Shown here: one piece after another, positions 1-64,000 of the stretch | Layout of the letters: every line of letters starts with the position of its first letter | Position numbering within the stretch: the first letter of the stretch is position 1 | NCBI RefSeq assembly: GCF_039649665.1 | Contig: NZ_JBDJAW010000007.1 | Location: 186,001 to 250,000, forward strand | From: Microbispora sp. ZYX-F-249 | GTDB taxonomy: Bacteria > Actinomycetota > Actinomycetes > Streptosporangiales > Streptosporangiaceae | Length of the DNA: 64,000 bases | Reading direction: 5' to 3' | Notes under the pieces: model-generated | What the model was told of the DNA's origin: nothing | Databases searched by the model: none | The model's input: only the letters and a program-made list of their open reading frames with translations | Program-made: the position numbers and the translations under genes

Positions 1-293
1 ATGTGCGCGGTCTCGGGGCAGACCACGGCCTCCCAGCGCGCGCACATCGAGCGCAGCGACACGACGTTCGCCGCCGTGCCGTTGAACACGGGGAAGATCT
101 CGGCCTGCTCGCCGAAGTGCCCGCGGAAGACGCCGCGGACCGCCTCGGTGTAGGCGTCGTCGCCGTAGGAGACCTGGTGGCCCCCGTTGGCGAGGGCGAT
201 CGCCTCCAGGATCTCGGGGTGCACCCCCGCGTAGTTGTCGCTGGCGAACGTCCGGCTCGCCGGGTCATGCCGCCGTACGGCATCGGTTGTCAC
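1..293 (-). CDS. PLP-dependent threonine-aldolase-like enzyme, partial (N-terminal part)
   Basis: Only the first 97 codons lie in the window; the C-terminal part, including the PLP lysine, is beyond base 1. The protein reads FASDNYAGVHPEIL near residue 14 and then GGHQVSYGDDAYT, the N-terminal signature of low-specificity L-threonine aldolase/beta-eliminating lyase enzymes (fold type I, PLP). These cleave beta-hydroxy amino acids to glycine plus an aldehyde. The GTG at 293 is preceded by GGGGAG at about the right distance, and no in-frame ATG lies near it. It sits downstream of, and on the same strand as, the SDR and the DUF6421-like gene, probably as the third gene of one operon. The exact substrate is unknown. 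Confidence 0.8.
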   Translation of the reverse strand, partial: MTTDAVRRHDPASRTFASDNYAGVHPEILEAIALANGGHQVSYGDDAYTEAVRGVFRGHFGEQAEIFPVFNGTAANVVSLRSMCARWEAVVCPETAH

Positions 294-371
294 GAGATGT
301 CTCCCCAGTCGCGGTTCGGACCCGCGGCCGGCTCTCCAGAGCCGGCCGCGGGTCCGGATCAGCAGCGTAGA

Positions 372-1025
372 TCAGGGGGTGAGGTCGATCCTGCGGCCGT
401 TGACCGCCGCCGGCTCCTCATCCCACAGGCCCGCGACCGCCGCCGCCAGGTCCTTCACATCGGTGAAGGTCCGGTACGGCTTGTCCGGGTTCGCGGCCCT
501 CATCTCATCGTGCACCAGTGCGTTGACCACCAGGACCACCGCGGCGGCGGAGGTGTCCTTCAGCGCGTCGGCCAGCGACAGCGTCCACGCCTCGGCGGCG
601 GCCTTGGCGGCGGCGTACGCCGCGCCGCCCTGGGTCGGCTTCTGGGCGGCCCGGGCCGACACGATCGCGAACCGGCCGTTGCCGCTCGCCCGCAGCAGCG
701 GCTCGAACTCCAGCGACACGTTCTGCAGGGTCCTGATCAGCAGGTCGTGCAGCAGGTCCCAGTCGTCCAGCGAGGTGTCGGCGAAGGTCTTCGACCCGCG
801 CCAGCCGCCGACCAGGTGGACGACGCCGTCCACCCGGCCGTGCTCGGCCCGCAGCCGCTCGGCCAGGCCGCGTACGGCGTCCCGGTCGAGCAGGTCGACG
901 GCCAGGCAGCCCTCGGCACCGGACTTGTCCACGCCGATGACCGTGTCGCCGAGCTCGGCGAACTTCCCGGCGACGGCCCGGCCTGCCGGGCCGCCCGCTC
1001 CCGTGACCACGATCACCCTGCTCAT
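372..1025 (-). CDS. SDR family NAD(P)-dependent oxidoreductase
   Basis: A 217-aa short-chain dehydrogenase. The N-terminus VIVVTGAGGPAGRAVAG is a TGxxxGxG-like dinucleotide-binding loop, and the catalytic region shows IVSAR followed by YAAAK (Tyr-x3-Lys) near residue 138. The VHLVGGW stretch stands where the NNAG motif normally lies, so this is an atypical or divergent SDR. It lies between a DUF6421-like gene and a threonine-aldolase-like gene on the same strand with short gaps. The enzyme may act on the same substrate as those partners, but that is inferred from context only. Confidence 0.85.
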   Translation of the reverse strand: MSRVIVVTGAGGPAGRAVAGKFAELGDTVIGVDKSGAEGCLAVDLLDRDAVRGLAERLRAEHGRVDGVVHLVGGWRGSKTFADTSLDDWDLLHDLLIRTLQNVSLEFEPLLRASGNGRFAIVSARAAQKPTQGGAAYAAAKAAAEAWTLSLADALKDTSAAAVVLVVNALVHDEMRAANPDKPYRTFTDVKDLAAAVAGLWDEEPAAVNGRRIDLTP

Positions 1026-1062
1026 CGCACGCTCCTCCAGATCTCGCCCACGCCGTCCGTGC

Positions 1063-3153
1063 TCACGCCCGGATGCCTCGGGTCGACTCCACCACGTCGG
1101 TGAGCTTACGGCGCAGGGCCTCGTAGAACATGCTCAGGGGGAACTCGTCGGGCAGGACGGCGTCGACCATGGCCTTCTGCTCCGTGGGCAGCGCCTGGAC
1201 GCCCTGCTTCCACACCGAGGCCGGGTCGGGCTCGACGTACGCCGCGACCAGCTCGTGCGCGGCGAGCCAGTGCGCGCGCTTGGACCGGTCGATGCCGTCG
1301 CGGTAGAGCTTCTCCACCTCGCCGCGCAGGTCGGCGACGCCGTCGGCGACCCGCGACCAGTCGATGGTGAGCCGGTTGTCGGTCCACCGCACGATGCCCT
1401 GCCGGTGCAGGTAGGCGAACAGCAGCTGGCCGCCGAGCCCGTCGTAGTTGCGCACCCGGTCACCGGTGATCGGGAAGCGGAACAGCCGGTCGAACAGGAT
1501 GGCGTACTGGACGTACCGCGCGTGCGGCACGCCCGCCGCCTCCAGCTTCACGGCCTCGCCGTACGCCGTGAGGTCGCAGCGCAGCTCCTCCAGGCTGTAG
1601 AGCCAGTACGGCATGCGCTGCTTGATCATGAACGGGTCGAACGGCAGGTCGCCGTGGCTGTGCGTGCGGTCGTGGACGAGGTCCCACAGCACGAACGTGT
1701 CCTGGGCGAGGTCCTGGGACGCCAGCAGCCGGGCGGCGTCCGGCGGAAGCTCCAGCTTCAGCGTGGCCGCGGCGGCCTCGCTGACCCGGCGGAACCGGGC
1801 CGCCTCGCGGTCGCAGAAGATGCCGCCCCAGGTGAACTTCGGCGGGGTCTGGCGCACGACCACGGTCTCGGGGAACAGCACGGCCGAGTTGGTGTCGTAG
1901 CCGGAGGTGAAGTCGACGAACGTGATCGGCACGAACATGGGGTTGTCGTAGCCGCCCGCCTCCAGCTCGGCGAGCCACTGGGGCCACACCACCCGGATCC
2001 AGACCGCCTCGACGTTGCGGTTGGGATTGCCGTTCTGCGTGTACATCGGGAAGACGACCAGGTGCTCCAGGCCGTCGACCCGCTGGGCGTCGGGATGGAA
2101 GACGTTCAGCGAGTCGAGGAAGTCGGGCTTGCCGAGCCCGGCCGCCACCCACGCGCGGAAGTCCTTCATGACCGCGTCGAGGTACTCGGCGTCGTGCGGG
2201 AAGTGCGGCGCGAGCCGGGCAATGCCGTCGACGATCTCACTGATGCACGCCACGGCCTCGTCGTGGTCGCCGGTGACGGAGCCGTCCTTGGCCTGGAGCG
2301 GGCGCAGCCGCTCCACGGCGGCCTTCAGCCGGGCGAACTCCTCCGCCACCTCGGGACGGGACGTCTGTGCGGCGCCGGACGCCTCGGGCACGCGGGCGGC
2401 CCAGGTGACCAGGTTGCCCCACAGCTTCTCGTGGTCGTAGTCGCGGATCGAGTCGTCGCCGAACAGGTCGGAGTCGGCCAGGACGACCACGCGCCCCCTG
2501 CCGTGCCGTACGGCGGCCACCAGCGGGGCGGACGCGGGGTCGGCGGACGCGGAGGTCTCGAACAGCACGCTCGACCCGGCCGGCACGCCGAGCGTGCCCG
2601 CGCGGTAGAAGCAGGCCCGGCGCACCTCCGCCAGCAGGTCCTGGGCCACGCCGCCCTGCCCGGGCACGGCCTGCGCCGAGGGGACGCCGAGGACCCAGGT
2701 GGCCACCGTGTTGTGGCAGTGCCCGGGGTCCTGCACGGTCGTGTGCTCCACCGTGACCCCGAACCGGGCGAGCAGGCCGGCCAGGTTGCTGCCGTACTTC
2801 TCCTGCTCGTGCTCGGCCAGCACGATCAGCCCGCCGCCGTCGGCGACGTACGCCTCGATGGCGTCGATCTCCTCGGCGGTGAAGACGGGGCTGCCGACCC
2901 CGGTGGTGCGCTCCCAGCGCCCGGCCGAGGGGTGGGCGACCACGAAGACGTCACACCCGGCCAGCACGTCCGGGGTGACCGGGCCCTCGGTGTGGGCGCG
3001 CACCGTGTGACCGAGCCGCCGCAGCGCGCCGGCGGCCTCCGCGTAGCTGTTGTCGTCGGGATGGGCGGGATTCATGGCCTCGGCGACCTCTCGCCGGATC
3101 GTCCACGCCTCGCTGTGCGCCTCGTCGAACAGGACCGCCGGGAACGCCTTCAT
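1063..3153 (-). CDS. DUF6421-like protein with N-terminal amidotransferase/DUF4350-like domain
   Basis: A 696-aa soluble protein with no signal peptide or membrane segment. Residues 1-250 look like a Rossmann-type DUF4350/GATase-like fold: CDVFVVAHPSAG, then YVADGGGLIVLAEHE, then VVVLADSDLFGDDSIRDYDH. The remaining 400 residues are rich in Trp, Asp and Arg (FVDFTSGYDTNSAVLFPET, VLWDLVHDRTHSHGDLPFD) and match what I remember of the actinobacterial DUF6421 family, which has no known function. The histidine/aspartate cluster DLVHDRTHSHGD could bind a metal. It is the first gene of a probable operon with an SDR and a PLP aldolase. The family call comes from memory, without a search. Confidence 0.6.
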   Translation of the reverse strand: MKAFPAVLFDEAHSEAWTIRREVAEAMNPAHPDDNSYAEAAGALRRLGHTVRAHTEGPVTPDVLAGCDVFVVAHPSAGRWERTTGVGSPVFTAEEIDAIEAYVADGGGLIVLAEHEQEKYGSNLAGLLARFGVTVEHTTVQDPGHCHNTVATWVLGVPSAQAVPGQGGVAQDLLAEVRRACFYRAGTLGVPAGSSVLFETSASADPASAPLVAAVRHGRGRVVVLADSDLFGDDSIRDYDHEKLWGNLVTWAARVPEASGAAQTSRPEVAEEFARLKAAVERLRPLQAKDGSVTGDHDEAVACISEIVDGIARLAPHFPHDAEYLDAVMKDFRAWVAAGLGKPDFLDSLNVFHPDAQRVDGLEHLVVFPMYTQNGNPNRNVEAVWIRVVWPQWLAELEAGGYDNPMFVPITFVDFTSGYDTNSAVLFPETVVVRQTPPKFTWGGIFCDREAARFRRVSEAAAATLKLELPPDAARLLASQDLAQDTFVLWDLVHDRTHSHGDLPFDPFMIKQRMPYWLYSLEELRCDLTAYGEAVKLEAAGVPHARYVQYAILFDRLFRFPITGDRVRNYDGLGGQLLFAYLHRQGIVRWTDNRLTIDWSRVADGVADLRGEVEKLYRDGIDRSKRAHWLAAHELVAAYVEPDPASVWKQGVQALPTEQKAMVDAVLPDEFPLSMFYEALRRKLTDVVESTRGIRA

Positions 3154-3194
3154 GAAAAATCTCCCGTAGTGTGAGCCATCTTCCGGAAAATATA

Positions 3195-3225
3195 CACATA
3201 CCTCGCCATGTGGCGATAAGTCGCC
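3195..3225. promoter_or_regulatory. Inverted repeats upstream of the DUF6421-like operon
   Basis: GGCGA-TAAG-TCGCC forms a perfect 5-bp inverted repeat at 3212-3225. Just beside it, CACAT and ATGTG form another pair around ACCTCGCC. The patch is AT-rich compared with its surroundings and lies 40-75 bp upstream of the minus-strand start at 3153. It could be an operator or promoter element for the DUF6421-like operon. Only the symmetry is observed. Confidence 0.3.
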
Positions 3226-3327
3226 CTAGCGGATGAGGAGACATCACCCGAGCGGCGGACGAGCTCCCGCGGGTCGCCCACCTACCGTCACCGGCCGTAG
3301 GAGACAGACCCGAACAAGGGGAGATCG

Positions 3328-4038
3328 ATGTTCAAACTGTCCGACTCGGTGGCCTTCCGGCGCAGCGTCACCGGAGTTTTGCTGTTCGTCGCGCCGCTGC
3401 TGCAGTTCGTCGCGCTGCTGGTCGACCCCGGCACCTGGGGCGACGACCGCGAGATGGTCAGCTACGGCGACAACCCGGCCCTGGCCCAGCTGGAGTCCGC
3501 GCTCTACCACTGGAGCTGGCTGCTCGTCCCGATCGCGGCCTTCGGCCTGCTCCACCTGGTGCGCAAGAAGTCCGTCGTCCTCGGGCACATCGCCGGAGGC
3601 ATGACGATCGTCGGCTACATCAGCGTCTCGGCGCTGCTCCTGATGGACCCCGTGGAGTGGTGGTTCGGGCAGCACTACCCGGTCGAGCAGGGCCAGAAGA
3701 TGTTCGACCAGGTGTTCGAACTGCCCGGCGTGATCTTCGGCTTCACGCTGCCGTGGATCTACTTCGGCATGGTCGGACTGCCGCTGCTCCTGCTGGCCGT
3801 GTCCCGCACCGGCTTCGTCCACTGGTGGGTTCCGGCCGTCGTCGCCGCCGGCTACCTCGGCGCGGCCGCCGTGCCCTACAGCCCGGCCACGATCCCGTTC
3901 TGGGGCGCCCCCGTCATCGCCATGGGCTACCTCGGCCTCAAGGTGCTCAGGATGACCGACGCCCAGTGGGCGTCGTACTACCCGAGCGCCGACCCCGGCG
4001 TCACCACGCCCGACTCGTACGCGAACACGACCGCCTGA
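3328..4038 (+). CDS. Multi-pass membrane protein of unknown function
   Basis: A 236-aa protein with about six hydrophobic segments: near residues 12-31 (VTGVLLFVAPLLQFVALLV), 60-77, 85-105, 132-155, 165-180 and 190-207. No catalytic motif is recognisable. The ATG follows GGGGAGATCG at 3318-3327, a credible ribosome site. The last 61 bp overlap the 3' end of the response-regulator gene on the other strand, so the two genes converge. A role as target or partner of the neighbouring two-component system is possible but not shown. Confidence 0.75.
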   Translation: MFKLSDSVAFRRSVTGVLLFVAPLLQFVALLVDPGTWGDDREMVSYGDNPALAQLESALYHWSWLLVPIAAFGLLHLVRKKSVVLGHIAGGMTIVGYISVSALLLMDPVEWWFGQHYPVEQGQKMFDQVFELPGVIFGFTLPWIYFGMVGLPLLLLAVSRTGFVHWWVPAVVAAGYLGAAAVPYSPATIPFWGAPVIAMGYLGLKVLRMTDAQWASYYPSADPGVTTPDSYANTTA

Positions 4039-4640
4039 GCGCGGTCGCGCAGGTTCAGCTTCATGAGCACACGGGCGACGTGGGTCTTGACCGTGGCCTC
4101 GCCGACGAAGAGCTCCTTGGCGATCTCGGCGTTGGTGAGGCCCCGGGCGAGCATCCGCAGCACCTCGAGCTCGCGCGGGGTGAGCTCGGCGAGCTGCGGC
4201 GGCCGCACCGGCTCGTGCCGGCCGGCGAAGGAGGCGATCACCCGCGTGGTCACGGCGGGGTCGAGCAGGCCGTCACCCGCGGCGACGACCCTGATCGCCT
4301 CCACGAGCTGCTCGGGCGGCGACACCTTCAGCAGGAAGCCGCTGGTCCCCGCGCGCAGCGCGGCGTACAGGTTCTCGTCGGTGTCGAACGTCGTCAGCAT
4401 GACGACCTTGGGCGGATGCGGCGCGTCGAGGAGCTGCCGGGCCGCGGTGAGGCCGTCCATGCGCGGCATCGAGATGTCCATCAGCACCACGTCGGGCTGG
4501 ACCCTGCGGGCCAGGGCGACCGCCTCCACGCCGTCGGCGGCCTCGCCCACGATCTCCATGCCGGGCTCGCTCTCGACCACCATGCGCAGACCGGCCCGGA
4601 TCATCGCCTGGTCGTCCGCGAGGACGATGCGGATCGTCAA
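3978..4640 (-). CDS. NarL/LuxR-family response regulator
   Basis: A 220-aa two-domain response regulator. The receiver domain (residues 3-120) has the acidic pair DD at 9-10, phosphoacceptor Asp55 in VVLMDISMP, and the conserved T/K positions in MLTTF and FLLK. The C-terminal LuxR-type HTH (about 150-205) reads LTPRELEVLRMLARGLTN and VKTHVARVLMKLNL. Its ATG overlaps the TGA of the upstream histidine kinase (ATGA, 4637-4640), so the two are translationally coupled cognates. The stimulus is unknown. Confidence 0.95.
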   Translation of the reverse strand: MTIRIVLADDQAMIRAGLRMVVESEPGMEIVGEAADGVEAVALARRVQPDVVLMDISMPRMDGLTAARQLLDAPHPPKVVMLTTFDTDENLYAALRAGTSGFLLKVSPPEQLVEAIRVVAAGDGLLDPAVTTRVIASFAGRHEPVRPPQLAELTPRELEVLRMLARGLTNAEIAKELFVGEATVKTHVARVLMKLNLRDRAQAVVFAYESGVVTPGSALG

Positions 4641-5821
4641 TTCGTGGCCTCGCTCATCGGCACTCCCTGGGAGATCGGCAGCGTCGCGCGGACGCGGAAG
4701 CCGCCCTCCGGCAGCGGCCCCGCGTCGAGGGTGCCGCCGAACAGCTCGGCCCGCTCACGCATGCCGATGAGCCCGTTGCCGGTGGACAGCGCCGGTCCTG
4801 CGCCCCCGCCATTATCGGCGACCTCGAGCTCCAGGTGATCACGGCGGTAGGCGAGCCGGATCCGCACATCGGCCTCCCCGGCGTACTTCACCGCGTTGGT
4901 GAGGGCCTCCTGCACGATCCGGTAGGCCGACAGGTCGAGACCCGGCGCGAGGTGAACGGGCTCGCCCTCCGTCTCCAGCGTGACGCGAAGCCCCGAGGAC
5001 CCGACGGTGGAGATGAGGTTGGGCACCATGTCGAGGCCCGGCTGGGGCAGCGCCTCGTCCTGCGGCATCCGCAGCGCGCCGAGCATGATCCGCAGCTCCT
5101 CGACCGCCTCCCGGCCCGCCTGCTCGATGCCGGACAGGATCGCGGTCTCCGACGAGTGCTCGCCCTCCTGCGCCGTGCCCATCCGGCGGCGCAGCGCGCC
5201 GGCCTGCATGACCATCATGCTGACGCTGTGGGCCACCACGTCGTGCAGTTCCCTGGCGATCCGGCTCCGCTCAGCCGCGACGGCCTCGACGGCCCGGCGT
5301 TCCCGCTCGATCTCCAGCCGCGCCGCCCGCTCGCTCATCCGGTGCGCGCGCAGCAGGTAGCCGCGCAGCGCCAGGCCCGTGGCGTACGCCGAGCCGAACA
5401 TCACCGTCAGGTAGATGACCTCCTCGAACGGCAGGAACCGGTGGTCGACGGCCCCCGAGTCGAAGATCAGGATGCCCGCGAGCGCCCAGGCGCCGCCGTG
5501 CTTCAGGGGCAGGTGGGCGCCGATCGTGTGGAAGACGATGAGCAGCGCGGCGAGCTGCCAGACCGGGCACTGCTCGTTGCCCTGCCGGTGCCAGAGGTAC
5601 TGCGCGAGGATCATCAGGATGAACACCGCCACCGGCGCCCTGCGGCGGTACCAGACCAGGACTCCGGTGGCCAGCGCCTGCCCGACCCACCACAGCTCGG
5701 GGTTCTGGGCCGCGCCGTACTCGGTGGCGACCGTGAACGCCTCGAGGGTGCCCAGCGCCATGATGGCCAGGCCGATCAGGAGGTCGACGCGGGGAACCGA
5801 ACGGAGGGGGGACAAGCGCAT
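4637..5821 (-). CDS. Sensor histidine kinase, DesK/NarX type
   Basis: A 394-aa kinase if the start is the ATG at 5821 (MRLSPLRSVPRVDLL); the frame remains open 32 codons further upstream, but that extension is not hydrophobic and lacks family character. About four to five N-terminal membrane helices occupy residues 13-155. The HisKA_3 dimerisation box RIARELHDVVAHSVSMM carries the phosphoaccepting His. The C-terminal HATPase has VADNGGG and GNGLIGMRERAELFGG. It is followed directly by its response regulator with a 4-bp overlap. It likely senses an envelope or membrane signal. Confidence 0.93.
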   Translation of the reverse strand: MRLSPLRSVPRVDLLIGLAIMALGTLEAFTVATEYGAAQNPELWWVGQALATGVLVWYRRRAPVAVFILMILAQYLWHRQGNEQCPVWQLAALLIVFHTIGAHLPLKHGGAWALAGILIFDSGAVDHRFLPFEEVIYLTVMFGSAYATGLALRGYLLRAHRMSERAARLEIERERRAVEAVAAERSRIARELHDVVAHSVSMMVMQAGALRRRMGTAQEGEHSSETAILSGIEQAGREAVEELRIMLGALRMPQDEALPQPGLDMVPNLISTVGSSGLRVTLETEGEPVHLAPGLDLSAYRIVQEALTNAVKYAGEADVRIRLAYRRDHLELEVADNGGGAGPALSTGNGLIGMRERAELFGGTLDAGPLPEGGFRVRATLPISQGVPMSEATN

Positions 5822-6016
5822 GACGCGCAGAGTAACCCCTATCCGGCATAGCGCGCAGCAGGGAACAGACGTCCCGCAATTGGCCTGCAAGTCATCGTCA
5901 AGTGACCGCGCGATCATCAGCCTGTATCAAGTGGGTGTCGGTCACGATACTCATCTTGTCGAGCACTGTCCGCGCTGAGACGCTTGAAGCGATCCGAACA
6001 CGCCTAGGAGACGCAG

Positions 6017-7657
6017 ATGCCCCGCCTGCACTCCCTCATCGCGGGGCTGGGCGCGTTCGCCGCGTTCGCGGCCCCCATGCTCCACCCGCACCCCAGCGGT
6101 TCCACCGACCGCGTCACCCCGGGCGCCGTACGCGTGGAGTCCTCCTCGCACGTCCGCATCACGCTGCTGGACGACCGCGGCGTGATCAAGCAGATGGTCC
6201 GCGACTACGACGTCGACCTCGCCAAGGGCAGCGGCTTCACGGTCACGCCCGACGGGGTGGTCGTCACCGCGACCCAGGTCGTGCAGGCCGCCGACGACCC
6301 CCGGGTGTACGCCGCCAACCGGGTCTTCGCCGAGTACTTCAAGGTGAAGATCCCGGCCGACTTCAAGCGGCACTCGCTGGACGACCCCGACCTCGACCGG
6401 CGGCTCAAGGCGTGCTACCCGCCGCAGCAGACCGACTCGACCTGCCTCGCGGACGTCACGACGAACGTCACCGTGCACCCCTACCTCGACCCGCCGCCGC
6501 CCGGGGGCCTGCCCGCGCAGATCCTGACCACCGGCGCGGGTCCCGCGGCCCCGGCGGTGCTCAAGGTCACCAAGGGCGGCGAGAAGCAGACGCTGCCCAC
6601 GGTCCCGCTGGGCACCGCGATCGGCGGCGCGGTCGAGTCGCTCGACGTGATGACGCTGACCGGCAGGCCCTCGGCGAAGCTGGGGCCCAAGCTCGACACC
6701 GCGCACCTCGACCCCCCGGGCAGCCGGACCTTCAAGGAGCGCGACAAGGTCCGCAAGCTGCTCGACGACGGCGCGTCCGGCGCGGCCCTCATCGACGACG
6801 GCAAGAGCGAGGTGATCGGGTTCATCTCCGGCGGCGGCGACCAGCCCATGACCATCACCCCCGCCGACGAGATCCGCAGTGCGCTGGTCGCCGCCGGCGT
6901 CACCCCGCGCCGCGGCCCGGTCGACGTCGTGTACGAGAACGCGCTCGCCTCCTACCACAACAAGCTCTACACCGGCGCGATCCCCGCGCTGCAGCAGGTG
7001 CTCAACCTGCGGCCCGACCACGTGGTCGCGGCCGGCCACCTGCGGGACTCCCGGGCCAAGGCCGGCACGGCCGTGGACGCCGGCAGCCGGCCGGTGGCCC
7101 GCCCCGCGCGCGCGGAGCAGCCCAAGTCCTCGTCGGTGCCGCCGTACGTGTGGGTGGCCGGGGGCGTGGTGGTCCTCGCCCTGCTGGCGGGCGGCGTCGT
7201 GCTGCTGCGCCGCAGGAGCGCGGCGGGACCGCGGGACGGCGAGGGCACCCCGGCCGGCGACGCCTACCTCGGCGGCGTCCAGGCGGACCCGGGCGCGGCC
7301 GAGGCCGGGGCGAACCACTCCGGGGAGACCTCCTGGCCGCCGTACGCCGTGACGCGGGTGTTCGGGGCCGAGGCCGCCCGGTCTCCGGAGGTCATGCGGC
7401 CGGCTCCGGCGCCGCCGGGTCCCGGGCCCGCGGATCCGTCCCCGCCGGGCGGGCAGTCGTACCCCGCGGATCTGTCGCCCCCGCACGGGCACTCGTATCC
7501 GGGCGACCCCGCACCGCCGCGCGGGCCCTCGTACCCGCCGAACCCGTCGTCGCCTCCGCAGGGACAGGCACAGCTGAAGTTCTGCACGCAGTGCGGCATG
7601 CGTCTGGGCCAGGGACACCGTTTCTGCGGCTTCTGCGGGAATCCAGTCGATTCGTGA
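6017..7657 (+). CDS. Membrane-anchored trypsin/HtrA-like pseudoprotease with TPR and C-terminal zinc ribbon
   Basis: A 546-aa protein. Residues 1-28 form a signal-like segment. Residues 45-300 resemble an HtrA/trypsin fold: GSGFTVTPDGVVVTATQVV at 71-89 matches the GSGFxxxxxGxxxTNxHV strand, but the catalytic His is Gln87. GASGAAL at 252-258 keeps a Ser in the nucleophile loop. A TPR-like helix pair follows (307-345), then one membrane helix (about 376-397), a Pro-rich cytoplasmic tail and a four-Cys zinc ribbon (CTQC...CGFC, 523-541). It lies 43 bp upstream of a Ser/Thr kinase gene on the same strand, so the two probably form one signalling unit. The RBS GGAGA precedes the ATG. Confidence 0.75.
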   Translation: MPRLHSLIAGLGAFAAFAAPMLHPHPSGSTDRVTPGAVRVESSSHVRITLLDDRGVIKQMVRDYDVDLAKGSGFTVTPDGVVVTATQVVQAADDPRVYAANRVFAEYFKVKIPADFKRHSLDDPDLDRRLKACYPPQQTDSTCLADVTTNVTVHPYLDPPPPGGLPAQILTTGAGPAAPAVLKVTKGGEKQTLPTVPLGTAIGGAVESLDVMTLTGRPSAKLGPKLDTAHLDPPGSRTFKERDKVRKLLDDGASGAALIDDGKSEVIGFISGGGDQPMTITPADEIRSALVAAGVTPRRGPVDVVYENALASYHNKLYTGAIPALQQVLNLRPDHVVAAGHLRDSRAKAGTAVDAGSRPVARPARAEQPKSSSVPPYVWVAGGVVVLALLAGGVVLLRRRSAAGPRDGEGTPAGDAYLGGVQADPGAAEAGANHSGETSWPPYAVTRVFGAEAARSPEVMRPAPAPPGPGPADPSPPGGQSYPADLSPPHGHSYPGDPAPPRGPSYPPNPSSPPQGQAQLKFCTQCGMRLGQGHRFCGFCGNPVDS

Positions 7658-7700
7658 GCGATGTGCTCATAACCAATAGAACGTTCAAGGGGGATGCCGC

Positions 7701-9578
7701 ATGACAGAGGGGCCCGTGATGCCGCCGCTCGTCGGGCGGCGGCTCGGCGACTACACCATCGAGGCGGTCGTCGGGCGGGGCGGCATGGCGACGGTCTACC
7801 GGGCGCGCGACCAGCGGCTCGGCCGGGCCGTGGCGCTGAAGGTGCTCGCGCCGCAGCTCGCGCACGACGACCGCTTCCGCGACCGGTTCGTGCGCGAGTC
7901 GCGGATGGTGGCGAGCATCGACCACCCCAACATCATCCCGGTGTACGAGGCCGGCGAGCGCGACGAGCTGCTGTTCATCGCCATGCGCTACGTCGAGGGC
8001 AGCGACATGCGCAAGCTCGTGCAGTCGGAGGGCCCGCTGCCCGCCGGGCGGGCCAACCTGCTGTTCGCGCAGATCGCCTCCGCCCTGGACTCGGCGCACG
8101 CGCACGGCCTGGTGCACCGCGACGTCAAGCCGGCCAACATCCTGGTCACCCAGTCCGACCACATCTACCTGACCGACTTCGGGCTGACCAAGAGCTCCGC
8201 GGCCGAGGCCGGGCTGACCAGCCACGGCCACTTCATGGGCACCCCGCGCTACGTCGCCCCCGAGCAGATCCGGGGCCTGCCGGTCGACGGCCGCAGCGAC
8301 CTGTACGCCTTCGCCTGCGTGGTGTACGAGGCGCTCGCCGGGCAGCCGCCGTTCCAGCGGGACACCGAACTCGCGCTGCTCTACGCCCACGTCTCCCACG
8401 AACCGCCGCCGCTCACGCCGTACCGGCCGGACCTGCCGCACGCGGTGAACGCGGTCCTGCTGCGGGCGCTGGCCAAGGCGCCGGACGACCGGTTCCCGAC
8501 CGGCCAGGCGTTCGTGTCGGCCCTGCGCGACGCGATCAGCGGCGGCGTGGGCGACCCGGCGGGGCCGGTCTCCCCGTCCTATCCCCCGGGCCCCCAGGCG
8601 TCCTCCGGGCCTACCGTGATCCCGGCACCCCCCGTGTCCGCCGGGTCCTACCCGCAAGGCTCCTACCCGCGGGAGCCCCATACGCAGGGGTCCTATCCGC
8701 AGGAACCCCATGCGCAGGGGTCCTATCCGCGGGCCGCGCCCTCCTCGTTCCCGCCCGGCACCCGGCCGCCCGTCTCCCCCGCCCCGGGCTCGGTGCCGCC
8801 GCAGTCGGTGCCCTCGGCGTCCCGCCCGCCCGTGAGCCACCCGCCGGGCGCCGGGACCTCCGGTCACGGGCAGGCCCAGGGGCACGGCTCGTACCCTCCC
8901 GAGTCGCCGCGCACGCAGGCGACGGTCGCGTCGGCCGCCTCGCGGGGCCGCCGGCGTGGACTGCCGCTCGGGCCGCTGATCGGCGGTCTGGCGGTCCTGG
9001 TGTCCATCGCCGTCGCCGCCGCGCTGCTGCTCACCCGTGGCGGCGACACCGCCGCCACGTGGAACACCTATCCCGGCAGCACCGCGGCGCCGTTCACCAT
9101 GGCCTACCCCGCGAGCTGGGGCGAGGCCAGGACCAACGCCGACCAGTGGATGATCGCCTCACCCGCCGTCGGCGAGTTCGACGCGTTGTTCGCGGTGCCG
9201 GGCAACACCGACTGGTCGAAGGTGAACCCCATCATCACGGCCCACCCGGACCGGGCGACGGGGGTGTTCGCCCAGGTCAGCAACACTCTGAGCACCTCGG
9301 ACTCGCCGTTGGAGCTGCAGGAGAGCCTGGGCCCCGCGCTCCCCGGCGTGACCACCTACTACGGCGTGCCGGCTCCCACGACCGTCGGGGCCAAGCCGGC
9401 GTTCCGGATCGAGGGCGTGCTCAGCGACCCCCAGCAGACCGGGCGCCTGGACTTCTCCGCCTACGTCGTCCGTCAGGGCGACGCCGGCACGACCGTCCTG
9501 ATCACGTTCTTCTGCCCGGCCGGCCGGTGCGACCGCGCGCTCATCGACCACATGGTGAACACGATCACCTTCAAGTAG
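7701..9578 (+). CDS. PknB-type receptor Ser/Thr protein kinase
   Basis: A 625-aa transmembrane kinase. The kinase domain covers about residues 17-280: glycine loop GRGGMATV (25-32), ATP lysine Lys47, catalytic loop HRDVKPAN (139-146), DFG (159-161) and APEQ. Residues 290-420 are a Pro/Ser/Gln-rich linker with a SYPQ/SYPR repeat (about 315-343). One membrane helix lies near 423-446, and about 180 extracytoplasmic residues follow without PASTA repeats. The extracellular part does not match a family I can name. The gene follows the pseudoprotease gene by 43 bp and ends 8 bp inside the convergent cbiZ gene. Confidence 0.93.
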   Translation: MTEGPVMPPLVGRRLGDYTIEAVVGRGGMATVYRARDQRLGRAVALKVLAPQLAHDDRFRDRFVRESRMVASIDHPNIIPVYEAGERDELLFIAMRYVEGSDMRKLVQSEGPLPAGRANLLFAQIASALDSAHAHGLVHRDVKPANILVTQSDHIYLTDFGLTKSSAAEAGLTSHGHFMGTPRYVAPEQIRGLPVDGRSDLYAFACVVYEALAGQPPFQRDTELALLYAHVSHEPPPLTPYRPDLPHAVNAVLLRALAKAPDDRFPTGQAFVSALRDAISGGVGDPAGPVSPSYPPGPQASSGPTVIPAPPVSAGSYPQGSYPREPHTQGSYPQEPHAQGSYPRAAPSSFPPGTRPPVSPAPGSVPPQSVPSASRPPVSHPPGAGTSGHGQAQGHGSYPPESPRTQATVASAASRGRRRGLPLGPLIGGLAVLVSIAVAAALLLTRGGDTAATWNTYPGSTAAPFTMAYPASWGEARTNADQWMIASPAVGEFDALFAVPGNTDWSKVNPIITAHPDRATGVFAQVSNTLSTSDSPLELQESLGPALPGVTTYYGVPAPTTVGAKPAFRIEGVLSDPQQTGRLDFSAYVVRQGDAGTTVLITFFCPAGRCDRALIDHMVNTITFK

Positions 9579-10281
9579 CCCGGCGGGCCCGCCAGTCCCG
9601 CGCGCCGTCGAGGACGGCCCGGTGGACCGCACGGGCGATCCGCGCGCCCCACAGCGAGCGCGGGCCGCCGAACGCCTCCGCCGGGCCCTCCTCCCGTACG
9701 GCGACGCAGACGGCGTCCGACGCGGTCCCCGTACAGGGAAAGCCCGCCTCCAGCAGCGCCTGCGTCTTCGCCTCGGTCACCGTCATCACGGCGTTGACCA
9801 GCGCAGGGTCGGAGAACGCGACGGGCACGGCCACCAGGATGTTGATCGTCCCCGGGCGCGGCACGCCCGCCCCCGCGTCGCCCCCGCCGACCGCCTCCCG
9901 CGCGGGTTCGGGGACGTACGGCACGCCGGGGTCGGGCACGCCCTCGGGCGAGGCCGCCCAGGTCGGCACGCCGAGTCCCACCGTGGCGACGGCCTCCGCT
10001 CCCCCGTCCGCCGCGGCGGCGTAGCGCTCCACCAGCGCCGCCGTCATCATGCCGACCCCGGGACCGCCGGGGCCGAGCGCGTCCATGTGCTCCACCGGAT
10101 CCATGCGTGCGTAACCGGCCGCCACCTGCGCGTTCAGCACCCACTCGCGGCGGCCGACGCCGCCGCCCAGCATCGCGGAGGAGATCATCCGCCAGCCGGG
10201 CCCGAACCGCCACAGCAGCGCGCCGAGCCGCAGGCCGTCCTCCTCGCGGTAGGTCAGGGACGGCCGCGGCAGGCCCGTCAC
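9571..10281 (-). CDS. cbiZ: Adenosylcobinamide amidohydrolase CbiZ
   Basis: A 236-aa protein that removes the aminopropanol side chain of adenosylcobinamide so that imported incomplete corrinoids can be rebuilt into coenzyme B12. Family features include WRMISSAMLGGGVG, GVGMMTAALV, TVGLGVPTWAA, INILVAVPVAFSDPALVNAVMTVTEAKTQAL (split over 155-185) and GTASDAVCVA. The GTG at 10281 overlaps the TGA of the ABC ATPase gene (GTGA), which decides the start. It is the last gene of the riboswitch-controlled btuF-btuC-btuD-cbiZ operon. Its 3' end overlaps the convergent kinase gene by 8 bp. Confidence 0.88.
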   Translation of the reverse strand: MTGLPRPSLTYREEDGLRLGALLWRFGPGWRMISSAMLGGGVGRREWVLNAQVAAGYARMDPVEHMDALGPGGPGVGMMTAALVERYAAAADGGAEAVATVGLGVPTWAASPEGVPDPGVPYVPEPAREAVGGGDAGAGVPRPGTINILVAVPVAFSDPALVNAVMTVTEAKTQALLEAGFPCTGTASDAVCVAVREEGPAEAFGGPRSLWGARIARAVHRAVLDGARDWRARRAT

Positions 10282-11099
10282 GCTCCCTCCGCGGGGGCCA
10301 TCCGGGAGGCCGGCGGCCGGACCAGGTGGACGAGCGGGCGGCCGTCGGCGCCCGGCTCCACCCGCACGCTGGCGCCGAAGTGCTCGGTCAGCAGGGGCTC
10401 GGCCAGCACCCGCTCGGGTGGCCCGGCCGCGACCGCGCGACCGGCGGCGAGCAGCACGAGCGCGTCGGCGTACTGCCCGGCGAGGCTGAGGTCGTGCAGC
10501 GTCGTGACGACGGTGAGGCCGTCGGCCAGGCGCAGCCGGTCGACGAGTTCGAGCACCTGCTGCTGATGGCCGAGGTCGAGCGCCGTCGTCGGCTCGTCCA
10601 GCAGGAGCACCGGCGCCTGCTGCGCCAGCGCCCGGGCGAGCACGACCCGCTGCCGTTCGCCCCCGGACAGGTGCCCGAGCGGCCGGGACGCGAAGCCGTC
10701 CAGGTCGAGCCGTTCCAGCACCGACCGCGTCACCTCGCGGTCCCGCGGGCTCTCGCTGCCGAGGTAGGGGATGTACGGCGTGCGGCCCAGCAGCGCGTAG
10801 TCGTACACCTTCATGTCGGGCGGCAGCGCGGGACTCTGCGGGGCGTAGGCGATCAGCCGGGCCCGCCGGCGCGGGCGCAGGTCGTCCACGGCCGTCCCGT
10901 CGACGAGCACCTCGCCCTCTCTCGGGACCAGCCCGGCGACGGCCCGCAGCAGCGTGGACTTGCCCGCGCCGTTCGGCCCGATGACCGCCAGCCACCGGCC
11001 GCGCTCGGCCGACAGCGTGACGTCCGTGAGCACCCGCCGTCCGCCGAGCGTGACGCCCACGCCGCGCGCCTCGATCGCCGGGTGCCCGTCGCCGCTCAC
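10278..11099 (-). CDS. btuD: Corrinoid ABC transporter ATP-binding protein
   Basis: A 273-aa ATPase of the FecE/BtuD type. Walker A is GPNGAGKST (about residues 38-46), the signature is LSGGERQRV, and Walker B is VLLLDEPTTALDL. The GTG start at 11099 overlaps the TGA of the permease gene by four bases. The family also serves iron-siderophore importers. The riboswitch upstream and CbiZ downstream point to cobalamin or cobinamide as the substrate. Confidence 0.9.
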   Translation of the reverse strand: MSGDGHPAIEARGVGVTLGGRRVLTDVTLSAERGRWLAVIGPNGAGKSTLLRAVAGLVPREGEVLVDGTAVDDLRPRRRARLIAYAPQSPALPPDMKVYDYALLGRTPYIPYLGSESPRDREVTRSVLERLDLDGFASRPLGHLSGGERQRVVLARALAQQAPVLLLDEPTTALDLGHQQQVLELVDRLRLADGLTVVTTLHDLSLAGQYADALVLLAAGRAVAAGPPERVLAEPLLTEHFGASVRVEPGADGRPLVHLVRPPASRMAPAEGA

Positions 11100-12136
11100 G
11101 TCTCCACCCGCCGGGTCACGCGCAGCACGGTGACGAAGAAGGGCGCGCCGACGAACGCCGTCACCACCCCGATCGGCAGCTCGGCCGGCGCGAGCACGGT
11201 GCGCGCGATCGTGTCGGCCAGCACGAGGAACGCCGCGCCGCCGAGGAACGACAGCGGCAGCACGATCCGGTACGACCAGCCGGCGAGCCGCCTGACCACG
11301 TGCGGCACGACGATCCCGACGAACGCGATCAGCCCGCTGACCGCGACCGCGGCCGCGGTGGCGAGCGAGGCGGCCAGCACCACGGCGAATCGCACACGCG
11401 CCGCGTGCAGGCCGAGGCTGACGGCCTCCTCGTCGCCGACCGACAGCACGTCGAGCAGCCGCCCGTGCAGCAGCATGACGACGGTCGACACCACGGCGTA
11501 CGGCGCGATCATGCGGACCTGGTCCCAGCCGCCGCCGACGTCGCCGAGGATCCAGGCGTAGATCCGCTGCAGCTCCTCCACCTTGAGCTGCTGCACGAAG
11601 GTCTGGATCGCGGTGAGGAACGAGGTGACCGCGACCCCGGCGAGCACGAGCGTCGCGGTGCCGCCGCCCCGGCCCGCCGTGTGGCCCAGCGCGTACGCGA
11701 GGAACACCCCGCCGACGGCCCCGGCGAAGGCGGCGACCGGCACCGCGGTGACCCCGGCGTCGCCGCCCAGGAAGACCACGACGAGCGTGACCGTGAGACC
11801 GGCCCCGGCCGCCGCGCCGAGCAGGTACGGATCGGCCAGCGGGTTGCGGAACACCCCTTGGTAGCCCGCCCCGGCGGTGGCGAGCAGCCCGCCCACGACG
11901 GCGGCGAGCAGCACCCGCGGCACCCGGAGCTGGAACAGCAGGTTCTCCTCGACCGGCGCGAGCCCCGAGTGCAGGGACACCAGCGGCAGCCGGTCGAGCA
12001 GCGCGAGCGCGATGCCGCGGGGCGAGATGCCCGCCGCGCCCGCCACCAGGCCGACGGCGAGGCTGGCCGCCAGCACGACGGACGCGACGAGCAGCGCCCG
12101 CCCGCGCCGGGCCGGGATCACGGCGTCACCACGCAT
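11096..12136 (-). CDS. btuC: Corrinoid ABC transporter permease (FecCD family)
   Basis: A 346-aa integral membrane protein with about ten helices. Family hallmarks include FQLRVPRVLLAAVVGGLLATAGAGYQ, NPLADPYLLGAAAGAG and GLIAFVGIVVPHVVRRLAG. It forms the translocation channel as a homodimer with the BtuD-like ATPase, fed by the BtuF-like lipoprotein encoded just upstream (31-bp gap). Substrate assignment rests on the riboswitch and cbiZ in the same operon. Confidence 0.9.
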   Translation of the reverse strand: MRGDAVIPARRGRALLVASVVLAASLAVGLVAGAAGISPRGIALALLDRLPLVSLHSGLAPVEENLLFQLRVPRVLLAAVVGGLLATAGAGYQGVFRNPLADPYLLGAAAGAGLTVTLVVVFLGGDAGVTAVPVAAFAGAVGGVFLAYALGHTAGRGGGTATLVLAGVAVTSFLTAIQTFVQQLKVEELQRIYAWILGDVGGGWDQVRMIAPYAVVSTVVMLLHGRLLDVLSVGDEEAVSLGLHAARVRFAVVLAASLATAAAVAVSGLIAFVGIVVPHVVRRLAGWSYRIVLPLSFLGGAAFLVLADTIARTVLAPAELPIGVVTAFVGAPFFVTVLRVTRRVET

Positions 12137-12167
12137 TCACCGGCCACGCGTTCACACCGCCACGAGC

Positions 12168-13133
12168 TCAGTTCGCCGCCTTCTGGACGGCGTCGCCGAC
12201 GGCCTGGGCGAGATCGGCGACCCGCGGCCCCCAGCGGGAGGCGATGTCGTCGTCCAGCTCGACCACGCGGCCCTTCTTCACCGCGGACAGACCGGACCAG
12301 CCGGGCCGCTTGGCCAGCGTGGCGGCGTTCTGGCCGCAGCACTTGGTGTCGCCCAGGAAGATCAGGTCGGGGTCGGCCTTGGCGATGAACTCCGCCGACA
12401 GCTTGGGGTATCCGCCCGCCGCGTCGGGCGCCTCGTCGGCGATGTTCTTCAGCCCGAACAGGTTGTAGACCTGCCCGATGAAGGTGCTGGACGTCGCCGC
12501 GTAGGGCGTGCTGTCCAACTCGTGGTAATAGGTCAGGCTCTTGCCCTTCGGCGCCGCCGCCGCGAGGGCGTCGATCTTCTGCTTGACGCCGTCGGCCACC
12601 TCCTCGGCCTTGGCCGTGTTGCCGGTGGCCGCGCCGAGGTCCCTGATCTGGTCGTAGGTCTCGTCCAGCTTGGTCGCGGCGGGTTCGAGCAGCACCGGCA
12701 CGCCGACCTTCCCCAGACCGGCCACGACGCCTTCGAGGTCGTTGGCGAGCACGACGAGGTCGGGCTTGGCGGCCACGATCGCCTCGACGTTGGGCTTGAA
12801 CCCCGACAACGAGGTCTTCGGCGCCTCCGGCGGGTAGTTCGACTGGTCGTCCACCGCCGACACCTGCGCGCCCGCGCCGATCGCGAACAGGATCTCGGTG
12901 GCCGTGGGCGACAGCGACACGATGTGCTCGGGGCGCTTGGCGATGGTCACCGCGCCGTTTCCGGCCTGCACGGTGACGGGGAAGGCGCCCTGTCCCGTGC
13001 CGTTCGAGGCGGCGGTGTCCGAGACTGCGGGGGTGGGGGGCGCGGACGTGGCGGCGCCGTCGGTCTGGCCGCAGCCGGCCAGTCCGAGCACGCCCAGCAC
13101 CACACCCGCGACGGCCGTGCGTACGGGCCTCAC
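12168..13133 (-). CDS. btuF: Corrinoid ABC transporter substrate-binding lipoprotein
   Basis: A 321-aa helical-backbone binding protein. The signal peptide ends in a lipobox, GLAG-Cys at about residue 21, so it is lipid-anchored outside the membrane. The mature part begins with RPEHIVSLSPTATEILFAIGAG and continues VVLANDLEG, as in the BtuF/FhuD class. A DTKCCG pair of cysteines near residue 265 is unusual and could be a disulfide. It is the first gene after the cobalamin riboswitch and opens the uptake operon. Confidence 0.92.
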   Translation of the reverse strand: MRPVRTAVAGVVLGVLGLAGCGQTDGAATSAPPTPAVSDTAASNGTGQGAFPVTVQAGNGAVTIAKRPEHIVSLSPTATEILFAIGAGAQVSAVDDQSNYPPEAPKTSLSGFKPNVEAIVAAKPDLVVLANDLEGVVAGLGKVGVPVLLEPAATKLDETYDQIRDLGAATGNTAKAEEVADGVKQKIDALAAAAPKGKSLTYYHELDSTPYAATSSTFIGQVYNLFGLKNIADEAPDAAGGYPKLSAEFIAKADPDLIFLGDTKCCGQNAATLAKRPGWSGLSAVKKGRVVELDDDIASRWGPRVADLAQAVGDAVQKAAN

Positions 13134-13214
13134 GAGGGTCCTCCATCAGGGGGAATGCCGGGAATCGAGAGACCCGCTGGAAGCGACGGATCACCCTTTT
13201 CCACGAGGGTCGAT

Positions 13215-13345
13215 GGCGTCGGCGCGCAGCGCAGGCGACCTGGCTCGTCCCCGGGGGCGGGGAACCACAGTTGCGGGACAGCGCCGGATTCTCACCGGAC
13301 TTCGCTGCGCGGCGCGCGTCGGACGCAACGGTACCAATCCCCTTG
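13215..13345 (-). ncRNA. Cobalamin (adenosylcobalamin-type) riboswitch
   Basis: Read on the minus strand, the leader holds the class hallmarks in order: GCGAAGTCCGGTGAGAATCC, then GCGCTGTCCCGCAACTGT (about 13270-13312), then the B12 box GAGCCAGGTCGCCTGC (13231-13246). It lies 80-210 bp upstream of the btuF start. Binding of a corrinoid is expected to reduce expression of the btuFCD-cbiZ operon. The outer limits are estimates; the core match is strong. Confidence 0.92.
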
Positions 13346-13422
13346 CCGGCGTCCACCCCCGCCCCGCTCTCGCCGGGCCGTGCCCAGGCCCCCGTGCCGC
13401 CCCCGGTGGCGGCGGCCGCTCG

Positions 13423-15612
13423 TCAGGACGGCGACGGCCGCAGGCCGCACCAGGCGTCGGCGCAGGTGAGGACGTGATAGGTGGGGGTTGTCCTGCCGTC
13501 GCGCGTGCCGTACCACACGACGCGCGGGCGCCGGTCGGGACCGATGGCGACGTCCGCCTCGCCCACGTGGGACGTGGGGACCAGGCGGGTGACGCCTCTC
13601 CCCACGCAGTCGTCGTCGCGGCAGAACAGGACGGCTACCGGTGGGCCGGCCGCGTCGTACCCGGCCAGAACGGGCCGGCCGGCCGGATCCAGGGCCAGGC
13701 CGGGGGCGCTCAGCGCGACCAGCTCGGAGGCCGGCACCGTCCGCGGGGTCCCGGAGCAGGACGGATCGCGGCAGAGCAGGATCGTCGTGTCCCCGGTGCC
13801 ACCACCGTTGTGGACGATCACCGGTCTGCCGTCCGGCCTGACGGCGACCTGGAGCCGCAGGTCGTCGAAGGACCTCCGGGGGTCGTACCGTGGCGAGGAC
13901 CTGTCGGGCATGTCGAACGCGCGCATGGCCGGATGCCCGCACGCCACGGTGTCGCAGATCGCGATGGTGACCTTCCGGGTGATCGGGTCCGCGTACGCGA
14001 TCACCGGGCGCCTGTCCGGAGACGCCGCTACGGCGAGGGCGCGGGGCTTTCGGTCTCCGACGAAGTCCGCGACGGTGAGGTCTCCCACCGTGATCGTCCG
14101 GGGGTGGACGCAGGCGAGGTCCGGGCACCGCGTGAGCGTCACGCGTGCGGGAGCCGGGTATCGGTCCGCGGAGACGGGCGCGATCGAGGCGACGGCGATG
14201 CCGTCTCGCGTCGCGACCGCCGTGGCGTTCACCGGGGCCACGTCCAGCCGGAACGCGTCGCCGGGCGCTGTCCGCAACGGCGGGCCGGGACGCCACGTGC
14301 AGCCGCCGGGCCGGCAGGAGAACAGCTGGAGCTTCCGCCGTCCGGCCTCATCGGGCCCTCTCACCCAGCCCGCGAACACCACCGAGCCGTCGGGGGTGAC
14401 CGCCGCCCCGGCCTGCCCCTCGAAGGAGGCGTCCAGGATGACGGTGGTCTGCGTGCCGCAGGTGCCGTCGCCGCAGAACGTCACCTCCTGGAACCCCCGG
14501 TCGCGGATGACGATCGGAACCCCGCGAGGGCCGAAGACGATCCGGACCGGTCCCGGGCCGTTCTCGCGGAGATCCCAGCCGAGGTCCTCGCCCGCGATCT
14601 CGTTGTCGGTCACGCCGGCGAGCGGACCGGCCACCGCGTAGCCGCCGTACAGCAGGCCGGGCAGAAGCACCAGCCCGACCGGCCACCAGCGCGTACGCCA
14701 CCCGCCGCGCGCGCCGCCGGGCGCGGTCGCGGAGCATCCGCGCCCGCCCTTGTCTCCCCGGATCACCAGGGCTCCCCAGCGCGCCTCGTTCTTCTTATGA
14801 AGCCGCGCGTAGCAGCAGCCGAGCACCGCGGCCTGGAACGGCACCAGCAGGACGCCCGCCGTCATCCGCAGGGCGTCACCGAACTGCACACCGGCCGGGA
14901 CGGGGAGGGCCGCGCAGAGGAGGTGCAGACCGAGCTGCGCCAGGCCCGGAACGACGGCGAAGGCCACCACGATCGTCCGGATCGTCCACCAGTAGTCGTA
15001 GGCCGCCAGGTGATACGCCGCCGTCAGCGGGGGAATCCGTTCGGGCAGCGCCGTCCAGGCGAGTACGGCCGGGAGCGCCAGGAGGACGAGCAGCACGCCC
15101 AGGATCACCGCCGCGACGATCGATCCCGTCGCATGGGCCACCACGGCCGTGACGCCGGCCTGCACGGCGAGAATCACCACGAGATTGACGGTGAGCAGCA
15201 GCACGGCGTGCGGGCGCCGGAGAACGGCCAGAACGGCACGCCCCGCCGACAGGGGGCGGCCCTCGATGTGGCCCACCACGAGGTGGCTGCCCGCGGCCAG
15301 GCAGGCGAAGCCCGCCACGACGGTCGTCAGCACGAGCCCGACGACGATCCATAGGACGGCCGGTGAGGGCACGAGGAGCACAGGAGCTCCGTTGACGAAG
15401 GAGACCCGGTGGCCCAGGGCCACCAGCACGGCCACCAGCGCCACGAACGGCGGGACGAGGACCAGGGCGCACACCGCCAGCAGATGCCGGTAGAGACGGA
15501 CGGCCGTGCCGTACATAATGCGCAGGCCGCGAAAGCCTCTCAACTGGTCGAACGCGTCATCCGGCCAGGCGGCGGGCGATCCCGCCTCGCTCACCGGCGT
15601 GCCGAGGCTCAT
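13423..15612 (-). CDS. Multi-TM protein with exported seven-module C-x4-C (propeller-like) domain, paralogue A
   Basis: A 729-aa protein. Residues 30-300 contain about six membrane helices with a conserved loop HIEGRPLSAGRAV and the motif LGCCYARL. A further helix lies near 308-328. The C-terminal 390 residues are predicted outside the cell and hold seven C-x4-C modules: CGDGTC, CRPGGC, CPDLAC, CDTVAC, CRDPSC, CRDDDC, CADAWC. They are spaced with repeats of the type PDGRPVI and VVWYGT, which suggests a seven-bladed beta-propeller with one small disulfide per blade. It is last of three tandem paralogues, 30 bp after paralogue B. No function is recognised. RBS GGAGG precedes the ATG. Confidence 0.85.
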   Translation of the reverse strand: MSLGTPVSEAGSPAAWPDDAFDQLRGFRGLRIMYGTAVRLYRHLLAVCALVLVPPFVALVAVLVALGHRVSFVNGAPVLLVPSPAVLWIVVGLVLTTVVAGFACLAAGSHLVVGHIEGRPLSAGRAVLAVLRRPHAVLLLTVNLVVILAVQAGVTAVVAHATGSIVAAVILGVLLVLLALPAVLAWTALPERIPPLTAAYHLAAYDYWWTIRTIVVAFAVVPGLAQLGLHLLCAALPVPAGVQFGDALRMTAGVLLVPFQAAVLGCCYARLHKKNEARWGALVIRGDKGGRGCSATAPGGARGGWRTRWWPVGLVLLPGLLYGGYAVAGPLAGVTDNEIAGEDLGWDLRENGPGPVRIVFGPRGVPIVIRDRGFQEVTFCGDGTCGTQTTVILDASFEGQAGAAVTPDGSVVFAGWVRGPDEAGRRKLQLFSCRPGGCTWRPGPPLRTAPGDAFRLDVAPVNATAVATRDGIAVASIAPVSADRYPAPARVTLTRCPDLACVHPRTITVGDLTVADFVGDRKPRALAVAASPDRRPVIAYADPITRKVTIAICDTVACGHPAMRAFDMPDRSSPRYDPRRSFDDLRLQVAVRPDGRPVIVHNGGGTGDTTILLCRDPSCSGTPRTVPASELVALSAPGLALDPAGRPVLAGYDAAGPPVAVLFCRDDDCVGRGVTRLVPTSHVGEADVAIGPDRRPRVVWYGTRDGRTTPTYHVLTCADAWCGLRPSPS

Positions 15613-15642
15613 GTCCCTCCTCCGTGTGTCCGGGCGCTTCGT

Positions 15643-17748
15643 TCAGGACTTCAGGCAGTACGGGTCGGCGCAGGTGAGGACGTGATAAGCGGGCGTCCCC
15701 CCGCGATCGGGCGTGCCGTACCAGACGATGCGCGGGCGGCGGTCGGGGCCGATGACGAGGTCGAGGGGACCGAACGCGTTCGCGGGAATGAGGGGGGTGA
15801 GCCGGCGGCGGGCGCAGCCGGTGTCCTCGCACGCCAGGACGGTCACCCAGAGGTTCTCCGTGTCGTAGCCGGCCAGGATCGGACGGCCGGCGGCGTCAAG
15901 GGCCAGGCCGGGGGCGCTCCTGGTGGCGATCTCGGACACGGTCACGGACCGCGGGGCCCCGGAACACTCCCGGTCGGGACAGAAAAGGATCTTCGAGACC
16001 TCGCGCTCCGGGTCATTCTCGACGATCACCGGCCTGCCGTCCGGCCCGATCGCCATCTGGATCCGCAGTGAACCGGTGAGCCACCCCCACAGGACCGGCT
16101 CGGGCGACTCGGACGCCGTGAAGGCATGGCTCCGCGGATGCGGGCACGCGGGAGAGTCGCAGCTCACCACGGTCGTCCTCCGCGAGACCCGGTCGACGAA
16201 GGCGATCACCGGGCGCCCGTCCGGGGACACGGCGACGGCGACCGTGCGGTTGTCCACGCTGACGGCGGCCCTGTCGCGGAGGCGGCCGACAGTGACGGTC
16301 CGCGGAGCGGTGCACGCGGCGTCCCGGCAGAGCGTGAGCTCGACGCGCGCGAAAACGCCGCCGGAGCCGGGCTCCGGGGCGATCGACGCGATGGCGACGC
16401 CGTCCGGTGTCGCGGCCGCCGCGACGTTCACGTGCAGCCACCCTTTCCGCGCCAGCCTCAACGGACTTCCGGGCCGTCGCGCACAGCCGCCGGGGCGGCA
16501 GGAGAACAGGTGGAGCTCGACGTCGTCGCTCGGCGACGGCTCGTACACCCATCCGGGGATCAGCACCGAGTCGTCGGGCATGGAGGTGGCGACGGACTGC
16601 CCGTCCAGGTAGGCCCCCAGGGGGACGGCGGCCTGCCGCGCGCAGGCGCCGTCGCCGCAGAAGGCCGGCTTCGGCATGCCGCGGTCGGTGATGACGACCG
16701 GTCGGCCGCCGGAGCCGGTGACGATCTGGGCGCCGATCGGCTGGTCCGGGTACCGCTCCTTCGCGATGAGCTCGTTGTCGACCACCTCGGCCCGCCCGAG
16801 CGGGTTGGCGGCGGCGAACACCCCGTACAGCAGGCCGGGGAGCAGCGCGGCCACGACAGGCCAGGACCCGGTCCGCCGCCTGGCGGGTTCGCCGGTCGTC
16901 GTGGGCTCCGGCGTGTCCCACTTCCTGAGGTAGGCGTAGCAGCATCCCAGCGTGGCCGCCTGAAACGGTGCGAGCAGGACTCCCGCCGTCACCCGTACGG
17001 CGTCGGCGATCGCCACGCCGGTGGGAACCGGGAGCAGGAAGCGCAGGCCGTACAGGGCCGCCTGGGCCAGACCGGGGATGACGAGGCACGCCAGCGCCAC
17101 CCTCCAGGCCGTCCCCGTGTAGTCGCGGGCGGCCAGGCGGAACGCCGTTCTCAGCGGAGGAAGGCGCCCCGAAGACACGGTCAGCGCGGTCAGGGCGAGC
17201 AGGGCGGGCAGCGTGAAGAGGCCGGCCACCGCGACCAGGACCAGCGCCAGAACGATCGACTCCAGCAGCTCCGCCACGACGACGACCAGGACGAGCAGCG
17301 CTCCGGCCACCAGCGTCAGCTCGGCGGCGAGCAGCAGGAAGGCGTGCGGACGGCGCAGGACGGCCAGGACGGCACGCGCCGGCGACGACGGGCGACCGTC
17401 GATGTGATCGACGACGAGGCGGCTGCCCGCGGCCGAACAGGCGAGTCCGGCGGCGATCATGATGAGCAGCACCCCGGCGTACGCCCACAGGACGCCCGGC
17501 GACGAGGTCAGGAGCAGCGGGGTCCCGTTGACGATGACGATCCGATCGTCCAGGGCCACGACCACGGCCGCCGTCGCCACGAGGGCCGGGACGATCGTCA
17601 TGGCGCACACGGCCAGCAGCGGCCGGTAGAGGCGGCCGGCGGTGCCGTACACGATCTCGAGGTTGCGTCCGCCCCACACCTCGGCGAGCGTCTCCTGCGA
17701 CCACCCCTCCGATCGGGCCGCGGGGCTGGTGGACGATTCGATACTCAT
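15643..17748 (-). CDS. Multi-TM protein with exported seven-module C-x4-C (propeller-like) domain, paralogue B
   Basis: A 701-aa protein with the same plan as its neighbours. A short N-terminus carries the shared motif YGTAGRLYRPLLAVCA. Helices span about residues 40-290 with the loop DHIDGRPSSPARAVLAVL and LGCCYAYL. A helix near 300-318 (LLPGLLYGVFAA) leads into an exported domain (about 340-701). That domain has seven C-x4-C modules: CGDGAC, CRPGGC, CRDAAC, CDSPAC, CPDREC, CEDTGC, CADPYC. It lies in the middle of the tandem set and is probably co-transcribed with the other two. Function is unknown. Confidence 0.85.
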   Translation of the reverse strand: MSIESSTSPAARSEGWSQETLAEVWGGRNLEIVYGTAGRLYRPLLAVCAMTIVPALVATAAVVVALDDRIVIVNGTPLLLTSSPGVLWAYAGVLLIMIAAGLACSAAGSRLVVDHIDGRPSSPARAVLAVLRRPHAFLLLAAELTLVAGALLVLVVVVAELLESIVLALVLVAVAGLFTLPALLALTALTVSSGRLPPLRTAFRLAARDYTGTAWRVALACLVIPGLAQAALYGLRFLLPVPTGVAIADAVRVTAGVLLAPFQAATLGCCYAYLRKWDTPEPTTTGEPARRRTGSWPVVAALLPGLLYGVFAAANPLGRAEVVDNELIAKERYPDQPIGAQIVTGSGGRPVVITDRGMPKPAFCGDGACARQAAVPLGAYLDGQSVATSMPDDSVLIPGWVYEPSPSDDVELHLFSCRPGGCARRPGSPLRLARKGWLHVNVAAAATPDGVAIASIAPEPGSGGVFARVELTLCRDAACTAPRTVTVGRLRDRAAVSVDNRTVAVAVSPDGRPVIAFVDRVSRRTTVVSCDSPACPHPRSHAFTASESPEPVLWGWLTGSLRIQMAIGPDGRPVIVENDPEREVSKILFCPDRECSGAPRSVTVSEIATRSAPGLALDAAGRPILAGYDTENLWVTVLACEDTGCARRRLTPLIPANAFGPLDLVIGPDRRPRIVWYGTPDRGGTPAYHVLTCADPYCLKS

Positions 17749-17824
17749 TTCCCCCCCCCTCGTGGCCGCGGGCCGGTCGTGTGAAGCCGGGCCGCGGGCA
17801 GATCGGCGCCCCGGCCCCCGTTCC

Positions 17825-19954
17825 TCATGGGGCGCAGTGCGGGTCGGCGCAGGTGAGCAGGTGGTACGCGTTGTCGCCGGCCGGATCGGCCGTGCCGTAC
17901 CACAGAATGCGCGGCCGTTGGTCGGAGCCGATGGCGAGGTCGAACTGCCCGACCCCGCCGGCGGGCAGCAGAGGGGAGGCGGAGCGGCGGGCGCAGTCCT
18001 GGTCCCGGCACGCGACCAGGTCGATCACCATGGCGCCCTTCCGGCGGTACCCGGCCAGCAGAGGGAGGCCTTGGGCGTCCAGGGCGAGGCCGGGCGCGCT
18101 CACCGCCACGACCTCGGGCACGGGCACGAAACGAGGCGTGCCGGAACAGGCCGGATCGGAGCAGAGCAGGACCGTCGAGGTGTGACCGTCGCCGGGGTCG
18201 CTGTACACGACGACCGGCCGGCCGTCCGGCCGCACCGCCACCTGCGTGCGCAGGTTGCTGGTCAGCCAGGTGTACCTGGTCAGCGCGGGCAGGTCGAACG
18301 CGTGGATCGACGGGTGTGCGCACGCCGCGGACTCGCAGCTCGCCACGGTGAGCTTGTGGGTGCCCCTGTCGGTGTAGGCGACGACCGGCCTCCCGTCCGG
18401 GGAGGCGGCGACGGCCAGGACGCGGGCGTCCATGTCCTCCAGCGTCCAGCTGTCGACGATGTCGCCCACCGGGACGACGCGGCGCCGGGCACAGGCGACG
18501 TCGTCGCACAGCGCGAGCACGACGCGGGAGAGGGGCTTCTTGCCGCGGCCGGGAAGACGGGCGCTCCAGGCGATGGCGAGGCCGTGCGGTGTCGCCACGG
18601 CGGCGGCCCGCGCGTCCGACGTCTCCTCGGTGGCCAGCGGTTCGCCCGGCCGCCGGATGCAGCCGTCGGGCCGGCAGGAGAACATCACCAGCTCCATCCG
18701 GGAGGCGCCGATCTCATCTGTCCAGCCCGCGACGACCAGCGAGCCGTCGGGCGCGACCACCGTCGCCGGATGGGTGCGGAAGTGCTCGTCCAGCGTGACG
18801 CTGACATGGTCGCCACACGTGTCGTCACCGCAGAACACCGCCACCGGGCGGCGCTCGTCGCGGAAGACGACAGGTTTCCCGCCGGGGCCGAGCATGATCT
18901 CGGTGCGCGACGGGTAGTCCACGGCCTCTTCCTTGACGCCGATCTCGTTGTCGACCGTTCGGGCCCATGAGAGCGGCTCGGCCGCGTACCCGCCGTACAG
19001 CAGACCGGGCAGCAGGGCGACCAGCAGTACGGCCGGCCACGCGACGATCGGCCACCACCGCCGCCGCCCGACGCGCTCGTTTCCGCGGTCGTGGCCCTCC
19101 TCCCGGTCGAGGCCGTGGACAGTGGCCGGTTCCAACCGTTGCAGGCGGGCGTAGCAGCAGCCCACGGCGGCGGCCTGGAGCGGCGTCTGCAGGACGGTCG
19201 CGGCCAGTCGCGCCGCGTCGCGGAACAGCCCGTCGGTGGGGGCGGGAAGCAGCCCGCCCAGTGCGAACAGGCCCAGGTGGAGCAGGACGGGAACGGCGAG
19301 GTATCCCAGCGCCAGCGTCCAGACGGCCTCGCCGTAGCCACGGGAGATCAGCCGCCACGTCGTGCGCAGCGGAGGCACCCCGTCGGTCAGTGCGGCCCAC
19401 GCGATCATCAGCGGCAGCGTGGTGACGCCGGCCGCCGTCACCACGATCACCGCCGGGACGACGGACTCCGCCGAGGCCGCGAGCGCCGCACCGATGGCCA
19501 CCAGCACGGCGACGGCCGGCACGAACACGATGACGAGCATGGCGAACGCTCGCGGCCGGCGCAGGACGGCCGTCACCGCGAGCCGGGCCGACAACGGACG
19601 GCCGTCGATGTGGTCCAGCACGAGACGGGCGCCGCCGGCCAGGGCGGCGAGGCCTGACGCGATCGCGGTCACCGCGGACACGGCGAGGACCACGCCGAAG
19701 ACCGGTGAGGGCTCGACGAACCGCGGGATTCCGCCGACGACCGCGACCCGGCCGCCCGCGGCGACCAGCACGGCCAACGGCGCCACAAGGCCCGGGACGA
19801 AAGTAATGGCGCATATCGTTAGCAGATGCCGATAAAGGCGGCCGGCCGTGCCGAAAATAACCGAAACGCTGCCACGGGTGGCCATTCGCGCAGAAGTATC
19901 CGCGGGCCGGCCTCCGGATCGCGTCGTCGCGCTCGCGAGCGGTTCGAGATCCAT
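17825..19954 (-). CDS. Multi-TM protein with exported seven-module C-x4-C (propeller-like) domain, paralogue C
   Basis: A 709-aa protein, first of the three in transcription order. The N-terminal motif FGTAGRLYRHLLTICA, the loop DHIDGRPLSARLAV and GCCYARL match its two paralogues. A membrane helix near 312-330 (VALLPGLLYGGYAA) precedes the exported domain with CGDDTC, CRPDGC, CDDVAC, CESAAC, CSDPAC, CRDQDC and CADPHC. The second and third modules are separated by a basic stretch (LPGRGKKPLSRV) not found in the others. RBS GAGGAGA precedes the ATG. The membrane part loosely recalls GPDPase-type membrane domains, which is a weak impression only. Confidence 0.85.
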   Translation of the reverse strand: MDLEPLASATTRSGGRPADTSARMATRGSVSVIFGTAGRLYRHLLTICAITFVPGLVAPLAVLVAAGGRVAVVGGIPRFVEPSPVFGVVLAVSAVTAIASGLAALAGGARLVLDHIDGRPLSARLAVTAVLRRPRAFAMLVIVFVPAVAVLVAIGAALAASAESVVPAVIVVTAAGVTTLPLMIAWAALTDGVPPLRTTWRLISRGYGEAVWTLALGYLAVPVLLHLGLFALGGLLPAPTDGLFRDAARLAATVLQTPLQAAAVGCCYARLQRLEPATVHGLDREEGHDRGNERVGRRRWWPIVAWPAVLLVALLPGLLYGGYAAEPLSWARTVDNEIGVKEEAVDYPSRTEIMLGPGGKPVVFRDERRPVAVFCGDDTCGDHVSVTLDEHFRTHPATVVAPDGSLVVAGWTDEIGASRMELVMFSCRPDGCIRRPGEPLATEETSDARAAAVATPHGLAIAWSARLPGRGKKPLSRVVLALCDDVACARRRVVPVGDIVDSWTLEDMDARVLAVAASPDGRPVVAYTDRGTHKLTVASCESAACAHPSIHAFDLPALTRYTWLTSNLRTQVAVRPDGRPVVVYSDPGDGHTSTVLLCSDPACSGTPRFVPVPEVVAVSAPGLALDAQGLPLLAGYRRKGAMVIDLVACRDQDCARRSASPLLPAGGVGQFDLAIGSDQRPRILWYGTADPAGDNAYHLLTCADPHCAP

Positions 19955-20418
19955 TCTCTCCTCGCGGGCGCCTGTATAGGACGAACGACCGGTCTACCTC
20001 CGGCGATGCTCGAACGGCGAAGTGCCGGAAACCAGGCCAGACTAATCCACCAATCGAGATCGCGCATCCCATAGATTTCTCGTGATATCGGAGAATTTCG
20101 ACGGGCGGCCGAATTGCGCCTTCGCGGCGATCGCGCCTCCTGCCGATGCCTGGTCCCTGAACCGGGCCTGCCATTTACGACGCGAGAGGCCGGGTGTGCC
20201 GAGCACGGTGGGGAGGCCGGGCGCCGGACAGCACCTGGACGTTGCCGCCGTGGTGCTTGTGCTTGCCGCTCCACCCCTCGCCGGCGCCGTTCTGGCCGGG
20301 CCTCGGGCGCCCGCCCTTCGTCCGAACCCTCGGCGCGGTCCCGTCCCGGCCTGGTCACCGCGCCACGGGCACGGACGGCCGCCTTCCTCCCTTCCGTCAC
20401 CTGGGCGTTCCCGGGGAC

Positions 20419-20448
20419 GGTAGGGCTGGCCCTACCCCGGTGGTAGGG
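20419..20448. promoter_or_regulatory. Palindromic GGTAGGG/CCCTACC element
   Basis: GGTAGGGC (20419-20426) and GCCCTACC (20429-20436) form a perfect 8-bp inverted repeat with a 2-bp spacer. A third copy, GGTAGGGG, follows after CCGGT at 20442. Three alternating arms could serve as tandem binding sites for a dimeric regulator such as a NarL-type response regulator. It lies about 290 bp before the acyltransferase start. No regulator is assigned. Confidence 0.4.
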
Positions 20449-20550
20449 GGGCGCCCATGATCGGAAGTAGGGACCGCGTCGCTGTGCCGGCCGGGGCCGC
20501 GGCGGGACGCTTGACGTGCCCGGCGGGACCGGGACTCCGAGGCCGCAGAA

Positions 20551-20626
20551 CCTCGCAGACCCGAGCCCCGAGAACCCCGAGAACCCCGAGAACCCCGAGC
20601 CTCGCAGACCCGGGCCCCGAAAACCC
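20551..20626. repeat. 9-bp GAACCCCGA repeats flanked by a longer direct repeat
   Basis: CCTCGCAGACCCGAGCCCCG at 20551 recurs near 20600 as CCTCGCAGACCCGGGCCCCG. Between the two copies the 9-mer GAACCCCGA is iterated about three to four times. This is simple tandem duplication in non-coding DNA upstream of the acyltransferase gene. Confidence 0.7.
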
Positions 20627-20721
20627 GAGCTCCACAGACCGCGCACCGGGGGAACCCCAGCCCCGGCCCCGCCGCCCGCAGGCTCACCAGTCCGCCGGCC
20701 GACACAGCGAAGGCGTCCCCC

Positions 20722-21996
20722 ATGTCCCTGACCATGCTTCCCCCCGCTCCGGAAAGGGCCCCGGCCGCACCCGCGCCACGGGACCGCTTCATCGACGTCC
20801 TGCGCGTCTTCGGGATGGTCCTCGTGGTCGTCCAGCACTGGACGATGCCGGTCCTGTCGTACGCCCAGGGGCGGCTGACCACGGGAAACGCCCTGGCGGC
20901 GGTTCCGTATGTCACCTGGATCTCGCAGGTCATGCCGCTGGTCTTCTTCGCCGGGGGCGCGGCCAACGCGATCAGCTTCAGGTCCGCGGCCCGCCGGGGC
21001 GGGACGGCCCGGGAGTGGACGGCGCGGCGCGTGCGCCGCCTGGCCTGGCCGGTGGTGCCCCTCGCGGTCGTGTGGCTGCCGCTCCCCCACCTCCTGATCG
21101 CGCTCGGGGTGCCCGCGCAGCCGGTGGAGGTGGCCGCGCGAACGGTCGGCCAGCTGCTCTGGTTCCTGGCGGTCTACCTGCTGGCCGTGGTGGCCACGCC
21201 GCATCTGCTGCGGGTGCGGGCCGGGGTGGCCCTGCCGGTCCTGGCGGGCGGTGCGGTGCTTGCGGACGTGGTCCGGTTCTCCGGTCTGGAGGCCGCCGGG
21301 TATCTCAACGTCGCGTTCGTCTGGCTGGCGGTCCACCAGGTCGGGTTCCGGTACGCCGAGGGCGGCCTGGAGTGGCTGACGGGACGGCGGGCCGCCGGGC
21401 TCGCGGTGGCCGGGTTCGCGATGGTGGCGGCACTCGTGGTGACCGGGCCCTACCCCGCCAGCATGATCGGGATGCCCGGGATGATCTCGAACATGGCCCC
21501 GCCCAGCGTCTGCCTGCTGGCGCTGTTCGCCGGCCAGCTCGGCCTGGCGATGCTGCTGCGGCCCGCGCTGAACGCGCTGGCCGCCCGGCCGAGGGCCGAG
21601 GCGGTGCTCACCGCGCTCGCGCCGCGCATGATGACCGTCTATTTGTGGCACATGACCGCGCTGGTCACCGTCGCCGGTGTGGCGACCCTCGGGTTCGGGC
21701 TGGCGACCCCGCACGCCGGCTCGGCGGCCTGGTGGAGCGCCGTACCCCTGTGGCTGGCCGCCCTGGCGCTGGTCCTGGTCGCGCTGACCGCGCTGCTCGG
21801 CCGTTTCGAGGAGCCCGTGGGGGCCGCCGCCCACCGGCACGTGCCCGTGGCCGCCCCGCTCGTCGGCGGCGCGCTGCTCACCCTCACGATCACCGGCTTC
21901 GCGCCCGGCCCGGCGCCGTTGATCGCCTCCGCCGCCCTGGCCGCGGGGCTGGCCCTGGTCAGCCGGCCCGCAGCTGCCGCTCCACGTCGTCGATGA
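20722..21996 (+). CDS. Acyltransferase-3 family membrane protein
   Basis: A 424-aa protein with about ten membrane helices. It opens with RDRFIDVLRVFGMVLVVVQHW, the RxxxxDxLR..(A/G)...VV..H signature of acyltransferase-3 (OafA/YrhL/NolL) enzymes, which O-acylate exported sugars, lipids or peptidoglycan. Typical later features are PLVFFAGGAANAIS and RRVRRLAWPVVP. The substrate cannot be told. It starts at an ATG after GAAGGCG and its last 38 bp overlap the convergent Gfo/Idh gene. Confidence 0.88.
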   Translation: MSLTMLPPAPERAPAAPAPRDRFIDVLRVFGMVLVVVQHWTMPVLSYAQGRLTTGNALAAVPYVTWISQVMPLVFFAGGAANAISFRSAARRGGTAREWTARRVRRLAWPVVPLAVVWLPLPHLLIALGVPAQPVEVAARTVGQLLWFLAVYLLAVVATPHLLRVRAGVALPVLAGGAVLADVVRFSGLEAAGYLNVAFVWLAVHQVGFRYAEGGLEWLTGRRAAGLAVAGFAMVAALVVTGPYPASMIGMPGMISNMAPPSVCLLALFAGQLGLAMLLRPALNALAARPRAEAVLTALAPRMMTVYLWHMTALVTVAGVATLGFGLATPHAGSAAWWSAVPLWLAALALVLVALTALLGRFEEPVGAAAHRHVPVAAPLVGGALLTLTITGFAPGPAPLIASAALAAGLALVSRPAAAAPRRR

Positions 21997-22831
21997 CCTC
22001 CTGCAGGCGCAGGCCGTGGCGGGCGTCGAGCGGATGCCCGCCGCCGTCGCGCACCGTCCGCGCGAACTGCCCGACCACCTCCGGGAAGACGTCGCCGAGG
22101 TCGGAGCCGAGCAGCGAGGCGCTGCCGCGCCGGCCGTACACGTCGATCCGGCTGGGCGGGGTCTCGCCCTCGGCGGCCATGCACAGCGACGCCTCGCTGA
22201 CCGCGCCGCCCTCGTGCTCCAGCAGCAGGCCGACCCAGCCGAGCGGATCGCCGTGCGCCCTCACCGCGACCACCCGGCCGAGCGCGGCGTCGAGCAGGTC
22301 GATCGTGTGCGGGCCCACGTCGAGCACCGCCCCGCGCTCCAGCCGCCAGGGGGTGGCGAAGGGGCCGCCGCGCAGGCTGCCGGAGATGTTGGCGGCGTGC
22401 CCGCCGAAGGGCTCGATGAGCCGGGCGCGGTCCAGGAACTCGACGGTGGCCGCCGAGTAGCGGAACGTGAAGATCATCTGGGAGGCCACCCCCGCCTCCT
22501 CGATCGCCCCGGCCAGGCGCCGGGCGCCGTCGAGGTCGGCCGCGAGCGGCTTCTCCAGCAGCAGCGCCCTGCCCGCCCGGGCCGCGAGCACACCCAGCTC
22601 GGCCTGCACGGCGGGCGGCACGCAGAAGGCGACCGCCTCGGACGCCGCGAACAGGTCCTCCAGCCGCTCGAAGGAGGGCGCGCCGTGGGCGTCCGCGAGC
22701 GCGCGCGCCGCCTCGGGCCTGCGCGCCCAGACCCCGGACAGCGTCGTGTGCGGCCCGGCCGCGAGGGCGGGCGCGTGGACCATCTCCGCCCACGGTCCCG
22801 CACCGACGAGTCCCACCCGCACCGGCTCCAT
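21959..22831 (-). CDS. Gfo/Idh/MocA-family oxidoreductase
   Basis: A 290-aa NAD(P)-dependent oxidoreductase starting at the ATG MEPVRVGLVGAGPWAEM (residues 1-16), which carries the GxGxxG-like loop. Later motifs are LLEKPLAAD (EKP signature) and GAVLDVGPHTIDLLDAALG with the usual catalytic Asp/His pair. It is shorter than the 330-390 aa typical of the family, mostly at the C-terminus. The frame is open upstream of 22831, but the extension lacks family character. Substrate, usually a sugar or inositol, is unknown. Confidence 0.88.
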   Translation of the reverse strand: MEPVRVGLVGAGPWAEMVHAPALAAGPHTTLSGVWARRPEAARALADAHGAPSFERLEDLFAASEAVAFCVPPAVQAELGVLAARAGRALLLEKPLAADLDGARRLAGAIEEAGVASQMIFTFRYSAATVEFLDRARLIEPFGGHAANISGSLRGGPFATPWRLERGAVLDVGPHTIDLLDAALGRVVAVRAHGDPLGWVGLLLEHEGGAVSEASLCMAAEGETPPSRIDVYGRRGSASLLGSDLGDVFPEVVGQFARTVRDGGGHPLDARHGLRLQEVIDDVERQLRAG

Positions 22832-22930
22832 AGGGCCCCCTCTCCGCGGGGACCCTACTGCAGGCCGCCGCCGCACGGTCAAGGGGGCCGCCGCGCGTGG
22901 ATCCGGCCGTACGGGCAAGATGTAGCCCCT

Positions 22931-23512
22931 ATGAACGTCATCCTGCTGAGGCACGGCGAGACCGAATGGAGCAGGGCCGGGCGGCACACGGGCCGCACCG
23001 ACCTGCCGCTGACCCCGCACGGCGAACAGGAGGCGCGCGCCCTGTCCCGCCTGGTGGCGGGCCGGTCGTTCGCGCTGGTCCTCGTCAGTCCCGCGCAGCG
23101 GGCCCGCCGTACGGCCGAACTGGCCGGCGCCGGGCCGTACGAGGTGGACCCGGACCTGTGGGAGTGGGACTACGGCGGCTACGAGGGCGTCTCCACCGCC
23201 GACATCCGCAGGTCACGTCCCGGCTGGTACGTCTGGCGGGACGGGGTCGTCCCGGGAGACGAGGCGCACCCGGGTGAGACCGTCGAGCACGTGGGACAGC
23301 GGGCGGACAAGGTCCTCGCCCGGATCCGGTCGGCGGACGGCGACGTGCTGGTGGTGGCGCACGCGCACATGCTGCGCGTGCTGACGGCCCGCTGGCTCGG
23401 GCTGCCCGCCGACCACGGCAGGTACTTCCGCCTCGAGACCGGGACCTACTCCGTCCTCGGGCACGAGCACGGCGACGAGCCCGTCCTGCTGCGCTGGAAC
23501 GCGCCTGCCTGA
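22931..23512 (+). CDS. Histidine phosphatase family protein (phosphoglycerate-mutase-like)
   Basis: A 193-aa enzyme. LLRHGETEWSRAGRHTGRTDLPLT at residues 5-28 is the RHG catalytic motif, with a phosphohistidine at His8. ARRTAEL and DLWEWDYGGYEG are conserved, and VVAHAHMLRVL supplies the second His. The ATG at 22931 lies right before the motif. It is divergent from the Gfo/Idh gene. The substrate may be a sugar phosphate, but this superfamily is broad. Confidence 0.93.
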   Translation: MNVILLRHGETEWSRAGRHTGRTDLPLTPHGEQEARALSRLVAGRSFALVLVSPAQRARRTAELAGAGPYEVDPDLWEWDYGGYEGVSTADIRRSRPGWYVWRDGVVPGDEAHPGETVEHVGQRADKVLARIRSADGDVLVVAHAHMLRVLTARWLGLPADHGRYFRLETGTYSVLGHEHGDEPVLLRWNAPA

Positions 23513-23583
23513 ACGCACCCTCCGACGACCACGCGTAACGGTCACGCTCCGGCGATCACGCTGCGGCGATCGCCCTGTGACGG

Positions 23584-23859
23584 TCAAACCTGGGCGACCG
23601 GCTGGGGTTGCGGTCCTCGGCCGGTCAGCCACTCCAGGACCTTGCGGTGGCCGCGCCGGGCGTCCTCGAAGTGCCCCCACCGCCAGTACCTGGGCTGCTC
23701 CCGCACCCCGGTGACCCACGTCCGGTACGCCACCGGCCTGGGCCGCCCGTCCGCCGGGTCCACCGGCGAGGCGACGCCGTAGGTGCGGATCACCACACGG
23801 CCTCCGGGTGCGATCAGCACGTCGTCGGCCACCGGATAAAGAGTCATCTGGTCCAGCAC
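23584..23859 (-). CDS. Small hypothetical protein
   Basis: A 91-aa protein if it begins at the GTG at 23859, which is preceded by AAGGGGGA at a good distance; an ATG lies four codons further in. It reads PVADDVLIAPGGRVVIRTYG, then YRTWVTGVREQPRYWRWGHF and ends with HRKVLEWLTGRG. I recognise no family. It lies close to the WhiJ-like locus on the same strand and may belong to it. Confidence 0.55.
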   Translation of the reverse strand: MLDQMTLYPVADDVLIAPGGRVVIRTYGVASPVDPADGRPRPVAYRTWVTGVREQPRYWRWGHFEDARRGHRKVLEWLTGRGPQPQPVAQV

Positions 23860-23992
23860 GGGGTCCCCCTTGTGAGCTTTCCTGGGACTCACTGTGCCGC
23901 ATCCGTGTTACGCCTCCCGCGTCGCGTTGTTACGCCCGTGAGAAGCGGATGAACACGGTTACACCAGAGGGCCGGTCATACCAGAAGGCCGG

Positions 23993-24226
23993 TCACACAA
24001 GGAGGCCGTCGAACTCGCCGTCCTTGACCCCGAGCACCAGGGCCCGTATCTCGTCGCGGGTGTAGATGAGCGCCGGCCCGTCGGGATAGCGGGAGTTGCG
24101 GACGGCCACGCTGCCGTCGGGGAGCTCGGCCAGCTCCACGCAGTTGCCGGTCGAGTTGCTGTGGGCGCTCTTCCGCCAGGTCACCCCGGCGATGTCGGTT
24201 GCGGGCATCCCGTTATATGTCTGCAT
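23993..24226 (-). CDS. DUF397 domain protein
   Basis: A 77-aa small protein with the DUF397 pattern: TWRKSAHSNSTGNCVELAE, then VAVRNSRYPDGPALIYT and EIRALVLGVKDGEFD. In Streptomyces such proteins are encoded beside WhiJ-like XRE regulators and are thought to act with them. Its ATG begins directly after the TGA of the XRE gene with no gap, so the two are co-translated. Confidence 0.92.
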   Translation of the reverse strand: MQTYNGMPATDIAGVTWRKSAHSNSTGNCVELAELPDGSVAVRNSRYPDGPALIYTRDEIRALVLGVKDGEFDGLLV

Positions 24227-25093
24227 TCATGTCTCTCTGAGAAGTTCGCCGAGGATCTCGGCAGTGCCGCCGGGCGTGGTGCTCTCCACGCACAGCTGCT
24301 CCATGGCCGTGAGGTAGGGATCGATGTCCTCACGTTTGTCCAGGTAGAGCGCACCCCAGAGCTGCTCGACGTAGACCACGTCCGAAAGGTCGGACTCCGG
24401 GAAGCGGAGGATGGTGAACGCGCCTCCCTCGGCCGCGTGCATCCCGTAGCGAAGGGGCATCACCTGAAGGGTGATGTTGGGCAGCGTGGACACCTCCAGC
24501 AGATGCTGGAGCTGTTCGCGCATCGTCGCACTCCCTCCGATGGGCCGCTTGAGCGCGGCCTCGTCGATGACGGCCCACAACCGGGGACCGTCCTTGCGCG
24601 TGAGCCGCTCCTGCCGCTGCATCCGCAGATGGACGCGCTGTTCGAGCTCGTCCTCGGGAGCGTCCGGATGACCGAGCCGGATCACCGACCGGGCGTACTC
24701 CGCCGTCTGCAGCAGGCCGGGCACGAACTGCACCTCGTAGGTGCGGATCACGCTGGCGGCCTCCTCCAGGCCGATGTAGGTGACGAACCAGTTCGGCAGC
24801 ACCTCGCCGAACTTGTGCCACCACCCGGGCGTGTTCGCCTCGCGGACCATCTCCAGCAGGCCACGCCGCTCGTCGTCGTCGTGGACGCCGTACAGCGTGA
24901 GGAGGTCTTCGACGTCACGTGTCTTGAACCCGACCCGGCCGAGCTCCATCCGGCTGATCTTCGACTCCGAGGCACGGATGTGAAATCCGGCGACCTCACG
25001 GGTCAGTCCCCGTTGCTCGCGCAGCCGGCGAAGGCTCGCACCGAGCATGATGCGTCGAACGGTGGAACCGGATCCGGGCGGATCTATGGACAC
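24227..25093 (-). CDS. XRE-family regulator with DUF5753 domain (WhiJ-like)
   Basis: A 288-aa protein. The N-terminal HTH (about residues 17-70) reads LGASLRRLREQRGLTREVAG and ASESKISRMELGR. The DUF5753 region (about 110-280) includes RTYEVQFVPGLLQTAEYAR and LRMQRQERLT. This is the architecture of the WhiJ paralogues that control development in Streptomyces. It is followed immediately by a DUF397 gene and is divergent from a HATPase gene, which is the standard three-part locus. Confidence 0.93.
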   Translation of the reverse strand: MSIDPPGSGSTVRRIMLGASLRRLREQRGLTREVAGFHIRASESKISRMELGRVGFKTRDVEDLLTLYGVHDDDERRGLLEMVREANTPGWWHKFGEVLPNWFVTYIGLEEAASVIRTYEVQFVPGLLQTAEYARSVIRLGHPDAPEDELEQRVHLRMQRQERLTRKDGPRLWAVIDEAALKRPIGGSATMREQLQHLLEVSTLPNITLQVMPLRYGMHAAEGGAFTILRFPESDLSDVVYVEQLWGALYLDKREDIDPYLTAMEQLCVESTTPGGTAEILGELLRET

Positions 25094-25218
25094 GTGCTAT
25101 TCCTCCGCTTTGTGGACTGGTTCACAGTCTGTCAAAGATCGCCCCCTTCGTCCCAGTGGTGTTCGGGGGTAACCGTAGCGCTTGCACAACGCGCTTGCAC
25201 GTGCATTCGCCCTTGCAC

Positions 25219-25758
25219 ATGCACAGGAGTGTCCCTCATCATGATCCCGTGCAGTCCACGAACCTGACTCGTGGCCAGAACCAGTGGTCGGCGCTCGACT
25301 GGTGGCCGCCTATCGGCTGGTGGCCGGAGCCCGCTCGCGATCTCCTCGCCCCCGGGTCGGCCACCGCCAGCGCCACCTTCGTCCTGCCGCCCCGCCCGGA
25401 GTCGGTCCACTCGGCGCGCAGCTTCGCCGCCGGGACGCTCGCGGGCTGGCAGTTGGCGGACCTGCTCGACGGGATGGAACTGGTCGTCTCCGAACTGGTC
25501 ACCAACGCCCTGCGGCACGGCATGGTGCTCGCCGACAGCCGCGTGCGGGAGGCCATGCGGTTGTCGCTGATCCGGCGGGGCGGCCACGTGACCTGCGCCA
25601 TCACCGATCCCGGATCGGCGGCGCCGGTGCTGCGGGACCCCAGCCCCTTCGAGCCGGGCGGCCTCGGGCTGCACATCGTGGAGTCGCTGAGCGTGCGCTG
25701 GGGCTGGTGCCCGCTCGTCCCGCAGGGCAAGGCGGTGTGGGCCGTACTGGCGGCCTGA
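25219..25758 (+). CDS. HATPase-fold anti-sigma-factor-like protein (RsbW/AbaA type)
   Basis: About 180 aa. The GHKL ATPase fold is shown by DGMELVVSELVTNALRHG (N box), AITDPGSAAP (G1) and GGLGLHIVESLSVRWGW (G2). Such stand-alone ATPases act as anti-sigma factors or kinases of anti-anti-sigma factors. A Trp-rich N-terminus (WSALDWWPPIGWWPEP) precedes the domain. The start is uncertain: the frame opens at 25156, an ATG lies at 25219 and a GTG at 25249; none has a clear ribosome site. It is divergent from the WhiJ-like XRE gene. Confidence 0.85.
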   Translation: MHRSVPHHDPVQSTNLTRGQNQWSALDWWPPIGWWPEPARDLLAPGSATASATFVLPPRPESVHSARSFAAGTLAGWQLADLLDGMELVVSELVTNALRHGMVLADSRVREAMRLSLIRRGGHVTCAITDPGSAAPVLRDPSPFEPGGLGLHIVESLSVRWGWCPLVPQGKAVWAVLAA

Positions 25759-26179
25759 CCACCGGCCGGCGGCCGGACGGCGGGGCCACGCGCTTCGCCG
25801 GGGCCCTCCGCCGCCCGCGTGAAGCGATGGCCGCTCTCCCGCGAGGGGCACCGGAAAACCTAACCCGACCGCCACATCTGCCTGTCTGCGATCCCGGTCC
25901 GCCGGCCGAAGAGCGCTCCCGTGCAGCCCGGAATGCATGGGAGCGCCCTCCGGCCGGCGGCCCGGATTCCCCGGAACACGCCCCGAACCCGGGCGGGACA
26001 GGCGATGATGTGCTGATACCGGGCCGTGACGGCCCGGTGGCGTGCTCACTCCCCATCGATCGGCGGAGAGATGTCGTGATCCCGGGATTCGTGACTTTGC
26101 GCCCTTCGGCCGCCCGCGGACCCCGGCGAGACCCCGATCTGCACTACGGTGGCTTCCTTGGACTCCCGAGAGACCTACG
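25759..26179. other. Gene-free stretch
   Basis: No supported gene or clear structure in 421 bp between the HATPase gene and the helicase-associated gene. An open frame here continues into the next gene but lacks family character. The promoter of the downstream gene should lie toward the right end. Confidence 0.6.
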
Positions 26180-28567
26180 ATGGACGATCACCTAATCGGC
26201 TGGCTGACCGGTCTTGACGAAGACAGGCTGGCCCGCGTGCTGGCCAACCGCCCGGACGCGCTCGCCGCGCCGTGGCCCCGGCGCCTGGACGCCCTCGCGC
26301 AGCGGCTGACCGACACCTTCGCCGTCATGGAGGTCATGCGCGGCCTCCCCCTCCCCCCGCTCGAGCTCCTTCAGGCGTGCCTGGTCGTCGGCGGCCGTCC
26401 GACGGAGGACGAACTGGCCCGCTTCCTCGGAGTGAGCACCTCCGCGGTGATCCCCTGGCTCGACCACCTCTACGAGCACGCCGTCGCCTGGCCCGGCCGT
26501 GACGGCAGGATCACGGTCGCCGACGCCGTCGCCCGCTGGTGGACCGCGCCCTGCGGCCTGGGCGAGCCGCTCGGCGCGTACCTCGACTCCTGGAAGCTCA
26601 GCACCGACGCGCTGCGCCGGATGTGCCACGTGCTCGACCTGCCCTCCCACGGCGGCAGGCGGCAGGTGATCGCCCGGATCACCGCGCTGCTCGGCGACTG
26701 CGAGCGCCTGGGGACGCTTCTCGACGACGCCCCCGACGGCACGCTCGGCATGCTCGACGACTTCGCGTGGGACGGCCCGGTCCGCAGCGTGAACGGCAAC
26801 CGGTTCATCACCCCGGGGACGCCGGAGAAGTGGGCCCTCGACCGCGGCCTGCTCTTCCGCACCCAGTGGGACCTGGCCGAGATGCCCCGCGAGGTCGCGC
26901 TGGCGCTGCGCGGCCCCGACTACCGCGGGCCGTTCACGCCCTACCCGCCCGACCTGGCCACGACCGCGGGCGACCCCGACGCCGCCGAGCACGCCATGTG
27001 CCTGGCCGCGCCGCACGTGCTCGACCGGGCCACGGCGCTGCTGGAGAACGTCGACAAGACGCCGCTGCCGCTGCTCAAGAACGGCGGGGTCGGAGTGCGG
27101 GAGATCAAGCGGCTGGCCAGGGAGACCGGCTGCACGGAGGACGAGACCCGGCTGCTGCTGGAGATCTGCGCGGTCGCCCGGCTGATCGCGGTCGACGAGG
27201 AGGCGGGCGGGCTGACCCCCGCCCGCCGGTACGACGCCTGGCGGCTGGAGGAGGCGCCCATGCGGCTGCGCGTCCTGCTGGCCGCCTGGTGGCGCATGGA
27301 GCGCTCGTCCCTGCGCCGGGTGGAGGGCCGCCACCCCGCCGCGCTCGGCGACGACCCGGCCGGCGAGACGATCGCCAGGATCCGGTGGGCGCTGTTCGCG
27401 GCGCTCGCCGAGATCCCGGAGGACAGGGGCTTCGCGACGCTGCGCGAGCTGGTGCAGCGGGTGCACTGGCGGGCCCCGCTGCTCGACCGGGAGCTGCTGG
27501 ACGGCTGCGCGGCGGCCGTGCTGGAGGAGGCGCGCCTGCTCGGGCTCGTCGCCTGCGACGCGCTCACCGGCCTCGGCCGGGCGCTCGCGCCGCTGGCCGG
27601 CGTGGCCGGGGACGAGGGCCGCGAGTGCGTGCCCGAGGTCGAGCACGATCCCGCGCTGGCGAAGGCCGCCACGCACGCCATGGCGAGCGCGCGGCGCACG
27701 GCCCTGTTCGGCGCCGACCTCACCGCGGTGGTGACCGGCCCGCCGTCGGTCGAGCTCGCCGCGCTCCTGGACCGCGCCGCCGACCGCGAGTCGCAGGGCG
27801 CGGCCTCGGTGTGGCGGTTCAGCCCCGCGAGCGTACGGCGGGCCCTGGACGGCGGGGACACGGCCGACACGCTCATCGCCGACCTGTCGGAGGCCGGCGC
27901 GCTCCCCCAGCCGCTGACCTACCTGATCAGGGACGTGGCCCGGCGGCACGGCGAGGTCACGGTGTCGTCGGTGGGCTGCATCGTGCAGGGCTCGGACCCC
28001 GGGCTGCTCGCCGAGATCGCCGCGCACCGGAAACTGGCCAAGCTGGGCCTTCGGCTGCTGGCGCCGACCGTGCTCGCCGGAGCGGCGCCCGCCGAGACGA
28101 CGCTGGCCGCCCTCAGGGAGGCGGGCTACGCCCCGGTGCCGGTGGACGACACGGGGGAGATCACCATCCGGCGCGAGCCGCAGGGCGGGCGGCTGATCCT
28201 CCTGCCCGGGGGGCGGGTCGCCGAGCTCGAACCTCCCGGCCCCCTGCTGGAGCCCCCGCCGGACCCGCGCGAGCACGCCCGGCGGCTGCTGGTCAGCGGC
28301 GGCCCGGTGGCCGCCGCGGCGCAGCCCCGCCAGACCTGGGCCGTCATCGGGCGCATGGCGACCAGGCTTCCCGCCGCCCAGCAGTCGCTGCTGGGCTTCG
28401 TCGTGGACCGCGACGTCCGCGCGATGATCACGCTGGCCGACGGGGTCACCGCCACGGTCAGCCACGGCGAACTGCGCAGCGGCGTGCTCGACGCGTGGTG
28501 CGAGGAGGCCGGCGACTACCTGGAGTTCCCGCTCAACGAGATCGCCTCGGTCACCGCCGACTGCTGA
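26180..28567 (+). CDS. Helicase-associated (Helicase_C_3-type) domain protein
   Basis: A 795-aa protein lacking Walker motifs. It starts at MDDHLIGWLTGLDEDRLARVLANRPD, typical of actinobacterial proteins called helicase-associated or XPB/Ssl2-N-like. The C-terminal third contains DLSEAGALPQPLTYLIRDVARRHG, then VSSVGCIVQGSDPGLLAEI and GYAPVPVDDTGE. Family members occur near XPB-like helicases, but none is adjacent here. The frame is open upstream of 26180; the ATG was chosen by family similarity. The role, presumably DNA repair or transcription-related, is not established. Confidence 0.82.
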   Translation: MDDHLIGWLTGLDEDRLARVLANRPDALAAPWPRRLDALAQRLTDTFAVMEVMRGLPLPPLELLQACLVVGGRPTEDELARFLGVSTSAVIPWLDHLYEHAVAWPGRDGRITVADAVARWWTAPCGLGEPLGAYLDSWKLSTDALRRMCHVLDLPSHGGRRQVIARITALLGDCERLGTLLDDAPDGTLGMLDDFAWDGPVRSVNGNRFITPGTPEKWALDRGLLFRTQWDLAEMPREVALALRGPDYRGPFTPYPPDLATTAGDPDAAEHAMCLAAPHVLDRATALLENVDKTPLPLLKNGGVGVREIKRLARETGCTEDETRLLLEICAVARLIAVDEEAGGLTPARRYDAWRLEEAPMRLRVLLAAWWRMERSSLRRVEGRHPAALGDDPAGETIARIRWALFAALAEIPEDRGFATLRELVQRVHWRAPLLDRELLDGCAAAVLEEARLLGLVACDALTGLGRALAPLAGVAGDEGRECVPEVEHDPALAKAATHAMASARRTALFGADLTAVVTGPPSVELAALLDRAADRESQGAASVWRFSPASVRRALDGGDTADTLIADLSEAGALPQPLTYLIRDVARRHGEVTVSSVGCIVQGSDPGLLAEIAAHRKLAKLGLRLLAPTVLAGAAPAETTLAALREAGYAPVPVDDTGEITIRREPQGGRLILLPGGRVAELEPPGPLLEPPPDPREHARRLLVSGGPVAAAAQPRQTWAVIGRMATRLPAAQQSLLGFVVDRDVRAMITLADGVTATVSHGELRSGVLDAWCEEAGDYLEFPLNEIASVTADC

Positions 28568-28574
28568 CGCACCT

Positions 28575-29825
28575 TCAGCGGACGCCGCATCGGCGCAGGA
28601 CGAGCAGGGCCAGGGCGCGGGTGACGTCGCGGACCTCCCGCAGCTCGACCTGCTCCCGCGGGGCATGGGCGAAGCGGACGTCGCCCGGCCCGTAGTGCAG
28701 GGTCGGCACGCCCGCCGCCGCGTACAGGCGCAGGTCGCTCCCGTACGGCGCGGCGGTGCGGCCCGGCGGCGTCCCGGTCACGTCGGCCACCGCCCGGGCC
28801 GCCTCCTCCGCCAGCGGGTGTCCCTCGGGCAGGCGGCCGCTGGCGAACTGCCCGCCCGGCCAGGTGACGCGTACGGGGTTGTCCCGCAGCCAGGGGTCGT
28901 CCAGTTCGGCGAGCGCGTTCTCCAGCGCGACGCGGGCGGCGGCCGGGTCCTCGCCGAGCCGGACGCCGAGCCGTCCCTCGGCCACCAGCAGGTCGGGCAC
29001 CGTGCTCGCCCAGTCGCCCGCGCGCACGGTGCCGATCTCGATCGGGTACGGCAGCGGGTTGCCCTCGAAGAGAGGGCCGGGGGCGGCGTTGCGCTCGCGT
29101 TCGAGCCGCCGGACGGCCTGGAGGACGGGCACGAACGCCTCGACGGCGTTGACCCCTTCGTAGCGGGTGGCGCCGTGCGCGGCCCGGCCGGCGACCTCCA
29201 GGCGGAAGGTCAGCGCGCCGGCGTTGGCGGTGATCAGCTTCCCGCTCGTCGGCTCGGTGATCACGGCCGCCTCCCCCGTGTGGCCCCTGGCCAGGGTGGC
29301 GAACGCGCCGAGCCCGCCGTCCTCCTCGCTGACCACGCAGTGCACGGCCAGGGGACGCGCCAGCCGTACGCCGGCCGCGCGCAGCGCCCGCACGACGGCG
29401 AGGTTGGCGGCGAGACCGGCCTTCATGTCGCAGGCGCCCCGGCCGTGCAGGGTGGTCGCGGTGAGGCGGGCGCCGAACGGGTCCTGCCCCTCCCACTTGC
29501 CCGGGTCGCCGATCGGCACGACGTCGGCGTGCCCCTGCAGGATCAAGGCGGGCGTGCCCTCGCCCTCGGTGACGCCGACGACGCCGTATCCCTCGGCGCG
29601 CTCCGCCTCCATGCCGGGAAACCCCTCACGGGAGCGAAGATCGTCGAGGTCGAGCTTCCACATGTCGACGTCGAGGTCCCATTCGGTGAGCATGCGGGCG
29701 CACCGGTCCTGCAGGTCCGACTCGGCGTCGGTGCCGGTGACGCTCGGCACCCGGACCAGGTCGGCCAGCAGGTTCACGGTCGCCGCCTCGTCGATGGCGT
29801 CCAGGACTCTCGCTTCGGCATCCAT
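28575..29825 (-). CDS. M20-family metallopeptidase (ArgE/DapE type)
   Basis: A 416-aa di-zinc amidohydrolase. Ligand motifs appear in order: ILQGHADVVP, GRGACDMKAGLA, VVSEEDGGLGA (the catalytic Glu pair), VITEPTSG and a C-terminal HAPREQVEL. The dimerisation lid is the middle third. The family removes acyl groups from amino acids or dipeptides. The ATG at 29825 gives MDAEARVLDAIDEA; an upstream ATG in frame adds 19 unlikely residues. It converges on the helicase-associated gene with 7 bp between. Confidence 0.92.
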   Translation of the reverse strand: MDAEARVLDAIDEAATVNLLADLVRVPSVTGTDAESDLQDRCARMLTEWDLDVDMWKLDLDDLRSREGFPGMEAERAEGYGVVGVTEGEGTPALILQGHADVVPIGDPGKWEGQDPFGARLTATTLHGRGACDMKAGLAANLAVVRALRAAGVRLARPLAVHCVVSEEDGGLGAFATLARGHTGEAAVITEPTSGKLITANAGALTFRLEVAGRAAHGATRYEGVNAVEAFVPVLQAVRRLERERNAAPGPLFEGNPLPYPIEIGTVRAGDWASTVPDLLVAEGRLGVRLGEDPAAARVALENALAELDDPWLRDNPVRVTWPGGQFASGRLPEGHPLAEEAARAVADVTGTPPGRTAAPYGSDLRLYAAAGVPTLHYGPGDVRFAHAPREQVELREVRDVTRALALLVLRRCGVR

Positions 29826-29921
29826 GCCGCAGACTGTACGACAGTTCCCCGGACCGGCGCGGAGCCCCGGATGCACGTGCATTCGCGTCGTACAGTGGAT
29901 CTTTCACGAAGGGATCCGAGG

Positions 29922-30950
29922 ATGGCGAGACTGACAGCCGGCTGGGTGGGCCGCCCGGGAATCTGGCGCGGTCTGCTCGCGTGGCTCGCGGTCGCGCCGT
30001 TCGCGCTGTGGGCCCTGCTGCGGCTGACGCCCGGCGACGTCCACTTCCGATGGGTGCAACTGGTCGCCTTCACGCCGTACGTCGCCCTCGCCTCGGTCGT
30101 CGCACCGCTGGTCGCGCTGCTCGTGCGGCGCCGGGCGGCGCTGGTCGCGGGCCTGGCGGTCACCGCGACGCTGGCGGCCTGCGTGCTGCCCCGCGCGCTG
30201 TCCGACCCGTTCCCGCACGACCCGGCCGCCGCGGGCGTGCGGGCGGCCGGCGCCACCGGCCCCGTCCTGCGGGTCCTGTCGGCCAACCTGCTCTACGGCT
30301 CCGTCCCGCCCGCCGCGCTGGTGGATCTGGTGCGGCGGCTGCGCCCCGACGTCCTCACACTGCAGGAGCTGACCCCGCAGGCCGCGGCGGGCCTGCGGGC
30401 GGCGGGCCTGACCACGCTCCTGCCGTACGCGGACGATCGGGCCCAGGAGGGCTCGGCCGGCTCGGGGCTCTTCACGCGGTTCCCCCTCCGGCCGGAGGAG
30501 CTCACGGCCTCCGACGCCCGCCGGCAGGCGGCGGGCATCGTCGAGGTGCCCGGCGCCGGACCCGTCGCCGTGGTGTCCGTGCACCCGTGCGCGCCCCGCT
30601 ACGCGGTCCGGTTCGGATGCTGGTCGAGGTCGCTCGCCTCGCTGCCCGGTCCCGGCGAGCGCGTGCAGATCCTGTCCGGGGACTTCAACGCGACGCTCGA
30701 CCACGCCAGGGTCCGGCGCCTGCTCGACGCGGGCTACCGGGACGCGGCCGACGCGACCGGCAACGGCCTGGCCGGCACCTGGCCGTACCGGCCGTGGGAC
30801 TTCAGCGGCCTGCCGGTGCCGCCCGTCACGATCGACCACATCCTGGTGGACCCGCGCGTCGCCGTGCGGGCGTTCGGCGTCCACCGGCTGCCGGTGACCG
30901 ACCACCGGGCGATCTTCGCCGAGCTGGTCCTGCCCGCGACGGGCACCTGA
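29922..30950 (+). CDS. Endonuclease/exonuclease/phosphatase (EEP) family membrane protein
   Basis: A 342-aa protein with three N-terminal membrane helices (about residues 12-85) followed by an EEP domain: VLRVLSANLLYGS, then DVLTLQELTPQ (metal Glu), VSVHPCAP, ILSGDFNATLDH and IDHILVDP...TDHRAIFAEL. The domain is probably extracytoplasmic. This architecture is common in actinomycetes with unknown phosphoester substrates. The RBS GAGG precedes the ATG. Its TGA abuts the stop of the convergent gene. Confidence 0.92.
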   Translation: MARLTAGWVGRPGIWRGLLAWLAVAPFALWALLRLTPGDVHFRWVQLVAFTPYVALASVVAPLVALLVRRRAALVAGLAVTATLAACVLPRALSDPFPHDPAAAGVRAAGATGPVLRVLSANLLYGSVPPAALVDLVRRLRPDVLTLQELTPQAAAGLRAAGLTTLLPYADDRAQEGSAGSGLFTRFPLRPEELTASDARRQAAGIVEVPGAGPVAVVSVHPCAPRYAVRFGCWSRSLASLPGPGERVQILSGDFNATLDHARVRRLLDAGYRDAADATGNGLAGTWPYRPWDFSGLPVPPVTIDHILVDPRVAVRAFGVHRLPVTDHRAIFAELVLPATGT

Positions 30951-31598
30951 TCACGATCGCGGCGCCCGTTCCGACGCCGGGAAGGCGAACCGCGGCTCCG
31001 CGCCGGACCACCACACGCCGATCGCGAACGCCGCGGTCGCCTCGAGGTGGACCGCGCGGGACAGCCCCCCGCAGGGCATCGGCGTGCATCCCATCGACGC
31101 GATCAGCGCGGCGGTCCGGTCGAGGCTCCCCCGGTCGTCGCCGCAGAACGGCACGGCGAGCGGAGCTCCGCCGAACACCGGCCGCGGCAGCGTCCAGATG
31201 CTCTCGTGGCACAGGTTGAACGCCTTGACCACATGGGCGCCGGGCGCGGCGTCCGCCATCAGCCGGGCGACCGAGGTCGTACCGCCCGTCGTCAGCGCCG
31301 GCCCGCCGGGACCCGGTGCGAGAGGGTTGGTGCAGTCGACGACGGTCCGCCCGGTGAGCACGGCGGCGAACTCCCCCGCCACCCCGGGCGCGACGTCCGC
31401 GGGCACCGCCGCGAGGACGAGGTCGCCGTGTGCCGCCGCGTCCGCGAGCGTGCCGTCCTTCGCGGCGCCGGCGCGCGCCGCGGCCCGGGCCGCCGCGGCG
31501 GGGTCGCGTCCGCCCACGAGCACGTCGTGCCCGGCGCGTGCCCACGCGCCGCCCAGCGACGTGGCCATCGCGCCGGTGCCGAGGATGCCGATCCGCAT
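30951..31598 (-). CDS. NADPH-dependent F420 reductase-like protein
   Basis: A 215-aa Rossmann protein. MRIGILGTGAMATSLG is the nucleotide loop, HDVLVGGRDP follows the second strand, and VVDCTNPL and HVVKAFNLCHE match the Npd/F420-dependent NADP reductase family. These enzymes move hydride between NADPH and F420, but many homologues have other roles. It is divergent from an HxlR regulator 96 bp away, which may control it. Confidence 0.85.
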   Translation of the reverse strand: MRIGILGTGAMATSLGGAWARAGHDVLVGGRDPAAAARAAARAGAAKDGTLADAAAHGDLVLAAVPADVAPGVAGEFAAVLTGRTVVDCTNPLAPGPGGPALTTGGTTSVARLMADAAPGAHVVKAFNLCHESIWTLPRPVFGGAPLAVPFCGDDRGSLDRTAALIASMGCTPMPCGGLSRAVHLEATAAFAIGVWWSGAEPRFAFPASERAPRS

Positions 31599-31694
31599 GA
31601 TGTCTCCGTCCGAGGTGATCGCCGTGCCGGTCCCCGACGCTAGGCGAACCGGCGCACACCATTCGGTGTCCTTCGGAGGCGGCAGGATGAGGCC

Positions 31695-32090
31695 ATGGAC
31701 ACGCTCCCCGACGATCCGGCGTACACCTCCGACTGCCGGGCGCGACTCGCGTTCGAGGTGCTCGCGAACCGCTGGGACAGCGTCGTGGTCTACACGCTCG
31801 GCGAGGCCGGTCCGATGCGGCCACGGCGGCTGCTGGCCAGGATCGGCGGAATCGGCCCCAAGGTCCTCAACGAGGCGCTGCGGCGCCTGGAGTACAACGG
31901 CCTGGTCGAACGCCGGGCGTACGCCGAGGCGCCGCCGCGCGTCGACTACGCGCTGACGGAGGCGGGCGCCGCGCTGCTCGCCCCGATGCGCGCGATGGGC
32001 AGGTGGGCCGCGTCCTACGGGGACGCCGTGCTCGACGCCCAGGACCGGTTCACGGCGCGGGACCGCGGGCGGCGCCGCACCGGCGCGTGA
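31695..32090 (+). CDS. HxlR-family transcriptional regulator
   Basis: A 131-aa winged-helix regulator. CRARLAFEVLANRWDSVVVYTL and RPRRLLARIGGIGPKVLNEALRRLEYNGLVERR are the family's conserved core, followed by VDYALTEAGAALL. HxlR proteins often answer to redox or electrophile stress and control an adjacent divergent oxidoreductase, as placed here. Confidence 0.95.
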   Translation: MDTLPDDPAYTSDCRARLAFEVLANRWDSVVVYTLGEAGPMRPRRLLARIGGIGPKVLNEALRRLEYNGLVERRAYAEAPPRVDYALTEAGAALLAPMRAMGRWAASYGDAVLDAQDRFTARDRGRRRTGA

Positions 32091-32187
32091 GTTCTCGAAG
32101 CGGCCGGTTCAGACGGGTGGTCGCTTGAGCAAGGCGTCGACGCGGCGCGCCGGCGTCTCGCGGCAGTGATGGCCGGCCGCGTGACGC

Positions 32188-32736
32188 CTACGTCAGCGAG
32201 ACGCGGGTGAAGCGGGTCTCGAAGCCCTTGCCCACGGGTGCGGCGCACATGACGCCCGCCAGGGCCGGCGCCTGCGGCGGGAAGTAGGCCAGGCGCAGCA
32301 TGTGCTCCGGCTCCGCGCCGTTCACGCCGTAGCGGACCGTCACCGCGTCGCCGGTCCGTTCGAGGTCGAACGTCGCCGAGACGAGGCCGCCGGGCGCGGG
32401 CGTGACGGACCAGTCGGAGAAGCCCCGGGTGACGACGACGCTGAGCTGGTGGCCGCCGTCGACGAACTCGACCCCCGCCTTGATCCAGTTCTCCTCGTCG
32501 ATCCGCAGCACGGCCCCGGCCTGGTCGTACTGCTCGGCGTAGCCGGCCTCGAACGTCACGGTCAGCCGGGCGTCCCCGGCGACCTGGCGGCCGAACATGT
32601 GCGCGGTGTCGTACGAGTAGCCGTAGTGCGTCGTCTGCCACAGGTCGGTCTGGGCGCCGGCGACGGCACGCAGCCCCTCTTCGCTCCGGGACCACTCCGC
32701 GGGCTCGTTGATCCACGTGAAGCCCTCGAACGCCAT
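32188..32736 (-). CDS. DUF1349 (YesU-like) concanavalin-fold protein
   Basis: A 182-aa cytosolic protein. WINEPAEWSRSEEGL at the start, YDQAGAVLRIDEENWIKAGVEF in the middle and WSVTPAPGG are typical of DUF1349, a jelly-roll family that may bind sugars. It is complete and has no signal peptide. No functional partner is evident nearby. Confidence 0.88.
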   Translation of the reverse strand: MAFEGFTWINEPAEWSRSEEGLRAVAGAQTDLWQTTHYGYSYDTAHMFGRQVAGDARLTVTFEAGYAEQYDQAGAVLRIDEENWIKAGVEFVDGGHQLSVVVTRGFSDWSVTPAPGGLVSATFDLERTGDAVTVRYGVNGAEPEHMLRLAYFPPQAPALAGVMCAAPVGKGFETRFTRVSLT

Positions 32737-33083
32737 GCCGCCCCCTTGTCGTCGCTTTGACCGATCTTGCCATGAGAGCGGTTTCCGAGGCCCTCCGTCA
32801 AGGACGATCTACCTTGAATTTAGATCGATTTGTCCGCTTTACTCCCTCTTTCCCTATACTCGTGCATCGCATCACCTTTTGCCCCATAAATCCCATATCT
32901 CGCATCAGCGTCGCATCCCCTCTCCCAGGGGACGCGCGGCCCGCCTCCGGAGCTTCCCCGCCCTCTTCGAGGGCCGCTCCGCCGTGCCCGGGCGCGCACG
33001 GAGCCCGCCGAGCCGGGACTCCTCGACGACGCCAGGCCCTCTTCCCCCGAGGGCCGCCCCGCGAGTGAGACGAAAGGAAGCCC
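32737..33083. other. Divergent intergenic region with AT-rich promoter-like patch
   Basis: No gene is supported in this 347-bp gap between the divergent DUF1349 and RlpA-like genes. 32800-32900 is unusually AT-rich for this window. TTGTCC (32830) and TATACT (32855-32860) resemble -35/-10 boxes but are 19 bp apart. I looked for a c-di-AMP riboswitch, common before cell-wall genes in actinomycetes, and did not see its core. Confidence 0.45.
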
Positions 33084-33680
33084 ATGCAGAAGCGAGCCCG
33101 TCAGGCGATCACCATGGCGATGACCGCGACCACGCTCGTCGCAGGCGCGGCCACCGCCGCGCAGGCCTCGGTGATCCCGCAGGCTCCCTCCTCCGTGCCG
33201 CTCTCCCCGGTGGCCGCCGTCCGCCCGGCCCCGGCCGAGGCCGCCTCCCTGGACCTGCCCTCCCTGGTCGAGGCGTTCAACGCGACCCTCCGCACGGCGT
33301 ACAAGGACATGAAGAAGGCCGCCTCCCTGCCCTCCGGCGTCTCCACCGCCACGTCCTTCTGGGACGCCCAGACCGCCTCCGGCAAGCCGATGCGGTACAG
33401 GACGGTCGCCAGCCCCTACTGGCCCCTGGGCACCAAGGTCCGGATCACCTACAAGGGGAAGAGCGCGATCGGCGTGGTCGAGGACTTCGGCCCGGCCGAG
33501 TGGGCCGTGGCCCAGCACGACATCCCCGCGATCGTCGACCTGTCGGAGAAGATGATGGCCGACCTGACGGGCGTCGCCTCCAACACCGTCCACGTACGGT
33601 TCCAGGTGCTGGAGTGGGGCAAGGGCGGCGTCTACCGCCGCTCGGGAACGGGCTATGACCTGGCCATGGGCCGCAAGTGA
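33084..33680 (+). CDS. Secreted RlpA-like double-psi beta-barrel protein
   Basis: A 198-aa exported protein. A Sec signal (residues 1-29, ending AAQASV) is followed by an Ala/Pro-rich linker and a double-psi barrel (about 88-185). ASGKPMRYRTVASPYWPLGTK, GVVEDFGPAEW and AIVDLSEKMMADLTG are RlpA/expansin-like core motifs. RlpA enzymes are lytic transglycosylases on peptidoglycan; the Asp in VEDFGP fits the catalytic site, but activity is not certain. RBS AAAGGAAG precedes the ATG. Confidence 0.85.
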   Translation: MQKRARQAITMAMTATTLVAGAATAAQASVIPQAPSSVPLSPVAAVRPAPAEAASLDLPSLVEAFNATLRTAYKDMKKAASLPSGVSTATSFWDAQTASGKPMRYRTVASPYWPLGTKVRITYKGKSAIGVVEDFGPAEWAVAQHDIPAIVDLSEKMMADLTGVASNTVHVRFQVLEWGKGGVYRRSGTGYDLAMGRK

Positions 33681-33742
33681 GCCCCCGCCGCCGGTGAACC
33701 TCCGATGACGGTGCCCGCGGCCGCTCCGCGTACACTGCGAGC

Positions 33743-34063
33743 GTGGCTGACCCGAAGTTCGAGATCCAGATGCTGCACGACCGCGTGATGGTCAAGGTCG
33801 AGCGGGAGCTTGAGGAACGGCGCAGCAGCGCGGGCATCGTCATCCCGGCCACGGTCAAGATGGCCAACCGGCTCGTCTGGGGCGAGGTCTCCGGCGCCGG
33901 CGCCAACGTCAGATCGGTGAAGCCCGGCGACAAGGTCCTGTTCAACCCCGAGGACCAGTACGAGGTGGAGGTCCAGGGCCAGCTCTACCTGGTGCTGCGC
34001 GAGCGCGACCTCCACGCCGTGGCGACGCAGCAGACCGACCACGGCACCGGCCTCTACCTCTGA
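33743..34063 (+). CDS. GroES-like (Cpn10 fold) protein
   Basis: A 106-aa protein. LHDRVMVKVE, SSAGIVIPA, WGEVSGAGANVRSVKPGDKVLFNPEDQYEVE and YLVLRERDLHAV follow the Cpn10 beta-barrel pattern (RV.V, GIVIP, V.aVG.G, GD.Vlf). It lacks a GroEL gene beside it and is a second, divergent Cpn10 form seen in actinomycetes. The start is a GTG at 33743. Chaperonin partnership is not shown. Confidence 0.85.
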   Translation: MADPKFEIQMLHDRVMVKVERELEERRSSAGIVIPATVKMANRLVWGEVSGAGANVRSVKPGDKVLFNPEDQYEVEVQGQLYLVLRERDLHAVATQQTDHGTGLYL

Positions 34064-34113
34064 CCCCGCCTCTGTGACCCACTGACCTCCCGACCTCGCG
34101 GCGAAGGTGGACC

Positions 34114-35286
34114 ATGACCCTCCAGGACGACCTCGTCGAGCTGCGCCGCGCGCTGCACCGGGAGCCGGAGATCGGCCTCGACCTGCCCCGCACGCAGGAG
34201 AAGGTGCTCGCGGCGCTCGCCGGCCTGCCCCTGGAGATCACCACCGGTGAGCGCCTGTCGTCGGTGACGGCCGTGCTGCGCGGCGGCCGCCCCGGTCCCG
34301 CCGTGCTGCTGCGCGCCGACATGGACGCGCTGCCGGTGCAGGAGAAGACCGGCCTGACCTACCGGTCGCGCTTCGACGGCCGCATGCACGCCTGCGGCCA
34401 CGACCTGCACACGGCCATGCTGGTGGGAGCCGCGCGCCTGCTCAGTGAGCGGCGCGCCGACCTCGCCGGCGACGTGGTGCTGATGTTCCAGCCCGGCGAG
34501 GAGGGTCAGGAGGGCGCCCGCCTGATGATCGAGGAAGGCGTGCTCGACGCGGCGGGGGCCAGGCCCGTCGCCGCGTACGGGATGCACGTCTTCTCCACGA
34601 CGATCCCGCGCGGGCTGTTCCTGACCAAGGGCGGGCCCGTGCTGGCCGCGGCCGACACGCTGACCGTGACCGTGCGCGGCAGAGGCGGCCACGGGTCCTC
34701 CCCGCACCGCGCCCTCGACCCGATCCCCGCGGCCTGCGAGGTCGTGACGGCCCTGCAGACCCACGTCACCCGCGGCTACGACGTGTTCGACCCGGTCGTG
34801 GTGACCGTCGGCAGCTTCCACGCCGGCACCACCGACAACGTGATCCCGGACGAGGCCGTCTTCGAGGCCACCGTGCGCACGTTCTCGGCCGGCTCGCGCG
34901 ACCGCGTCAGGGAGGGCCTGGTCCGGCTCGCCCGCGGCATCGGGGAGGCGCACGGCCTGTCCGTCGACTGCTCCTTCGGCATCGGCTATCCGGTCACCGT
35001 CAACGACGACGCCGAGGCGGAGTTCGCCGCCCGGACCGTGCGCGAGGCCCTCGGCGAGGACCGCTACTTCCCGCTGCCCACTCCGGCGACCGGCTCGGAG
35101 GACTTCTCGTACGTGCTGGAGCAGGTGCCGGGGGCGTTCCTCGTGGTCGGCGCCTGCCCGCCCGATCGCGATCTCGCCACGGCCCCGGCCAACCACTCGG
35201 CCGAGGCGGAGTTCGACGACGCCATCCTGTCCGACGGCGCGGCGCTGCTGAGCGAACTGGCCATCCGCAGGCTGGCCCGCGTCTGA
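34114..35286 (+). CDS. M20-family amidohydrolase (HipO-like)
   Basis: A 390-aa metal-dependent amidohydrolase. LRADMDALPVQEKTGL, then MHACGHDLHTAMLVGAA (Cys/His ligands), QPGEEGQEGA (catalytic Glu pair) and VGSFHAGTTDNVIPDEA are family motifs. A C-terminal SEDFSYVLEQVPGAFLVVG completes the domain. Members hydrolyse N-acyl amino acids or IAA conjugates. It starts 50 bp after the GroES-like gene, so co-transcription is plausible. Confidence 0.93.
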   Translation: MTLQDDLVELRRALHREPEIGLDLPRTQEKVLAALAGLPLEITTGERLSSVTAVLRGGRPGPAVLLRADMDALPVQEKTGLTYRSRFDGRMHACGHDLHTAMLVGAARLLSERRADLAGDVVLMFQPGEEGQEGARLMIEEGVLDAAGARPVAAYGMHVFSTTIPRGLFLTKGGPVLAAADTLTVTVRGRGGHGSSPHRALDPIPAACEVVTALQTHVTRGYDVFDPVVVTVGSFHAGTTDNVIPDEAVFEATVRTFSAGSRDRVREGLVRLARGIGEAHGLSVDCSFGIGYPVTVNDDAEAEFAARTVREALGEDRYFPLPTPATGSEDFSYVLEQVPGAFLVVGACPPDRDLATAPANHSAEAEFDDAILSDGAALLSELAIRRLARV

Positions 35287-35289
35287 CGG

Positions 35290-35688
35290 TCAGCTCAGCA
35301 GCTCGCGGGCTTCCTGGATCAGATCGACGCCGAGGGTCAGCCGGACCGACACCCAGACGATGGCCCCGGCGCAGAGCAGGGTGAGCGCGCTCGCGACGAT
35401 GCGGACGAACCAGTTCTGCCGCTTGAGCCAGTCCGTCGCCGCCCTGACCTTGTCCTTGGCGAACTCCAGGAGCCGGGACGCCCAGGCGAACTCGGTGGCC
35501 AGCACGGCGAGCCCGGCGAAGACCACCAGCCAGCCCGGCCCCGGGAAGGGCACCATGATCAGGCCGGTGACGACGAGGGCGGCGCCGATCACCCCGATGA
35601 CGATCCGCAGCGTCAGCCGGCCCGCCGGGGTCGCGCGGATCCGGTCGAGCCATCCCGGCGGATCGGAGGCCCCCCGTTCACCGCCCAT
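35290..35688 (-). CDS. TIGR02611/PGPGW-family membrane protein
   Basis: About 132 aa with an N-terminal amphipathic part and two hydrophobic hairpins: LTLRIVIGVIGAALVVTGLI, the family signature PFPGPGW followed by LVVFAGLAVLATEF, and a helix near the C-terminus. Function of this actinobacterial family is unknown. The ATG at 35688 has GAGGA upstream; an in-frame ATG at 35727 would add 13 residues. Confidence 0.85.
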   Translation of the reverse strand: MGGERGASDPPGWLDRIRATPAGRLTLRIVIGVIGAALVVTGLIMVPFPGPGWLVVFAGLAVLATEFAWASRLLEFAKDKVRAATDWLKRQNWFVRIVASALTLLCAGAIVWVSVRLTLGVDLIQEARELLS

Positions 35689-35775
35689 ACGACTGTCCTC
35701 AGCCGTCGCCACACGGCTCACCCCCATTCGCTGCCCACACTAGCCAGCCGATGACCGCGGCGGCGATCGCCGCGT

Positions 35776-36954
<1,179 letters not shown>

Positions 36955-36966
36955 TGTTCCCCCTGC

Positions 36967-37138
36967 CGCGCCTGCGCGCTCACTGTGCTCTCCATCGCGC
37001 CCGCGCGCTCACTGTGCTCTCCATCGCGCCCGCGCGCTCACTCTGCTTCTCATCGCGCCCGCGCGCTCACTCTGCTTCTCATCGCGCCTGCGCGCTCACT
37101 CTGCTTCTCATCGCGCCTGCGCGCTCACTGTGTCTCCC
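36967..37138. repeat. 29-bp tandem repeat between pta and ackA
   Basis: Six near-identical 29-bp units run head to tail: starts at 36967, 36996, 37025, 37054, 37083 and a partial unit at 37112. Each contains GCGCGCTCACT; on the coding strand this is AGTGAGCGCGC with a GTGA tetramer. The last unit holds the pta stop codon (37125-37127), and the ackA GTG start region outside the array resembles the unit. The array looks like repeated duplication of the pta stop/ackA start junction. Confidence 0.9.
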
Positions 37139-39182
37139 CGTGCGCCTGCGCCTGGATGGCCGTGATCGCGACGGTGTTGACGATGTCGCCCACGGTCGCG
37201 CCGCGGGACAGGTCGTTGACCGGCTTGCGCAGGCCCTGCAGGACCGGCCCGATCGCGACCGCGCCCGCACTGCGCTGCACGGCCTTGTAGAGGTTGTTTC
37301 CCGTGTTGAGATCGGGCACCACGAACACCGTCGCCCGCCCGGCCACCGGGCTGCCGGGCAGCTTGGTCCGCGCCACGCTCGGCTCGGCCGCCGCGTCGTA
37401 CTGGATGGGGCCCTCGACCGGCAGGTCCGGCCGCAGCTCGCGGACCCGCGCGGTGGCCTCGCGGACCTTGTCCACCTCGGGCCCCGCGCCGGACTCGCCG
37501 GTCGAGTACGACAGCATGGCCACGCGCGGCTCCACCCCGAACCTGGCGGCCGTGGCGGCCGACGAGATCGCGATGTCGGCGAGCTGGGCGGCCGTCGGGT
37601 CGGGCACGACGGCGCAGTCGCCGTAGACGAGGACGCGGTCGGCCAGGCACATGAAGAAGACGCTGGACACGACGCCGACGCCCGGCGAGGTCTTGATGAC
37701 CTCGAACGACGGCCTGATCGTGTGGGCGGTGGTGTGGGCCGCCCCGGACACCATGCCGTCGGCCAGCCCGAGATGGACCATCATCGTGCCGAAGTAGGAG
37801 ACGTCGGTGACGATGTCGCGGGCCTGCCCGGCGGTCACGCCCTTGTGCGCGCGCAGCCGGGCGTACTCCTCGGCGAACAGCTCGCGCAGCTCCGGGTCGA
37901 ACGGGCTGACCACGCGGGCGCCGTCGACGGCCAGGCCCATCGTGGCCGCCGCCAGCCGGATCTCCCGCTCGTCGCCCAGCAGGGTCAGCTCGGCGACACC
38001 CCGGCGCAGCAGGCTGTCGGCCGCGCGCAGGATGCGCGGCTCGGCGCCCTCCGGCAGCACGATGTGCCTGCGGTCGGCGCGGGCGCGGTCCAGCAGGTCG
38101 TACTCGAACATGAGCGGCGTGATCGCGGCGGCCTTGGTGACCCGCAGGCTGCGCAGCAGCGCCCCGGCGTCGACGTGCTCGGCGAAGACCCCGAGCGCGG
38201 TGTCGATCTTGCCCTTGGCGTCCGGGCTGAACCGGCCCTCGGCCCTCGACAGCTTGGTCGCGGTCTCGAACGTGCCGCCGCCGGTCGTGACGATCGGCAG
38301 CCGGATGTCCATGCCCTTGAGCAGGCGGACGACCGCGTCGGGCAGCTCCAGCCCGCCGTTGAGGATGATCGCCGACAGGGCCGGGAACGTGGGGGCCTTG
38401 TGCGCGGCCAGCAGCCCCGGCACCAGCGCGGCGGCCCGGTCGGCGGGGACGACGACCGCCAGGCCCTCGGTGAGTCGCTCCAGGATGTTCGGCAGCGACA
38501 TCGCCCCGATCATCAGCCCGCCCGTCTCCCGGCCGAGCTGGTCGGCGTCGCCCATGAACAGCTCCCCGTCGCAGGCGGCCATCAGGTCGCTGACCGTCGG
38601 CGCGGACAGCCGCCGCACCTCCGGCAGGACGTACGCGGGGACGCGGGCGGCGACCTCGTCCACCAGGCCGGGGGCGACCCGGGTCACGACCGTGGCCAGC
38701 TCGGTGGCGTGCCGCTCGGCCAGTTCCTTGCGCGACATCTCGACGGCGGCGGCGATCTCGTCGGGGGTGCGGTCGAGGCCGGTCACCACGTTCATCACCG
38801 GCGTGCCGAGGTTGGCGGCGAGCTCGGCGTTGAACACGAACTCGGTGGGCGCGCCGACGTCGGTGTAGTCGGTGCCGATCACCACGACCGCGTCGCACCG
38901 CCCGGCCAGCGCCCGGTAGCGGGCCAGGATCTCCCCGGCCGCACGCTCCTCGTCGGCGTGCACCTCCTCGTAGGTGACGCCCGTGCACATGGCGTAGGGC
39001 AGGCCGATCCCGAAACGGTCGCGCGCGGTGTTGACGAGGCTGTCCTCGCGGCCGGCCCGGACGACCGGCCGGAACACGCCCACCGTGCCCACCTGGCGGG
39101 TCAGCAGCTCGATCATGCCCAGGGCGATCGTGCCCTTGTTGCTCCTCGCGTCGCCGGCCGCGACGTAAACTCCGATCGCCAT
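37125..39182 (-). CDS. pta: Phosphate acetyltransferase (long three-domain form)
   Basis: A 685-aa enzyme that makes acetyl phosphate from acetyl-CoA. The start MAIGVYVAAGDARSNKG (ATG at 39182) opens a BioD/CobB-like P-loop-type domain. A DRTGG domain follows, including SDLMAACDGELFMGDADQLG and GGLMIGAMSLPNIL. The catalytic PTA_PTB domain occupies the last about 330 residues (IVLPEGAEPRILRAAD, GMVSGAAHTTAHTIRP, VVPDLNTGNNLYKAVQRSAG). The frame is open to 39293, but the extension is not conserved-looking. ackA follows after the repeat array. Confidence 0.97.
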   Translation of the reverse strand: MAIGVYVAAGDARSNKGTIALGMIELLTRQVGTVGVFRPVVRAGREDSLVNTARDRFGIGLPYAMCTGVTYEEVHADEERAAGEILARYRALAGRCDAVVVIGTDYTDVGAPTEFVFNAELAANLGTPVMNVVTGLDRTPDEIAAAVEMSRKELAERHATELATVVTRVAPGLVDEVAARVPAYVLPEVRRLSAPTVSDLMAACDGELFMGDADQLGRETGGLMIGAMSLPNILERLTEGLAVVVPADRAAALVPGLLAAHKAPTFPALSAIILNGGLELPDAVVRLLKGMDIRLPIVTTGGGTFETATKLSRAEGRFSPDAKGKIDTALGVFAEHVDAGALLRSLRVTKAAAITPLMFEYDLLDRARADRRHIVLPEGAEPRILRAADSLLRRGVAELTLLGDEREIRLAAATMGLAVDGARVVSPFDPELRELFAEEYARLRAHKGVTAGQARDIVTDVSYFGTMMVHLGLADGMVSGAAHTTAHTIRPSFEVIKTSPGVGVVSSVFFMCLADRVLVYGDCAVVPDPTAAQLADIAISSAATAARFGVEPRVAMLSYSTGESGAGPEVDKVREATARVRELRPDLPVEGPIQYDAAAEPSVARTKLPGSPVAGRATVFVVPDLNTGNNLYKAVQRSAGAVAIGPVLQGLRKPVNDLSRGATVGDIVNTVAITAIQAQAHGETQ

Positions 39183-39380
39183 CGCGCAGTCACCCCTGTC
39201 CAGGCGCGGCCCGACGGCCCGCCCCAGAAAGGCTACGCGAAGGGCCCCACGGACATACCAGTCGAACGTCACATTCGTAGGGCCTTTTCCCACGAGTCAT
39301 GTGCTCTCACAGGCCAGGTGGGAAGCCCGCCGCGATCCGGCGGCGAGAACCCCGGGTCGCCGTGGAGGTGAGGCGAGCCG

Positions 39381-40010
39381 TCAACCTCGGCGGTCCGGGG
39401 CAGACGAGTCGAGTTCGTCCGCTCGCCGGAGGTCCTTGGGACGGCCCAGGGCGCGACGCATCCGGATGAGGTCGTCCCGGGAGACGTAGCGGACCTCCAG
39501 GCCACCCGGGCCGACCGCGGTGACCGCCCGGTCGAGGATCTCCCGGACTCGGAGATCGCCCCAAGGAAGCGCCGGGGTGCAGCAGTCACCGCCGGCTCCG
39601 GGCGAGGTGAACCGCACTTTGGGGCGGAGCAGGGCATCCGGATGAGCCGGCAGGAAAGTGCCCGTTTCGTCGGCGAGCCGGGCGCCGACGGAGACGAAGG
39701 CGGCGGCCAGGGCCGGGGCGTGGGCCGGCTCGCCGTCCCAGAGCAGGTCCAGATCGCCGGTCAGTTCGGCGGACCCGTGCATGATGCCGGCGACCTGCCC
39801 GATCACCACGGCTCGGGCGCCGTTGCGATGAAGGGCTTCGAGCAGAGGGAACGGATCGAACCCGAGGGCGCCGTCCGTGCCGATCGTGCCGACGTCGTCG
39901 TCGGCGTCCTCGTGGCCCAGGCCGGTGCCCGCCCGGTTCGAGGCGAGTTCACGCGTGCGCCGGGCGGCGGCGCGCAGTCGTTCCAGCGGTTCGTCGATCA
40001 TCCGGTTCAT
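39381..40010 (-). CDS. Nucleotidyltransferase-fold protein, unknown function
   Basis: A 209-aa protein. ARAVVIGQVAGIMHGSAELTGDLDLLWDG (residues 65-93) resembles the GS...DxD active-site loop of nucleotidyltransferase-fold proteins (Gly79-Ser80, Asp86, Asp88). VRYVSRDDLIRMRRALGRPKDLRRADEL at the C-terminus is the usual tail of this class. It stands alone, with no HEPN or toxin-like partner seen next to it, so a toxin-antitoxin role has no support here. Confidence 0.7.
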   Translation of the reverse strand: MNRMIDEPLERLRAAARRTRELASNRAGTGLGHEDADDDVGTIGTDGALGFDPFPLLEALHRNGARAVVIGQVAGIMHGSAELTGDLDLLWDGEPAHAPALAAAFVSVGARLADETGTFLPAHPDALLRPKVRFTSPGAGGDCCTPALPWGDLRVREILDRAVTAVGPGGLEVRYVSRDDLIRMRRALGRPKDLRRADELDSSAPDRRG

Positions 40011-40133
40011 GCAACACCCGGCCGCGCTCGGGGCGCACGCGGTTTTCTCCGAGTGTGGTGGGGTGGATACCGGACGGGCCGTACGGATGTGCCGCGCGCG
40101 CGGCTCATCCGTACGGCCCGTTGCCGTGCTATC

Positions 40134-42884
40134 TCACGAGGCGGTGCAGGTCACCGCCGACGGGACGGCGTTGGTCCCGTTCCAGCTCGCCTGGAAGCCG
40201 AACGTGGTGGACGCCCCGGCGCCGACCGAGCCGTTGTAGCTCACGTTCGTGACCGTGACGTTCGCCCCGGACTGGCTGACCGTGCCGTTCCAGAGCTGGC
40301 TGATCGTCTGGCCGTTGGCGAAGGCCCACTTGACGCTCCAGCCGCTGATCGAGGCGCTGCCGGTGTTCTTCACCGTGACCTCGCCCTGGAAGCCGCCCGG
40401 CCACTGGTTGGCCACCTTGTAGGTCGCCGAGCACGCCTTGCCGCCACCACTCGACGGGCTCGCCGAAGGCGAGGCGGACGGGCTGGCGGACGGCGACGCC
40501 GACGGAGAAGCCGACGGGGACGCGGACGGGGAGGCCGACGGCGACACGGACGGGGAGGCCGACGGCGACACGGACGGGGACGCCGACGGCGAGGGGGACG
40601 GCGAGGTTCCGCCGTTGCGGTCGCCGTAGATTATGCCCCGGCCGTTGGTGCCGAGGTAGACCCGGCCGTAGATCCGCGGGTCGCCGGTCAGGGCCTCGCC
40701 CGCGTTGCCGTACTGGTGCTGGTCGTCGTTGATGCGCACCCAGCTCGCGCCGGTGTCGTCGGACCGGAACAGGCCCTGCACGCCGTCCACGGTGCCCATG
40801 AGGTAGAGGGCCTGGTACGTCTTGCCGGGGGCCGCCTTGCCGAAACCGATGTTGATCGAGCTGCTGACGTTCGACAGCTTGGTGAACGAGGCGCCCGAAT
40901 TGGTGGAGTGCCACAGGCCGCCCTCGCCGGCCAGCCAGACGTCGCCCTCCTTGCCGGGCAGCGCCTTGAAGTGCACACCGGTCGTCGGCAGCCCGGCCGC
41001 GGCGGTGGCGGCGAAGCTCGCGCCGCCGTTGGTGCTCACGTAGAACTTGCCGCCGGAGAAGGCGTAGAACTTCTGCGCGTTCACGCGGTCGGACTCGACG
41101 ATCGCGCCGGCCGGAACGCCGCTGGAGGCGGTCCAGCTGTTGCCGTAGCCGACCGAGTAGACGACCTGGATACCGGGGTCGCCCGGCGCCCACACGAAGC
41201 GGCTGCCGTCGGCCGCCGCGGCGACCGTGCCGCCGCTGTTGATCCCGCCCGGCTCGGTGCCCTGGAACCAGTTGGCCCCGCCGTCGGTCGAGAACGCGAC
41301 GTGGCTGTCGTTCGGCCGGTCGGCGTCGGTGAAGTTGCCGGCCCGCACCATCACGCTCGGGTTGGTCTCGGCGTAGTCGAGCGAGGTCGTGGAGGTGAAG
41401 ACGGGCTGGGTGAACATCATGGACGGCACGGCGTCGAGGTTGGTGTGCCGGAAGCCGCCGATGTCACCGAGCGCGCTGACCAGCGGGGCGCCGCTCGGCG
41501 GGCTGATCAGGTCGAGGACGGCGGTCTCCTCCAGGCCCTTCACCATCGGCTTGATCGTGAACTGGCCGCCCGAGTCCCACTTGGTCAGGTCGGTGGTGCC
41601 GTAGATCGTCGCGCCGGTGCCGTACATCATGCGGTCGGAGTCGAACGGGTCGATCTCCACCGACTCGTTCATCCAGCCCAGCTTGGGCGTGACCTCCGGC
41701 GGCTGGGGGTTGGTCCCGAAGGTCAGCCACGGCGCGGCGGAGATGTCCATCTTGTAGCGGAAGCTGCGGTTCGGGTAGGACGTCCAGTCCCAGATGCGGG
41801 TCCAGGTCGCGCCGCTGTCGGTGCTCCTGAAGAAGATCGCGTCGGGCCACCAGGAGACCTGGGTGGCGACCATGATGGTCTTCGGGTTCTGCCGGTCGAT
41901 GGTCAGGCCGCTGTAGCCGAAGTAGTCGTCGCCGCTGCTGGACGGGATCGGGCTGATCTGGGTCCAGGTGCCGGTGGCGGTGGCGTAACGCCACACGTCG
42001 CCCTTGCCGCCGTCGTACGGGCCGCCGGTGTCGCTGGTGGCGATGTAGAGGTAGCCGTTGGCCGTGTCGAGCACGCCCTTGTGGGCGATGTAGCCGGTGG
42101 GCTGCCCGGCGACCCGCTCCCACGAGGTGCCGCCGTTGGTGGTGCGGTAGACGGTGTTGCTCTTGTCGGCCACGCCCACGTAGATCGTCTGGGTCGCGCT
42201 GCCCGACGTGCCGGTCCGCTTGTCGAAGGTCACCCAGACGACGCCCTGGTTGTCACCGTTGTAGGCGTCCCCGGGGCTGGCGACGTAGTTGCCGACGTTG
42301 GGGAAGTTGGTCACCTTCGACCAGGTCGCGCCGGAGTCGGTGCTCCGCCACAGGCCGTTGCCGCTGGGCGCGCCGAAGTAGAGGACGCTGTTCTTGTTCG
42401 GGTCCACGGCGAGGCGCTCGCCCATGCCGCGGCCCGGCATGTTGCCGCCCAGCTTGAACGGCAGCGGGGTCACCTGCCAGGTGTCGCCCTTGTTCGACGA
42501 GCGCAGGATCGCGCCGTTGTTGGGGTCCCAGCTGTTGGTGTACATGCCGACGGCGGCGTACACCTTGTTGGCGTCCACCGGGTCGGCGGCGATGCTGGCC
42601 ACACCGTTGTAGCCCCAGTTGGACCAGCCGGCCCAGTCGAGCAGCGGCGTCCAGGTCTGGGAGGACTGGTTCCACCGGTAGGCGCCGCCGATGTCGGTAC
42701 GGGCGTAGATCAGGTCCTTCTGGGCCTGGCTGAACACGATGCCGGGGACGAAGCCGCCCCCGGCGATCTGCACGTTCTTGAACGTGTACGGGTCGGCGGC
42801 GACGGCCGACACCGGGGACATTCTGATCACGGCCGTGACCAGGGCCACGGCGGCGACCACGAGCATGGATGCGAATCTTCGCAT
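40134..42884 (-). CDS. Secreted GH74 xyloglucanase with C-terminal CBM2
   Basis: A 916-aa exported endo-xyloglucanase. The ATG at 42884 (MRRFASMLVV) has GGAGGG upstream and opens a signal peptide ending near AVAA. The catalytic part (to about residue 750) consists of sialidase-like repeats such as STDSGATWSKV, SSNKGDTWQV and TTNGGTSWERV, plus ARTDIGGAYRW and GLTIDRQNP, as in two-domain seven-bladed GH74 enzymes. A Ser/Pro/Ala linker (SPSASPS units) follows, then a CBM2 cellulose-binding domain (CSATYKVANQWPGGFQGEV ... CTAS) with paired end cysteines. It degrades plant xyloglucan outside the cell. Confidence 0.95.
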   Translation of the reverse strand: MRRFASMLVVAAVALVTAVIRMSPVSAVAADPYTFKNVQIAGGGFVPGIVFSQAQKDLIYARTDIGGAYRWNQSSQTWTPLLDWAGWSNWGYNGVASIAADPVDANKVYAAVGMYTNSWDPNNGAILRSSNKGDTWQVTPLPFKLGGNMPGRGMGERLAVDPNKNSVLYFGAPSGNGLWRSTDSGATWSKVTNFPNVGNYVASPGDAYNGDNQGVVWVTFDKRTGTSGSATQTIYVGVADKSNTVYRTTNGGTSWERVAGQPTGYIAHKGVLDTANGYLYIATSDTGGPYDGGKGDVWRYATATGTWTQISPIPSSSGDDYFGYSGLTIDRQNPKTIMVATQVSWWPDAIFFRSTDSGATWTRIWDWTSYPNRSFRYKMDISAAPWLTFGTNPQPPEVTPKLGWMNESVEIDPFDSDRMMYGTGATIYGTTDLTKWDSGGQFTIKPMVKGLEETAVLDLISPPSGAPLVSALGDIGGFRHTNLDAVPSMMFTQPVFTSTTSLDYAETNPSVMVRAGNFTDADRPNDSHVAFSTDGGANWFQGTEPGGINSGGTVAAAADGSRFVWAPGDPGIQVVYSVGYGNSWTASSGVPAGAIVESDRVNAQKFYAFSGGKFYVSTNGGASFAATAAAGLPTTGVHFKALPGKEGDVWLAGEGGLWHSTNSGASFTKLSNVSSSINIGFGKAAPGKTYQALYLMGTVDGVQGLFRSDDTGASWVRINDDQHQYGNAGEALTGDPRIYGRVYLGTNGRGIIYGDRNGGTSPSPSPSASPSVSPSASPSVSPSASPSASPSASPSASPSASPSASPSASPSSGGGKACSATYKVANQWPGGFQGEVTVKNTGSASISGWSVKWAFANGQTISQLWNGTVSQSGANVTVTNVSYNGSVGAGASTTFGFQASWNGTNAVPSAVTCTAS
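40449..40611. repeat. Low-complexity repeat encoding the SPSA linker
   Basis: A 6- to 12-bp periodic pattern (GACGGGGACGCC / GACGGCGA units) encodes the Ser-Pro-Ala-Ser linker between the GH74 and CBM2 domains of the xyloglucanase. Linker length is likely to vary between strains because of slippage. Confidence 0.85.
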
Positions 42885-43086
42885 GGACGGTTTCCCTCCG
42901 AGCACGGACAACCGGCCATGCACGACCAGGCGGGGACCCTGACCGTCCTTCTCCCACGTGCATGGAAAATCTGGAAGGAAGATTCACACACCGGCGGAAG
43001 CGCCGTCAATAGTTTGGCGTCCAGACAAATCTCAACCGGTTTCATCCAGTCCGGAGCATCCGGATTCGTGGAACATAATTCTGGAC

Positions 43087-43911
43087 ATGACTACAGCTCT
43101 CGTGCTCGGCGGCGGAGGAGTCGCCGGCATCGCCTGGGAGGCGGGCATCGTCACCGGCCTGCGCCGCCTCGGCGTGGACCTGGGGACGGCGGACCGGATC
43201 ATCGGCACCTCGGCCGGCTCGGTCGTCGGCACGCTCGTGGCCACGGGCGCCGACCTGGAGGAGGCCGTCGCCCACCAGGCGAAGGTGGACACCGGCCCGC
43301 CCCCGGCCGTCGACATGAACGAGGTCATGCAGGCGTTCGCCGTCATGTTCGACCCGAACCTCGACCGGCGGGAGGCCCGGCGCAGGGTCGGCCGGATGGC
43401 CCTGGCGGCGAAGGTGGACCACGCGGCGGAGCGGCTCGCCGCGGTCGGCGAGCGGCTGCCCGTGAAGGAGTGGCCCGAGCGCGAGCTGCTCATCACCAGC
43501 GTCGACGCGGCCACCGGCGAGTTCGTCGTGTGGGACCGGTCCTCGGGTGCGCCGCTCGTGCTCGCCGTCGCGTCGAGCTGCGCCGTGCCGATGGTCTTCC
43601 CGCCCGTGGAGATCAACGGGCGCAGATACGTGGACGGCGGGGTCCGCTCGGCGACCAACGCCGACCTCGCGGCCGGCGCCCGCGCCCTCGTGGTGCTCGA
43701 ACCGCTCGGCAACCTGACCCCCCGGGCCGTGCTCGACGCCGAAATGGCGAAGGCCGGCGCGACCGCCTCGTACGTCGTCCACCCCGACACGGCGTCGGTC
43801 GCGGTGTTCGGCGAGAACGTCCTCGACCCCGGCCTGTGGGGACCGGCTTTCAAGGCGGGCCTCGACCAGGCCGCCGCCCTCGCCGAGCCGGTCGCCGCCG
43901 TCTGGTCCTGA
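43087..43911 (+). CDS. Patatin-like phospholipase
   Basis: A 274-aa lipid acyl hydrolase. LVLGGGGVAGIAWEAG at residues 6-20 forms the oxyanion loop, GTSAGS at 40-45 carries nucleophile Ser42, and YVDGGVRS gives catalytic Asp183. No signal peptide is present, so it is cytoplasmic or membrane-associated. It is divergent from the xyloglucanase gene. RBS is not obvious; the ATG at 43087 directly precedes the conserved core. Confidence 0.93.
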   Translation: MTTALVLGGGGVAGIAWEAGIVTGLRRLGVDLGTADRIIGTSAGSVVGTLVATGADLEEAVAHQAKVDTGPPPAVDMNEVMQAFAVMFDPNLDRREARRRVGRMALAAKVDHAAERLAAVGERLPVKEWPERELLITSVDAATGEFVVWDRSSGAPLVLAVASSCAVPMVFPPVEINGRRYVDGGVRSATNADLAAGARALVVLEPLGNLTPRAVLDAEMAKAGATASYVVHPDTASVAVFGENVLDPGLWGPAFKAGLDQAAALAEPVAAVWS

Positions 43912-44015
43912 CCACGCGGACATCAGCGGGCGGACATCACCGGGCGGACATCAGCGGGCGGCCGGCGCGGGAACTCCTCGCGCCGGCCGCCCGAGGCCGT
44001 CATGCTGAGTCCGGT

Positions 44016-44213
44016 CTACCCGACGTCGGAAACCGCCTTGCTGACCGCGTTGGGGCCGTCGTACTGCCGGTCCGGAATGCGTTCCAGCGCGTCGATGACC
44101 TTGTCGTCCGCGCCGTGGTCGCGGGCCGTCTGGATCAGGTCCGACTTGCCGGCCGGGTAGTCGACGCCCTTCAGGTGCTTCTGCAGCTGGATCGGGTTCG
44201 GTGCGTCGGCCAT
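44016..44213 (-). CDS. DUF2795 protein
   Basis: A 65-aa protein: NPIQLQKHLKGVDYPAGKSDLIQTARDHGADDKVIDALERIPDRQYDGPNAV (residues 6-57) matches DUF2795, a small actinobacterial domain of unknown function built as a short helical unit. The ATG at 44213 has GGAGGGAG upstream. The same frame is open far to the right, but that part is antisense to the symporter gene. Confidence 0.88.
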   Translation of the reverse strand: MADAPNPIQLQKHLKGVDYPAGKSDLIQTARDHGADDKVIDALERIPDRQYDGPNAVSKAVSDVG

Positions 44214-44399
44214 GACGTGCCTCCCTCCGTCGATGTCCTCCTGCTCCTCCTCGCCTACCCGGTTCCTCCCGCACCACTCGGGGCTCCGCTCCGCGCCCCC
44301 GGCCGGACTTTGCGCGTTCCTCACCTGGGCTTTTGTCACGATTGGGTATACGGGTACCGCAGCGGTGAGACGGGGTGACGCGGGGGTAGCTGGCGTGGC

Positions 44400-45662
44400 G
44401 TGCCTGTTGCCCAATTGCTGGCCGCACAGGATCTGCGGCTCGACGTCAACGTCCTGGACTACGTGATCCTCGCCCTGTACTTCCTCGTGGTGCTGGGAAT
44501 CGGCTTCGCCGCCAAGCGGGCCGTACGGACGAGTCTGGACTTCTTCCTCTCGGGCCGCGCACTCCCCGCCTGGATCACCGGCCTGGCCTTCATGTCCGCC
44601 AACCTCGGCGCCACCGAGATCCTCGGCATGGCCGCCAACGGCGCGCAGTACGGCGTGATGACCGTGCACTACTACTGGCTCGGCGCGGTCCCCGCCATGG
44701 TGTTCCTCGGCATCGTGATGATGCCCTTCTACTACCGGTCGAAGGTGCACAGCGTCCCAGAGTTCATGCGCCGCAGGTTCAACGGCGCGACCCAGCTGTT
44801 CAACGCCTCGACGTTCGCCCTCGCGCAGATCCTGATCTCCGGGATCAACCTGTACGCGCTGGCGCTCGTCATGGACGCGCTGCTCGGCTGGCCGCTGTGG
44901 CTGTCCATCCTCGTGTCGGCCGTGATCGTGCTCGCGTACATCACGCTCGGCGGACTGTCCTCGGCGATCTACAACGAGGTCATGCAGTTCTTCGTGATCG
45001 TCGCCGGGCTCGTGCCGATCGTCATCATCGGCCTGACCCGGGTCGGCGGTTTCTCCGGCCTCGGGGAGAAGGTCAAGCAGAGCGTGCTCGGCGAGGGAGG
45101 CCTGCACACCTGGGCGCACACCGCCGGCACCGACAACCCGCTCCAGGCCAACTGGATCGGCCTGGTCCTCGGGCTCGGTTTCGTGCTGTCCTTCGGCTAC
45201 TGGACCACGAACTTCGCCGAGGTCCAGCGCGCGCTGTCGGCCCGCAACACCAACGCCGCCCGGCTGACCCCCATCGTCGCGGCCTACCCGAAGCTCGTCA
45301 TCCCGATCGTGACCGTCATCCCCGGCCTCGTCGCGCTCGTGCTGTTCGGCGACCTCGGCAAGGACGGCGGGCCGACGTACAACGAGGCGATCCCGCTGCT
45401 GATGGACGAGTTCCTGCCGAACGGCGTGCTCGGCATCGCGGTGACCGGACTGCTCGCCTCGTTCATGGCCGGCATGGCCGCCAACATCAGCGGCTTCAAC
45501 ACGGTCTTCACCTACGACATCTGGAAGTCGCACATCAACGGCGATCACCCGGACGAGTGGTATGTGCGGCTCGGCCGGATCGCCACCATCGGCGGCGTCA
45601 TCGGCGGCATCGGCGCGGCGTTCATCGCGGCCGGGTTCAGCAACATCATGAACTACCTCCAG
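44400..45662 (+). pseudogene. Sodium:solute symporter, 5' part, split by the integrative element
   Basis: 421 codons of an SSS-family symporter of the SGLT-like branch. It contains LDYVILALYFLVVLGIGFAAKR, then FFLSGRALPAWITGLAFMSANLGATEILGMAANGAQYG and FGYWTTNFAEVQRALSARN. Translation now continues ten codons into foreign DNA and stops at 45692, removing the last helices. The reading frame continues at 55588; joining both halves gives a 557-aa protein. The start is a GTG at 44400 behind GGGGG. While the element is integrated the product is truncated and probably inactive. Confidence 0.93.
45653..45662 (+). mobile_element. Left attachment site (attL core)
   Basis: CTACCTCCAG at the point where symporter coding ends. 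It matches CTACCTGCAG at the right edge. The wider match is TG..CTACCT.CAG, 12 of 14 bases. The crossover dinucleotide cannot be fixed without an empty site. Confidence 0.8.
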
Positions 45663-45904
45663 AACATGCAATCACGCAACTCTTTTGCATAAGGTCTCCC
45701 AGGAGCGCCAGCACGAAGGGCAGGCAACCGCGAACCGGCATCTAGCAGGGCAATCACCCGGCGAGGCACGCCGACAGGGACACCGGGCATCTGATCGTCC
45801 AGGCCGTCACGAGCCAATTCGGCGAGGACTTTCACTACAGGGTCAAGGCGGCCCGCCACGGCGGGCCGCGCCGCCGCCCGCCACGCGGCCAGCGGGCCGG
45901 GCAT
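45663..45904 (-). other. Weak ORF at the left end of the element
   Basis: An open frame begins at 45904 and its last few codons cross the left core to a stop at 45653. It reads DPVVKVLAELARDGLDDQM and then GVPRRVIALLDAGSRLPALRAG. It overlaps a strong hairpin and matches no family I know. It might be the remnant of an element gene, or chance. Confidence 0.2.
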
Positions 45905-46090
45905 GCGGCCTGGGGGCCGGTCCCGGCCCGCGCCGCAGCAGACGGCGGCACCCGCCAGACCGCAGGAGTACCCAAAGACTCCGTCACAAATGCGAGAGCA
46001 GAGAGCCGCTTCGCCTCATCAGCGAATAGCCCTCTGCTCTTTCACGAGGAGAATCGCGCTCGCGATATCCCTCCTAATGGCACTTGGGTT
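45693..46090. other. Left-end gene-free stretch of the element
   Basis: No convincing gene in 398 bp. It contains a perfect hairpin at 45848-45869 (listed separately). ORFs on both strands here have biased, Arg/Pro-rich composition and are treated as chance frames. Confidence 0.6.
45848..45869. terminator. Strong GC hairpin near the left end of the element
   Basis: GCGGCCCGCC and GGCGGGCCGC are perfect 10-bp arms around an AC dinucleotide. There is no T-tract, so it is not a textbook intrinsic terminator. It lies downstream of the minus-strand secreted-protein genes and could stop their transcripts or act as a structural site in element maintenance. Confidence 0.45.
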
Positions 46091-46543
46091 CTAGTAGATG
46101 GTCGCGGACTTTGCGGTAGCCAGTCCAGTCAGAGCGATTGTCGTGCCAGGCCCCCGCGTGCCCGTGCTGTGGGTCACGCCACCGTAGACCCAGGTACCCG
46201 ACGCGGTGTAACTGCCCGTCCTGAAAGAGGAGCGATATGGCCAGCTCCCGGTGATCGTTCCAGGCGTTCCAAAGAATCCCTGATCCGCGTAGGGAGTCTG
46301 ACCCGACTTCCAGCAAACGTCGCTGGACTGGCAGATGTTGTCATTGCTGATGGCGGGGCTTACAGGCGCTTCCACCTTCTTGATGCTGAGAACCCGACCT
46401 GTGGCGACGTCCATCGTGATGACCGTCTCCATGGCAGGCGACCCGGACGCCGAAGCGCTGGACGGTGCGGCGAGGGCCGCACACAAGCCCATTGCCACGA
46501 CGGCGGGCAGGCGAAGGTGCTTGACTACGCGCGGAACACGCAT
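46091..46543 (-). CDS. Small secreted protein, element cargo
   Basis: A 150-aa protein. The ATG at 46543 has GGGAGG five bases upstream. A Sec signal ends near SSASAS. The mature part contains TVITMDVATGRVLSIKKVEA, two cysteines (NICQSSDVCWKS) that could pair, and a Gly/Thr/Ser-rich beta-like C-terminus (GTWVYGGVTHSTGTRGPG). The motif DVATGxVxS recurs in the next gene. I recognise no family. The DNA is less GC-rich than the host. Confidence 0.65.
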   Translation of the reverse strand: MRVPRVVKHLRLPAVVAMGLCAALAAPSSASASGSPAMETVITMDVATGRVLSIKKVEAPVSPAISNDNICQSSDVCWKSGQTPYADQGFFGTPGTITGSWPYRSSFRTGSYTASGTWVYGGVTHSTGTRGPGTTIALTGLATAKSATIY

Positions 46544-46604
46544 CGATCCTCCCATTTGAGAGGGTTCTTGACATCAGAAGATCTATGCGCATTAACCCTA
46601 GTTG

Positions 46605-46865
46605 TCAAGAGATATGCGTTTCCCACCACCCGAATACCGGAAAAGTGTCACCCCGGTAGGATCCGGTGTAGTCGATGGAAGGCGGACGATTAGCAACGGA
46701 TATAACGCTTCCCGTAGCCACGTCCACCGTGATATAGGTCTGACTGTGATCCCTCGGCAGGGCACGTACACCTGCCGAGGCACTGACCGGCGTGCCAACT
46801 ATCGCGGACACGGCGATTGCCAGGAAGACGGTAATTCTTCTCTTGGCAGCTCCGGAGTTGACCAC
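46605..46865 (-). CDS. Small secreted protein, related to its neighbour
   Basis: An 86-aa protein from the GTG at 46865, chosen because GAGGAGA precedes it. The signal peptide (KRRITVFLAIAVSAIVGTPVSASA) is followed by TYITVDVATGSVISVANRPP, which matches TVITMDVATGRVLSIKK of the gene downstream. The C-terminus is short (GDTFPVFGWWETHIS), so this may be a reduced paralogue. Function unknown. Confidence 0.6.
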   Translation of the reverse strand: MVNSGAAKRRITVFLAIAVSAIVGTPVSASAGVRALPRDHSQTYITVDVATGSVISVANRPPSIDYTGSYRGDTFPVFGWWETHIS

Positions 46866-46970
46866 TGCTCTCCTCGCTTGTCGGTATCGATGACGACGTG
46901 ACGCAAAGTGCGAGTAGCAGCGTAGCGAGAACCAGGGCACGAAGCTTGCGTATGCCGCTCCACCGCAGAG

Positions 46971-47246
46971 CTACAGCCCCGCTTTTCCTCCCGTCTCGCC
47001 GCTGATGTCGGCCCACTCCTCATCGGTGACCGGCGGCATGCCCAGCATCCCGGCCGCCGCGTTCACCCCGCTTCGCGTCAGCCGCCCGCGACTGTCGATC
47101 AGCCCTTGCGGGTGTGCCCGCTCCCGCGCCACGATCACGGCAAGGGTCTCCCGCGCCCGCACCACCGTGTCACGCATCGCTGCCAATTCCTCGCTCGTCA
47201 GCTCCGGCGCGTCATCGAAGCTGGGCATGCCGAAGAAGAACACCAC
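46971..47246 (-). CDS. Small hypothetical protein of the element
   Basis: A 91-aa protein from the GTG at 47246, placed nine bases after AGGAGG; an ATG six codons in (MPSFDDAPEL) is an alternative. It is acidic and helical: LTSEELAAMRDTVVRARETLAVIVARERA, then GLIDSRGRLTRSGVNAAAGMLGMPPVTDEEWADI. I recognise no named family. Composition suggests a small soluble regulatory or partner protein. Confidence 0.6.
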   Translation of the reverse strand: MVFFFGMPSFDDAPELTSEELAAMRDTVVRARETLAVIVARERAHPQGLIDSRGRLTRSGVNAAAGMLGMPPVTDEEWADISGETGGKAGL

Positions 47247-47683
47247 GACCCCACACCTCCTGATATGCGGATCGCTTTCCGCCGCTCCGCCGCCGGCCGA
47301 ACTCGCTTCGCTCGCCCTTCGGGTGCCCAAGGGCATTCCACCGGCCGCTCCGCTCACGCTTTGCTTGGGCCTCCCCCGGCCCCTGGGCGGCTGACCGTTC
47401 CAGCTCTGGCCCTGCGGGCGGCTCCCGGATGCTGAGGGTGTGGGAGCGGCAGGTCGTGGACGGGGGCACCACGACGGCCCTACAGGACAGGCCAGGCCGG
47501 ACGATCAGGCACCGTCACGTCCGCCCAAGGGCACGGGGGAGGCAACCGGCACGGGACCGTGGCCGATCCCCGCACCGGGTTGTGCGCGCGGCGGCGCGGG
47601 ATGAGCAGGACACCAACCTGTGCCCACCCGGATGGGTCACAGGACCCTTCACCGCGTCGCCGCGCAGCTTCAAGGGGAGCCGG
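47247..47683. other. Gene-free stretch inside the element
   Basis: 437 bp between two minus-strand operons. The frames here lack ribosome sites and have Arg/Gly/Pro-biased composition. I see no strong repeat or palindrome. It should contain the promoter for the 91-aa gene. Confidence 0.5.
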
Positions 47684-48067
47684 TCAGCCGCCAGGACCAC
47701 CCGGCGTGGCAGGCTCACCCGTCCCGGTCGGCGTGGCGTCGCCGATCACATCGAACGCACCCGCCCTGACCGCCTTAACGAACAGATCCCACGTGTGCTC
47801 GCTGGTCACCAGGAACGGGGAAGAGGTGACGATCCCGGCGTTCCACAGGTCGCCGATCGTGACCGTGATCTCCTCGTCCTCCCGCTGCGGAACGAACCGG
47901 CCCGCCTTCACCGCGCCGACGAAACGGGACCACCGGCCGAGACTGAGACGGACGAACCCGTGCGAGGCGTCGATCGGATCACGCACGTACACCACCTGTC
48001 CGCGCGCCTGATACTCCACCTCCAGGCCCTCATACACCCCTACGCCAGCAGGGCCGTTCACGGTCAC
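47684..48067 (-). CDS. DUF397-like protein
   Basis: A 127-aa protein. VVYVRDPIDASHGFVRLSLGRWSRFVGAVKAGRF resembles the core of DUF397 (VRDSK.PDGP.L.F....W..F...VK.GEFD), and a second, looser copy, HTWDLFVKAVRAGAFD, follows. Its GTG overlaps the TGA of the upstream gene (GTGA, 48064-48067). It is last in a three-gene operon with a methyltransferase. The DUF397 link is a pattern match by eye. Confidence 0.6.
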   Translation of the reverse strand: MTVNGPAGVGVYEGLEVEYQARGQVVYVRDPIDASHGFVRLSLGRWSRFVGAVKAGRFVPQREDEEITVTIGDLWNAGIVTSSPFLVTSEHTWDLFVKAVRAGAFDVIGDATPTGTGEPATPGGPGG

Positions 48068-48486
48068 GAGTCGTCCCCCCTCGCTGCCGAGGCATTCGCC
48101 CTCGCCCGGCTCCCGGCCCGGCCGACCCTCGCCACGGTCAACGCCTCCCGGCGCACCTGACGCACCCGGCCGCCGACCCGCCGTGCCGCCGTCTCCACCG
48201 CCGAGGCAGGACACGAGGTGTAGACGCGGCGCCCTTCCGGCGACATCTGTCCCGTCCACCATCGGAAGCGCCAGCCCTGCGAACCGTCCTCCACCCAGAC
48301 GTTCACCCGCCCGGCCGCCGTCACCAGCGCCAGCCCGAACCCCGCACCGACCGTTGCCGAAATCCCGGCATGGCTCAGCTCCTCGCGTAACCGGCCCGCC
48401 AGCACCGCAGCAGGAGACGCCGGGGAGCCCTCAGCGGGAGCCGGGACGGCGGCAGGGGCGACCTTTGCGGACGTGTCCTCATTCAC
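48064..48486 (-). CDS. Small hypothetical protein coupled to the methyltransferase
   Basis: A 140-aa protein. VLAGRLREELSHAGISATVGAGFGLALV, then VNVWVEDGSQGWRFRWWTGQMSPEGRRVYTSCPA and an Arg-rich tail. The WRFRWWTG pattern recurs in small actinobacterial proteins found near DUF397/XRE genes, as I remember. GTG start overlaps the methyltransferase stop and its own stop overlaps the next start, so all three are translated in a chain. Confidence 0.6.
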   Translation of the reverse strand: MNEDTSAKVAPAAVPAPAEGSPASPAAVLAGRLREELSHAGISATVGAGFGLALVTAAGRVNVWVEDGSQGWRFRWWTGQMSPEGRRVYTSCPASAVETAARRVGGRVRQVRREALTVARVGRAGSRARANASAARGDDS

Positions 48487-49310
48487 CGCTTGACCCCCAC
48501 CCCGCCGAAGCACGGCACATCCGGGTCCAGCCGCGTGGATAGGACCAGCTCATCCGGCCGCCACCGCCGCACGTTCACCAGGCCCGGCGGCACCAGCTCC
48601 AGCCCATCGAAGAACCGCGCCACCTCATCGAAGGTTCGGGGCACCACCGGAGCGTTCGCCCGGTCATACGGCTTGGCCGCCGTCGCCAGCTCCGGGCGAT
48701 GCTCGATATGCGAGACCACCAGGAACGACCCCGGAGCCATCGCATCCACCAGCGCCCGCACCGCCCCATAGGGGTCCTCATGGTCGGGAACGAAGTGCAG
48801 CACCGCCACCAGCAGCACCGCCACCGGCCGCGACAGGTCCAACAGGGAGCGCACCTCCGGATCGGTCAGGATGTCACCCGGCTTGCGCACATCCCCGAGA
48901 ACGACCCTCGTCCGCTCGTCCGTCGCCAGCAGCGCCCGCGCATGCGACAGCACCACCGGATCGTTATCGACGTACACCACCCGAGCGGCGGCATTGGCGC
49001 GCTGGGCAACCTGATGAACGTTGTCCCGTGTCGGCAGGCCTGCCCCGATGTCGAGGAACTGACCGATCCCCGCCTCACCAGCGAGGAACCGCACCACCCG
49101 GCCGAGAAACGCGCGATTTCCCCGCGCGACCTCCCGCGTGACCGGGGCAGCCGCGATAACCCGTTCGGCCGCCTCCCGATCAGCGGCGAAGTTGTCCTTA
49201 CCGCCGAGGTAGTAGTCATACATCCGCGCCACGTTCGGCGTACGGATGTCGATGCCGGCGATCCCCCCACCAGGTAGCGCCTGTGATGCCAGGTTTCGGC
49301 CGGTCGTCAT
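48483..49310 (-). CDS. SAM-dependent methyltransferase (DUF574/Methyltransf_19 type)
   Basis: A 275-aa enzyme. IDIRTPNVARMYDYYLGGKDNFAADREAAE (residues 19-48) is the family N-terminus, GQFLDIGAGLPTRDNVHQVAQ is SAM motif I, and VVYVDNDPVVLSHARALL is motif II. VLLVAVLHFVPDHEDPY follows. These methyltransferases are very numerous in actinomycetes with unknown substrates. ATG at 49310 has GGGGGGAG upstream. It is divergent from the XRE/beta-domain regulator and opens a three-gene operon. Confidence 0.9.
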   Translation of the reverse strand: MTTGRNLASQALPGGGIAGIDIRTPNVARMYDYYLGGKDNFAADREAAERVIAAAPVTREVARGNRAFLGRVVRFLAGEAGIGQFLDIGAGLPTRDNVHQVAQRANAAARVVYVDNDPVVLSHARALLATDERTRVVLGDVRKPGDILTDPEVRSLLDLSRPVAVLLVAVLHFVPDHEDPYGAVRALVDAMAPGSFLVVSHIEHRPELATAAKPYDRANAPVVPRTFDEVARFFDGLELVPPGLVNVRRWRPDELVLSTRLDPDVPCFGGVGVKR

Positions 49311-49488
49311 TCTGCTCCCCCCTGTTGCCTCGGTCGTGACGCTTTTCGGTACGCCCCAATGTGCGGGACGTAGCGCCGCCACTCCACCCAGTCAGCAAGT
49401 GAAGAGTTCCGACAGAAACTCCCTGTCTCACAGGGAGTTATCGCGCTATCGTCGTGATCAGTAACCCCAGCCAGCAGAAGGATCGTCG

Positions 49489-50562
49489 ATGACCAAGCAA
49501 TCAGCAGGAGGCAAGGCCCGTAGCATCCGCCAAGAGCAACTTACGCTGACCGAATCCCTGAGACGGGATGGCAAAACGTGGCAAGAGATCGCGCACGTCG
49601 TCATGCACACATACGGTGTCAACGCTCGCGTCGCCTTCCGATTGGCGCACGGCTGGACACAATCCCAGGCAGCCGAGGAGTGGACACGCCTCTGGCCCAC
49701 CGACCCCAAGACCTTCAAGAACTTCTCATATTGGGAGCAATGGCCGGGCAAGAGCGGCTATACGCCATCCCTTGACGTGCTTACGAAGCTCGCGCAACTC
49801 TATCAATGCCACGTCGCCGACCTGCTGATTGACTGCCAAGATTTCCGCAAACTTGACCCCGCACATAATTCCCAGGAATACCAGGATGCAATACCTCGTC
49901 TTCTTATTCCAGCACAGCATCACGGAAATTTACCTTCGAAAGGCGAAAATTCAATGGAAGCCGCAGATCTGATCAATTATGTACGGGACGCAGATATTCA
50001 GAATCTCGCGCGATCGGTAGCGGCATGGAGCAACAAATTCGAATCCGAAGAGACTCGCCGTTCCGTACTGTTAAAGCTTAGTGCCGGTCTATCGCTCGCG
50101 GCCGCCAATCCCATAATCACGCTGTTGGACGAGGGAACTTCTTCCAATCCTGCCGCAATCGACCTATCCGGGATCTGGCTCAGTACCTACACCTACTACA
50201 GCTCAGGACGAAGGCGCGAGTACAGCGAGAATCACTATGTAGTGATCAGGCATCACAACGACAACATGGACGGCCAAAGCCTCGCAAATAAGGCAGAGTC
50301 CGACCTGAGGCTCCGTTTAACAACGGCAGGGCTTGTTGTCACAGGAACGTGGACGGAGCGCACATCGCCCAACGGTTATTACAGGGGAGCAAGCTACCAC
50401 GGCACGATCCAGATGCTTGCCAGTCCAACAGGAGACAGTATGAGCGGCAAATGGGTGGGCTTCAGCAAGAACTTTAGTATAAATAGCGGAAACTGGGAGC
50501 TACAGCTCGTAGATAAATCAACTTCCAAGCGCACGCAGCAGCAATATCACCTGAAAGTGTAG
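49489..50562 (+). CDS. XRE-like regulator with beta-rich C-terminal domain
   Basis: A 357-aa protein. Residues 44-115 form a long [22 protein letters not shown], then [15 protein letters not shown] and [20 protein letters not shown] linker region (150-222) with [14 protein letters not shown] follows. Residues 225-350 form a separate beta-rich unit: [63 protein letters not shown] and GNWELQLV, suggestive of a small barrel. The second half is visibly AT-rich compared with host genes. It may sense a ligand or protein and control the divergent operon. The C-terminal fold is an inference. Confidence 0.75.
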
Positions 50563-50564
50563 CG

Positions 50565-51482
50565 TCAAATCGGCCCCGTGATGACCGCGACGATCGTAGT
50601 CCCAGGCTCAAATATCCGCCGCTCCACTAAATCAAAAATGCCGTACATCATCTTCCCGACGTAGAGCCAGTCCAGGCATAGCCCATGTCGCTCTTCGAAG
50701 TCTTTGATGAACAACCAGAGTTCCGGCTTCGTCTTCGCGTATCCGCCGAAGTGATAATCTAGGTTGATTCGCCATCTGCCTTGTGGGCCACCGTAAGCGC
50801 CTTCTTGCAGATGCAGTACATCATTGTTCAGCCAGTCGGCTCCCTTGAGCACTGCAAACCCGATTGCTTCCTGCTTGCCACGAAGGCCAGCGGCGATACC
50901 TGCGAGCGTGCCACCCGTCCCACAGGGGCAGCAGATGAAATCAAAGTCTTGTGTTATCTCGTTGGGGATCTCGGCGCATCCCTGCAATGCAAGCTCGTTA
51001 CTTCCGCCCTCGGGAATGAGATAGAAGTCCCCAAATCGCTCACGGAGAGACTCTATCACCTCGCTCTCATTTTTCCTTCGGTACGTCTGACGGTCCATGT
51101 AGTCCAAGAGCATTCCGTGTTCAACCGCATAGGCTAGCAGGGGGTTTAGGGGGAGATGCTTCTCGCCTCGAATGATCCCGACGGTTTGCAATCCAAAGAA
51201 GAAGCCTGCCGCAGCCGTCGCTCGGATGTGATTGGAGTAAGCACCACCGAACGTCAGTAGCTGTTTATAACCGCGCCGCCGGGCGGCTTGTATGTTGTAC
51301 TTCAGCTTCCGCCATTTATTGCCGGAGATATCCGGATTGATAAGATCATCGCGCTTCAGTAATAGGCGCACTCCTCGCGCTTCAAGGCGAGAATCCATCA
51401 GCTCCTCTACCGGCGAAGGCAGCCGAAACAGCGAGCCGATATTCTCGGCCCCGTCCGGCCAATCAGTCGTGTCGCCGCTCAT
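50565..51482 (-). CDS. ACC deaminase/D-cysteine desulfhydrase-like PLP enzyme
   Basis: A 305-aa fold-type-II PLP enzyme. LFRLPSPVEEL, then LLLKRDDLINPDISGNKWRKLKYNI carries the PLP lysine (SGNKWRK), and TFGGAYSNHIRATAAAG is the substrate loop. CPCGTGGTLAGIAAGL binds the phosphate. The family includes 1-aminocyclopropane-1-carboxylate deaminases and D-cysteine desulfhydrases; which reaction applies cannot be told. No good ribosome site precedes the ATG at 51482, so the start is uncertain. It is element cargo with lower GC than the host and may come from a different source. Confidence 0.82.
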   Translation of the reverse strand: MSGDTTDWPDGAENIGSLFRLPSPVEELMDSRLEARGVRLLLKRDDLINPDISGNKWRKLKYNIQAARRRGYKQLLTFGGAYSNHIRATAAAGFFFGLQTVGIIRGEKHLPLNPLLAYAVEHGMLLDYMDRQTYRRKNESEVIESLRERFGDFYLIPEGGSNELALQGCAEIPNEITQDFDFICCPCGTGGTLAGIAAGLRGKQEAIGFAVLKGADWLNNDVLHLQEGAYGGPQGRWRINLDYHFGGYAKTKPELWLFIKDFEERHGLCLDWLYVGKMMYGIFDLVERRIFEPGTTIVAVITGPI

Positions 51483-51905
51483 AATGGTCACAATAATGCG
51501 CGCTCCGGGTGCTGGGCAGCCCCGTCCCGTCTGTCTTCCACAGGGGAGTCGAGCCGGACGGGACGCTCGCTGTGTGCCGATCCGGTGCATCAGCGCAAAG
51601 GATCTCTCCGTAGCCCTGCACCCGCCGCCCGATTGTCCGGGGCGAGCGGAACCTGTCAAGCACGGCCGTGTACGCCGGACAACCGCCCACGCTGGAAGGT
51701 CACCGGCTGAGGGACGCATCAAGCCGTGCTTGACAGAACCCGCCCGCAGTCCCGGAGGGGGCAGCTAGCGGGAGCAGGGAGAAGACCGGCGCGAGCGCGG
51801 ACACCGTGCCCGCCGTGGTGCCGCCGGCCCAACCGCTTCGCGGCCCCTTCGGGGTGCTTTCGCATTGCGCCGACCGCACCACTCCCGCACGCGCATTACC
51901 CCCGA
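51483..51905. other. Structured non-coding stretch beside rep
   Basis: No gene found in 423 bp downstream of the rep gene. It holds the nested inverted repeats at 51633-51736 listed separately. A replication or transfer origin for the element is a possible content. Confidence 0.5.
51633..51736. repeat. Nested inverted repeats, candidate origin structure
   Basis: Two inverted-repeat pairs interlock. TTGTCCGG (51633-51640) pairs with CCGGACAA (51675-51682). CTGTCAAGCACGGC (51653-51666) pairs perfectly over 14 bp with GCCGTGCTTGACAG (51723-51736). Inside lies the 10-bp palindrome CACGGCCGTG (51661-51670). This lies between the PLP gene and the 3' end of rep. Such foldable DNA is common at single-strand or double-strand origins and nick sites of rolling-circle elements; both long arms also read TTGACA. 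Function is inferred from position only. Confidence 0.55.
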
Positions 51906-53309
51906 TCAGGCCGACTCTTTCCGCTCCTGTTCACGAGCGATCCGGCGCGCGGTGGCGATGCGTTGCCGGATCACCTCAGCCCAGAAATGCTCACCGTCCC
52001 GGTAGCCGCTCCCGGCATAGCGCCACTGGCCGACCGTCACCGTTTCCCGCTCACCGGGCGCAGGCAGGCCCCGGCGCTCCCGAGCACGCTCAGCCTGATG
52101 ATCGGCCCGCACCTGACGTAGCGCGCCGAGCGTGGTCGAGTAGTGGCGGCTCTTGGTCGAGAAGTGGCCCCGGTATCCGAGCATGTGCGCCCACTGCCGC
52201 AGCGGGACCAGCCGATACTCCGGACGGTCCCCCAAGACGAAGCACGTGTAGATCATGCGCCGGGCATGCTCGGTCACATCGAGATAGGCAACGTCGCGCA
52301 TCTGCCGAATGGGCCGGTCCACCGTCCCGGCTGACTCGGCCCCCTTGGTCGCGTACTTGGCGATGTAGGCCGCCACCCGCTGATCCGCGATCCCTTCCGG
52401 CGAGGTCGCGACGTAGATGGGGTCCACGTCGAGCTGCGTCCCCCACCGGCCGACGAACGACGGGTCATCCTTCGGCACGGGAACCGCCACTCCCGCCGCC
52501 GCTTCCCGTACGGCCGCCGTGAGAACGGGGACGGTCGCCCAGTCCGGCGGAGGAGCCGAAGGCCCGTCCGGTCCGTCGAGGCGGATCACGGCGTGGAAGT
52601 GGACCAGGCCCCGCGCCTGATACTCGGCCACCTTCGCGTACGACAGCCGTAGCCGCCGCCGAAGCTCGGCCCGCGAGACGCCCAGATGCCGGGCGAAGGT
52701 CGCCGGGAGTGCCTGCGTGAAGCGCCGCCACAGCTCACCGGCGTGCGCGTTCCACAGCACCGCGCCAACGTAGTCATAGCAGTCCACGCAGATCGGTTGC
52801 CCGACCTGGGGATCGTCCTCACCGTGCCGCACGCCGCAACCTTTCGGCCTGCCGTGCTCGCACACCGGATTGTCCCGCCGAGGACGGCACGGCAACACCG
52901 TCTCCCCCTTCACACGGCGCGCGTGCACCGCACCGAACGAGGGGGCCGTGAACGTGGCGAACACGCGGGGATGGGCACTCACGTCCTCGGGCACGCCCTT
53001 GCCGCCGCGCAGGCCAGACAGGATCAGGTGATAGGTGTCGTCCCGATAGACCTCCGAGCAGGCCGGGCACCGCGACGCGCGCCGGTTGCCACACGCCGTC
53101 AGCAGATACCCGGTCGGCTCGTCGGCCGTCCGGTAGACATCCAGCACCTCCAACCCTGAGTCGAAGGTGATCCGGCGACCTTGAAGCCGGATAGGTTGAG
53201 CACAGCCGCCCGTCGCCCGCACCATCTCTTGCCACCGGGCGAAGTCGGGCATGGCGGCGCGCCGGGCAGCGGCGAGGACATCGGGAGAGAAGCCGGGGAG
53301 GTCGCTCAC
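51906..53309 (-). CDS. repSA: RepSA-like replication initiator (HUH type)
   Basis: A 467-aa protein. A Cys-rich zinc-binding stretch (CGNRRASRCPACSEVY; CEHGRPKGCGVRHG; CVDCYDY) precedes LVHFHAVIRLDGPDG, an H-x-H metal motif of HUH endonucleases, and YIAKYATKGAE, the likely active-site Tyr region. This is the layout of the replication initiators of integrative actinomycete elements such as pSAM2. Its GTG overlaps the TGA of the upstream small gene (GTGA). It should nick the excised circle to start rolling-circle replication. Confidence 0.9.
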   Translation of the reverse strand: MSDLPGFSPDVLAAARRAAMPDFARWQEMVRATGGCAQPIRLQGRRITFDSGLEVLDVYRTADEPTGYLLTACGNRRASRCPACSEVYRDDTYHLILSGLRGGKGVPEDVSAHPRVFATFTAPSFGAVHARRVKGETVLPCRPRRDNPVCEHGRPKGCGVRHGEDDPQVGQPICVDCYDYVGAVLWNAHAGELWRRFTQALPATFARHLGVSRAELRRRLRLSYAKVAEYQARGLVHFHAVIRLDGPDGPSAPPPDWATVPVLTAAVREAAAGVAVPVPKDDPSFVGRWGTQLDVDPIYVATSPEGIADQRVAAYIAKYATKGAESAGTVDRPIRQMRDVAYLDVTEHARRMIYTCFVLGDRPEYRLVPLRQWAHMLGYRGHFSTKSRHYSTTLGALRQVRADHQAERARERRGLPAPGERETVTVGQWRYAGSGYRDGEHFWAEVIRQRIATARRIAREQERKESA

Positions 53310-53578
53310 GCGGCATCCCTCCCGCCCTCGGGCGAGGGTCCAGAGGTGACGGGAGACGACTCAAGGTCTATCTCCACGTCGAGGATGGCGGCGACGCGCC
53401 GCCATTTGTCGGGCGACCACTCGGGCAGTTGAGCGGCCTTTCGCCTGCCCCACTCCTGGGCAAGCTTGAGGTGTGGCACCAGTTCCTCGGGTACCAGCGA
53501 GGGCTCCTTTCGCCGAAGGGAGCCACCCCGCACGAGAAGGCGAAAGCACCAGCGCCGAGCATGCCGAAGACCCGACAT
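53306..53578 (-). CDS. Small protein coupled to rep
   Basis: Up to 90 aa. The likely core is EELVPHLKLAQEWGRRKAAQLPEWSPDKWRRVAAILDVEI, a short helical basic protein of a type often found just before rep in AICEs. The stop overlaps the rep start, so the two are co-translated. The true start is unclear: ATG at 53578 has no ribosome site, while AAAGGAG lies about 90 bp downstream ahead of a non-standard codon. It may aid excision or replication. Confidence 0.6.
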   Translation of the reverse strand: MSGLRHARRWCFRLLVRGGSLRRKEPSLVPEELVPHLKLAQEWGRRKAAQLPEWSPDKWRRVAAILDVEIDLESSPVTSGPSPEGGRDAA

Positions 53579-53880
53579 GATGCGGTGATGGTGCTTTCAG
53601 CGAGAGATTATTTGGAGTGTTTGTTTTTTTATGCGCGACTTTTTATAGACCGGTTGGCGTGCCCATTTTTTGGCCTACCGCTGGGCCGGGTCCCTCCAGC
53701 GGAACGGCAACCATGAATTTTTTGTTTTGTGTGCCCGGTGTTTGATTCGCGCCTGTACGTGTCGCGTGCCGGTTTCTCGCTGTCCTGTCGTTCGTGGTCG
53801 GTGGCTTTGGACACCTCTAGATCTACCACGCTGAGAACGAGCAAGACCAGCTCAAGGTTCCCGAACGAGGACGTTCCGTC

Positions 53881-53930
53881 AGCGTCCGTAGGCGTCCAGG
53901 AGCGTCCGTTGACGTCCGTAGAAGTCCGCG
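53881..53930. repeat. Five 10-bp iteron-like direct repeats
   Basis: Five decamers follow each other without gaps: AGCGTCCGTA, GGCGTCCAGG, AGCGTCCGTT, GACGTCCGTA, GAAGTCCGCG. The GTCC core returns exactly every 10 bp, close to one helical turn, so a protein could line up on one face. The position between the rep operon and the integrase fits a Rep or Xis binding array. Confidence 0.75.
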
Positions 53931-53949
53931 AATTCAGGGCCAAAAGTTA

Positions 53950-53977
53950 GAGAGCCGTCACCGCAAGGTAAGGGCAA
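53950..53977. terminator. Hairpin downstream of integrase
   Basis: GAGAGCCGT and ACGGCTCTC form perfect 9-bp arms around about 17 bases. It lies just past the 3' end of the integrase gene and could end its transcript. No clear T-tract follows on the minus strand. Confidence 0.5.
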
Positions 53978-53994
53978 CGGCTCTCACGTGAACC

Positions 53995-54015
53995 GAGGAC
54001 GTCTCAGACGTCCTC
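53995..54015. terminator. Palindrome spanning the integrase stop codon
   Basis: GAGGACGTC and GACGTCCTC are perfect 9-bp arms around TCA, which is the integrase stop on the minus strand. The hairpin thus spans the end of the gene. It may stabilise or end the integrase mRNA, or bind a protein. Confidence 0.6.
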
Positions 54016-55536
54016 GCGGCCGATCGGTTCGAGGAGATCGGGGTTGAACGGTGCGCGGCCTGTCCTGCCACTCGGATGGACGATCACCGCGACCAGGGCC
54101 TCCCGTACGTACATACGCTTGCGCGACAGAGGTAGACCACCCTCCTCTTCCGGCAGGTACCAGCGCTTACGAAGATCGTCCACGTCGATCTCCGACCGAG
54201 CCCGCTCGACTTTCGCGGCACCCTCATACTTGTTCTTCTCGGCACGCAATTCAGCCAGGTCCCTTTCGAGATCGGGAAGCAGTCGATAGAACAGTTCGGC
54301 CGATATCCTCTTGGGCTTTGCCATGAACGCCGCTATGTGCTCGTCGAGGGCGGCTTGCGCCTCTTCGAGTTCCGCTTGACGAGGCCACTCGGCCGATGGA
54401 ACGCGCTTGCGCATCTGCGCCTCTTCGAGCTTCGCCAGCACCATTTCGGAGACGTACAGGTCAACGAGATCCCCGCGCCGTGACAGGCCACCACACCCGC
54501 CCGCGCTACGGGCCGGGCAGAGGTAGACGTGGTGACCGAGTTCCGGGCGTTGCGCGACCCGTAGTTTCGTGTTGCAGATCCCGCCGTTCTCGGTCGGACG
54601 TCCGCAGCGAAGAATCCCGGTGAGCAAGTACCGATGTTCGCGATAGTCGGGAGGCAGCACTTCACCGGCCGTGCCGTCCTTGCTGACGCTGCGTCCTTTG
54701 CGCGTGGCGAAGATCGCTTGCACGCTGACCCACTCGTCCGGCGTGAGAATGGCTTCCCACTTGCCGACCACAGGGTCACCGTTCTCGTCTCTGACCAGCT
54801 CGTCACCGAGCTTGCGCCACCCGCACAGCCGAGGGTTCGAGAGAGTGCCCTTGAGAACCCGCGTCTGCCATTCTCCCCCGCGTGGAGTCCGGACGCCCTT
54901 GCTCGACCACTCGTTGACGATGGAGCGCAGCGAGCGCCCCGCGATGAAGTCACGCGCCGCCTGCTGGAGTAGCGGAGCCTCCACCGGGTCGAGGGACACG
55001 CGATCAGCCTGCCAGCCGAAGGGCCGATGCCCGCCCACCGGGATACCTTCCTCAGCTCGCCGGCGATGCGCCCGCCGTACGCGGCGCTGCATCTTCCGCA
55101 CCTCCATCTTGGAGATGACCGCACCGAACAGGCCCATGCTCTCGACGTCTTCGCTGTACAGGTTCTTGGTCTGCTTGGCGTCAGCGAACACAAACCCGTC
55201 GTTGTACGTGAACGCCTCTACGAAGCGCTCGTAGTCGCCAGGCCGACGAGTCAAGCGGTCATCGGCCACGACCACGACCCCGCGAACCGGCGTACCGTCA
55301 TCGAGCTTGCCCGCCCGGAGCGCCTTCAACATGGCCTCGAAATCGTCGCGCACGACATCGGCTTTGGCAGCAGACTTGTCGTTGTCCGTGAACTCATGCA
55401 CGACGGTCCAGCCATGCCGGGCAGCCGTCTCCCGGTTGACCTTGTGCTGGTCCCGTACGCCGTGCTCGTCTCTCTTCGTGTCCGCCGAGATACGGGCGTA
55501 GGACACGACGGGGATCGAGTCCGCGAGCCTGAGCAT
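54004..55536 (-). CDS. Large serine recombinase (integrase)
   Basis: A 510-aa serine integrase. The catalytic domain starts PVVSYARISADTKRDEHGVRDQ, with the nucleophile Ser12 in SYARIS and VVVADDRLTRRPGDYERF. The recombinase domain includes GHRPFGWQADR and RSLRSIVNEWSSKGV. A zinc ribbon follows (LRCGRPTENGGICN...YLCP) and then a coiled-coil-like segment (ELEEAQAALDEHIAAF). ATG at 55536 has AGGAG upstream. It lies 41 bp from the right core, as expected for the enzyme that integrated this element into the symporter gene. Confidence 0.96.
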   Translation of the reverse strand: MLRLADSIPVVSYARISADTKRDEHGVRDQHKVNRETAARHGWTVVHEFTDNDKSAAKADVVRDDFEAMLKALRAGKLDDGTPVRGVVVVADDRLTRRPGDYERFVEAFTYNDGFVFADAKQTKNLYSEDVESMGLFGAVISKMEVRKMQRRVRRAHRRRAEEGIPVGGHRPFGWQADRVSLDPVEAPLLQQAARDFIAGRSLRSIVNEWSSKGVRTPRGGEWQTRVLKGTLSNPRLCGWRKLGDELVRDENGDPVVGKWEAILTPDEWVSVQAIFATRKGRSVSKDGTAGEVLPPDYREHRYLLTGILRCGRPTENGGICNTKLRVAQRPELGHHVYLCPARSAGGCGGLSRRGDLVDLYVSEMVLAKLEEAQMRKRVPSAEWPRQAELEEAQAALDEHIAAFMAKPKRISAELFYRLLPDLERDLAELRAEKNKYEGAAKVERARSEIDVDDLRKRWYLPEEEGGLPLSRKRMYVREALVAVIVHPSGRTGRAPFNPDLLEPIGREDV

Positions 55537-55577
55537 GTGATCTCCTGGGGGAAAGAAGAACGTCGTCTAGGACTGTT

Positions 55578-55587
55578 CTACCTGCAG
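55578..55587 (+). mobile_element. Right attachment site (attR core)
   Basis: CTACCTGCAG, matching CTACCTCCAG at the left edge with one mismatch. The symporter frame resumes directly after it. Codon phase on both sides (Tyr-Leu-Gln) is the same, which supports this boundary. Confidence 0.8.
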
Positions 55588-55998
55588 TCGCTGTTCTCGT
55601 TCTTCAACGCGCCGCTGTTCGCGACGTTCATCATCGGCCTGTTCTGGAAGCGGATGACCCCGTGGGCCGGCTTCTGGGGCCTGCTGAGCGGCACGGTGTG
55701 CGCCTTCGGCTCGTACATGCTCTACAAGGCGGGCGTGTTCGACTTCGGCACCGAGCTGAACGCGAGCTTCTGGGGCGCGGGCATCGCCTTCGCGGTCGAC
55801 GCGATCGTCTCGGTCGTGGTCACGCTCGTCACCACTCCCAAGCCGGAAACCGAGCTGCGCGGGCTCGTCTACGGCCTGAGCGACGCGTCCGTCGCCGACG
55901 ACGCGCTGTCGGGCGACCACGCCTGGTACCGCTCCCCCATGATCCTCGGCGCCGGGGCGGTCGTCCTCGCCGCGGCGTTCTACCTGCCCTTCCTGTAG
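55588..55998 (+). pseudogene. Sodium:solute symporter, 3' part
   Basis: 136 codons and the stop of the interrupted symporter: SLFSFFNAPLFATFIIGLFWKRMTPWAG, then three further membrane helices to AAAFYLPFL. It has no start of its own. The piece follows the left half without frame change once the element is removed. A small membrane protein gene follows ten bases after the stop. Confidence 0.93.
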
Positions 55999-56007
55999 GA
56001 GGTTTCC

Positions 56008-56247
56008 ATGGCCGCCCCGCAACGGCTCTTCGACATCCGCCGCGTGATCGGCGGTCTGTTCCTGGTCTACGGCCTGATCCTCACCGTCACCGGGCTGTTC
56101 GACAGCGCCCAGGAGGTGCAGAAGGCGGAGGGCATCCGCATAAACCTGTGGACGGGCATCGCGATGCTGGTCGTCGGCGCCGCGTTCCTGCTCTGGGAGC
56201 GCCTGCGCCCGTCCGACGCCCCCGCCCCCTCCGACGAGGAGGAATGA
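56008..56247 (+). CDS. Small two-helix membrane protein linked to the symporter
   Basis: A 79-aa protein with two membrane helices (IGGLFLVYGLILTVTGLF and LWTGIAMLVVGAAFLLWERL) and an acidic tail. ATG is preceded by AGGAGG. It is encoded right after the symporter gene and was probably co-transcribed with it, possibly as an accessory subunit. Its expression may now depend on another promoter because of the insertion. Confidence 0.75.
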   Translation: MAAPQRLFDIRRVIGGLFLVYGLILTVTGLFDSAQEVQKAEGIRINLWTGIAMLVVGAAFLLWERLRPSDAPAPSDEEE

Positions 56248-57005
56248 CCCCTTTCCCGGCCGCGGTCACCGGCGCACCCCGGCCGGTTCCTGTCCGCCGA
56301 CCTCGCCTAGCTCGACCAGGTCCGCGCGCTGGCCGCCCGCATCGCCGGCGAGCACTCCGCGTCGGGGGAACCGCTGACGGTGCTGGTCAACAACGTCGGG
56401 GCGATGTTCGCCGAGCGCGCCGACCTGGGCGGCGTCGAGGCGTCGTTCGTCGTCAACCACCTCTCGCCGTACCTGCCGACCGAACTGCTGCTGCCCACAC
56501 TCACCGCCGGGGCGCCGAGCAGGATCGTGAACGTGACCTCGGGCGCGGTCGTCTCCGCCAAGCGGGTGTTCGACGCCGTCGAGCCGCCGGGCGGCTACTA
56601 CGGCTTCCACTGGTACGGCCGCGCCAAGCTCGCCAACCTCGCCTACACGCTCGACCTGGCGAGGCGGCTGAACGGCACGGGCGTGTCGGTCTTCGCCGCC
56701 GACCCCGGAGGCGCCGCGACCGACATGACCGACGGCACCATGTCCGGCCCGAAGATCGTCTCTCCCGCCCTGCGGCTGCTGTGGCCGCTGGTGGGCCGCA
56801 AGTTCGCACGCTCCACCTCCGGTCCGGCGTCCGCGGCGGCCAGGCCCTCGATCATCGCCGCCACCGACGACGCGCTGACCGGCCGGACCGGCCTCGTCAT
56901 CGGGCCCCGGCACACCCCGTCGCGCCGTTCCGTGCGGCGACCGACCCCCGCATCGCCGAGGCCGTACGCCTGCTCAGCGAGACGCACGCACCTGTGGGCG
57001 CATGA
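56244..57005 (+). pseudogene. Degraded SDR oxidoreductase gene
   Basis: A short-chain dehydrogenase with several lesions. The ATG at 56244 (overlapping the previous TGA) gives MTPFPAAVTGA, after which most of the nucleotide-binding half is missing. RFLSADLA is followed by an in-frame TAG near 56308. The middle is intact: LTVLVNNVGAMF, IVNVTSG, YGFHWYGRAKLANLAYTLDLARRL. Near 56915 the frame shifts: the expected tail PVAPFRAATDPRIAEAVRLL lies in another frame and ends at 57005. No functional enzyme is expected. Confidence 0.85.
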
Positions 57006-57115
57006 CCACACGCGGTGCGTCCCCAGCCGCCCGACGGCCAGGCCTCCCGGGAACGCCCGCATATGATCGGACGACGAGCCCGTGAACCGAGACGAGCGAC
57101 CCGGATTCTTCCCAC

Positions 57116-57730
57116 ATGACGAGCACACAGCTGCGCAAAGACGCCGCCCGCAACTGGGAGCGGATCGTCGCCATCGCCCGTGACCTGGTCGACCAGGGCA
57201 CGCCATTGCAGCTCAACGACATCGCACGCCGGGCAGGTCTCGGCGTCGCCACGGTCTACCGGCACTTCGCCACCCCCGAGGCACTTCTGGAGACCGTCGC
57301 CGCTCGCTGTCTGGAAGCCCTGGTCGCGCATGGCGAGCGGGCTTTGGCCGACACCGACCCCCGGCGAGCGCTGGAGGGCGTCCTGTACCGCCTCGTCGAA
57401 GCACAGGTCACCGACGCCGCCCTGCCCCCGATCGCCGCGGCGGCCACGGACGCCCTGCCACGCACCACGGAACTCGAGCGGTCACTGGCGTCCACCGGCA
57501 CCACGCTGCTCGAGCGGGCCCGCCAGGCCGGAGCCATCCGCGCCGACCTCACCGCCGCCGACCTCGTCCCGCTCATGTGCGGCATCGCCCACGCCGTCAC
57601 CGTCCACGGCGGCGCCCCCCGCCGAACGGGCCGACACCGCCCGCCGTTACCTCGCCACCCTGCTCGAAGGCATGCGCCCCACCCCGGCCTGAGCGTCCCC
57701 ACCGGCAGGCGCGAGGGCCGGAACCCGTGA
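57116..57730 (+). CDS. TetR-family regulator with C-terminal frameshift
   Basis: A 204-aa product. The N-terminal HTH reads RIVAIARDLVDQG, LNDIARRAGLGVATVYRHFATPEALLE, with a typical ligand-binding region after it. At the C6 tract 57615-57620 the frame leaves the expected tail (AERADTARRYLATLLEGMRPTPA, stop at 57692) and runs on through an Arg/His/Pro-rich stretch to 57730. Removing one C restores the tail. The DNA-binding part should still form. It sits beside the degraded SDR gene, likely its former target. Confidence 0.85.
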   Translation: MTSTQLRKDAARNWERIVAIARDLVDQGTPLQLNDIARRAGLGVATVYRHFATPEALLETVAARCLEALVAHGERALADTDPRRALEGVLYRLVEAQVTDAALPPIAAAATDALPRTTELERSLASTGTTLLERARQAGAIRADLTAADLVPLMCGIAHAVTVHGGAPRRTGRHRPPLPRHPARRHAPHPGLSVPTGRREGRNP

Positions 57731-57782
57731 CATGCAGCCGTGCGGACGCGTGCTTGGTGCGTGCCCGCCGAGCGCGGACGGG

Positions 57783-58781
57783 TCAGCGCGGGGGCGCGCC
57801 CTGTTTGCGGCCGGTCCCGTGATCGGGGGCTCTGGAAGCCCCTTCCTTGGTGACCACGGCGGGCGGGACCAGCACCGCCGGGATCGAGACCGTCGTCCCG
57901 TTGGACACGACGGCCGTTCCGTACACGGTCCTGCCGCCCGCGACCTCGACCGCCAGCCTGGCGGCGGCGGACGCCTCGGCCGCGACGTCGGGGCGCACGG
58001 TCACCGTTCGCGTACCGGTGCCGCGCCGGCCGTCATAACCGATCAGCGGCACCCCGCCCATTCCCGCCTTCGCCATCTCCGCCGCGACGGCCTGCGCCGC
58101 CGCTCCGCTCGCGCAGCACACGCCCGCCACCTTCGCGGGCCCGCCGAGCGCGGCGACGGCCGCCACCACCTCTCGTACGGCCTCCTCCGGCCGTGCCACA
58201 TCCCGCTCCCAGCCGATCGTCACCCGGCCGTCGAGCACGGCGTGCAGGCCCCTTTTCACCGCCGCGGCGTACGGATCCGAACCGGTCCCGTTGAGGACAA
58301 GCACCGGACCCGCCACCTTCATGGCACGGAGCAGGGCCAGCGCCTGCTCCCGCCCGACGCGTGCCGGGTCCGTCGCCACGTAGGCGTCCACGGGCCCGTT
58401 GGCCAGCCGGCCGTACGCGATGACCTTCGCCCCGGAGAGCTTGGCCCGGGCCACCCAGGGGGCGGCTGTCCGGGGATCCACCGCGCCGAGGACCAGCACC
58501 CGCACCCCGTCGGCCAGCATCCGGCCGATCTGCCGTCCCTGCCGGGCCCGATCGCCCCCGGCGTTCGCGTACTGGACGTGGCAGCGCGGGCAGAGCGAGG
58601 CCAGGGCCCGGGTGAACAGAGCCCGGTCAGGTCCCTCGCCTGGAAGCAGCAGGCCGACGGTGAAGCCCTCCCGCACCTCGCCGACCGCTCCGAGCTCCGC
58701 TCCCCGCTCCTGCCCGCCCGGGCCGCAGGCGGGAAGGGACATCAGGAGCAGCACGCAGACGCCCGCCAGTCGTCTCCCCAC
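57783..58781 (-). CDS. Periplasmic-binding-protein-like lipoprotein (sugar type)
   Basis: A 332-aa lipoprotein. GTG at 58781 starts a signal peptide ending in the lipobox LPA-Cys at about residue 19. The mature part follows the Peripla_BP_4/LacI-like plan: FTVGLLLPGEGPDRALF, then QIGRMLADGVRVLVLGAVDP, AKVIAYGRLANGPVDAYVATD and GVPLIGYDGRRG. Two extra Cys pairs (LCPRC, VCCASG) are unusual. No ABC permease or ATPase lies next to it, so it may serve a distant transporter or act as a sensor. Confidence 0.82.
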   Translation of the reverse strand: MGRRLAGVCVLLLMSLPACGPGGQERGAELGAVGEVREGFTVGLLLPGEGPDRALFTRALASLCPRCHVQYANAGGDRARQGRQIGRMLADGVRVLVLGAVDPRTAAPWVARAKLSGAKVIAYGRLANGPVDAYVATDPARVGREQALALLRAMKVAGPVLVLNGTGSDPYAAAVKRGLHAVLDGRVTIGWERDVARPEEAVREVVAAVAALGGPAKVAGVCCASGAAAQAVAAEMAKAGMGGVPLIGYDGRRGTGTRTVTVRPDVAAEASAAARLAVEVAGGRTVYGTAVVSNGTTVSIPAVLVPPAVVTKEGASRAPDHGTGRKQGAPPR

Positions 58782-59012
58782 GGGGCACCCCCAGGTTCGT
58801 TGCGGAGCCACGTTTCGCAGAGCCGTCTTGTGGAGCGGTATCGCCTCACCAGTCACATACCCCGACATATGCCGCATAACTCTCAGAAGGTCAGCCCCAG
58901 GCTCAGTGTGGACGATCACCGGCACGGTGATCGGGAGGGATTACGCCCAGGGCCGAAGGCCGCCGATCCCCGATCCCCTCAGCCGCTAAGTTGTGAGAGA
59001 CTCCACCATTGC

Positions 59013-59089
59013 GGGGCGGTAGCTCAGCCGGTCAGAGCATCGGACTCATAATCCGTGGGTCGTGGGTTCAAGTCCCACCCGCCCTACCA
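59013..59089 (+). tRNA. tRNA-Met (CAU anticodon)
   Basis: A 77-nt cloverleaf with encoded CCA. Acceptor arms are GGGGCGG and CCGCCCT, D arm GCTC...GAGC, anticodon loop CTCATAA with CAU, and T arm GTGGG-TTCAAGT-CCCAC. CAU could also mean Ile2 with lysidine modification; elongator Met is preferred by overall likeness. The first pair is a G-U wobble and the lowest anticodon-stem pair is T-T. Not linked to the integrative element, which lies 3.4 kb away. Confidence 0.93.
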
Positions 59090-59277
59090 CGTACGACCAG
59101 CCATCCGCGGTCTCACCGGCGGTTTCGTGGTCGATCACGCTTGTCCGGACATCCAGCCGACAGCCGCCGGGAGCAGCAGGGCCTCTTTTCCAGGTAGGCC
59201 CGGCTCCCACCCGCCATCGACGCGGAGACAAGCCAGGCCGGCCAGGCCCGCTTCCTCCTGCGGCGGGTCGACGGCGA

Positions 59278-60249
59278 CTACGGAACCTCGTCCTTCTTCC
59301 ACGGGCTGACGCCGAGCTCCCCTGTTGTGCCGAGGTCGAGCTCCGGCGTCACCATCACGGGAGGAGCACCGGCCTTGGCGGTGACCCTGACGTACGGCAG
59401 GTTCACGGGCGTGCCGGCAGTGACGGTGTTGCGCCACATCAGGCCGGCGGACGCGCTCTGGCCCGGCTGCAGGGTCACCGGCCGTGGCGGGTCGTCGAAG
59501 CCGGTGACGATGGAGCCGCCGCCGTGCAGGACCTCGACGCTGGTGACGGGCTTTCTGTCCTCGTCGAGGAGCTGGAGCTGCGGGTAGCCGTCGAGGCGGT
59601 AGTCGCGGGTCGAGCAGTTCTCCAGGCGGAGTCCCACGACGCGGAGCCCCAGGGCGGCGTCAGCGTTGCCTAATGAGATGCGAATGCCGGAGGGCGGGCA
59701 GGGACCTGCCGGGGCCGGCGCCTCGTCCGCCGGGACGCTCCTGACCTTGGCGATTCGAACGCCCACCGCAGTGGACTCCTGCGAAGGAAGGTTCCCCATG
59801 TCGACTGTGCGCTGCACAGTCTGACCGGGTTCGACCGCCGGAACCGTCTGTGTCGTACCTGCCAGCACCTCACCGGAATGTGACATGAATTCGAAGCCGA
59901 TGGTGAACGTGAAGGGTTCGGTTTCGTGATTGGTGACTTGGAACTCGGCGGAGAACGGGAGGTCGCAGTTGCGGGACCGTCCGATCACGCCGGTTATCGT
60001 GACGCCGTCCTTCTCCAGCTCCTCGGAGCCCCCGGGAAGCATCGAAGTGCCGGACGTAGGTGGCGTGCCTGTGGACGGGACCCCGCATGAGGGGTCGCCG
60101 CGCCGGTCGGCCGAGCCGGACCCCTGGATGGGCTGCGAACCGTCGCGCCGTGCTGCGACCGTCTCCGATCCGCAGGCCGGGAGGAGCAGGACACCGGCGA
60201 GCACGACCGGAAGGCTGCGGGGAATGGTACGCATTCGAGCGTGACGCAT
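59278..60249 (-). CDS. DUF4232-like lipoprotein
   Basis: A 323-aa lipoprotein with signal and lipobox LLPA-Cys (about residue 26); an ATG five codons in is an alternative start. The N-terminal part (75-170) is a beta-sandwich-like segment (GVTITGVIGRSRNCDLPFSAEFQVTNHETEPF). The C-terminal part (about 183-310) matches DUF4232: SLGNADAALGLRVVGLRLENCSTRDYRLDGYPQLQLLDED, then LQPGQSASAGLMWRN. DUF4232 is an exported actinobacterial domain of unknown function. Confidence 0.85.
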   Translation of the reverse strand: MRHARMRTIPRSLPVVLAGVLLLPACGSETVAARRDGSQPIQGSGSADRRGDPSCGVPSTGTPPTSGTSMLPGGSEELEKDGVTITGVIGRSRNCDLPFSAEFQVTNHETEPFTFTIGFEFMSHSGEVLAGTTQTVPAVEPGQTVQRTVDMGNLPSQESTAVGVRIAKVRSVPADEAPAPAGPCPPSGIRISLGNADAALGLRVVGLRLENCSTRDYRLDGYPQLQLLDEDRKPVTSVEVLHGGGSIVTGFDDPPRPVTLQPGQSASAGLMWRNTVTAGTPVNLPYVRVTAKAGAPPVMVTPELDLGTTGELGVSPWKKDEVP

Positions 60250-60384
60250 AGCGATCTCAGGCTACAGCGAGGGGAAACAGGCCGCCGAGGCCCCTCACGG
60301 CGTCATGCTTTGTCCGCTGAGCACATGACTGCCCGTGGCAGAACCCGCGGGAGTCACCCCGGGGTCCTGATTAGGGTGTGAATC

Positions 60385-60609
60385 ATGGGCGTCGACGTGG
60401 TGCTGATGAGGGTGGAGCAACGCGGAACCAGCCCGAAGCGCAGGACGCTCGCTCCCGTCGCCGTCGCACCGGACCCCGAGGAGGTCTTCGTGCGTCTCGT
60501 CGCCCGGGTACGCGGGCGCGGCACGCATCCGATGCTGGAACGCGTCGACCCGTACGGCAGCCTGATCCTTTCGCCGGCCGAGATGCCGCAGTTCCTCCGC
60601 CCGCGGTGA
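60385..60609 (+). pseudogene. Probable gene fragment, hypothetical protein
   Basis: A 74-codon frame (MGVDVVLMRVEQRGTSPKR ... HPMLERVDPYGSLILSPAEMPQFLRPR). The start looks like that of an actinobacterial hypothetical protein that would normally run longer, and it stops exactly where sulfatase-modifying-factor-like coding begins. It may be the surviving 5' end of a truncated gene joined to another remnant. No clear ribosome site. Confidence 0.45.
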
Positions 60610-60610
60610 C

Positions 60611-60968
60611 GACGGCCGGGAGTTCCCATGGGGCGACGAGTACCGCACGGGCCTGGCCAATCTGGTGGACTTGGGCATCGGCACCACCACGCCGGTCGGT
60701 TCGTTCCCCGAAGGTGCCAGCCCTTTCGGGGTGCTGGACATGGCGGGGCAACGCCGATGAGTGGACTTCCACCCTCTATGCCCCTTACCCGGGCGCCCCC
60801 ATCGAGGTGCCGAGCAAGGAGCACTGGGCCTTCGACCCGCATGTCACCCGGGGCCGCGCATTCCGCCACGACCGGGACCTGGCCCGGTGCGCCCGCCGGC
60901 ACGGCGCCTACGAGCAGGACCTCACGGCGATTGGCATGGGCTTTCGTCCGGCGGCATCAATCAAGTGA
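60611..60968 (+). pseudogene. Formylglycine-generating-enzyme-like (SUMF1) fragment, frameshifted
   Basis: The 3' part of an FGE-sulfatase-domain gene. DGREFPWGDEYRTGLANL, then TTPVGSFPEGASPFGVLDMAG in one frame, and NADEWTSTLYAPYPG ... TRGRAFRHDRDLARCARRHG in the next. The break is in the GGGG at 60747-60751, where one extra G shifts the frame away from the expected DMAGNADEWTS. The N-terminal half is absent. Stop at 60966-60968. No active enzyme is expected. Confidence 0.8.
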
Positions 60969-61222
60969 AGGACGGCCCAGGACCGCCTTCCGTGAGCGGT
61001 GTGTCTGCCGCCGGGGTCGGGTGACATCGGCCGCGATCTGGCCAAGTAGTGGAGCCCGATCCCCAGACCTGTGGTGAGCAGGACAAGCCCGAAGACGATC
61101 ACGACGATGATCGCCGGCCATCGGAAGCCGCCCGGAAGGTGCAGTGCAAGGAACCACGAGCGGTTTACCTCCCCGGTGGAGAGCGTGATCGCGGGTACCA
61201 CGCCCTGCGCCACCGGGGGCAC
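60908..61222 (-). CDS. Possible small membrane protein
   Basis: Up to 104 aa. One strong helix, WPAIIVVIVFGLVLLTTGLGIGLHYLA, lies between polar ends. It overlaps the 3' end of the FGE remnant on the other strand. No family is recognised and the start is not supported by a ribosome site. Could be real or chance. Confidence 0.3.
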   Translation of the reverse strand: MPPVAQGVVPAITLSTGEVNRSWFLALHLPGGFRWPAIIVVIVFGLVLLTTGLGIGLHYLARSRPMSPDPGGRHTAHGRRSWAVLHLIDAAGRKPMPIAVRSCS

Positions 61223-61252
61223 CCAGCACAGCGTCAGGAGCGGCGGAGGGTC

Positions 61253-62074
61253 TCACGCGGTGCGCTCCGCCACGGTCGAGGGGGCGGCGGCCGAGGGGGT
61301 GAGGACCTTGCGGGTGACGCGTTCGGCGATGGCGGCGACCAGGGTCCGGGGGCGGCGGGGGGTCAGATGCGCGGTGAGGGCGTTGCCGATTCCGGGGGCG
61401 ACGTAGCCGCGGTCTCGCTCCAGCGCGCGCAGCGCGGCGCGGACGACGGGTTCGGGGGTGGTCATGGAGCCGGTGACGGCCGCGTTGCGGGTGCCGATGG
61501 TGTCGAAGAAGGCGGTCTCGACCGGGCCGGGACACAGGGTGAGCACGCGGATGCCGCGCCGGCGGTACTCCTGTCGCAGGGCGAGGCCGAAGTTCAGCAC
61601 GAAGGTCTTGGCCGCGCCGTAGACGGCGAAGTACGGGGAGGGCTGGAAGGCGGCGTTGGAGGCGACGTTGACGATCGCGCCGCGGCCACGCTCCAGCATG
61701 CCGGGCAGCACTTCGTGGGTGAGGTCGACGAGTGCGACGACGTTGACCATCAGCTGGTCGTGGTCGCGGGCTGTGGGGATCTCCTCGAAACGGCCACAGG
61801 TGCCGAATCCGGCGTTGTTGACCAGGAGGTCGACGTTCAGACCGCGGATGGTCAACTGGTCGGCGATGCGGCGGGCGGCGTCCGGCTCGGCGAGGTCCTG
61901 CACCAGCACGTGGGCGCGGACGCCGTGATCGGCGGTCAGGCGCTGGGCGAGGGCGGTGAGCCGGTCGCCGGATCGCGCCACCAGGATCACGTCGTGTCCC
62001 CGGGCGGCGAGCTGGGCGGCGAATTCCGCGCCGAGGCCGGACGACGCTCCGGTGATGAGGGCGGTGTTGTGCAC
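61253..62074 (-). CDS. SDR family oxidoreductase
   Basis: A 273-aa classical SDR. ALITGASSGLGAEFAAQL carries the TGxxxGxG loop, LLVNNAGFGTCG the NNAG motif, VNVASNAAFQPSPYFAVYGAAK the Ser and Tyr-x3-Lys catalytic residues, and LCPGPVETAFF the PG motif. The C-terminal 60 residues (Arg-rich, LTPRRPRTLVAAIAERV) resemble the DltE/YqjQ-like branch. It is divergent from a TetR regulator 153 bp away, which may repress it. Confidence 0.94.
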   Translation of the reverse strand: MHNTALITGASSGLGAEFAAQLAARGHDVILVARSGDRLTALAQRLTADHGVRAHVLVQDLAEPDAARRIADQLTIRGLNVDLLVNNAGFGTCGRFEEIPTARDHDQLMVNVVALVDLTHEVLPGMLERGRGAIVNVASNAAFQPSPYFAVYGAAKTFVLNFGLALRQEYRRRGIRVLTLCPGPVETAFFDTIGTRNAAVTGSMTTPEPVVRAALRALERDRGYVAPGIGNALTAHLTPRRPRTLVAAIAERVTRKVLTPSAAAPSTVAERTA

Positions 62075-62227
62075 GTGGATCTCCTTGATCGTGGCATCCG
62101 AGTCGATGGCAACTGAACTGAGTATGTGTCAGTAATGCTAGAAACTGCAACACAAGTGACGCAAATAGGAGTGCGACGGCATCATCCAAGTAGTGTGTTA
62201 CTGGTAAGCGGCCGGACAGGAGGCGTG

Positions 62228-62803
62228 ATGGGTGGGACGGCAGCACGACCGTTGCGGGCGGACGCGGAACGCAGCGTCCGCGTGATCCTGGAGGCGGCAG
62301 AGCGGCTGCTCGCCGAAGAGCCGGGCGCCTCGATGGAGCAGATCGCCGCAGCCGCGGGAGTGGCCCGCACGACCATTCACCGGCGGTTTGCCAGTCGGCA
62401 GGCGCTGATCGAGGCACTGGCCTCGTCCGCGGCCCGCCAGCTCGCCCAGGCGGTCGACGACGGCCGGCCGGAGACCGCGCCGCCGCTGGTGGCGATGCAC
62501 AGGATCACCGCCAACGTGCTCGAGGTGAAGAGCGCCTGGGCGTTCGCGTTGGGGCTGCCGGCAGACCCCGGCAGCGAGGCCGCCGTCCTCCACGAGGACA
62601 TCGCCCGCAGTTGCACCGCCGTGCTGAGGCGGGCCCAAGCCGACAAGCTCATCGACGAAGCCGCCGACCTCGACTGGGTGCGCCGGGTCTACTACGCGCT
62701 CATCGGGGAATCCCTGCACGGCAACGCGGACGGCGCCGACCCGGACGCCCTCGCCGCCCGTATCGTCGACACCCTGCTGCACGGCGCCGGCCCACGCGCC
62801 TGA
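62228..62803 (+). CDS. TetR-family transcriptional regulator
   Basis: A 191-aa regulator. The ATG at 62228 follows AGGAGG; the frame is open 34 codons upstream but that part is not family-like. The HTH reads VILEAAERLLAEEPGASMEQIAAAAGVARTTIHRRFASRQALIEA. The C-terminal ligand domain has ESLHGNADGADPDALAARIVDTLLHG. CAGTAA and TTACTG sequences in the shared upstream region (about 62130-62215) could be operator halves. It is likely to control the divergent SDR gene. Confidence 0.93.
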   Translation: MGGTAARPLRADAERSVRVILEAAERLLAEEPGASMEQIAAAAGVARTTIHRRFASRQALIEALASSAARQLAQAVDDGRPETAPPLVAMHRITANVLEVKSAWAFALGLPADPGSEAAVLHEDIARSCTAVLRRAQADKLIDEAADLDWVRRVYYALIGESLHGNADGADPDALAARIVDTLLHGAGPRA

Positions 62804-62903
62804 GCCGAGAGCTGCGGCACCGGACGTTCCCGTCCGGCTCGGCGACGAGGTGGCCGAGCGCGGCTGCGGCAGGGTTCGCTTGGGGCAGCGGTCTCGCTCC
62901 TCG

Positions 62904-63986
62904 TCAGGAAACCCCTACGGCGCCATCCGCGGGCACGGGCTTGGCGAGGAAGGCCGTCGTGCCGTCGGACGACTCCGTGCGGTAGCCCTGGGCGTGGTAG
63001 AGGCGGATGTTGTGCCGGCTCCGGGCACCGGTGGACAGCGCGATCCGGCGGCATCCGGCGTCGGCCGCGGCCTCGGCCTCGCGCAGTAGCCAGCGCCCCA
63101 CACCCTGGCCGCGCAGGTCGGGGACGACGCCGAGGCGACCCACGTGCCAGTCGTCGTCCACGCGGCGTGCGCGCACCATGCCCAGGAGCCGGCCGTCCCG
63201 CCACAGGCCGATGGCCTGCCATGTGGCCAGCCATGCGCGCACCTGCTCCAGCGACTCCTCCAGAGCGGAGATGGCCAGGGTGTCGTTGGCCTGCGCCTCC
63301 TCCACCCAGCAGCAACGCTGGAGCACCAGAACCTCCGCAGCGTCGTCCGGGGTCAGCGCTCTCACGTACGACCCCGGCACCGGCACCTCCCCCGGACCCG
63401 AGCGGGCCCGCTCGCGCATCGGCCGCAGAGCGTGGGCGAGGCGGACGAGCTCGTCCAGCACCCCGATGGCGGCCTGCACACGGCCGGCGTCCGGACGGAT
63501 GCGCCCGCAGTCCACCGCGTCGGCGATGCGCAGGGCGACCGTGGCACCCAGCGGCACCAGCCGCAGCGTGCTCACCACCTGCTTGGCATGCTGCACCGAC
63601 CGGGTGCCCGCCGAGGTGTTGCCGTAGCTGACGAACCCCATCGGCTTCCACGCCCATTCCCGGCCCAGGTAGTCGAGGGCGTTCTTGAACGCCGCCGGCA
63701 TGCCGTAGTTGTACTCGGGAGTGACCGCGATGAAGCCGTCCGCCGCGTCCACCATCGCGCTCCACCGCTTGGTGTGCTCATGCCGGTAGACGCCGGAGGC
63801 CGGCTCGTCCTCCTCGTCGAGGAACGGCAGCGCGAGGTCGCCGAGGGACACCGGCAGCAGTTCCACACCCAGTTCCGCGGCCCGCGGCGCGATCGCGCCG
63901 ATCAGCCACTGGCCCACCACCGGGCCGAGAGCGCCGGGACGAGTGCTACACACGAGGACAAGGACCCGCACAGGTTTCGTTGACAT
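62904..63986 (-). CDS. NADPH-dependent FMN reductase fused to GNAT acetyltransferase
   Basis: A 360-aa two-domain protein. Residues 1-195 form a flavodoxin-like FMN reductase: VLVLVCSTRPGALGPVVGQWL (FMN phosphate loop), VTPEYNYGMPAAFKNALDYLG (the family PEYNxxxPxxLKNAxD motif) and GNTSAGTRSVQHAKQVV. Residues 205-355 form a GNAT domain: VRALTPDDAAEVLVLQRCC, then VGRLGVVPDLRGQGVGRWLLREAEAAADAGCRRIAL (acetyl-CoA loop RGQGVG) and YHAQGYRTES. No frameshift is needed to join them. The pairing may act on one substrate or reflect fusion of neighbours. Confidence 0.9.
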   Translation of the reverse strand: MSTKPVRVLVLVCSTRPGALGPVVGQWLIGAIAPRAAELGVELLPVSLGDLALPFLDEEDEPASGVYRHEHTKRWSAMVDAADGFIAVTPEYNYGMPAAFKNALDYLGREWAWKPMGFVSYGNTSAGTRSVQHAKQVVSTLRLVPLGATVALRIADAVDCGRIRPDAGRVQAAIGVLDELVRLAHALRPMRERARSGPGEVPVPGSYVRALTPDDAAEVLVLQRCCWVEEAQANDTLAISALEESLEQVRAWLATWQAIGLWRDGRLLGMVRARRVDDDWHVGRLGVVPDLRGQGVGRWLLREAEAAADAGCRRIALSTGARSRHNIRLYHAQGYRTESSDGTTAFLAKPVPADGAVGVS

Positions 63987-64000
63987 GGAAACAAACGTAG

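Follow-up and report, generated by a model that had tools for sequence, protein, structure and literature searches.

Three tandem Microbispora membrane proteins with predicted seven-bladed propellers and one cysteine pair per blade, encoded in a present/absent islet

The window analysed here, a stretch of 64,000 nucleotides from Microbispora sp. ZYX-F-249 (contig NZ_JBDJAW010000007.1, positions 186,001 to 250,000), contains three adjacent genes, A, B and C, which run on the minus strand in the order C, B, A with only short gaps between them (Table 1). Alignment reveals a common plan across the full length of the three proteins, with B being 51% and C 45% identical to A. A promoter scan gave two sites, both of which fall within the coding sequence of A, while terminator-like sites were not found in the same scan. 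Nearby is a cobalamin riboswitch (13239-13299, minus strand), lying ahead of BtuF-, BtuC- and BtuD-like genes (12168-13133, 11096-12136 and 10278-11099) which have a CbiZ-like frame close to them (near 9571-10213), the genes being named by eye. Membership of A, B and C in this cobalamin operon was considered and rejected, as the riboswitch lies outside the islet described below, in a flank that is shared with genomes lacking the three genes. The tRNA-Gln that ARAGORN places within the BtuF-like coding region (12930-13022, plus strand) is probably a false positive.

Table 1. Coordinates of the three genes, their parts and the islet within the window
Feature	Position	Strand	Basis
Paralogue A, 729 aa: membrane half and seven-bladed C-x4-C propeller	13423..15612	-	ORF and model
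Paralogue B, 701 aa, plan as in A	15643..17748	-	ORF and alignment
Paralogue C, 709 aa, plan as in A; leads the three in reading direction	17825..19954	-	ORF and alignment
Membrane half of A (residues 1-334), modelled with seven long helices, GPDPase_memb-like	14611..15612	-	
A exported propeller, residues 335-729	13426..14610	-	AlphaFold2 model
A first to last C-x4-C loop; first Cys at residues 380, 433, 496, 553, 614, 664 and 717	13447..14475	-	computed from residue numbers
B exported propeller, seven C-x4-C pairs	15646..16782	-	
C exported propeller, seven C-x4-C pairs	17828..18955	-	
Islet, approximate edges; missing in 8/8 gene-less Microbispora genomes with contiguous flanks	13367..20394	.	

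From residue 335 onward each protein has 14 cysteines, all of which fall into seven C-x4-C pairs, and no other C-xn-C spacing occurs in the exported halves when n is taken from 0 to 11. When the residues of these halves were shuffled 20,000 times the mean number of C-x4-C pairs was 0.46-0.50 and the maximum 4-5. The seven pairs, spaced 50-63 residues apart, correspond one-to-one among A, B and C, and the preliminary description of this DNA, which had claimed exactly seven aligned pairs per paralogue in the same order, was accurate in this as well as in its motif list and coordinates. The membrane halves have six (A), five (B) and three (C) cysteines, none of them within a C-x4-C. Across 36 distinct genes of the family, giving 252 combinations of gene and pair position, both cysteines are present in 238, a single one in 0 and neither in 14, with all 14 losses in the last blade. 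An earlier count of 42 rows, which held six genes twice, had given 278, 1 and 15 of 294; its single cysteine, in blade 2 of L029, is paired in the alignment of the 36 distinct genes. The propeller has 14 cysteines in 22 of these genes, 12 in 13 and 13 in one, L043, which is the sole member with an unpaired cysteine, and in four Pseudomonadota modules 12 of the 14 cysteines remain aligned. Pairs are therefore lost or kept jointly, which is what disulfides would give and is not expected of independent functional thiols, and this indirectly supports the C-x4-C pairs being real disulfides.

An AlphaFold2 model of A, built with 21 family rows, has a mean pLDDT of 74.3 and a pTM of 0.60. When the chain from residue 351 onward is divided into 38 blocks of ten residues, 27 of them reach a pLDDT of at least 80. 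Past residue 333 it contains 29 strands, which without a short one at 437-440 leaves 28, that is seven times four, and each C-x4-C begins at most one residue away from where the third strand of its blade ends, in the hairpin between strands C and D. The propeller part of L048, a protein from a Wenzhouxiangellaceae MAG, was modelled by itself (pLDDT 86.8, pTM 0.89) and also has 28 strands, in the order 1 + 6x4 + 3; the position of the C-x4-C at the C-D hairpin is seen in the models of these two proteins only. L048 carries six C-x4-C repeats plus one C-x3-C, and L050, L054, L055, L071 and L075 have seven C-x4-C each. Foldseek placed PLL lectins at ranks 1-21 for the A model (best E 8e-9, target TM 0.65) and at ranks 1-22 for the L048 model (TM 0.78). 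A propeller of seven blades, each with its own C-x4-C loop, behind a polytopic half had been anticipated from the letters, with a structure prediction of A suggested as the check; the model, the strand count and Foldseek all agree with it, the C-x4-C positions are aligned to the repeats, and the seven-blade fold is well supported at the level of prediction. The strand at 334-338, directly behind the last long helix, would from its place in the strand order be the fourth strand of blade 7 and so close the ring in velcro fashion. As the pLDDT falls below 50 at residues 321-331 and 342-351, and given the overall pTM, the orientation derived from this closure rests on strand order rather than on a confident interface.

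The model has seven long helices in the first half of A, at residues 41-69, 84-116, 134-162, 165-187 (broken), 207-233, 240-279 and 310-331, and these are read as membrane helices. With the propeller placed outside, there are 15 lysines and arginines among the 106 residues set inside and 0 among the 22 set outside, a charge distribution consistent with export of the propeller and with an N-terminus in the cytoplasm. A 21-row profile of the membrane half is colinear with a GPDPase_memb-like set, with an hhalign probability of 98.4% over 268 columns, the set having been taken from the same bacterial family with a seed that exceeds the PF10110 cut-off; against this seed alone the probability is 93.6%. 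Controls gave no more than 0.25% for 20 single polytopic proteins and 0.10% for the reversed set. The polytopic controls were single sequences selected by hydropathy, 40 having been found and 20 kept after removal of family members, and some of them are mutual orthologues whilst at least one resembles a spurious frame. In Pfam, PF10110 matches none of A, B and C at E 1 and one of 24 family members (E 0.0017), and none of the three proteins matches a phosphodiesterase domain. On the profile comparisons the membrane half is distantly related to GPDPase_memb.

A profile of the three proteins finds relatives in at least 42 of 200 genomes of the order, including that of the window, and in at least 15 of 45 genera; 21 of the 42 carrier genomes have a single match among the candidates scored. 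The propeller itself is present in at least 10 of 296 genomes of the phylum of the window, again including its own, and among 299 genomes of the phylum of G495 it is found only in the centre genome among the candidates scored. All these tallies are lower bounds, since five first-look candidates per genome were scored in the order-wide scan and at most six in the two phylum scans. Named genomes, scanned once, yielded 19 loci, of which 14 are in Microbispora, Planotetraspora, Microtetraspora, Sinosporangium, Nonomuraea and Actinomadura; the other five are in Pseudomonadota and all come from MAGs. The distribution of the propeller is patchy, and propellers like it sit on different surface anchors. 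In the Pseudomonadota MAG proteins L048-L051 it is found without the seven-helix base, behind an N-terminal region that by eye is stalk-like. Three proteins from Actinomycetota carry it behind a collagen-like stretch that falls under the Pfam cut-off (L054), behind a single hydrophobic helix recognised by eye (L055) and ahead of PKD and CW_binding_2 domains that are both over the cut-off (L071). In a quick tree A adjoins B with a support of 81, and the fork between C, A+B and the genes of Planotetraspora and Microtetraspora is without resolution, which suggests that the copies arose at about the time when these genera split; long branches make the deep joins unsure. Nonomuraea fuscirosea has a tandem triplet of its own (L040, 7890-14639) that sits elsewhere in the tree. 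When the 19 loci and the window were compared by BLAST clusters, constant gene order was seen only among the Microbispora loci, with none between genera, and no conserved partner gene was present; a conserved neighbourhood was therefore rejected as a clue to function.

In A, B and C none of the models of Pfam and NCBIfam scores above its cut-off, nor does any over the propeller in the proteins that were scanned singly. At E 1 the 24 family members matched 11 Pfam families, each in one member only, and such stray matches, of which the best was to Cytochrom_C_asm (E 9.4e-5), were not used. WD40 and WRAP propellers resemble the family in that one profile (A6) sums to E 2.6e-11 against nvWRAP-T across many short repeats. 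However, that match contains no single significant stretch, a second profile (A5) gives no such match, GH and WD dipeptides are almost absent and there is no Pfam match to WD40, so that kinship with WD40 was rejected on the first two grounds. In the case of BNR_4 and Asp-box propellers there is a sub-threshold BNR_4 match in the distant relative L071 (22.7 bits against a cut-off of 27.3), yet the S-x-D-x-G-x-x-W box is missing from A, B and C. PHROGs gave no match for A, B and C and weak ones for L048 and L050 (best E 0.0005), the L048 module has no match among phage sequences, the A propeller has one weak plasmid match, in Nocardiopsis (26.8% identity), and matches in BFVD are structural only. 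An anti-phage system was rejected, as PADLOC gave no match at E 0.1. In the open-licence papers searched none contained any of six spelled blade motifs, nothing related by title was found on Microbispora beta-propellers or C-x4-C propellers, and GPDPase_memb terms gave none. The main text of a survey of repetitive propellers (PMC9218822) is without the words cysteine and disulfide and mentions 17 sequences that matched no known propeller family. The claim that no described family has this plan stands in part: no model in Pfam or NCBIfam passes its cut-off for the three proteins, but the propeller is not unique to the plan and the fold is of a known type. It is the cysteine pair in each blade, the coupling to a GPDPase_memb-like base and the islet that were not found in the catalogues and open-licence papers searched.

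We lean slightly towards A, B and C being surface-display devices, in which a helical base carries an outward propeller with a role in recognition or adhesion. The seven-helix base, distantly akin to GPDPase_memb, would hold the seven-bladed propeller outside the cell, and each blade would have its outer hairpin (strands C-D) pinned by one disulfide. The chain would leave the last helix and almost immediately enter the ring-closing strand, and with the last helix directly before that strand the side with the disulfides and the DGRP motifs would be turned towards the membrane and the B-C and D-A loops outwards. This outer side may bind a ligand, be it a glycan, an envelope polymer or a foreign protein, and the proteins may thus act as adhesins or recognition receptors.

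A narrower reading is that the propeller is a strict lectin on a membrane base, binding sugars between its blades as the seven-bladed PLL/PHL lectins of Photorhabdus do. Like A and L048 these have seven four-stranded blades, they head the Foldseek lists for both models, and relatives of the family sit on surface anchors. The identity in these structural matches is, however, only 10-16%, and no PLL chain is among the PDB sequence matches at cut-offs of either E <= 1 or E <= 10. According to passages of PMC6943638, in PLL sites the sugar is stacked on tryptophan between blades, and the cysteines of PLL lectins are intermonomer ones, as opposed to one cysteine pair per blade in A, B and C. Tryptophan sites of this type are not conserved in the family; the A, B and C propellers have five or six scattered tryptophans each, and across 24 family rows W700 alone is invariant and W416 nearly so. 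Moreover, PLL lectins are without the membrane base that A, B and C carry in addition. A lectin function is suggested by the predicted fold only, and we regard the strict form of it as rather unlikely.

The three genes lie in an islet of about 7 kb that is carried by four of 15 Microbispora genomes. In eight of the 11 non-carriers the flanks are on one contig and jump from about window position 13366 to a point near 20395, the flank matches being 10-129 bases apart in seven genomes, and no remnant of A, B or C was detected at E 0.01 in these eight empty sites. In G009 the site holds about 1 kb of other DNA (L105, about 457-1485) with NmrA-like and HxlR-like frames, named by eye. Among the three remaining non-carriers the flank genes are split between contigs in two, and in the third neither is found at E 1e-60. 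The islet site, which lies between an acyltransferase-like gene and btuF, is variable. An origin by a mobile element was rejected on the plasmid, phage, PHROGs and BFVD results given above and because only two 9-base direct matches were found between the 200-base ends of the islet.

Among the four carriers the window strain alone has all three copies at full length; L033 lacks the middle of B, L034 that of A and L035 that of C, each through an internal deletion and a change of frame. Because three carriers each have another of the copies broken, and because half of the carrier genomes of the order have a single match scored, an obligate three-part complex is unlikely. The earlier proposal of three ligands or a hetero-complex is weakened to that extent, different ligands being still possible. 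The copies decay separately, and in this present/absent islet each variant would be dispensable by itself.

Intact copies compared with those of the window have an omega of 0.43-0.72 in six orthologue comparisons, a range that leaves out A-L034, B-L033 and C-L035 as comparisons with paralogues or broken copies. Ten flanking genes give 0.10-0.41 with a median of 0.26 (27 comparisons, the gene at 4640-5917 being compared across 86 and 122 codons only), so dN/dS is about twice as high in the family genes. It is dN that is raised and not dS, which is 0.09-0.13 against 0.04-0.35 in the flanks. Within the propeller variable cells make up 77 of 328 in the outer loops (B-C and D-A) and 32 of 255 in the disulfide-side loops (A-B and C-D), with a Fisher p of 0.0009, or 64 of 285 against 32 of 231 (p 0.013) when the linker at 339-355 and the cysteine cells are left out. 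As the cells combine three sets of orthologues, they are not entirely independent of each other, and by copy the excess has a p of 0.056 in A, 0.015 in B and 0.23 in C. The side with the disulfides and DGRP motifs thus appears to be the more constant one, and it would face the membrane if the ring closure is read rightly. Variable cells are as frequent in the membrane half (169 of 971) as in the propeller (181 of 1151), and the omega of the membrane half against the window is the higher one in both B (0.52-0.55 versus 0.36-0.37) and C (0.96-1.15 versus 0.43-0.52), so fast change is not special to a binding face. With whole-gene omega below 1, relaxed constraint explains the rates as well as diversifying selection does.

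It could accordingly be proposed that the genes are dispensable, under relaxed selection and without an important present function in Microbispora, since they are missing from 11 of 15 congeners, are intact as a set in only one of the four carriers, the other three each having one copy broken, and show the raised omega just given, which in the C membrane half reaches 0.96 and 1.15. We consider this unlikely, because even so no whole gene reaches an omega of 1, and over the 36 divergent genes the cysteine pairs have stayed complete, or have gone only as whole pairs, in the manner described above. Alternatively the proteins may take part in biological conflict, as a phage adsorption site, a bacteriocin target or a means of kin recognition, in which case loss and variation of copies would be a response to selection. 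The different broken copy in each of three relatives, the present or absent islet with other DNA at its site in G009, and the raised omega would all be in keeping with this. Yet whole-gene omega does not exceed 1, the membrane half is as variable as the propeller, drift of dispensable genes would yield the same pattern and PADLOC is silent, and we hold such a role to be quite unlikely. Propellers often serve as platforms, and the membrane half groups with GPDPase_memb-type domains, but that the membrane half does the work in an envelope transport or assembly machine, with the propeller as its docking platform, is distinctly improbable given that the genera compared share no gene order and most Microbispora genomes are without the locus.

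Returning to surface display, which we prefer, a much wider form of it can be put forward as a speculation that is itself improbable. An unnamed disulfide-pinned propeller would be a general bacterial recognition head on interchangeable anchors, displayed in Streptosporangiales by a seven-helix base, the rigid disulfide side being turned to the membrane and the variable side out, and an arms race over the bound ligands would decide which tandem copies are kept or discarded. If the surface-display reading is right, it adds a propeller family, present in two phyla, with its own disulfide in each blade, and an architecture in which it is coupled to a seven-helix membrane base; it also predicts which side binds, and the Microbispora genomes with three, two or no copies would constitute a natural experiment.

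Finally, two of the relatives are notable for their repeats. The Pseudomonadota MAG protein at L047 6885-9245 has 12 C-x4-C pairs and is possibly made up of two fused propellers. In L054 (1477-3234, minus strand) consecutive C-x4-C blades are by eye nearly identical, which suggests a recent amplification of one blade.
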